Positions 1 to 21,593 of a stretch of 21,593 nt of DNA are shown in pieces (positions within the stretch are counted from its first letter, which is position 1; each line of letters begins with the position of its first letter). The notes under the pieces are model-generated. The model did no database searches and was not told where the DNA came from. It saw only the letters and a program-made list of their open reading frames with translations. Origin of the DNA: a virus; the IMG/VR virus record IMGVR_UViG_3300045125_000013, positions 1 to 21,593 of that record; one strand, written 5' to 3'. Both the position numbers and the translations under genes were made by a program.

Positions 1-79
1 CCCCAATCCGAGTTTTAAACAGTCTGGGGTCCAATAGGACCCTGCGACTGTTAGCTGCGCTGTGGTCAGTCCTGTATAG

Positions 80-459
80 GAAGCGCGTCTGGGCAGACTG
101 TCTGCTGACCTATACTGGGACGCTGGCTATACAGTTACGATAGTCTGTATAGTTGGCTTAAACCAGGCCTTTGCCAGCGATGACTGCGGAACGATTTCCG
201 ATTCTATCCAAGACGGTAATCGTCGCCGTCAGTCTAACAGCCAGACAGCAATCGGTGTCTTGCCCGCCAGTAGCGGAGTTGCTGCTCGTGCTGAGCAACA
301 GTTGCGCCAGCAGCGACAAACCGCTAATGAGAACCGACGTAGCCAGCAGCGGTCAATAGCAAATTTCAGAGCGCAGGAATGGCGCCCGAAACGGTGCTGC
401 CATTTGTAGAGCACCTGTTTCTCGTGGGTATGCGCCGTGAGTGGCTAAACGGAGCATAG
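80..459 (+). CDS. Unknown open frame, possibly a secreted or membrane-anchored Gln/Arg-rich protein (broken)
   Basis: One frame is open from about 80 to a stop at 407-409. It reads a hydrophobic stretch (YTVTIVCIVGLNQAFA) followed by a hydrophilic Gln/Arg/Asn-rich tail, like a signal peptide or membrane anchor plus a charged domain. No ATG, GTG or TTG precedes the hydrophobic stretch in frame, so the true start probably lies upstream behind an indel. A second frame beginning at ATG 379 (MAPETVLPFVEHLF) runs to a stop at 457-459 and could be the real C-terminus after a frameshift. I do not recognise a family. Positions 1-79 show no convincing start. Low confidence that this is a gene at all. 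Confidence 0.3.
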
Positions 460-460
460 C

Positions 461-545
461 AGGGCACCCTCTCCGTCAACGCCGCGCCCCGCGTGGGCAA
501 GGTGCCTTGGCGACGGGAGGGAACCCGCACCCCCGCTGTAGCGCC
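461..545 (+). other. GC-rich non-coding stretch with nested stems (candidate structured RNA)
   Basis: This gap between two open frames is about 75% G+C and folds well on paper. CCCTC-T-CCGTC (467-477) pairs with GACGGGAGGG (512-521) with one bulged T, and CGCC (480-483) pairs with GGCG (509-512) inside it. An alternative stem GGCACC (463-468) with GGTGCC (501-506) is also available. I looked for tRNA, RNase P and tmRNA landmarks and saw none. It may be a leader of the gene at 594 or an unrelated structured RNA. The pairing is seen directly; function is not inferred. Confidence 0.3.
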
Positions 546-593
546 CAGCCACCACAAGAGCGGCGCAAACTCCACAGAGAAAGCAGGTACAAA

Positions 594-950
594 ATGTCGT
601 TACTTCACCGTTTCCTTCGCAGACGCCGAACTTGCAGGTTTGGCTATCAAGACCGCTAAGAACGGCAACAAATACGTAGCGTCGGGCGTTCTAATTCTCC
701 GCAATGAGAACGGCGGTTTTCAATCGTCGCTGCCTTTTATTTGCTTCAGTTAAGCTGTTGGAGCGCTCCTGCGCTTGAGCAGCAGGAGCACTCCGCTGAG
801 CTCACTGGCGAGAGCGGCGTCAGAGCGTCCGATTGCTAGCGTGTCTGGCTGGTTCAAGACTGACAAGCGTGGCGACGCTTTGAGCACCGTCTTCAGATTA
901 GAATCTGTAGATGAAATCGTAGAGCCCGCAGAAGATCTTCATCGCTCTAG
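594..950 (+). CDS. OB-fold-like protein, possibly ssDNA-binding (frameshifted)
   Basis: Start chosen at ATG 594. One extra T soon after the start moves the reading frame, which then gives YFTVSFADAELAG...NGNKYVASGVLILRNENGG. A short passage in another frame (LEQQEHSAELTGESGVRAS) is followed by SGWFKTDKRGDALSTVFRLESVDEI, then a stop at 948-950. The order (strand, strand, helix AELL-like, then V-SG-F-T and a final strand) resembles the SSB/OB-fold layout of V-G-L...TEV--D-. This is pattern inference; no diagnostic motif is present. The gene ends 7 nt before an intrinsic terminator. A related-looking gene lies at 1828-2133. Composition is GC-richer than the genes after 1170. Confidence 0.4.
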
Positions 951-957
951 TATCAAA

Positions 958-987
958 GGGCTGGTTAGTAATAGCCAGCCCTTTTTT
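958..987 (+). terminator. Rho-independent terminator
   Basis: GGGCTGG(TTA) and (TAG)CCAGCCC form a stem of about 10 pairs around a GTAA loop, followed directly by CTTTTTT. It sits just after the OB-fold-like gene's stop at 948-950 and has the classic shape of an intrinsic terminator on the + strand. Confidence 0.85.
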
Positions 988-1138
988 ACTATCTCCACTA
1001 GCCACTTGCCTTATGGCTATGGCTGTCTGCGCTTCAATTACTAACGGCGTCTGCAAGCAGTTCCGTTCCGTTCTACGGCGGGGCGTTTCATAAGGAAGCG
1101 CAGAACTAGCCATTAGCCATATGAAGTGGTTAGATAGT
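988..1138. repeat. Large imperfect inverted repeat (about 34 possible pairs)
   Basis: The arm at 988-1035 pairs with the arm at 1095-1138 in five blocks: ACTATCT with AGATAGT (7), CCACTT with AAGTGG (6), ATGGCT with AGCCAT twice (6+6), and CTGCGCTTC with GAAGCGCAG (9), separated by small bulges. The loop at 1036-1094 contains a smaller stem (CTGC-AA-GCAG inside AACGG/CCGTT). A 26-codon frame starting at ATG 1013 runs through it but has no ribosome site. It lies immediately after the terminator and before the composition change, so it may be a structured RNA, a protein-binding palindrome or a relic of a mobile element. Confidence 0.55.
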
Positions 1139-1169
1139 CTGCCCAGTGTCAGCGCTAGAAAGGAACTAT

Positions 1170-1313
1170 ATGAAAAAGTTGTTTGAGTTTAAAGAGTTAC
1201 GAGGCTATCCTTTACGAGTAAAGGACCTGCAAAATATTCTTGAGTTTCTCAGGGAGTCTAGATCGGCACAGCTTCATGACGGGGCGACAGGGCTGTGCTT
1301 CAGAATAGAATAA
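1170..1313 (+). CDS. Small protein of unknown function (47 aa)
   Basis: ATG at 1170 is preceded by AAAGGA at the usual distance, and the frame is intact to TAA 1311-1313. The product begins MKKLFEFKELRGYPLRVKDL and is basic with a likely short amphipathic helix (LQNILEFLRES). I do not recognise the family. It is the first gene of the long + strand run. Its stop overlaps the extended Shine-Dalgarno AAAGGAGACTAA (1312-1323) of the next frame, which suggests translational coupling. Confidence 0.6.
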   Translation: MKKLFEFKELRGYPLRVKDLQNILEFLRESRSAQLHDGATGLCFRIE

Positions 1314-1325
1314 AGGAGACTAATA

Positions 1326-1382
1326 ATGACTGAAGTAATTGTTGTATTCAATGGCATCTCAGTTATGACTGGAGTGCTATGA
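1326..1382 (+). CDS. Very short frame with a strong ribosome site (18 aa), perhaps truncated by an indel
   Basis: A perfect AAAGGAGACTAA lies just before ATG 1326. The frame reads MTEVIVVFNGISVMTGVL and stops at 1380-1382. A ribosome site this good argues that translation starts here. The length suggests either a genuine microprotein or the N-terminus of the next gene (1387) with an indel near 1370-1385. Confidence 0.4.
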   Translation: MTEVIVVFNGISVMTGVL

Positions 1383-1386
1383 CTGT

Positions 1387-1586
1387 ATGACTATCGCAGA
1401 ATACGATGTTAAATGCAGAGTTTGTGACGAGTCCTCTGAGGCCAAGGTAGATGATGGCCTGGAGTCTGCGAGCTGGATGAGCGGTTAGCAGAGGGTGATG
1501 TCATTACCGATTTGAGCGATTCACCAGTCGCTTCTGATTGGATTGCTAGTCATACCCGTATGTCAGATGGCAGAGTTAGGAGATGA
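1387..1586 (+). CDS. Small CxxC protein (frameshifted)
   Basis: From ATG 1387 the product reads MTIAEYDVKCRVCDESSEAKVDDG. An indel then follows near 1460-1470, and the second frame gives CELDERLAEGDVITDLSDSP...DGRVRR with a stop at 1584-1586. The KCRVC pair plus a further VCEL cysteine suggest a small zinc-binding fold, about 65 aa in total. Function is unknown. It overlaps the next gene by about 20 nt. Confidence 0.45.
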
Positions 1587-1764
1587 GTTCTCACCATCTA
1601 CATATAACTTAGCTGATAGATGTCCAGCTACTTACTTTCTAGGTCAGCATTTGTTTGACTTAGATGATGATGAAGTGCGTTCAAGTATCCATCTGTATGA
1701 AATGGTTTGTCTGAAGTGCAACTTGGTATATCCAAAGCGTACTGGTTGTCAAGAATGTAACTGA
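1567..1764 (+). CDS. Small C-terminal zinc-ribbon protein (65 aa)
   Basis: The frame is intact from about 1543 to TGA 1762-1764. I prefer ATG 1567 because it gives a compact protein (MAELGDEFSPSTY...), but ATG 1543 is also possible and neither has a strong Shine-Dalgarno. The C-terminus carries CLKC and CQEC spaced by nine residues, a four-cysteine zinc ribbon. The middle is acidic (DLDDDE). No family is recognised. It is one of several cysteine-pair microproteins in this + strand run. Confidence 0.55.
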   Translation: MAELGDEFSPSTYNLADRCPATYFLGQHLFDLDDDEVRSSIHLYEMVCLKCNLVYPKRTGCQECN

Positions 1765-1765
1765 C

Positions 1766-1797
1766 GCGGTGCCCGCCCGTCGGGCGAGGGACACCGC
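1766..1797 (+). other. Intercistronic GC-rich hairpin without U-tract
   Basis: GCGGTG-CC-CGCCC pairs with GGGCG-AGGGA-CACCGC around a short GTC loop, allowing a small bulge. It begins 2 nt after the stop of the zinc-ribbon gene and ends about 15 nt before the next AAAGGAGACC ribosome site. No run of T follows (TCCAAAAT), so it looks more like an RNA-stability or processing hairpin than a terminator. Confidence 0.55.
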
Positions 1798-1827
1798 TCC
1801 AAAATATAAACTATAAAGGAGACCAAA

Positions 1828-2133
1828 ATGAATAACACAGTTAATGCTACTGGAGCATTAAGAATGTTCAGGAGCGTGGTTCTGGTAACTATAAAGTTAT
1901 CACTGCTAATCTAACTCAGCGTGATGATGATGGTAAGTGCATTCACTATGCCATTAGTATTCACAGACGCACAAGCCAAGAGAATCTTAGGAGACCTAAC
2001 TTGGTATGATGGCGTATCACAAGTTGTTAACGTTACTGGCAAGTTAATGACTCGCTTTGACCGTAGACCTGGCATTGATAATGCTGAGCGTCGTGCACCA
2101 TATACACAAATAGAAGTACAAAACATATACTAA
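1828..2133 (+). CDS. Second OB-fold-like protein, possibly nucleic-acid binding (frameshifted)
   Basis: AAAGGAGACC precedes ATG 1828. Joining three frames gives MNNTVNATGA, then NVQERGSGNYKVITANLTQ, DDDGKCIHYAISI, FTDAQAKRILGDLTW and QVVNVTGKLMTRF...APYTQIEVQNIY, with a stop at 2131-2133; about 100 aa. A strand-rich N-terminus, a helix in the middle (DAQAKRIL), V-VTGKL and a final strand (YTQIEVQNI) match the order of elements in SSB-type OB folds and parallel the gene at 594. This is a fold guess without a signature motif. Hairpins flank the gene on both sides. Confidence 0.45.
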
Positions 2134-2140
2134 TAACTGT

Positions 2141-2175
2141 AGGCGGGGCTGGCAATACCTGCACCAGCCCCGCCT
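2141..2175 (+). other. Perfect 12-bp intercistronic hairpin
   Basis: AGGCGGGGCTGG (2141-2152) and CCAGCCCCGCCT (2164-2175) pair perfectly around an 11-nt loop. Only CTTAT follows, so termination would be weak. The AAAGGAGACTAA ribosome site begins 6 nt downstream. It could stabilise the upstream message, act as a partial terminator, or keep the next ribosome site open. Confidence 0.7.
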
Positions 2176-2193
2176 CTTATAAAGGAGACTAAT

Positions 2194-2414
2194 ATGATGA
2201 CAGTATTTGCAACCCGCCGTTGCCCAGTCTGCTTCAAGACTGGCACAGTAACAGTGGATGAAAACGAGTTGTTTACCTATCTACGTGGTGAGTATATAGC
2301 CACAGCATTCAAATCATTGACAGTACCTTGCGGGAGCAGATAATTAGTGGTGTCCATCCTAAATGCTGGCAAGAAATGTTCGGCCAAGACCGAGAGGAAA
2401 TCTACAATGACTGA
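2194..2414 (+). CDS. Small zinc-binding protein, CPVC ... HPKC type (frameshifted)
   Basis: A perfect AAAGGAGACTAA (2181-2192) precedes ATG 2194 and ATG 2197. The product reads MMTVFATRRCPVCFKTG...ENELFTYLRGEY, then after an indel near 2310-2320 STLREQIISGVHPKCWQEMFG, with a stop at 2412-2414. CxxC near the N-terminus plus H-x2-C (HPKC) near the C-terminus form a plausible zinc site. About 72 aa. The stop overlaps the start of the next gene (ATG 2408). Confidence 0.55.
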
Positions 2415-2690
2415 TGATAGAAAGTACTTTCAACGCTGTATGTGCCAAAGATGTTGTACTGGCCACTAGTCATCCCAATATGGTGACGCCAATGAGTGAT
2501 GAACTATTACCTATGCCATACCTGTGCAATGGCCAAAGATGGGTGCCTAGTATGTGGCTACTAATAGATGGCAAGCTGCACGGCTATGCCTGGGCTTGCC
2601 CTAAAGTGTGAGTATCAAACTCTCAATGAGCAGCAATACTACTGCGACAACTGCAACGTACAGCTAGATGAAATCAGGATAGGAGACTGA
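2408..2690 (+). CDS. Cysteine-rich small protein (frameshifted)
   Basis: ATG 2408 overlaps the previous stop. The frames join as MTDDRKYFQRCMCQRC, then PMPYLCNGQRWVPSMWLLIDGKLHGYA, then LKCEYQTLNEQQYYCDNCN with a stop at 2688-2690. CMCQRC and CDNC suggest two metal knuckles around a Trp-rich middle. It could instead be two adjacent microproteins. No family is recognised. The next ribosome site (AGGAGACTG) overlaps its end. Confidence 0.45.
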
Positions 2691-2691
2691 T

Positions 2692-2803
2692 ATGAGTCCA
2701 GACCTGCAAGAGATATTGCCAATGGCTTGACAGCCTTATCGTAGAAGTTAATAGACTTAACGAAGTCGTAGAAGATTTAATAGCCAACGCACCTATTAAA
2801 TAG
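2692..2803 (+). CDS. Short helical protein of unknown function (frameshifted)
   Basis: AGGAGACTGAT precedes ATG 2692. The start MSPDLQEILPMA is followed after one indel by WLDSLIVEVNRLNEVVEDLI, ending at TAG 2801-2803. The second part has leucine/valine heptad spacing, suggesting a short coiled coil. About 37 aa. It sits just ahead of the small membrane protein and transglycosylase pair. Confidence 0.45.
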
Positions 2804-2812
2804 GAAGGCACT

Positions 2813-2905
2813 ATGAATGAAGCTATCTTTCCATACATCTCAACAGGTATCACCTGGCTTTACCTCATTGCAATTGGGTATTGCATATACAGATGGAGTT
2901 ACTAA
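2813..2905 (+). CDS. Tiny single-pass membrane protein (30 aa)
   Basis: GGAAGG precedes ATG 2813. The intact frame MNEAIFPYISTG...WLYLIAIGYCIYRWSY is almost one transmembrane helix with a short basic/aromatic end. Its TAA (2903-2905) abuts the ATG of the transglycosylase-like gene at 2906. The pairing with a cell-wall enzyme makes a holin-like or localisation role conceivable, but that is inference from position only. Confidence 0.6.
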   Translation: MNEAIFPYISTGITWLYLIAIGYCIYRWSY

Positions 2906-3340
2906 ATGAAGACCAAGTTAGCAAAGCTATTCAGCTGGGCATTGACGCTGTCATACAGTCTTTATCCAAGTCAATCGTATGCAGTAGCAGTAGCAGACAG
3001 ATTGCAGGACAAGACCGAACCGACCAAACAGGAACGCAAGGAGATTCGCTGGACGAAATCCTTGAGCAAATCCTATGCGAAGGCGCTCATCTCAGCACAG
3101 TATGAGACTTGGGGTGCATCAGAATTCCGTGCCTTAAAGAAACTTTGGGGCAAGGAATCTGCTTGGGACCACACTGCAGATAATCCAAAGTCATCTGCAT
3201 TTGGTATCCCACAGATGTTAGGTCTAGCACCTGACACACCGCCCGCGGAGCAGATTGCCCGCGGTCTGGTGTATATAGAACACCGATACGGCAAGCCATC
3301 AGTAGCTTGGGCACACTGGCGCAAGCACGGCTGGTACTAA
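2906..3340 (+). CDS. Secreted transglycosylase-like cell-wall hydrolase
   Basis: 144 aa, intact. Residues about 1-28 form a signal peptide (basic start, hydrophobic core, PSQSYAVAVA). The mature part resembles the C-terminal lysozyme/transglycosylase-like domain seen in actinobacterial and actinophage wall proteins: LWGKESAWD with the likely catalytic Glu, SSAFGIPQML, GLVYIEHRYG, and a terminal AWAHWRKHGWY. GGAG precedes ATG 2906. It would cleave peptidoglycan glycan strands, either outside the membrane during lysis or to remodel the wall during entry or infection. It is coupled to the small membrane protein at 2813 and lies far from the lysis cassette on the other strand. Confidence 0.75.
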   Translation: MKTKLAKLFSWALTLSYSLYPSQSYAVAVADRLQDKTEPTKQERKEIRWTKSLSKSYAKALISAQYETWGASEFRALKKLWGKESAWDHTADNPKSSAFGIPQMLGLAPDTPPAEQIARGLVYIEHRYGKPSVAWAHWRKHGWY

Positions 3341-3362
3341 TTAACTACAAAGGAGACTAACA

Positions 3363-3887
3363 ATGACAACAGTAGGACAACTAAGAGGACAGGTAGACCA
3401 AGAGCTATCTACCATTGGCAACTATGACTGGCGTAATACTGACAACAATGTCAGATTAGCAAATGAAGTTCGTCAGTATGTAGATGGTATGCAGTCAGAT
3501 GAACCAACCATCCCAACAGCTAAGCACATTGCAGAAGTAGCCGTAGCTTGTAGAGACTACTTCAACTTCCGTGATTTCCTTATGGGATTGCGTGTAGAAA
3601 AAGCATCACCTAATGTAGCTACATATCTAACATTAGTTAAAGAAACACTAGCCCCTGAGTATGCAGTGCCTTTCATTGCAGTGCTATCTACATATCTATT
3701 TGAGTTTGAGGAGGTAGAAGAAGCTAAAGCTCAGATTCAAACAGTGCTAGACATTGACCCACAGTATTCACTAGCTCACTTACTTGAGCGAGTATATGTT
3801 TCTTGGCCACCATTTATGATGGTTCAAATGGCAGAAGATTTACATAGCTCTGTTGTAGCAAAGCTATCTGAAAAGGAGACAGAATGA
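3363..3887 (+). CDS. DUF4192-like protein
   Basis: 174 aa, intact, with a perfect AAAGGAGACTAA (3349-3360) before ATG 3363. The central and C-terminal part (EVAVACRDYFNFRDFLMG; YAVPFIAVLSTYLFEF, AKAQIQTVLDIDPQYSLAHLL) matches the shape of the DUF4192 family of Actinobacteria: R-D helix, then paired helices with an A-x2-DP-Y-LA-LL motif, as in TPR-like repeats. The family's role is unknown. The family N-terminal half looks shortened. The stop overlaps the ATG of the DUF932-like gene (3884), indicating coupling. Confidence 0.6.
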   Translation: MTTVGQLRGQVDQELSTIGNYDWRNTDNNVRLANEVRQYVDGMQSDEPTIPTAKHIAEVAVACRDYFNFRDFLMGLRVEKASPNVATYLTLVKETLAPEYAVPFIAVLSTYLFEFEEVEEAKAQIQTVLDIDPQYSLAHLLERVYVSWPPFMMVQMAEDLHSSVVAKLSEKETE

Positions 3888-4893
3888 CAGACACATTAAC
3901 GGTACCAGCTAAGAATGTATCTAACTGGTACAAGTCAGGCACAAGCAGTAACAGCTACCTCAGCCAGTGATGTAGCCAGACAAGCAGGTCTTGACTGGTC
4001 AGTATCAATGCACGAAGTGACAGCTACCTATCCAATTCCAGGCGCAGGGACAGCCAATACACATACCAGTACCAGAACAAGCTATGCAGTTGTTAAGACA
4101 ACACGCTAATTCGGTACAGTCATACCACTTGGTGTGGTTGGTAAGACGCTATCAAGCCGTTCCAAAACGGTGAGAGTATTCTCAGTGCTGGATACCCTGA
4201 TTGATTCAGGTGAGGCTAGATTATGCAGCAGCTGGCGAGTATGATGGCGGCGCAAAGGTATGGATGCTGTTGCAGCTACCTAATTGAAATGAATGTTAGC
4301 CAAGTGACCCACACGCAGCATTTTATTTTGGCTAAGACCAGCCACGATGGCAGCAGTTCAGTCATTATCAAGCCAATCATTGAGCGTCTGTTCTGCTCAC
4401 AATCAGATTAACAAAATCTATCGGGGCAAAATCAAGTTCACATACACACTCAAGCACACTAGTGGTAGCAAGCTGGATGTATCAGAGATACGCCACATTA
4501 TGGGGCTAACCTATGACAACATTCAGGCTTACTCTGAGTCTAGCTAACCACCTGCTAGACAAAGAGATAGCACGTGAACACGCACTTAATTACTTTAAGA
4601 AGGTGTTCCCTACTACCATCACACATTGAGGAATCACCTCATCATCTGCTCAGTATGGGTGAGAAAGCACAGCTAACCCGTGCAGTCACAGCACTGCAAT
4701 ACTGCGCGGGCTATCTATGAGAGTAGCCCGACGCAGGAAAATATCAGAGGCACAGCCTTTGGTTTGTGGCAATCTGTTGTTGAGTATGCCGACCACGGCA
4801 GACAAAACAAAGGCGCAACCACAGGCATACAGGCTTTATCTAGGTACATCGGATGCTCTAAAGTTACGTGCATTAGAACTACTAACAGCATAA
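3884..4893 (+). CDS. DUF932-like phage/plasmid protein (multiply frameshifted)
   Basis: AAAAGGAGACAGA precedes ATG 3884 (MTDTLTVPAKNVSN). Collinear fragments in different frames read SASDVARQAGLDWSV, then LGVVGKT, SVLDTLIDSGEA, a GGAKVWMLLQLP-like passage, FILAKTSHDGSSSVII, IIERLFC, INKIYRGKIKFTYTLKHT, AFGLWQSVVEYADHGR and finally LKLRALELLTA ending at TAA 4891-4893. Order and motifs (A-GLDW, VVGK-Y, V-ML--LP, -SHDGS, R--C-N) fit DUF932 (TIGR03299), roughly 335 aa. Members are common in phages and plasmids with no assigned biochemical role. At least six indels are needed to join it. Confidence 0.6.
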
Positions 4894-4903
4894 GGAGACT
4901 ACA

Positions 4904-5320
4904 GTGGAATACTTACACACAAATTCAGATGGTAGTACTACCAAGTACACCGAAGAAATGATTAAGAATGTAATTATAGACCGTGATTACTACAGGAACC
5001 AAAGCAATAGTTACTTCACTAAGTATGTTAGCAATCGTGGCACAGTCTATGAGTTCTTCAAAGACCGCTTTGATTCTTCAGATGACACCATCACAGTCAC
5101 AGTTGATGATGTCAATGAGTTATTAGAATCTATCGGTGCAGATAAACTAGTAGCATTGTTCACAGTCACAGGCACTATTACCTTTACTATTACAGATGTT
5201 GAGGCTGAGTCAGAAGAAGAAGCCCGTGAGCTAGTAGAGGGTGAGCTATCAGTTGACTTTAATGGCAACGGTTTTCTAGATGATTGGGATGTGGAAGTCA
5301 GCGACACGTCCCAGCAGTAG
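4904..5320 (+). CDS. Highly acidic protein of unknown function (138 aa)
   Basis: AAGGAGACTACA precedes GTG 4904 and the frame is intact to TAG 5318-5320. By my count there are about 31 Asp/Glu against about 10 Lys/Arg, with the C-terminal half especially acidic (VEAESEEEARELVEGEL, DDWDVEVSD). A strand-rich segment (VTGTITFTITDVEA) precedes a short helix. No family is firmly recognised. The charge makes a nucleic-acid-mimic or chaperone-like role conceivable, but nothing in the sequence shows it. It ends the DUF4192-like/DUF932-like block. Confidence 0.75.
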   Translation: MEYLHTNSDGSTTKYTEEMIKNVIIDRDYYRNQSNSYFTKYVSNRGTVYEFFKDRFDSSDDTITVTVDDVNELLESIGADKLVALFTVTGTITFTITDVEAESEEEARELVEGELSVDFNGNGFLDDWDVEVSDTSQQ

Positions 5321-5374
5321 TGCTGCAATCCGTTACTACCATCTGCCTTTCGTGGTAGTCTTGCGGCACAGAGT

Positions 5375-5428
5375 GCGGCCTGGTTTTGATTAGTCTCCTT
5401 TCTAGGCCGCCTCTTTCACAAGGAGACT
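5375..5428 (+). promoter_or_regulatory. Leader hairpin with anti-Shine-Dalgarno loop (possible pseudoknot)
   Basis: In the 118-nt gap before the exonuclease gene, GCGGCCTGG (5375-5383) pairs with CTAGGCCGC (5402-5410), giving nine pairs including one G-U. The loop holds TTAGTCTCCTTT (5390-5401). Its segment AGTCTCCTT (5392-5400) is perfectly complementary to AAGGAGACT (5420-5428), the ribosome site of the gene at 5439. The two helices form an H-type pseudoknot with connecting loops of 8, 1 and 9 nt. The rest of 5321-5374 shows no clear feature. Confidence 0.55.
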
Positions 5429-5438
5429 TAGGGACACA

Positions 5439-6226
5439 ATGACACAAGCAGAAATACAGCGGGACAGATATGGCCGTCCGCTAGTTACATCACCTAAAGG
5501 TGGCAAAGCCAATTGCATATACAAGGGCTACGACTATAGCCAATAGTCTTGATGACCCGTCTGCGCTGACAGCGTGGAAGATGCGTATGGCAGCGATTGG
5601 TTTAACTATTCGCAGCGACCTACTGCTAGCTATTAACGCATCACAAGATGACAAGATGGCGATTAACAAGTACATAGAAGATGCTATGGAAGTTGCAGGT
5701 GCTAAGCCGTGCAGCTACTATCGGCACAGCTATTCACAGAATTACTGAGCAGTTAGATTTGGGACAAGAGCTTGGCCTTATCCCACAAGAATGGGAAGCG
5801 GACATCCGCGCCTATGAACAAGCTACAAAAAAACTTAATAACATACACATAGAACAGTTCACGGTTCTTGACAAGTTCAAGATAGCTGGGACACCAGACA
5901 GAGTTGTTGAGTACAACGGTGAACGGTTCATTGCTGACATCAAAACTGGACGGATTGACCACCCTAACAACATCGCTATGCAGTTAGCTATCTATGCCAA
6001 CGGGTTGCCATACGACGTTGCTACGGCAACCCGTGGCAGTTGGGGCGATATCAATAAAGATAAAGCCATCATCATCCATCTTCCTGCAGGTACTGGTCTA
6101 TGCAAACTAGTATGGATTGATATTAAAGAAGGATGGAAAGGTGTACAATTCGCAATGAAAGTCCGAGAGTGGCGAGACAAAAAGGTCTTAGCTACTCCAT
6201 TTACAGAAGGAGATATCAGTGGCTAG
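5439..6226 (+). CDS. PD-(D/E)XK (RecB/Cas4-like) exonuclease (frameshifted)
   Basis: AAGGAGACT lies 10 nt before ATG 5439. Frames join as MTQAEIQRDRYGRPLVTSPK, PIAYTRATTIANSLDD, MRMAAIGLTIRSDLL, then AATIGTAIHRITEQLD, FKIAGTPDRVVEYNGE, FIADIKTG and AMQLAIYANG, ending at TAG 6224-6226; about 260 aa. The nuclease core is visible: the GTAIH helix with its His, GTPDR (catalytic Asp), ADIKTG (D/E-x-K), and the Q-xxx-Y helix. Actinophages carry this exonuclease in replication/recombination modules, where it would resect DNA for recombination. Two indels are needed, near 5505 and 5705. The next gene starts at GTG 6219, overlapping by 8 nt. Confidence 0.85.
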
Positions 6227-6686
6227 CACTGAAGCACCAATCAGTATCACAGTTAAAACACCAGCAGGTTCACTAGTAACTATCCGTGCAGAGCACGGTG
6301 ATGAACTAGACCAGTTGGTATCACTATCACTAGACGCAGTTAAGTCTGCAGTCACAGAACTAGAAGCAGCAGTTCGTGGTGTAACCACACCAGCAGCACC
6401 AGCTATGGCACCAGCACAAGTAGCAGCAGTGCTCGGCGCATCTATCGTAGATACACAGCCAGCAGATAACTGGTCAACACCATCTGCTCCAGTAGCTCCA
6501 TCATTAGGTGGCAAGAACTGCCCTCACGGCAAGATGACAGCTATCCAAGGCACAGGTAAAGACGGTAAGACATACCGTGGTTACTTCGCCCAGCACCAAA
6601 GGGTGCATTTGATAAGTGCAAGAACGAATACGTTCGTGCAGGTTCATGCAGAGTGGAACACATTCGTAGCTGAACAAGTTAAGTAA
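6219..6686 (+). CDS. Exonuclease-linked zinc-ribbon protein (C-terminus frameshifted)
   Basis: AGAAGGAGAT precedes GTG 6219, inside the end of the exonuclease gene. The N-terminal part is a strand-rich domain (ISITVKTPAGSLVTIRAEHGDELD) and an Ala/Pro-rich linker follows. The C-terminal part, NCPHGKMTAIQGTGKDGKTY, is a metal knuckle. If one T is missing after 6597, the next residues become YFCPAPKGAFDKCKNEYV, restoring two further cysteines typical of this actinophage family (C-HG-M ... YFCP-PKG---C). A second indel then returns to WNTFVAEQVK. About 155 aa. It is probably a DNA-binding accessory to recombination or replication; the role is inferred from position. Confidence 0.6.
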   Translation: MASTEAPISITVKTPAGSLVTIRAEHGDELDQLVSLSLDAVKSAVTELEAAVRGVTTPAAPAMAPAQVAAVLGASIVDTQPADNWSTPSAPVAPSLGGKNCPHGKMTAIQGTGKDGKTYRGYFAQHQRVHLISARTNTFVQVHAEWNTFVAEQVK

Positions 6687-6802
6687 TGTGGCTCTGCAAA
6701 TTATTTGGGCATACTTATTGGAGCTCGCTTGTCAACAAAACAATCTATTGCACACGGTGCGGTCAGGTGGTAACAGTTGAGAACTCTAAGAAGAAGCATT
6801 AA
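6686..6802 (+). CDS. DUF1660-like zinc-knuckle microprotein (38 aa)
   Basis: ATG 6686 overlaps the previous stop (TAATG) and the frame is intact to TAA 6800-6802. MWLCKLFGHTYWSS...IYCTRCGQVVTVENSKKKH shows the C-x3-GH-x-W ... CxRCG pattern of small phage proteins such as DUF1660. Two Cys plus His and CxxC could bind one zinc. Function is unknown. The frame overlaps the alternative start (TTG 6777) of the helicase gene. Confidence 0.6.
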   Translation: MWLCKLFGHTYWSSLVNKTIYCTRCGQVVTVENSKKKH

Positions 6803-7597
6803 CAAAGCAGAGGTGGGGGGCGAACCATTGCCCCCCGCTTTTGCGGCATTTGAACGAGCAGGAATTATCCTGCGACGTGCAGAAATTACTATGGTAGCTG
6901 GCACTCCAGGTGCAGGTAAGTCATCAGTTGCACTGGCTATTGCAGCCAGAGCAAAGGTTCCTACGTTGTACTTCAGTGCAGATACCAATGCTCACACTAT
7001 GGCTATGCGTTTGCTAGCTATGTCTAGTCGTATCACACAGACAGCAGCAGAGCAGATGTTAAAGCGTGAGCCACAGCAAGCAGAAGAAATACTTACACTT
7101 AACAATCATTTGTTCTGGTCCTTTGAATCAACTCCTACTCTTAAAGATTTAGATGATGAGGTCAGTGCATTTGAAACTGTATGGGGCAGAAGCCCAACAT
7201 TGATTGTCGTAGACAATCTAATGGATATTGCTATGGATGGTCACGAAGAATTCCAAGGTATGCGTTCTGCTATGAAGGAACTAAAGTACCTAGCCCGTGA
7301 TACTAACTGCAGCAGTTCTTGGTATTGCACCACACCAAAGAAGGCTCAGAGGGTTATCCCTGCCAGCCACGCAGTGCAATCCAGGGTCTAGTCAATCAGA
7401 TACCAGCAATGGTTCTAACTATCGGCCAGATGAAGCAGGGTGATGATACCTATCTATGTGTAGCCCCAGTCAAAAACAGATACGGGCGAGCAGACCAGAC
7501 AGGTAACAACTATGTCAGCCTAGCTTTCAACCCAGACAGTATGTATCTAGATGATGTTCAAATCAAATACGCACAGGAGACTATGTATGGAAATTAA
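6777..7597 (+). CDS. DnaB-like replicative helicase, RecA-type ATPase domain (frameshifted)
   Basis: About 270 aa, essentially only the C-terminal ATPase domain of DnaB-type helicases. Walker A is GTPGAGKS (residues 42-49 from TTG 6777), followed by a YFSADTNAHTMAMRLLAM segment, Walker B TLIVVDNLMDI, and after an indel near 7305 VLHHTKEGSEG, KNRYG and a terminal FNPDSMYLDD. It would unwind phage DNA at the fork with the primase at 8465. Start is uncertain: TTG 6777 has GGTGG upstream; GTG 6813 lacks a good site. The intact frame stops at 7391; the continuation ends at TAA 7595-7597, overlapping the next gene. Confidence 0.85.
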
Positions 7598-7763
7598 AAT
7601 ATGGGAAGTAAGCTATAGCAGAGAAGATTTAGAGTCTGAGTTTGGTAAGCCTATATCAGATGGTGAGTGGAACATTATTGTTGATGAGTTATATAACAAC
7701 GATACTTTGTATGAACTAATCCATAAGAATGTAAAGAAGATTGTTAGTGGCATACTAGAATGA
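7587..7763 (+). CDS. Small protein of unknown function (58 aa)
   Basis: AGGAGACT immediately precedes ATG 7587 and the frame is intact. MEIKIWEVSYSREDLESEFG...GEWNIIVDELYNND is acidic and mixed helix/strand. Similar small acidic proteins are common next to phage helicases, but I assign no family. It overlaps the helicase end by 11 nt and its own stop overlaps ATG 7760. Confidence 0.65.
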   Translation: MEIKIWEVSYSREDLESEFGKPISDGEWNIIVDELYNNDTLYELIHKNVKKIVSGILE

Positions 7764-8003
7764 CACACGAAGAATTATTAGAAAAACTAGCAGACATTGC
7801 ACACAACAAAGATGCACACGATGCACGTAACGATTATCTGCTTGCCCTTCGTGCAGTAGTGGAATTACATCAACCTGTTTGGACTTTTCCAGAAGGAAGC
7901 AATATGCAGCGTGACCTATGTTGCCTTCAGTGTAGGGATGGTGGATTTGTAAGCCGATTATCCCTGTACTACTATTCAGGCTATTGAGAAGGAGTTGAAG
8001 TGA
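7760..8003 (+). CDS. Small cysteine protein ending in QAIEKELK (frameshifted)
   Basis: ATG 7760 overlaps the previous stop. MTHEELLEKLADIAHNKDAH, then ALRAVVELHQPVW, then LCCLQC. An indel near 7940-7960 leads into YPCTTIQAIEKELK, ending at TGA 8001-8003. CxxC followed by a Pro-Cys and a TIQAIEKEL end is a layout seen in small actinophage proteins, perhaps a zinc site. The coding end doubles as ribosome site (GAGAAGGAG) for the next gene at GTG 8000. Confidence 0.5.
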
Positions 8004-8137
8004 AAGAAGTTCCAATCACTTATGTAGAAGATAGAGAAGTTTGCCATCACACTATGCAGTACCCGATTGATTCAAATGATGCGGGTGTTCAGAAATATTG
8101 GGCTATGGTTCAGGCTATTGAGAAGGAACTTATGTGA
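8000..8137 (+). CDS. Small protein with duplicated QAIEKEL tail (45 aa)
   Basis: GTG 8000 overlaps the preceding stop, with GAGAAGGAG upstream. The frame reads VKEVPITYVEDREVCHHTM...WAMVQAIEKELM and stops at 8135-8137. Its last seven codons repeat the end of the previous gene; 19 nt at 7975-7993 and 8109-8127 are identical. That suggests a small tandem duplication that also supplied a ribosome site for the following gene at GTG 8134. Function unknown. Confidence 0.55.
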   Translation: MKEVPITYVEDREVCHHTMQYPIDSNDAGVQKYWAMVQAIEKELM

Positions 8138-8478
8138 GTAACTATGCCCAACGTAAAGGTAGCGGAGCTGAGCGAGATGTAGTGGTTTGGCTTAGAGACA
8201 ATGGCTATCAGTATGCAGACCGCAGATTAGCTGGTGCAACCCTTGATAAAGGTGATGTCAGTGGTATCCCAGGAGTTACCATTGAGATTAAGAACCACGC
8301 TAAGATGGACCTTGCTGGTTGGGTAAGTGAACTTGAAGTAGAGATGAAGAATGACAATGCTTGGACAGGTGTAGTTATTCATAAACGCAAAGGTAAAGGA
8401 GACGTAGGGCAGTGGTATGCCAGTATGCCAGCAAGCGTATGGCTAGCACTCTTGAAGAAAGCAGATGGAAAAGCATAG
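8134..8478 (+). CDS. Holliday junction resolvase (PD-(D/E)XK fold)
   Basis: 114 aa, intact, GTG 8134 with GAGAAGGA upstream and overlapping the previous stop. The catalytic layout is clear: GSGAERDVVVWLRDNG (Glu), ADRRLAGATLDKGDVSGIPG (Asp) and VTIEIKNHA (E-x-K), followed by GVVIHKRKGKG and a WY strand. This matches the Hjc-like resolvase found in many actinophages, which cuts four-way junctions during recombination or before packaging. It completes the recombination set with the exonuclease at 5439. The next gene begins at ATG 8465 within its end. Confidence 0.85.
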   Translation: MSNYAQRKGSGAERDVVVWLRDNGYQYADRRLAGATLDKGDVSGIPGVTIEIKNHAKMDLAGWVSELEVEMKNDNAWTGVVIHKRKGKGDVGQWYASMPASVWLALLKKADGKA

Positions 8479-9300
8479 TATTGCCGCATACCTAGAGTAT
8501 GTAGGCGCAGCCGTGCCTGCTACGGGGACAGCGGCTGGCGCAAGATTAAAGTGCCCATTCCACCCAGATAAGACATGCCTCCGCTGGTGTTAACTTTGAT
8601 GAGAACAGATTCAAATGCCACGGCTGTGGTGTTGGTGGAGATGTATACGACTTAATTATGCAAAGAGAAGGAGGTAACTATCGTGAGGCTGTCAAATTCG
8701 CAGAGACAATTTCTCCTACAGGCAGCGACAGAATACGCCCAGCACATTCATCTAGCAGCAGACTATCTAGCAACACGGGGTCTGTCGGTAGACGAAGCAA
8801 GGATGTTTCATTTAGGAGTAGTGGCGAATCCATTGCCAGGGCACGAAGGCTACGTGGGTAAGTTAGTTATCCCATATACCACTCCATCAGGTGTGGTAGA
8901 CCTACGCTTTCGTAGCATCCATGGTGAAGACCCTAAGTACATAGGCTTGCCAGGAGCAAAGACAACTATGTTCAACGCTCAGGCAGTACTAACAGCAGAT
9001 GGTTATATCTGTGTCACCGAAGGTGAGATTGACTGTATTACTACAGTAGTCAAAGACAGGACACCCTGCAGTAGGAATGCCAGGTGCTAACAACTGGAAG
9101 CCTTACTACAGCAAAATACTTGACGACTTTGATACAGTTATAGTGCTAGCAGATGGCGATAACCCAGGGCTAGAGTTTGGCAAGAAGGTTAGCCGTGAGT
9201 TAGGCAATGTAAATATTATACAAATGCCAGATGGGCACGATGTAAACAGCATCGTCCTACAAGAAGGGGCAGGTTGGCTAGATGACACGAATCAGAAAAT
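8465..9300 (+). CDS. DnaG-type primase, CHC2 zinc finger and TOPRIM domain (frameshifted)
   Basis: ATG 8465 gives MEKHSIAAYLEYVGAAVPA, then KCPFHPDKT, and after an indel near 8575 AGVNFDENRFKCHGCGVGGD: the CHC2 zinc finger (C-x2-H ... C-x2-C). A second indel near 8690-8700 leads to AADYLATRGLSVDEARMFHLG and LVIPYTTPSGVVDLRFR. The TOPRIM part follows with CVTEGEIDC (metal-binding Glu), an indel near 9065, GMPGANNWKPYY and VLADGDNPG (Asp pair), ending around HDVNSIVLQEGAGW. It would lay RNA primers for the helicase at 6777. The frame reads on to 9421; I place the boundary near 9300, where ATG 9299 starts a distinct domain. Confidence 0.8.
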
Positions 9301-9596
9301 GCTATCTCAGCATAACGATAAGTTTTGGGATTATGTAAAAGACAATCCATTGACTATTGGAATACCAGTATCAGATAACAAAGGTTTAGATTTATTAAGC
9401 AGCACTACGAGATGTCTATGAGAAGCCTACGAAAATAGCTACAGAAGTTAGAGATACTATGTTAACCCTGCTAGGTACATTACTTGCTGGTGTAGCCAAT
9501 GGAGATGGCGACGAAGATGATAGAAGAAGTATTAGTTCAAGAAGCTATGATTGATATAGACAAAGAAATAAAGGAGTTCTTGATGAAGGACACTAG
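9299..9596 (+). CDS. Unknown protein between primase and Nmad1 gene (frameshifted)
   Basis: From ATG 9299: MLSQHNDKFWDYVKDNPLTIG, then after an indel near 9400 YEKPTKIATEVRDTMLTLLGTLLAG, then VLVQEAMIDIDKEIKE, and a last frame LDEGH ending at TAG 9594-9596. The joined product (about 98 aa) is largely helical with an acidic middle. It could instead be a C-terminal extension of the primase, because the primase frame runs into it without a stop until 9421. The end overlaps the next start (ATG 9583). Confidence 0.35.
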
Positions 9597-9888
9597 ATAT
9601 TTAGATGAAATCTTGATGGAACTAAAAGTTACTATGGTTCGAAAGCATCAGGACTATGGCCCATACAATATAGCCCGCGCACCAGGCGGTGCAATGAATG
9701 GACTGATTGTCAGGATGCACGACAAGATGGCACGGCTAGAACATCTAACATTTAACCGCAAGACCGACACGCCCAACTATGAATCAATTGAAGATACTCT
9801 AAAAGATTTGGCGAACTATGCCATAATAGGACTTATGGTACAAAGAGGTCAATGGGAAGGCTTGAATGAACCAAGGGTATCTATCTGA
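9583..9888 (+). CDS. Nucleotide-modification-associated domain 1 (DUF1599) protein
   Basis: About 101 aa from ATG 9583, with AAAGGAG about 7 nt upstream; a longer in-frame start at 9499 lacks a site. KHQDYGPYNIARAPGG, NGLIVRMHDKMARLEHL and SIEDTLKDLANYAIIGLMVQRGQW are the hallmark stretches of the DUF1599/Nmad1 family. Family members occur in phages and near base-modification genes; comparative work proposed roles around modified nucleotides, and the fold is all-helical with a conserved acidic/His core. No other modification enzyme is visible here, so partners would lie elsewhere in the genome. Confidence 0.75.
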   Translation: MKDTRYLDEILMELKVTMVRKHQDYGPYNIARAPGGAMNGLIVRMHDKMARLEHLTFNRKTDTPNYESIEDTLKDLANYAIIGLMVQRGQWEGLNEPRVSI

Positions 9889-10523
9889 ATACGAGGCTTT
9901 AGTAGCCTCGCTTGCTAACGGAATACCATAGACGGTATCCGATGGTGGAATCAGCCAGACATACAGCAGATGTTGTGGCTCTGGTTTGTCACCCACCCTG
10001 GTAAGTATCAGGAGTGGTCAGCCCTTGAGCCAGAAGGACAAAGACAAGTTAATAGCCAAGTCACTACGCAATGCAGCCATCAAGTTCTGTGAACGTGAGA
10101 AAGCCAAGACAGTAGGCTACGAGATCCTAGACCTGTATTACTATGACGCTACAGTTATTGAAGCATTCCTACCCAGCATTATCTCTGAGTCATATGAAAT
10201 ACCAACTAAGATTAAAGACTTAAACTTTAAGTTCAGCAAGTCAGAACCAAGCAATGACGGCAACAACTGGCTAGTACTACGGTCAGATATAGCCAATGCT
10301 TTCTACAAACTAACAGAAGCTAAACAATATGTACTAAAGGTCAGGTTCAGCACAGACTCTAACGACTGGTCATTCATATCTAAAGACTTAAGCACTACCC
10401 CAGATGGTGCACGTATGAAAGTACAGCGAGCTATCAACTCACTAATCAGAAACCTTGGTGGCTTCAAGCCATTATACAGATGAAGATACAGCAGCAATGG
10501 CGGATGATGATGACTCAGAGTAG
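9866..10523 (+). CDS. Sigma-factor-like HTH protein (frameshifted)
   Basis: GGGAAGG precedes ATG 9866 (MNQGYLSEYEALVASLAN). After an indel near 9920 comes DIQQMLWLWFVTHPGKYQEW, then KDKLIAKSLRNAAIKFCERE and DLYYYDATVIEAFLPSI. Later LTEAKQYVLKVRF, STTPDGARMKVQRAINSLI resembles a sigma region-4 helix-turn-helix, and the earlier part could be a divergent region 2. A last indel near 10465 would give an acidic tail (TDEDTAAMADDDDSE) ending at TAG 10521-10523. About 215 aa. Probably redirects host RNA polymerase or binds DNA; this is inferred from layout, not from strong motifs. Confidence 0.5.
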
Positions 10524-10749
10524 AGATATCCGAGAGCTATTTCATTTAGTAGACTATAGCAAGTCAATGGACTTGCGTGGTGAACCCACAGAAGTATGCG
10601 TATGTGGCTGTGATATCTTTGTAATGCTAGGTGGATTTGTAGATGGTGCAATGGCATTCTACTTTGTAGATGCAGAGTGTGCTAGCTGTGGCAGTATGGT
10701 CACACTACCTACACCAACAGGAGAGGATGACGGCATTGCCGACTTATGA
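10510..10749 (+). CDS. Small two-knuckle zinc protein (79 aa)
   Basis: I chose ATG 10510 (MTQSRDIRELFHLVDYSK), which overlaps the acidic tail and stop of the sigma-like gene. An earlier in-frame ATG at 10480 is possible. VCVCGCD and AECASCGS form two cysteine pairs about 30 residues apart, separated by a hydrophobic strand region (FVMLGGFVDGAMAFYF). It is probably a zinc-ribbon fold. Its end overlaps the FmdB-type gene (ATG 10727). Confidence 0.6.
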   Translation: MTQSRDIRELFHLVDYSKSMDLRGEPTEVCVCGCDIFVMLGGFVDGAMAFYFVDAECASCGSMVTLPTPTGEDDGIADL

Positions 10750-10897
10750 TTTTAAATGCAAGTCTTGTGGCACAGTAAAAGAAACAACTACTAATTTGCC
10801 AGAACCTTGTGAGTTGTGCGGTGAGACAATGATTAGGTTGTGGACAGCAAACCCAGTACACTTTAAGGGTACAGGGTTCTACAAAACAGGAGGCTAA
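10727..10897 (+). CDS. FmdB-type zinc ribbon protein (56 aa)
   Basis: AACAGGAGAGG immediately precedes ATG 10727. PTYDFKCKSCG at the N-terminus, PCELCGETMIRLW in the middle and HFKGTGFYKTGG at the end follow the FmdB zinc-ribbon family closely (PxYxxxCxxCG ... CxxCG ... F-GSGFY-TD). The family is named for a proposed regulator of formamidase genes, though members mostly have unknown functions and are widespread in actinophages. The frame is intact and the stop adjoins GTG 10898. Confidence 0.8.
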   Translation: MTALPTYDFKCKSCGTVKETTTNLPEPCELCGETMIRLWTANPVHFKGTGFYKTGG

Positions 10898-11047
10898 GTG
10901 AAACTATACGGTGGTATTCATAGACACTATAACAAGTTCACACTTGTAATAGGCTACAGCTTTTTAAGATTTGGATTGGGCTTTCATATCAGCCGTAATA
11001 ATGTAGAGCTAGACCTAGGTGTTATATGGCTAGGAGTTGAGTGGTGA
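10898..11047 (+). CDS. Small beta-rich protein of unknown function (49 aa)
   Basis: GTG 10898 follows the FmdB-type stop directly, with ACAGGAGG upstream. The intact frame reads VKLYGGIHRHYNKFTLVIGY...FHISRNNVELDLGVIWLGVEW. It alternates hydrophobic and polar residues as in a small beta sheet, with many aromatics. I recognise no family. Its end overlaps the next GTG start. Confidence 0.6.
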   Translation: MKLYGGIHRHYNKFTLVIGYSFLRFGLGFHISRNNVELDLGVIWLGVEW

Positions 11048-11256
11048 GTAACCGAGGTAAAATAAGAATAAATAAATCTAAAATAGGAAATATAAAAACA
11101 GGTTATTGGTGGTCAATTGTAGGACTATTTGGACCAGGTGTAGTTGGTTGGCGTCTAACTAAAAATGGTGCAATTAATGCTGCTAGAAAAGCTAAAGCTA
11201 AGTATGAAGAACGCAGTCGTCAATATGAAAATCCAGATTGGTTAATAGAAGAATGA
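11044..11256 (+). CDS. Small basic protein with short hydrophobic segment (70 aa)
   Basis: GTG 11044 overlaps the previous stop and has GGAG 7 nt upstream; GTG 11041 is the alternative. The N-terminus is Lys-rich (KIRINKSKIGNIKT). It is followed by YWWSIVGLFGPGVVGW, a possible membrane-associating hairpin, then a charged helix (ARKAKAKYEERSRQYE). Function unknown. The stop overlaps ATG 11253 of the WhiB gene. Confidence 0.6.
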   Translation: MSNRGKIRINKSKIGNIKTGYWWSIVGLFGPGVVGWRLTKNGAINAARKAKAKYEERSRQYENPDWLIEE

Positions 11257-11533
11257 TTCCAATATTTAGAAACAGGGCAGCCTGTGAAGGTACAGATACA
11301 AACGATTGGTTCCCAGACAACGGCAATAGCATATCATCAAAAAGAATCACTAATCAGAATTTGTGCAGGTTGCCCAGCCAAAACAGAATGTCTTGAGTAT
11401 GCACTTGACGTACAATGTAGATGGCTGGTGGGCAGGTACAACGTCAGCACTACGCAGACAAATCCGTAACCACAGAGGTATAACAGCTAAGCCTGTAATG
11501 CCAGATTGGGAGTTAAGAAATCGTGGCGCTTGA
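11253..11533 (+). CDS. WhiB-like Fe-S transcription regulator (frameshifted)
   Basis: From ATG 11253: MIPIFRNRAACEGTDTNDWFPD carries the first cysteine (AACEG) and the D-x-WFPD motif. After an indel near 11360, ICAGCPAKTECLEYALD supplies C-x2-C-x5-C, completing the four cysteines of the 4Fe-4S cluster. A second indel near 11412 gives DGWWAGTTSALRRQIRNHRG, equivalent to the G(V/I)WGG turn and basic C-terminus of WhiB proteins. About 93 aa. WhiB proteins are essentially confined to Actinobacteria and their phages and act with the host sigma factor, so this gene marks the host phylum and a likely takeover regulator. Confidence 0.88.
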
Positions 11534-11729
11534 ACCTATTCGTCAGGTAAATGCTGATGGCAAAAGAGAAAAGATTGCAGCAACAGCTCTAGCTGAATAC
11601 TTTACAGGCTGGAAAATGTATGCAACTCCCGCTTTTACTTTACTGACTTTCACATTTGCTTACAATGGGGCAACGGTAGAAGAACTATATCGGCGATTTA
11701 GAAATCAAATGGCTAAAGACGGACAGTAG
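11523..11729 (+). CDS. Unknown protein (68 aa)
   Basis: GTG 11523 overlaps the WhiB end. The intact frame reads MALEPIRQVNADGKREKIAA, TALAEYFTGWKMYATPAF, then a hydrophobic strand FTLLTFTFAYNG and TVEELYRRFRNQMAKDGQ. It looks like a small mixed fold, perhaps DNA-associated given the basic C-terminus. No family recognised, and an indel could alter its end. Confidence 0.5.
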   Translation: MALEPIRQVNADGKREKIAATALAEYFTGWKMYATPAFTLLTFTFAYNGATVEELYRRFRNQMAKDGQ

Positions 11730-11766
11730 CAAGCCAGCTATCTTTCCGTTTAATAAGCTACAGCAG

Positions 11767-11958
11767 ATGCTAATAGCACCGCCATATACAGACAGTGAAC
11801 ATTCATATCACCGTATCTGCTTTAGATTCTCAGATGGTATAGCAATGGTGCCAGCCAGAGAGCTAGCACATATAGAGCCTGTGTTTCATACTAGATGGGA
11901 CACGCAAGAGCGTGACCTAGTGATATTCTATGATGCAAGAAGCAGACCAGAGTATTGA
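11767..11958 (+). CDS. Unknown protein (63 aa or slightly longer)
   Basis: The frame is intact from ATG 11767 (no clear ribosome site) to TGA 11956-11958. It is open upstream to about 11683, where DSSKPAIFPFNKLQQ reads like protein, so the true start may be further left. FRFSDGIAMVPARELAHIEP suggests a small beta barrel. It is the last gene of the + strand run before the shared terminator. Confidence 0.45.
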   Translation: MLIAPPYTDSEHSYHRICFRFSDGIAMVPARELAHIEPVFHTRWDTQERDLVIFYDARSRPEY

Positions 11959-12023
11959 GCACAACTTAGTGATAAACGAATAGATTTCTGACAGTAAGGG
12001 GAAGACTGGCAGAAAACACAAAA

Positions 12024-12062
12024 GGACCCCCCTACCTATATCGGACTAGGTAGAGGGGTCTC
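12024..12062. terminator. Bidirectional terminator between convergent gene blocks
   Basis: GACCCCCCTACCTA pairs with TAGGTAGAGGGGTC with one mismatch, around an 8-nt loop. On the + strand it is followed by TCTTTTATT. On the minus strand the stem is followed by CCTTTTGTG. It lies between the last + gene (ends 11958) and the last minus gene (ends 12076), exactly where convergent transcripts need stopping. Confidence 0.85.
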
Positions 12063-12075
12063 TTTTATTACTGTG

Positions 12076-12263
12076 TTACTTAGCGCCTTTTCCAAACTCT
12101 GGCAGCTGATGGGTCTAGCCATTTAAGAACAGGACCCAAGAAACCAGCAAGTGCTGCTGTTCCTAATACTTTAAGGTCAGTCTCTCCTGCTAGGTATAGT
12201 GCAATAGCAGCAGCAGCTGCAGCACGGAACCAAGTTAAGGATGACTTGCTTTAGTGTTTCCAT
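12076..12263 (-). CDS. Holin-like membrane protein (frameshifted)
   Basis: GAAAGGA precedes ATG at 12263 on the minus strand. METLKQVILN, then after one indel WFRAAAAAAIALYLAGE and LGTAALAGFLGPVLKWLDPS, with a second indel giving a PEFGKGAK end at TAA 12076-12078. There are two hydrophobic helices and a charged tail in about 60 aa. Small size, two helices and position immediately after the endolysin gene fit a holin that would permeabilise the membrane to release the endolysin. Without the indels, the strict frame stops early. Confidence 0.6.
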
Positions 12264-12299
12264 TATTTTTCCTTTCGGTTACTCCCAATCCCGTGCACC

Positions 12300-12788
12300 T
12301 TACAACAGGTGCAAAACAGCAACAGGCTCAACAACAACTTTCTTTTTAGGAGTAGGTTGCAGCTTAGCCTTTACTTGATTGAGAACTTTAGGCTCATTCA
12401 TCCACCAGAACCAAGGGCTAGTGTCAGCACTGTGAGTGCTATTAATACTAACGTGAAGGTGCTTAGTGTGAGGATTACTACCACTGTACTTTCTGTTACC
12501 TTCTTTGCGTCTTTCCCGTGACCAGATTTTTCCCCGCCAGATAAGGTACGCAACGCGTTCATCCTCTTTAAGTTTTTCAAAGATGAGTTCACAATCTATG
12601 CCGTTCTTTGGGTCGTGTGTTAGGTCTACTGCAAGACCAGTATTGTGGTCTGAGTTAGGACTAATCTTTAGATGAGCAGCAGAAGGTAGCAGTCCATCGC
12701 TCGCCTTCATACGCTTCGGAGCAATGGCACTCGCCTGTCGCAACAGAGCGACGGCAGCAGGAGTGGCTTTCCCTATCGTGGCTTTCAT
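12300..12788 (-). CDS. Endolysin, M15 (VanY/D-Ala-D-Ala carboxypeptidase-like) peptidase
   Basis: 162 aa, intact from ATG at 12788. The zinc-peptidase motifs are clear: SDHNTGLAVDLTHDP (H-x6-D) and HTKHLHVSI (H-x-H), with a WRGKIWSRERR segment and a short basic, Pro-rich tail (QPTPKKKVVVEP). Such M15 enzymes in actinophages cut peptidoglycan peptides during lysis. There is no signal peptide, consistent with holin-dependent release. The start overlaps the end region of the upstream membrane protein gene (TGATGAATG). The last few residues (AVLHLL) may be altered by an indel. Confidence 0.85.
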   Translation of the reverse strand: MKATIGKATPAAVALLRQASAIAPKRMKASDGLLPSAAHLKISPNSDHNTGLAVDLTHDPKNGIDCELIFEKLKEDERVAYLIWRGKIWSRERRKEGNRKYSGSNPHTKHLHVSINSTHSADTSPWFWWMNEPKVLNQVKAKLQPTPKKKVVVEPVAVLHLL

Positions 12789-12791
12789 TCA

Positions 12792-13026
12792 TCACCCTTT
12801 CAACTTCCCTAATACTTCGACGAGTTCTGTGGTAAAGAAACCTGCTCCTTAGTAGCCTTCATTTCAGAGCTTTATTATCTTGACTTCATCTTTAAGATAC
12901 TATTACCACCATTGGGTTTTAGTTCATAGAAATAATGTTTTGATTAAACTGTTTAACTCCCAGCAGCAGCGCTGTACACGAGTGGTTGTGGCATACGGCT
13001 AAACTAGCCCAGTCAGCAGGTGTCAT
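12792..13026 (-). CDS. Small lysis-cassette membrane/coiled protein (multiply frameshifted)
   Basis: AAGGACTG precedes ATG at 13026 on the minus strand. Joined frames read MTPADWASLAV, a TTLVYSAAAG-like hydrophobic stretch, LIKHYFYELKPNGGNS, KDEVKIIKL, MKATKEQVS and TELVEVLGKLKG, ending at TGA 12792-12794; about 75 aa. A short N-terminal membrane helix followed by a charged helical region would suit a holin partner or a phage membrane protein of the lysis cassette. At least four indels are required, so the join is tentative. Confidence 0.45.
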
Positions 13027-15023
13027 TTATACAGTCCTTATAAGTATGTCAACGATTCCACCATAGCCAGAGAATCCCCTGTCTGGTGGAGTCAGTCTGG
13101 TGAGAATGTAATCTGTTCAATTACAACCTGGCGTGATTCGCCAGTCTGTAAATCCTGCCAAGTTACGACGTCACCGTTTGCTTCAATGGTTTCTAGTTGA
13201 GCTATGCGGTCTTTAGCACGACCTTCATAGCCAACCATTACATTGTATTTATCTGTCTCAACGTCATAACAGAAGACAGGAAACTTGATTACTCGCTGAC
13301 GCGGAGTAGCGATTGTGGCCTTTGCCTGATAGCCCTCAAAGATTGGGCCTTTAGTATTGTCAGTACCATCTCTGTAAAGAATGAACTTATAAGCTAGATA
13401 TTCTTGGCTGCCTGCTGGCTGGCTAGTAGTTACTTCTACTGGTGGAACTGTTGCATCATAGGTGACTAAGTCATACTCAGTGCCATCTGGCATCTACAGT
13501 TTCTAGCGTCATAGAGCCGTAGGTGAAATCACCTCTGCCTACTAAGACGCTTGAAGTTCTTAGGCTCTAATGTGTTGTATCTGATATAGCCTGTTGTGAT
13601 GATAACCATCTGGTCATCTTGTGCACCGATGACTGGATGTTAATGCTGACCACTAGCTGATGATGTTGCTGTAGTTACAAATGTAAGTCTGTCTGTCTCA
13701 CCATTAAAGGCGCAGGCTGTAGTCTGATGTCCTGTTACGCCATTGTCTGTCCACAAATCATTAGCATAGGCAAAGCGTAAGCCACCTAAATCATTGCCCA
13801 AATCTATACGAGTAACGCCAGCTTCTCCGCCTACACCAGTAGCAGCCCAAGCAAATCTGTCACGGAAAGCAAAGTCATATACAGGCTGAGTCAGTCTCTA
13901 TAAATAATGGGCCATATGTAATAGAACCAGCATCATCTACAGTTGCAGCTCTAACACCTTTGCTAGTGCCAATTAACATATAACCTAGATAGTATTCAAT
14001 CTTGTATATCTTCTCACCCACAGGCATCTCTGCTGCTGTGATAGCAGATGTCAATGTAGGCATAGCACCAGTTGATGTGTTAAGTACAAACTTAAATATC
14101 ATAGACTGCACACCGCTAAATGCAGATACATAAATAGCTGTGCCAGATGCTGTTACGCTAGTAAATACTATGTTAGTATCTGCGTGAGTATATACAGGGC
14201 TAGGCAAAGCAGAAGCAGTAGGAGCAAATTCATATATTTTATTGTTAATAGCCATAACAATACGGTCTTTAACGTATTCCATAGTACCTTCAGATACTGT
14301 AATGCTGTTATCACTAATTGTTAGAGTAGCTGTAGTAGATGAAGTACCAGTTAACGGTTTCGTTATAAATACGAAGTCTAGGAGTACCAGATGTTAAGTA
14401 CGTTAGTTACCCAGTAAGCATTAACACCATCATCACAAATAGCATAAACAGGATAATCAGTAGCCAGAGTTATAGTCTACAAAATGAGTTACAGTGCCAT
14501 CTACTGCAATCTTATCTACATCATACTCATCCTTAAGTAGGATGCCATTAGTACCAGACCATTGAATAGTACGAGCATATCTGAAATGGTTTGCCATTGG
14601 CTTTAATCTGACCAGTAGTAAAGTGAGTGCTGGTTGTATTATTAAGTAGAGTTACTTGACCTTCAGTCCATACATCTACTCCACGGCTATCAGCAAACTG
14701 ATATGTACTATCTCCTGGGATTAAAGCAGGGTCATAAAGTAATGCCAGTCCCGTCTTGAAACGAGGACTGGCTTCTTATCCACCACCCAGTAAGACTTTG
14801 CTCACCAGGTTCAGTCTGATTATCAAACTGTTCCTTTCGGTAAGGTGCAGTCTGGCGGATATAAGGACGCGCATCAGAGATGGCGTAGATAAAAGGCATA
14901 CCACCAAGGGCTGTATCATAGGCAATATCCGTGTTCTGCCAAATAGCTGTCAGTAGCAACTACACCAACATCAACGGCAATCGCTCTACTAGAGCGACCT
15001 TCGGTAATATCTCTCCCAGCCAC
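13027..15023 (-). CDS. Large tail protein, possibly beta-propeller-like (multiply frameshifted)
   Basis: AAGGAGAGTAA precedes GTG at 15023. Collinear fragments read GRDITEGRSSRAIAVDVG, NTDIAYDTALGGMPFIYAI, WWIRSQSSFQDGTGITLYDP, YQFADSRGVDVWTEGQ, KIAVDGTVTHFVDYN, ICDDGVNAYWVTN, VKDRIVMAINNKIYEF, YKIEYYLGYMLIGTSKGV, DRFAWAATGVGGEAG, then QVVIEQITF and FSGYGGIVDILIRTV, ending at 13027. About 665 aa. Repeated strand pairs of the type DRIVMAINNKIYEF and YMLIGTSKGV are like propeller blades. Position before the lysis genes and after the glycosyltransferase suggests a minor tail or baseplate protein that contacts the cell. Its last frame ends exactly where the next gene starts (TAAATG). Confidence 0.6.
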
Positions 15024-15758
15024 TTACTCTCCTTGCTGTTGTTGTTCTTTCAGTTTGTTCTTTAAATGTTCGTTAGACCAGTACAGTGCATAGTAATCAA
15101 AGTCAACGCTAAAGCGTTTCATATGTTTAACAACTGCTCCAGTATGTGCGTGCAGCGGCACGCCAGCAGTCTTCATCCTGCGGAAAAGATTATGTCTTCG
15201 CCTATGAAATGGTCATCATTGCCATCACCAGTCTCAAAGAACATACCCTTACCAGGGTTAGCAGCTCACGCATGTTTTGGCACAATAGACTTGTGCATAA
15301 GCACAAACCCAAAGCCAGCATTATCTAATTGCACTACTTGATTATCTGGTAGCGGATGTAGGTACTGTATCTCATACTCAGATACATCATTGAACAAACA
15401 GGGAAGGGCTTCATCAGGCTACCCTCATTCTCCTTAGAGATGAAGTAGACACCACTAACTACTGGCTTATTAATCTTGTCAGCAGCCTTCCAGAGTTTAG
15501 CCATAGCTGTCTAGGTTCAGCACTATGTCTGAGTCAACCCAGAGTAGCCAGTCTGTCTTAATCTTGTCAGCCCAATGGTCAAACAGTACTTGGCGTTGTC
15601 TGCCAATCTGATTACCCTGAACTCGGATGCTGGTGCTAATAGTCATACCATTGGCAGGCCCAGCCAGTACTGGCTGTGGTTAATCCTTCTGTAAACTTAC
15701 CATCGGTAGTACCATTATCACACCAGCCGATTGCTACTGTGTCGTTCTTTCCTATCAT
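15024..15758 (-). CDS. Glycosyltransferase, GT-A fold (frameshifted)
   Basis: ATG at 15758, preceded by AAGGAAAGTAGGGG. MIGKNDTVAIGWCDNG, TDGKFTEGL, then ISTSIRVQGNQIGRQRQVLF, DWLLWVDSDIVLNLD (DxD metal/nucleotide-sugar motif), LWKAADKINKPVVSGVYFI and DNAGFGFVLMHKSIV, then GDGNDDHF-like and HMKRFSVDFDYYALYW, ending in EQQQQGE at TAA 15024-15026. About 245 aa with several indels. The enzyme would add sugar to a phage or host acceptor. Its place between fibre and tail genes suggests glycosylation of tail structures or of the host surface. Confidence 0.75.
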
Positions 15759-15773
15759 TGTCCCCTACTTTCC

Positions 15774-15995
15774 TTACTTACCTAGTGCTGCGATTTCTTC
15801 TGGTGTTAAACCAAGTGCTGCTAGTTTTGCTTCTGCTGCAGCCTTTGCTGCTGCTTTAGCCTGTGCTCTGCTTCTGCTGCAAGCTCTGTCTTGCTCAGCC
15901 TTAGCCGCTGCTGCTTCTAGTTCTGCAATTTCTTCAGCAGTCAAAGGGACAACAGTTTGCTCCCCTGTTGAGCAGTCTACGATTACTTTTTCCAT
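15774..15995 (-). CDS. Small Ala-rich protein beside fibre genes (73 aa)
   Basis: AAGGAGACAATA precedes ATG at 15995. MEKVIVDCSTGEQTVVPLTAEEIAELEA, then an Ala/Lys-rich helix and KLAALGLTPEEIAALGK at the end. The middle (ACSRSRAQ) probably carries two compensating indels. V-D--TGE---PLT-EEI resembles short phage tail-associated or tail-fibre-assembly-like proteins; I do not assign a family firmly. A related small gene lies at 18312-18524, also next to a fibre gene. Confidence 0.6.
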   Translation of the reverse strand: MEKVIVDCSTGEQTVVPLTAEEIAELEAAAAKAEQDRACSRSRAQAKAAAKAAAEAKLAALGLTPEEIAALGK

Positions 15996-16005
15996 TATTG
16001 TCTCC

Positions 16006-16532
16006 TTATGAGTTTTTGATGCCATATAGCAAGAATGATGAGCCTGATACAAATGAAGAAACCGCCTTCATATTTATTTGAGTTATTGCTGCGGTAGTTT
16101 CTCCACAGGTTTGCACCACGCCCAAATGTCTGCTGCTGTAGCATTATTTTCTGTTACTGAAAATGACCCAAACGGTTTATTCTGTAGAAACAGTATATGA
16201 TGGAATGTATATTTCTGTAGTAGAAAATGTATTAGATGTTTGATTTAGCACCAGGAATACCTAACATCGTAAATTGTTGCACCAGATGAATCACGACCTG
16301 AGATGTAGCAACCGCACCCAGAACCAAGCATATATGTATCACTATATGTAGTTCCTGATGATGTTGTATCCGAATTAAAAGTTAAAAGAATATAATCAGG
16401 GTCTAGTTCTTCCAGTTCTTGCACTAATTTTCAACACCAAATCAGTATAAGTACTAGGTATGCTGAAGACGTAAATGATGCGGCAGATGAGCCTAAGCGT
16501 ATTAGATGCGATGAGTGTAGTGTGTTAGCCAT
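16006..16532 (-). CDS. Tail-fibre adhesin paralogue D (frameshifted)
   Basis: CGAGGAG lies upstream of ATG at 16532 (MANT...). Fragments read LGSSAASFT, SSIPSTYTDLVL-like, DYILLTFNSDTTSSG, YMLGSGCGCYISGRDSSG, FSTTEIYIPSYTVSTE, FGSFSVTENNATAADI and a final SGSSFLLYGIKNS at TAA 16006-16008. It shares with paralogues B and C the order GSAAS-TFSSIPSTYT, FNSDT and a terminal LYGI(L)K. About 175 aa. Probably a receptor-binding tip or decoration on the tail fibres. A remainder of the gap to 15995 is only the ribosome site of the next gene. Confidence 0.6.
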
Positions 16533-16545
16533 TGGCATCTCCTCG

Positions 16546-17047
16546 CTACGCTTTCAAGATGCCGTAGAGGGTGGCGGTTGTGCCTGTGTTGTAATTGCCA
16601 GCAGTTAAAAGCCAAATCAAGTCTGGTAATTGCCGCAGTACTACGCCATAAACCTACTGTTGCAGCGGTAGAACCACTACCATTTTTATCATTAGCGGTA
16701 CGAATCAGTACAGTTTTATTGGTAGACCCAGCATAGGAGAATATATCTATTTGAGCCATTGATGCTCCGCTTGTTAGTATATTAGAAAGTGAAAAAATAG
16801 CAATGTAGGCTTGAGATGTTTCTCTAAACGAACCTGGACTTGTTCCATCACCGTATAAATGCGTATGAGAATAGTTTGTCGCCGTATCATTATTGAATGT
16901 TAATTTTCCGTCTTGATTATTACTAGAGTTGAATGATGTTATTACTACCCTCAAATCAGTATAAGTAGATGGAATAGAACTAAATGTAATAGAAGCAGCC
17001 GCACTACCAAGCGTAGTAGTCGCAATCGGCTCATAAGTCGCTGGCAT
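16546..17047 (-). CDS. Tail-fibre adhesin paralogue C (C-terminus frameshifted)
   Basis: ATG at 17047 overlaps the HNH stop (TAATG). MPATYEPIATTTLGSAAASI, TFSSIPSTYTDLRVVITSF, LTFNNDTATNYSHTHLYGDG, IDIFSYAGSTNKTVLIR and LWRSTAAITRLDL are collinear with paralogue B. One indel near 16615 changes the frame to AGNYNTGTTATLYGILKA, ending at TAG 16546-16548. About 167 aa. It lacks the FnIII module of B, so it is the bare adhesin domain. Confidence 0.7.
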
Positions 17048-17419
17048 TAAACACCCACCTTTCGGTTAGCCCAGTTACGACGAGCACGCACCCGATTACA
17101 TTCGGCGCACTCTCGCTTTCCATTCTTTCTAACCATTATGTTCTCCTTGATGAATGGGTGACCCTGATTGCAGTGACTGCGGTTATCTATATTATGAAGT
17201 CCAGCCATAATGTTTTCTTGCTGAGTAACTACTCGTAGATGGTCAATGGCAACACAAGCCCTATTGCGACAGATATGGTCAATAACTAAACCTTCAGGTA
17301 TCTTGCCATTAACAAGTTCCCAAGCCCAACGATGGGCGCGATATTTGCTTCTCTACCTATGCGTACCTTGTGATAACCATTAACTATGGTTGATGTTTGG
17401 CTTCTATGCACTCGGTCAT
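17047..17419 (-). CDS. HNH homing endonuclease (frameshifted)
   Basis: ATG at 17419 lies 2 nt after the stop of fibre paralogue B; an indel soon after it, or a start at the following GTG, leads to VHRSQTSTIVNGYHKVRIGREA. A missing A near 17345 then gives KYRAHRWAWELVNGKIPEG, LVIDHICRNRACVAIDHLRVV (the HNH_3-type core with DH and the NH-like helix), QQENIMAG. The C-terminal part has paired cysteine/histidine knuckles (SHCNQGH, RECAECNRVRARR). About 123 aa. Such free-standing endonucleases spread by cutting phage genomes that lack them. The stop overlaps the start of paralogue C. Confidence 0.82.
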
Positions 17420-17421
17420 AA

Positions 17422-18294
17422 TCACGCTTTGATTCCGTAGAGAGCGAAGGTTGAACCGTTGCCTAAAGTAACTTCGCCAGCAATTGTTATAGAACTTATT
17501 GCTGCAGTACTCATCCAAAGCCCAGAACCAAGGACTGATTGATATGCTGTATTAGATGTATTCTGTTCATTACCAGCAAAGTATCTAACAGTCTTGTTTT
17601 TAGTGGTTGATTTATAATCGTGAATGTCTATAATAGACGCTGCGTATGATGCGGTATTGCTATTTGCAGTGTTCATTAGACCAGCCTGAACTCTTACTTT
17701 ATCGGATGTTCCAAAATCACTAGCAAGAGCAGATGTGCCATCTCCATATAAAATATGTCCACCAAAATAATTATTACCAGTATCAGAATTAAACTGCACT
17801 TCTAGTCTAAGGGGAAAATTTGATGCATAATTATTTGCTTTTGCTAGACATCTAATTTGAAGATGCTGATATGTGCTAGGTATAGATGAAAATGTAACAC
17901 TTGCTGCACTACCTGAAACGGTTTGCGTAGCAATGGACTCAAAGGCAGTAGGTGTTACTGGAGTTACGCTATTGCTTGCAGCAGAGTAGGCAGAATCTCC
18001 AAGGCTATTACCAGCCTTCACTTGGAAGGTGTAAGCAGTACCAGCGGTCAAGCCAGATACTGTAATCGGTGATGCAGTGCCAGTGCCAGTGAAACTACCT
18101 GGAGATGACAGCGCTGTGTAGGTAATAGTTCCATTAGCAACGTTGTTGCCAGTAAAGGCAACCGATGCGCTGGTTCCATTACCGCCATCAGATGCGGTAC
18201 CGATAATTGGTCTAAACGGTAGGCCAGCCAAGACATCGTTGTACTTAGGTGTCTTGTTACCTATCGTGGAGTTCTTAAATCTGGTAATAGCCAT
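17422..18294 (-). CDS. Tail-fibre adhesin paralogue B with fibronectin type III domain
   Basis: 290 aa, intact, ATG at 18294 with AAGGAT upstream. Residues about 1-30 form an N-terminal attachment segment (MAITRFKNSTIGNKTPKYND). Residues about 30-112 are an FnIII-like module (GNNVANGTITYTALSSPG ... ITVSGLTAGTAYTFQVKAGN ... VTP). Residues about 118-290 are the shared adhesin domain: SIATQTVSGSAASVTFSSI, PSTYQHLQIR, VQFNSDTGNNY, ILYGDG, IDIHDYKSTTKNKTVRYF, SGLWMSTAAISSITIAG and FALYGIKA. It is the best-preserved member of the array and the reference for the others. Confidence 0.82.
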   Translation of the reverse strand: MAITRFKNSTIGNKTPKYNDVLAGLPFRPIIGTASDGGNGTSASVAFTGNNVANGTITYTALSSPGSFTGTGTASPITVSGLTAGTAYTFQVKAGNSLGDSAYSAASNSVTPVTPTAFESIATQTVSGSAASVTFSSIPSTYQHLQIRCLAKANNYASNFPLRLEVQFNSDTGNNYFGGHILYGDGTSALASDFGTSDKVRVQAGLMNTANSNTASYAASIIDIHDYKSTTKNKTVRYFAGNEQNTSNTAYQSVLGSGLWMSTAAISSITIAGEVTLGNGSTFALYGIKA

Positions 18295-18311
18295 TGGGGT
18301 TTAATATCCTT

Positions 18312-18524
18312 CTACGATAGTAGTAGTTTGGCTTCTTCTTCTGTGATGCCTAGTTTTTCTAAAAGTGCTGCTTTAGCGTCTGCGGCTTCGGCTTTTGGCA
18401 ATGTTTTCTGCCTGCACTAGCACCAGCGCGGTCTTTCTCATCGTTGCTCTATTTCGCTCATCGGTAGCATCTCTCGCACAATAGTTACTTCACCAGTTTG
18501 AATGCTGAATTCTTTTGCTGTCAT
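18312..18524 (-). CDS. Small fibre-associated protein, paralogue of 15774-15995 (frameshifted)
   Basis: AAAGGATAATGAAAT precedes ATG at 18524. MTAKEFSIQTGEVTIVREML, then DEKDRAGASAG, and AEAADAKAALLEKLGITEEE, AKLLLS at TAG 18312-18314. About 70 aa with two or three indels. A (Q/C)-TGE start and an A-L--LG(I/L)T-EE-A-L end mirror the gene at 15774, so both are likely copies of one family. The ATG overlaps the stop of fibre paralogue A. Confidence 0.55.
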
Positions 18525-19274
18525 ATTTCATTATCCTTTATGACGCTCGTATAAACGAAAACTGTGCCAGCATCAAAGTTGCCTGTGTCATCGTTTGACG
18601 CTTGACACTTGCGAATAAAATCAATTTGAGTTATTGTCAGAAGTCCCTTCATATACACTATTAATCCAATTTGCCGTCGAACTTGCCCGCCAACACCTTG
18701 GTAATTTGCTAAGAACCACTATGAAAGGCTTGCGTTCCAGTAAGTTAGCATCGGCATAATCATAAACCCATAATCTGCCATAATTATTATAATTCAGAAT
18801 ATCCGCTGCGTTATATGCACCCATAATGGCAGACTGAGTGGCATGATATCTCCAAACTGCGTTGAGTCTCTAGTTTGAGCGACGATAAACCGTTCCAGCC
18901 GAGCTTTGAATTCCGTTAATTATGTGTCTATCAGAAGTAGTATCATTATTAAATCTAATTGACCAATAAGCCGTATCATTGACAGCTACCTATTGAAACC
19001 TTTTCCCAAGTCAGTAAAAGATGTTTGTGAGTTGTTGGAATTGAAGTAAATAGTAACGCTGGTGGCGGCTGATGCTGTTACTGTAGATAGCAGCGTCATC
19101 CCACCAGAAGCCAGGTGTAGCCCATTTCAATCCAGTCGCTAGTTGTTGCAGTCGGCAGTTAATACTGTGTTGTTAGCACCAACCGCCAAGCCTTGTCGGT
19201 ATGGTACTGAAAGTAAAGACATCACCCTTAGTTGTTACCGGTGGGTTCTGTGCATTAAATGAATTGACTGCCAT
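18521..19274 (-). CDS. Tail-fibre adhesin paralogue A (multiply frameshifted)
   Basis: ATG at 19274: MAVNSFNAQNPPVTTKGDVFTF, then LAVGANNTVLTADSATTSDW, LLSTVTASAATSVTIYF, SIPTTHKHLLLTWEKVS, DTAYWSIRFNNDTTSDR, HIINGIQSSAGTVYRRSN, AIMGAYNAADILNYNNYGR, and a C-terminal FIRKCQASNDDTGNFDAGT end at the TGA overlapping the next ATG. SIPTTHKHL, RFNNDT and the NADIL--Y block correspond to SIPSTYQHL, FNSDT and IDI--Y in paralogue B, so this is a divergent member with a different head domain. About 250 aa. Confidence 0.55.
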
Positions 19275-19275
19275 A

Positions 19276-19607
19276 TTATGACAACTCGCTTCCGTAAGCG
19301 CTGAATGGCTAGATTTGCAGTTGAGGCATAGACAGTGATGACATCTGTGGTAGCCAAGGTCAAGCCCAGTGTCAGTGCAGTTGTATCGTTAGCACCAACG
19401 GAGCAGTCGTAGGCGACATAGTGCTGGTTAGCCTGAGCTGCACCTGCTGGACGAACTGAGATACGAAATGTTGCAGAGGTGGTATCACGGTTTGCTACTG
19501 TGATAGTTGATGATTACAGTCTGTGTAGCAGATGGCACTGTGTATAGTGTTGTTGCTGTTGTTGCACTCGGTGCGGATTGTCCGAGGACTTTATACGTTG
19601 TTGGCAT
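19276..19607 (-). CDS. Tail-region structural protein of unknown role (frameshifted)
   Basis: AAGGAGAAAA precedes ATG at 19607. MPTTYKVLGQSAPSATTATT, LYTVPSATQTVII, then STITVANRDTTSATFRISVR, PAGAAQANQHYVAYDCSVGA, NDTTALTLGLTLATTDVITV and, after a last indel, SAYGSELS at TAA 19276-19278. About 110 aa of nearly pure beta strand. Similar short proteins (T-YKVLGQ--P ... TVP ... STI-V-N) occur beside fibre genes in environmental phages; function is not established. It could be a fibre-attached lectin-like module or cap. Confidence 0.6.
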
Positions 19608-19619
19608 TTTTCTCCTTAG

Positions 19620-21516
19620 TTACATTCCACCGAGCATAAAGACGGTTGGTGTTGGGTCTGTTGTTATTGTAGCCCACGAAGCGGTACTTCCGTCCGTAGT
19701 CAAATACTTTCCTGAATTTCCTGTTTGGCAGGTAGTGCGTCAACTGTTGACCAAACAAGACCAGATGCTTGAGTTGAATCAGCCTTAAGATATTGACCAT
19801 TAGTGCCAACAGCAACGCGTGTTACCGCTGATGCACCAGTAGCAGCAATCAAATCACCCTTAGTAGTGACTGTTGATTTAGGAACAGCAGCATTAGCAGT
19901 TAGTTGTTAGCGGTATTAGCCAAGTCATATGCTGACTTAACAGAGTTAGGTGTAGCAGCAGTTGTAACGCTAGTAGATGCTGCTATCAGTAAGTTGAACT
20001 GCACCAGATTGTGCGGTAGTTGCTGCTTGGATTGAGATAGTTACATCTCCACCTGTACCCCCACCCGTAATCGGGAAGTTACATTAACCGCCGTAATGTC
20101 TCCAGTCTGTGGGGCAATCCAAGAAAGACCAGTAGCGGTAGCAGAGTTAACACTTAAGACATAACCATTAGTTGCAGCAACTGTCAGTTGGTCAAATGCT
20201 TGTGCACCAGTTCCAACTAGTCAAATCTCCTTTAGCATCAAAGGATGCAGCCACGGCTGCAGCAGCACTGGCTGCGCTGTTGCAGCAGATGCCGCCGAAG
20301 TCGCAGCGCTAGCAGCAGATGTAGCAGCACTTGATGCTGAAGTAGCGGCAGCACTGGCTGATGTGGCAGAGGCTGTTGCAGAAGTTGCAGAAGCGTGTAG
20401 CAGATGTAGCCGAAGCAGTCGCTGAGGTAGCAGATGCAGTTGCCGAAGTAGCCGATGAGGTAGCCGATGTTGCAGCAGATGAGGCTGAGGTAGCAGCCGA
20501 AGTAGCCAGATGTTGCTGCTGCAGAAGCCGAGGTAGCCGAGGCTGTGGCACTTGCTGCTGCACTAGTAGCACTGGTTGCCGCTGCTGTCGCAGAAGCCGC
20601 TGCAGAGGTTGCAGAGGTGGCTGCTGCTGTGGCTGAGGTACGATGCACTGTTGGCGCTAGTTAGGGCGTTAGAAGCGCTTGTAGCCGCGCTAGAGGCACT
20701 TGTAGCGGCTGCCGTAGCACTTGCTGCAGCCGATGCTGCTGAGGTGCTGGCTGCCGTAGCAGAGCCTAGGATTGAATCTACATAATCTTTAGGGGTAGCA
20801 GAGGTGATACCATACCTGCTGAAGACAAGACCAGTTATCACTGGTGAACCTGATATTACAGGGCTCGTCAAGGTTTTATTAGTCAGGGTCTGAGTTGCTG
20901 TAGCAATGACTACTGTACCTGTTGTGTTAGGTAGAGTGATTGTGTTGTCCTGTGTTGGGTCAACTACAGTCAGAGTAGTTTCATAATGCATCAGCAGTTG
21001 TACCTTCAAAGACAATGCTTGCATCAACTGAAGATGTGCCAGTGAATGGTTGGGTTAGAAATTGTTGGGCTAGTAAGAGTCTTGTTGGTGAGAGTCTGTG
21101 TTTTATCAGTACCTACTACAACACCTTCACCAGCTGCAATGCCGTGCATTGTGTGAGCATTACCGCCACCATCATTGTAAGAAGCATCAGCCTCTGCGTG
21201 TAGATTAGCATCACGGTAGTCACGGCCAATAGCCATATGGCGTACGACTGCGCCAGCTGAGTGGTCTTGTGCCGAACTGAACCATCACGACCACGGGTGA
21301 TTGTAAATGTATTAGTAGATACCGCTGTGGCATCTACAATTTCTTCAAGCGCAGTATCAACATCAATTACTAGCGTAAAGGTTCTGCCTGCTGGGATGGT
21401 TACACCACCAAGTAAGCGCAGTACCAGATACTACTGTCATAGACGCTGGCACCTGATGTAATAGCGCCAGTTAAAGTTGTTTGCTGGCTGCGTGAGGAGT
21501 ATTGCCGTGTTGTCAT
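19620..21516 (-). CDS. Long tail fibre with Ala/Ser/Thr repeat shaft (multiply frameshifted)
   Basis: TAGGA precedes ATG at 21516. MTTRQYSSRSQQTTLTGAIT, GGVTIPAGRTFTLVIDVDTA, EEIVDATAVSTNTFTITRGR, MAIGRDYRDANLHAEA and HTMHGIAAGEGVVVGTDK form the N-terminal, particle-side domain. TQTLTNKTLTSP occurs twice. Then comes a shaft of Ala/Ser/Thr repeats (about 20240-20760), followed by GTGAQAFDQLTVAATNGYVL, WIAPQTGDITAVNV, GDVTISIQAATTAQSGAVQL, STVTTKGDLIAATGASA and QTGNSGKYLTTDGS, ending in FMLGGM at TAA 19620-19622. About 630 aa. It is the main fibre, and its layout is typical of long side-tail fibres. Confidence 0.7.
20240..20765 (-). repeat. Low-complexity Ala/Ser/Thr repeat inside the long tail fibre
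   Basis: On the minus strand the sequence encodes tandem units such as SAASAAASATAAATSA and ATSATASATSATASAT, with an underlying DNA period that often looks like 21 nt. Repeats of this kind form the shaft of lambda-like side-tail fibres. Long complementary frames on the + strand (VAEVADAVAEVADEV) are a by-product. Several indels break the frame here, as expected where an assembler or basecaller meets repeats. Confidence 0.7.
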
Positions 21517-21524
21517 TTAGGTTC

Positions 21525-21593
21525 CTATCGGGCGCTGTAGTGAACTCGTGGTGGATATTGATTCTGTTGCTTAGCTGCGTTCTTCATTAAGAC
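21525..21593 (-). CDS. C-terminal end of an upstream tail-region gene (partial)
   Basis: The minus strand is open from the window edge to TAG 21525-21527, reading MKNAAKQQNQYPPRVHYSAR. It stops 8 nt before the long-fibre ATG at 21516, with the ribosome site TAGGA overlapping its stop. Only the last 20 or so residues are visible, so the family cannot be told. Confidence 0.5.
   Translation of the reverse strand, partial: VLMKNAAKQQNQYPPRVHYSAR

Follow-up and report, generated by a model that had tools for sequence, protein, structure and literature searches.

Directly in front of a PD-(D/E)XK exonuclease gene, the phage DNA analysed here carries a hairpin whose loop is the exact complement of the consensus of the early-gene ribosome-binding sites (RBSs), and both the loop and a tag within these RBSs are conserved in one clade of related phages. 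The reading that we prefer, with a confidence that stops just short of even, is that of a conserved anti-RBS leader with a dual action, which would sequester the RBS of its own gene and also pair with a regulon of tagged early genes. Judged from sequence, the hairpin loop and the tag suggest that RNA serves as a switch by which the expression of virus genes would be lowered. Positions refer to the window, i.e., the whole stretch of 21,593 nucleotides that was analysed (IMG/VR record IMGVR_UViG_3300045125_000013), and features are on its + strand unless stated otherwise.

The exonuclease leader and its loop

The hairpin, designated P2 (5371-5413), is located between a gene of unknown function (4904-5320) and the exonuclease gene (ATG at 5439). 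Its predicted stem of 12 bp runs from G5371-C5413 to G5383-C5402, with T5374 bulged, and closes an 18-nt loop (5384-5401) that contains the anti-RBS sequence TTAGTCTCCTTT at 5390-5401. A second hairpin, P1 (5320-5369), was placed upstream of it by folding and alignment; its sequence varies among relatives, and in most of them a hairpin can be drawn at this place. The 136-nt leader folds with -47.4 kcal/mol, and comparison with shuffled sequences gave z = -3.06 on the + strand versus -1.65 on the other strand. The original prediction had placed TTAGTCTCCTTT in a hairpin loop, which was confirmed by this strong fold (z = -3.1 on the + strand). A covariance model of the element (R1) matches the window at 5365-5427 with an E value of 1.9e-19.

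The sequence also bears out the prediction that TTAGTCTCCTTT is the exact reverse complement of the RBS motif of the genes at 1326, 2194 and 3363. The complement AAAGGAGACTAA occurs in full (12/12) at 1312-1323, 2181-2192 and 3349-3360, just 5' of these ATGs, the last of which belongs to a DUF4192 gene. Near matches to AAAGGAGACTAA are found 5' of further genes, starting at 1815 (AAAGGAGACCAA, 1815-1826, 11/12), 2679 (ATAGGAGACTGA, 2679-2690, 10/12), 3872 (AAAGGAGACAGA, 3872-3883, 10/12, before a DUF932 gene whose frame is broken in this contig), 4891 (TAAGGAGACTAC, 4891-4902, 10/12, serving the gene 4904-5320 that adjoins the leader) and 5419. Matches with up to 3 mismatches show a modest excess only (30 versus 20.8 in shuffles). 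By chance, a given 12-mer would turn up without mismatch some 0.003 times in 43 kb (both strands), and therefore the three exact copies and the antisense copy are not a matter of chance and represent one shared RBS motif.

The copy nearest to the loop, AAGGAGACT at 5420-5428, is the RBS of the exonuclease gene directly behind the hairpin, and because of this the loop is able to pair in cis, a pairing that was absent from the original prediction. Loop positions 5392-5400 could form 9 bp with this RBS, which lies 20 nt 3' of the loop, and the stem and this pairing together would make an H-type pseudoknot. The exonuclease gene itself (5439-6226; Pfam PF12705, PHROG 466) is one of several genes split by frameshifts in this contig, along with those for DUF932 (3363-4900), a helicase (6777-7597) and a primase (8683-9421). 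Sequencing or assembly indels are the likely cause, because relatives have intact versions of both the exonuclease and the DUF932 protein (259-263 aa for the exonuclease; 8248-9237 in relative L351 for DUF932).

When the window and seven relatives were compared with Rfam 15, no match was found at the gathering threshold of any family; at E <= 10 there were only three chance-level, unrelated matches, and the best sub-threshold E values were 1.8-4.7. Literature searches did not find a description of the hairpin element. The exact loop pattern had 18 matches in bacterial and archaeal genomes, none of them with a comparable hairpin plus RBS by eye, and several coincide with the RBS-ATG of an opposite-strand gene and are thus chance matches. 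The loop also resembles what we take to be the 16S rRNA 3' end (GATTAGTCTCCTTTCTA versus GGATCACCTCCTTTCTA). Mimicry of that end was considered and set aside, as such a likeness is expected of any anti-Shine-Dalgarno (anti-SD) sequence.

Conservation of the hairpin and of its match to the exonuclease RBS

Relatives were gathered by searches with the exonuclease protein and with the exact loop, which yielded 114 distinct leaders. The exonuclease tree has two well separated groups, a hairpin group of 54 tips and a sister group of 45 tips with the outlying L094. The loop core GTCTCCTT is present in the hairpin loop of every hairpin-group leader (about 60 distinct) and in none of the sister group or L094, and within the hairpin group the loop is nearly invariant as TTGATTAGTCTCCTTT. 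One loop alignment was anchored on part of the loop, and the leader set obtained by protein searches shows the same invariance. The original prediction had proposed a search for the same loop in related phages, and had taken a loop that is not conserved when the RBS motif changes in relatives as a point against itself. The search found the loop conserved in all of the roughly 60 distinct leaders of one clade, and at the level of sequence the adverse pattern was not seen.

Around this loop the P2 stem varies. Changes on both sides were observed at 6 of the 9 tested pairs, and 97.5% of cells in the comparison were paired, a fraction that drops to 36-53% in controls in which the whole structure was slid. 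Changes on one side of the stem are mostly G-U on the + strand. Searches with the covariance model found a single strong copy in each of 27 hairpin-group records; outside the group, two sister-group records gave none and one unrelated record gave a weak partial match. These data bear on the idea that the hairpin has no function as RNA and is a GC-rich intergenic element involved in mRNA stability, a cruciform or a replication signal, with a loop that resembles the motif by descent or chance. The occurrence of similar GC-rich stems before other early RBSs, without the anti-RBS loop (window 2134-2189), would agree with such a view. However, it does not account for a loop that is invariant over a covarying stem, for one-sided stem changes that favor G-U on the + strand, or for an exact match to the regulon consensus, and we regard it as very improbable.

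The match of the loop to its own RBS is also widespread. Of 59 leaders, 56 have a longest contiguous match of 8-9 nt and three have one of 6-7 nt; in nearly every leader, the core GTCTCCTT is complementary to the own RBS AAGGAGAC. The pairs between the core and the own RBS never vary, and covariation is seen at the edges only, in few leaders. In L308-311, a loop C faces a G of the own RBS, and in L313 the loop is re-matched over about 12 bp (one G-U) to an altered own RBS, AAAGAGGAGACT; the loop change in L324-326 does not fit the own RBS. The 8-9 nt matches in 56 of 59 leaders, together with what is seen at the edges in L308-311 and L313, make it plausible that a pseudoknot covers the own RBS. 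At the sequence level the leader has what is expected of a cis operator, namely a conserved structure and a strand complementary to its own RBS, and it is plausible that it is an RBS-sequestering cis element over the exonuclease RBS.

It is possible, although we lean against it, that cis control is all there is. According to this main alternative, the hairpin controls the exonuclease alone, acting as a pseudoknot that sequesters the RBS until a ligand, a protein or ribosomes open it; the early tag has another cause, and the loop matches the tag since the exonuclease RBS wears it as well. Consistent with it, 56 of 59 leaders can pair with their own RBS over at least 8 nt, edge changes fit the own RBS (C/G in L308-311, about 12 bp in L313), and a pseudoknotted leader occupies the corresponding position in the sister clade as well. 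In most sister-group leaders (L079, L236, L238-L305 and similar; e.g., L285 at about 9890-10000), just 5' of the exonuclease ATG, a different H-type pseudoknot, GATGG-GTGGTCCCG-CCATC...CGGGAC, follows a hairpin and is located about 12 nt before the RBS. One compensatory change was observed in it (GCCCCG/CGGGGC in L250), and it had no Rfam match at E <= 10. Leader control of the exonuclease thus seems to be general, as the sister clade has such a leader too. The most divergent relative, L094 (about 2890-3052), has a structured leader of another kind, GCCTAGG...CCTAGGC with a TACTCCTTTT loop, followed by a long hairpin that ends just 5' of the RBS.

Second copies of the element were considered and rejected, the lesser matches being P2-like stems before other early RBSs that are devoid of the anti-RBS loop. 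In the window, a GC-rich hairpin of the GGGCTGG/CCAGCCC type (2143-2173, within the 2134-2189 region) precedes the tagged RBS at 2181-2192, and like hairpin-RBS modules are present at G013:C1:5480-5536, G014:C1:20509-20565 and G019:C1:16788-16844. The exonuclease hairpin may have descended from such a GC-rich module.

A tag on early ribosome-binding sites

The tag was counted at AGGAG sites before open frames, with gene starts taken from a simple script rather than an annotation pipeline, and genes were called early or late by position and strand. In hairpin phages, 265 of 349 genes that lie upstream of the exonuclease on its strand have GGAGAC at these sites (76%), compared with 53 of 251 downstream genes and 0 of 30 opposite-strand genes. 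In sister phages, which lack the hairpin, it was found at 1 of 137 upstream AGGAG sites. The clade difference gives a Fisher p of about 4e-60, which is not to be read literally because the sequences are related. The co-occurrence of hairpin and tag (265/349 versus 1/137) corresponds to a single split of the tree, and since the element arose or was lost once, the association is one event, though many genes follow it. The original prediction had described the motif as used throughout the phage; this is too broad, since the motif is confined to early genes of the hairpin's strand, most of which lie 5' of the hairpin.

Genes of more than 20 unrelated families bear the tag, and their sister-group orthologues are untagged. 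For example, orthologues of the gene adjoining the leader carry it in 59 of 61 hairpin phages versus 0 of 46 sister phages, and another early family in 32/33 versus 0/4. After de-duplication, 298 early RBSs gave the consensus AAAGGAGACTAA, in which the most frequent base at every one of the 12 positions is complementary to the loop.

Is the loop fitted to its own RBS or to the other early RBSs? With the 8-nt core fixed, the natural flanks TTA...T rank 1 of 256 for tagged early RBSs and 163 of 256 for own RBSs. When the flanks alone were scored, the ranks (of 256) were 1 for early RBSs, 86 for own RBSs and 56 for early genes of the sister group, and, in the same phages, 3 for opposite-strand (late) RBSs (n = 27) and 30 for downstream genes; part of the flank match must therefore be ascribed to an A/T-rich spacer, as late-RBS flanks fit almost as well. 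A loop match of at least 9 nt was found for 207 of 355 other early RBSs versus 7 of 59 own RBSs. The loop matches the tag better than it matches its own RBS. In one subclade (L314, L315 and L352), the own RBS is without the C of GGAGAC, which the loop and the other early RBSs retain, and in L312 and L313, whose loop is without GATTA, the tag has decayed (5/14 versus 265/341, p = 0.001, one lineage). As would be expected of the seed of a small RNA (sRNA), the conserved exposed loop fits several target RBSs better than chance (12/12 of the consensus, flanks 1/256). Taken as sequence evidence, the flank ranks, the match lengths and these two sets of leaders favor a role beyond cis control. Control of the exonuclease alone offers no reason why more than 20 gene families should wear a clade-specific tag. 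It also sits poorly with the flanks, which are invariant and, of 256 possibilities, suit the other early RBSs best, yet do not match most own RBSs.

Other observations speak against dual action. If it is part of a polycistronic mRNA, the loop would be at most equimolar with its targets. In addition, the early RBSs show no change to match the altered loop bases of L308-311 and L324-326, and the variants of L308-311 and L313 fit the own RBS. The original prediction had proposed that a discrete short transcript acts in trans as a decoy or brake on many messages. A separate transcript is not supported, as the + strand has no terminator-like site and its promoter-like site is at chance level only. 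The proposed target set fared better: the loop is conserved, it agrees with the consensus at 12/12 positions, the tag is missing from the sister clade and the fit to early RBSs is the better one. Against it stand the loop variants without early-RBS changes and the pairing of the loop in cis with the exonuclease RBS, and because of the latter a simple trans decoy is neither the sole nor the first-order reading.

The tag might also be read by a protein. A phage protein or nuclease, RegA- or RegB-like in effect, would recognize GGAGAC of early messages, and the hairpin would be a shield, its loop covering the exonuclease RBS so that the exonuclease message escapes. RegB of phage T4, which acts on GGAG in early messages, provides a precedent (PMC3014915), and the hairpin clade has clade-specific small proteins, several of them without annotation. 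Yet a RegB- or RegA-like domain was found in 0 of 10 early proteins tested, and the fit of the loop flanks to the tag rather than to the own RBS would have no explanation. We consider this possibility unlikely.

Two small tagged genes, 2194-2343 and 7586-7763, code for a CPxC zinc-ribbon-like protein and an unknown protein. Relatives of these proteins are present in 10 of 10 hairpin-clade genomes versus 0 of 9 sister-clade records, and both proteins are candidate partners of the tag. A search for GGAGAC-tagged phages outside the clade, in which the presence of an anti-loop could be checked independently, led to an apparently unrelated phage fragment of 4.5 kb (L433, IMGVR_UViG_3300005613_002516) that bears the tag and has AAAGGAGAC before most of its genes (4/7 AGGAG sites); neither an anti-RBS hairpin in it nor relatives of it were found.

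A candidate switch, related systems and the source phage

Under the preferred dual-action reading, the loop could close in cis on the exonuclease RBS 20 nt downstream, forming the H-type pseudoknot and hiding this RBS from the ribosome. The same loop would also pair with tagged early RBSs (AAAGGAGACTAA), either in trans or at other sites of its own polycistronic RNA, so that early translation would be blocked and the exonuclease RBS freed at the same time. The two pairings would be exclusive: that with the own RBS would switch the exonuclease off, and that with a tagged early RBS would switch the early gene off and leave the exonuclease RBS accessible. Accumulating tagged messages would compete for the loop, and the outcome would be a switch from early to replication and recombination genes. 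That one leader RNA silences the whole tagged regulon by base pairing, coupled in this way to the release of the exonuclease RBS, is a tentative proposal that we hold to be possible rather than probable. We infer that the pairings form in the cell and repress, as we do their direction and timing and any release signal.

SAM/SAH, SAM-II and preQ1 riboswitches are RBS-sequestering elements of the H-type pseudoknot kind, in which the leader pseudoknot can include the RBS. The phage leader differs from them in that its loop appears tuned to the RBSs of other genes, and it had no Rfam match beyond the three chance-level ones.

The Staphylococcus aureus sRNA RsaA is reported to repress mgrA through pairing with the SD and a loop-loop interaction, and it shares with the phage element a hairpin whose loop complements the SDs of more than one message (PMC3961350). 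The phage loop, however, belongs to the leader of an mRNA whose RBS it is also able to pair with, and its targets bear a 12-nt tag of one operon region. The leader pseudoknot of T4 gene 32 was presented in 2010 as possibly the sole viral example in translational autoregulation (PMC3014915). Both cases involve an H-type pseudoknot, putative in this phage, in the leader of a recombination or replication gene, with control of translation. The T4 pseudoknot nucleates gp32 binding upstream of the RBS, whereas here the RBS itself would be one strand of the possible pseudoknot helix. By analogy, the element would act like an anti-SD-loop sRNA of the RsaA type placed in a gene 32-like leader, and we have not filed it as an sRNA.

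The GGAG sites that T4 RegB cleaves lie in early intergenic regions; cleavage depends on an extended 3' context (GGAGRAYARAA) and is prevented by secondary structure (PMC3014915). With RegB and RegA the present system would have in common that a sequence signal in early RBSs serves to silence early messages (PMC3014915). T4 relies on a nuclease and a repressor protein for this, while here the RNA loop is the only visible reader. Translational early shut-off in phages is known mainly through the T4 proteins. An RNA that reads an early-RBS tag would, if the proposal is true, be a compact and protein-free means of retiring a whole gene set and an RNA counterpart of RegA/RegB, and it should then be possible to swap loop and tag together. 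Should the element act in cis only, it would still be a clade-wide RBS-sequestering leader, not listed in Rfam, of environmental phages that are uncultured, and GGAGAC, as a tag specific to the clade, would be a regulatory signal still in need of a reader.

No DNA similarity of the phage to named phages was found. Its protein relatives (<60% identity) are, with few exceptions, from phages of actinobacteria, and DUF4192 is an actinobacterial domain. The hosts are freshwater bacteria, and an actinobacterium is likely because of the nearest named exonuclease relatives and the DUF4192 gene. Phages of 'Ca. Nanopelagicales' have been isolated (PMC10202952). On the - strand, positions 20238-21027 comprise a long, low-complexity, repetitive coding stretch rich in Ala, Ser and Thr (…AATSATSAAASATA…), which is probably part of a tail or fibre protein.
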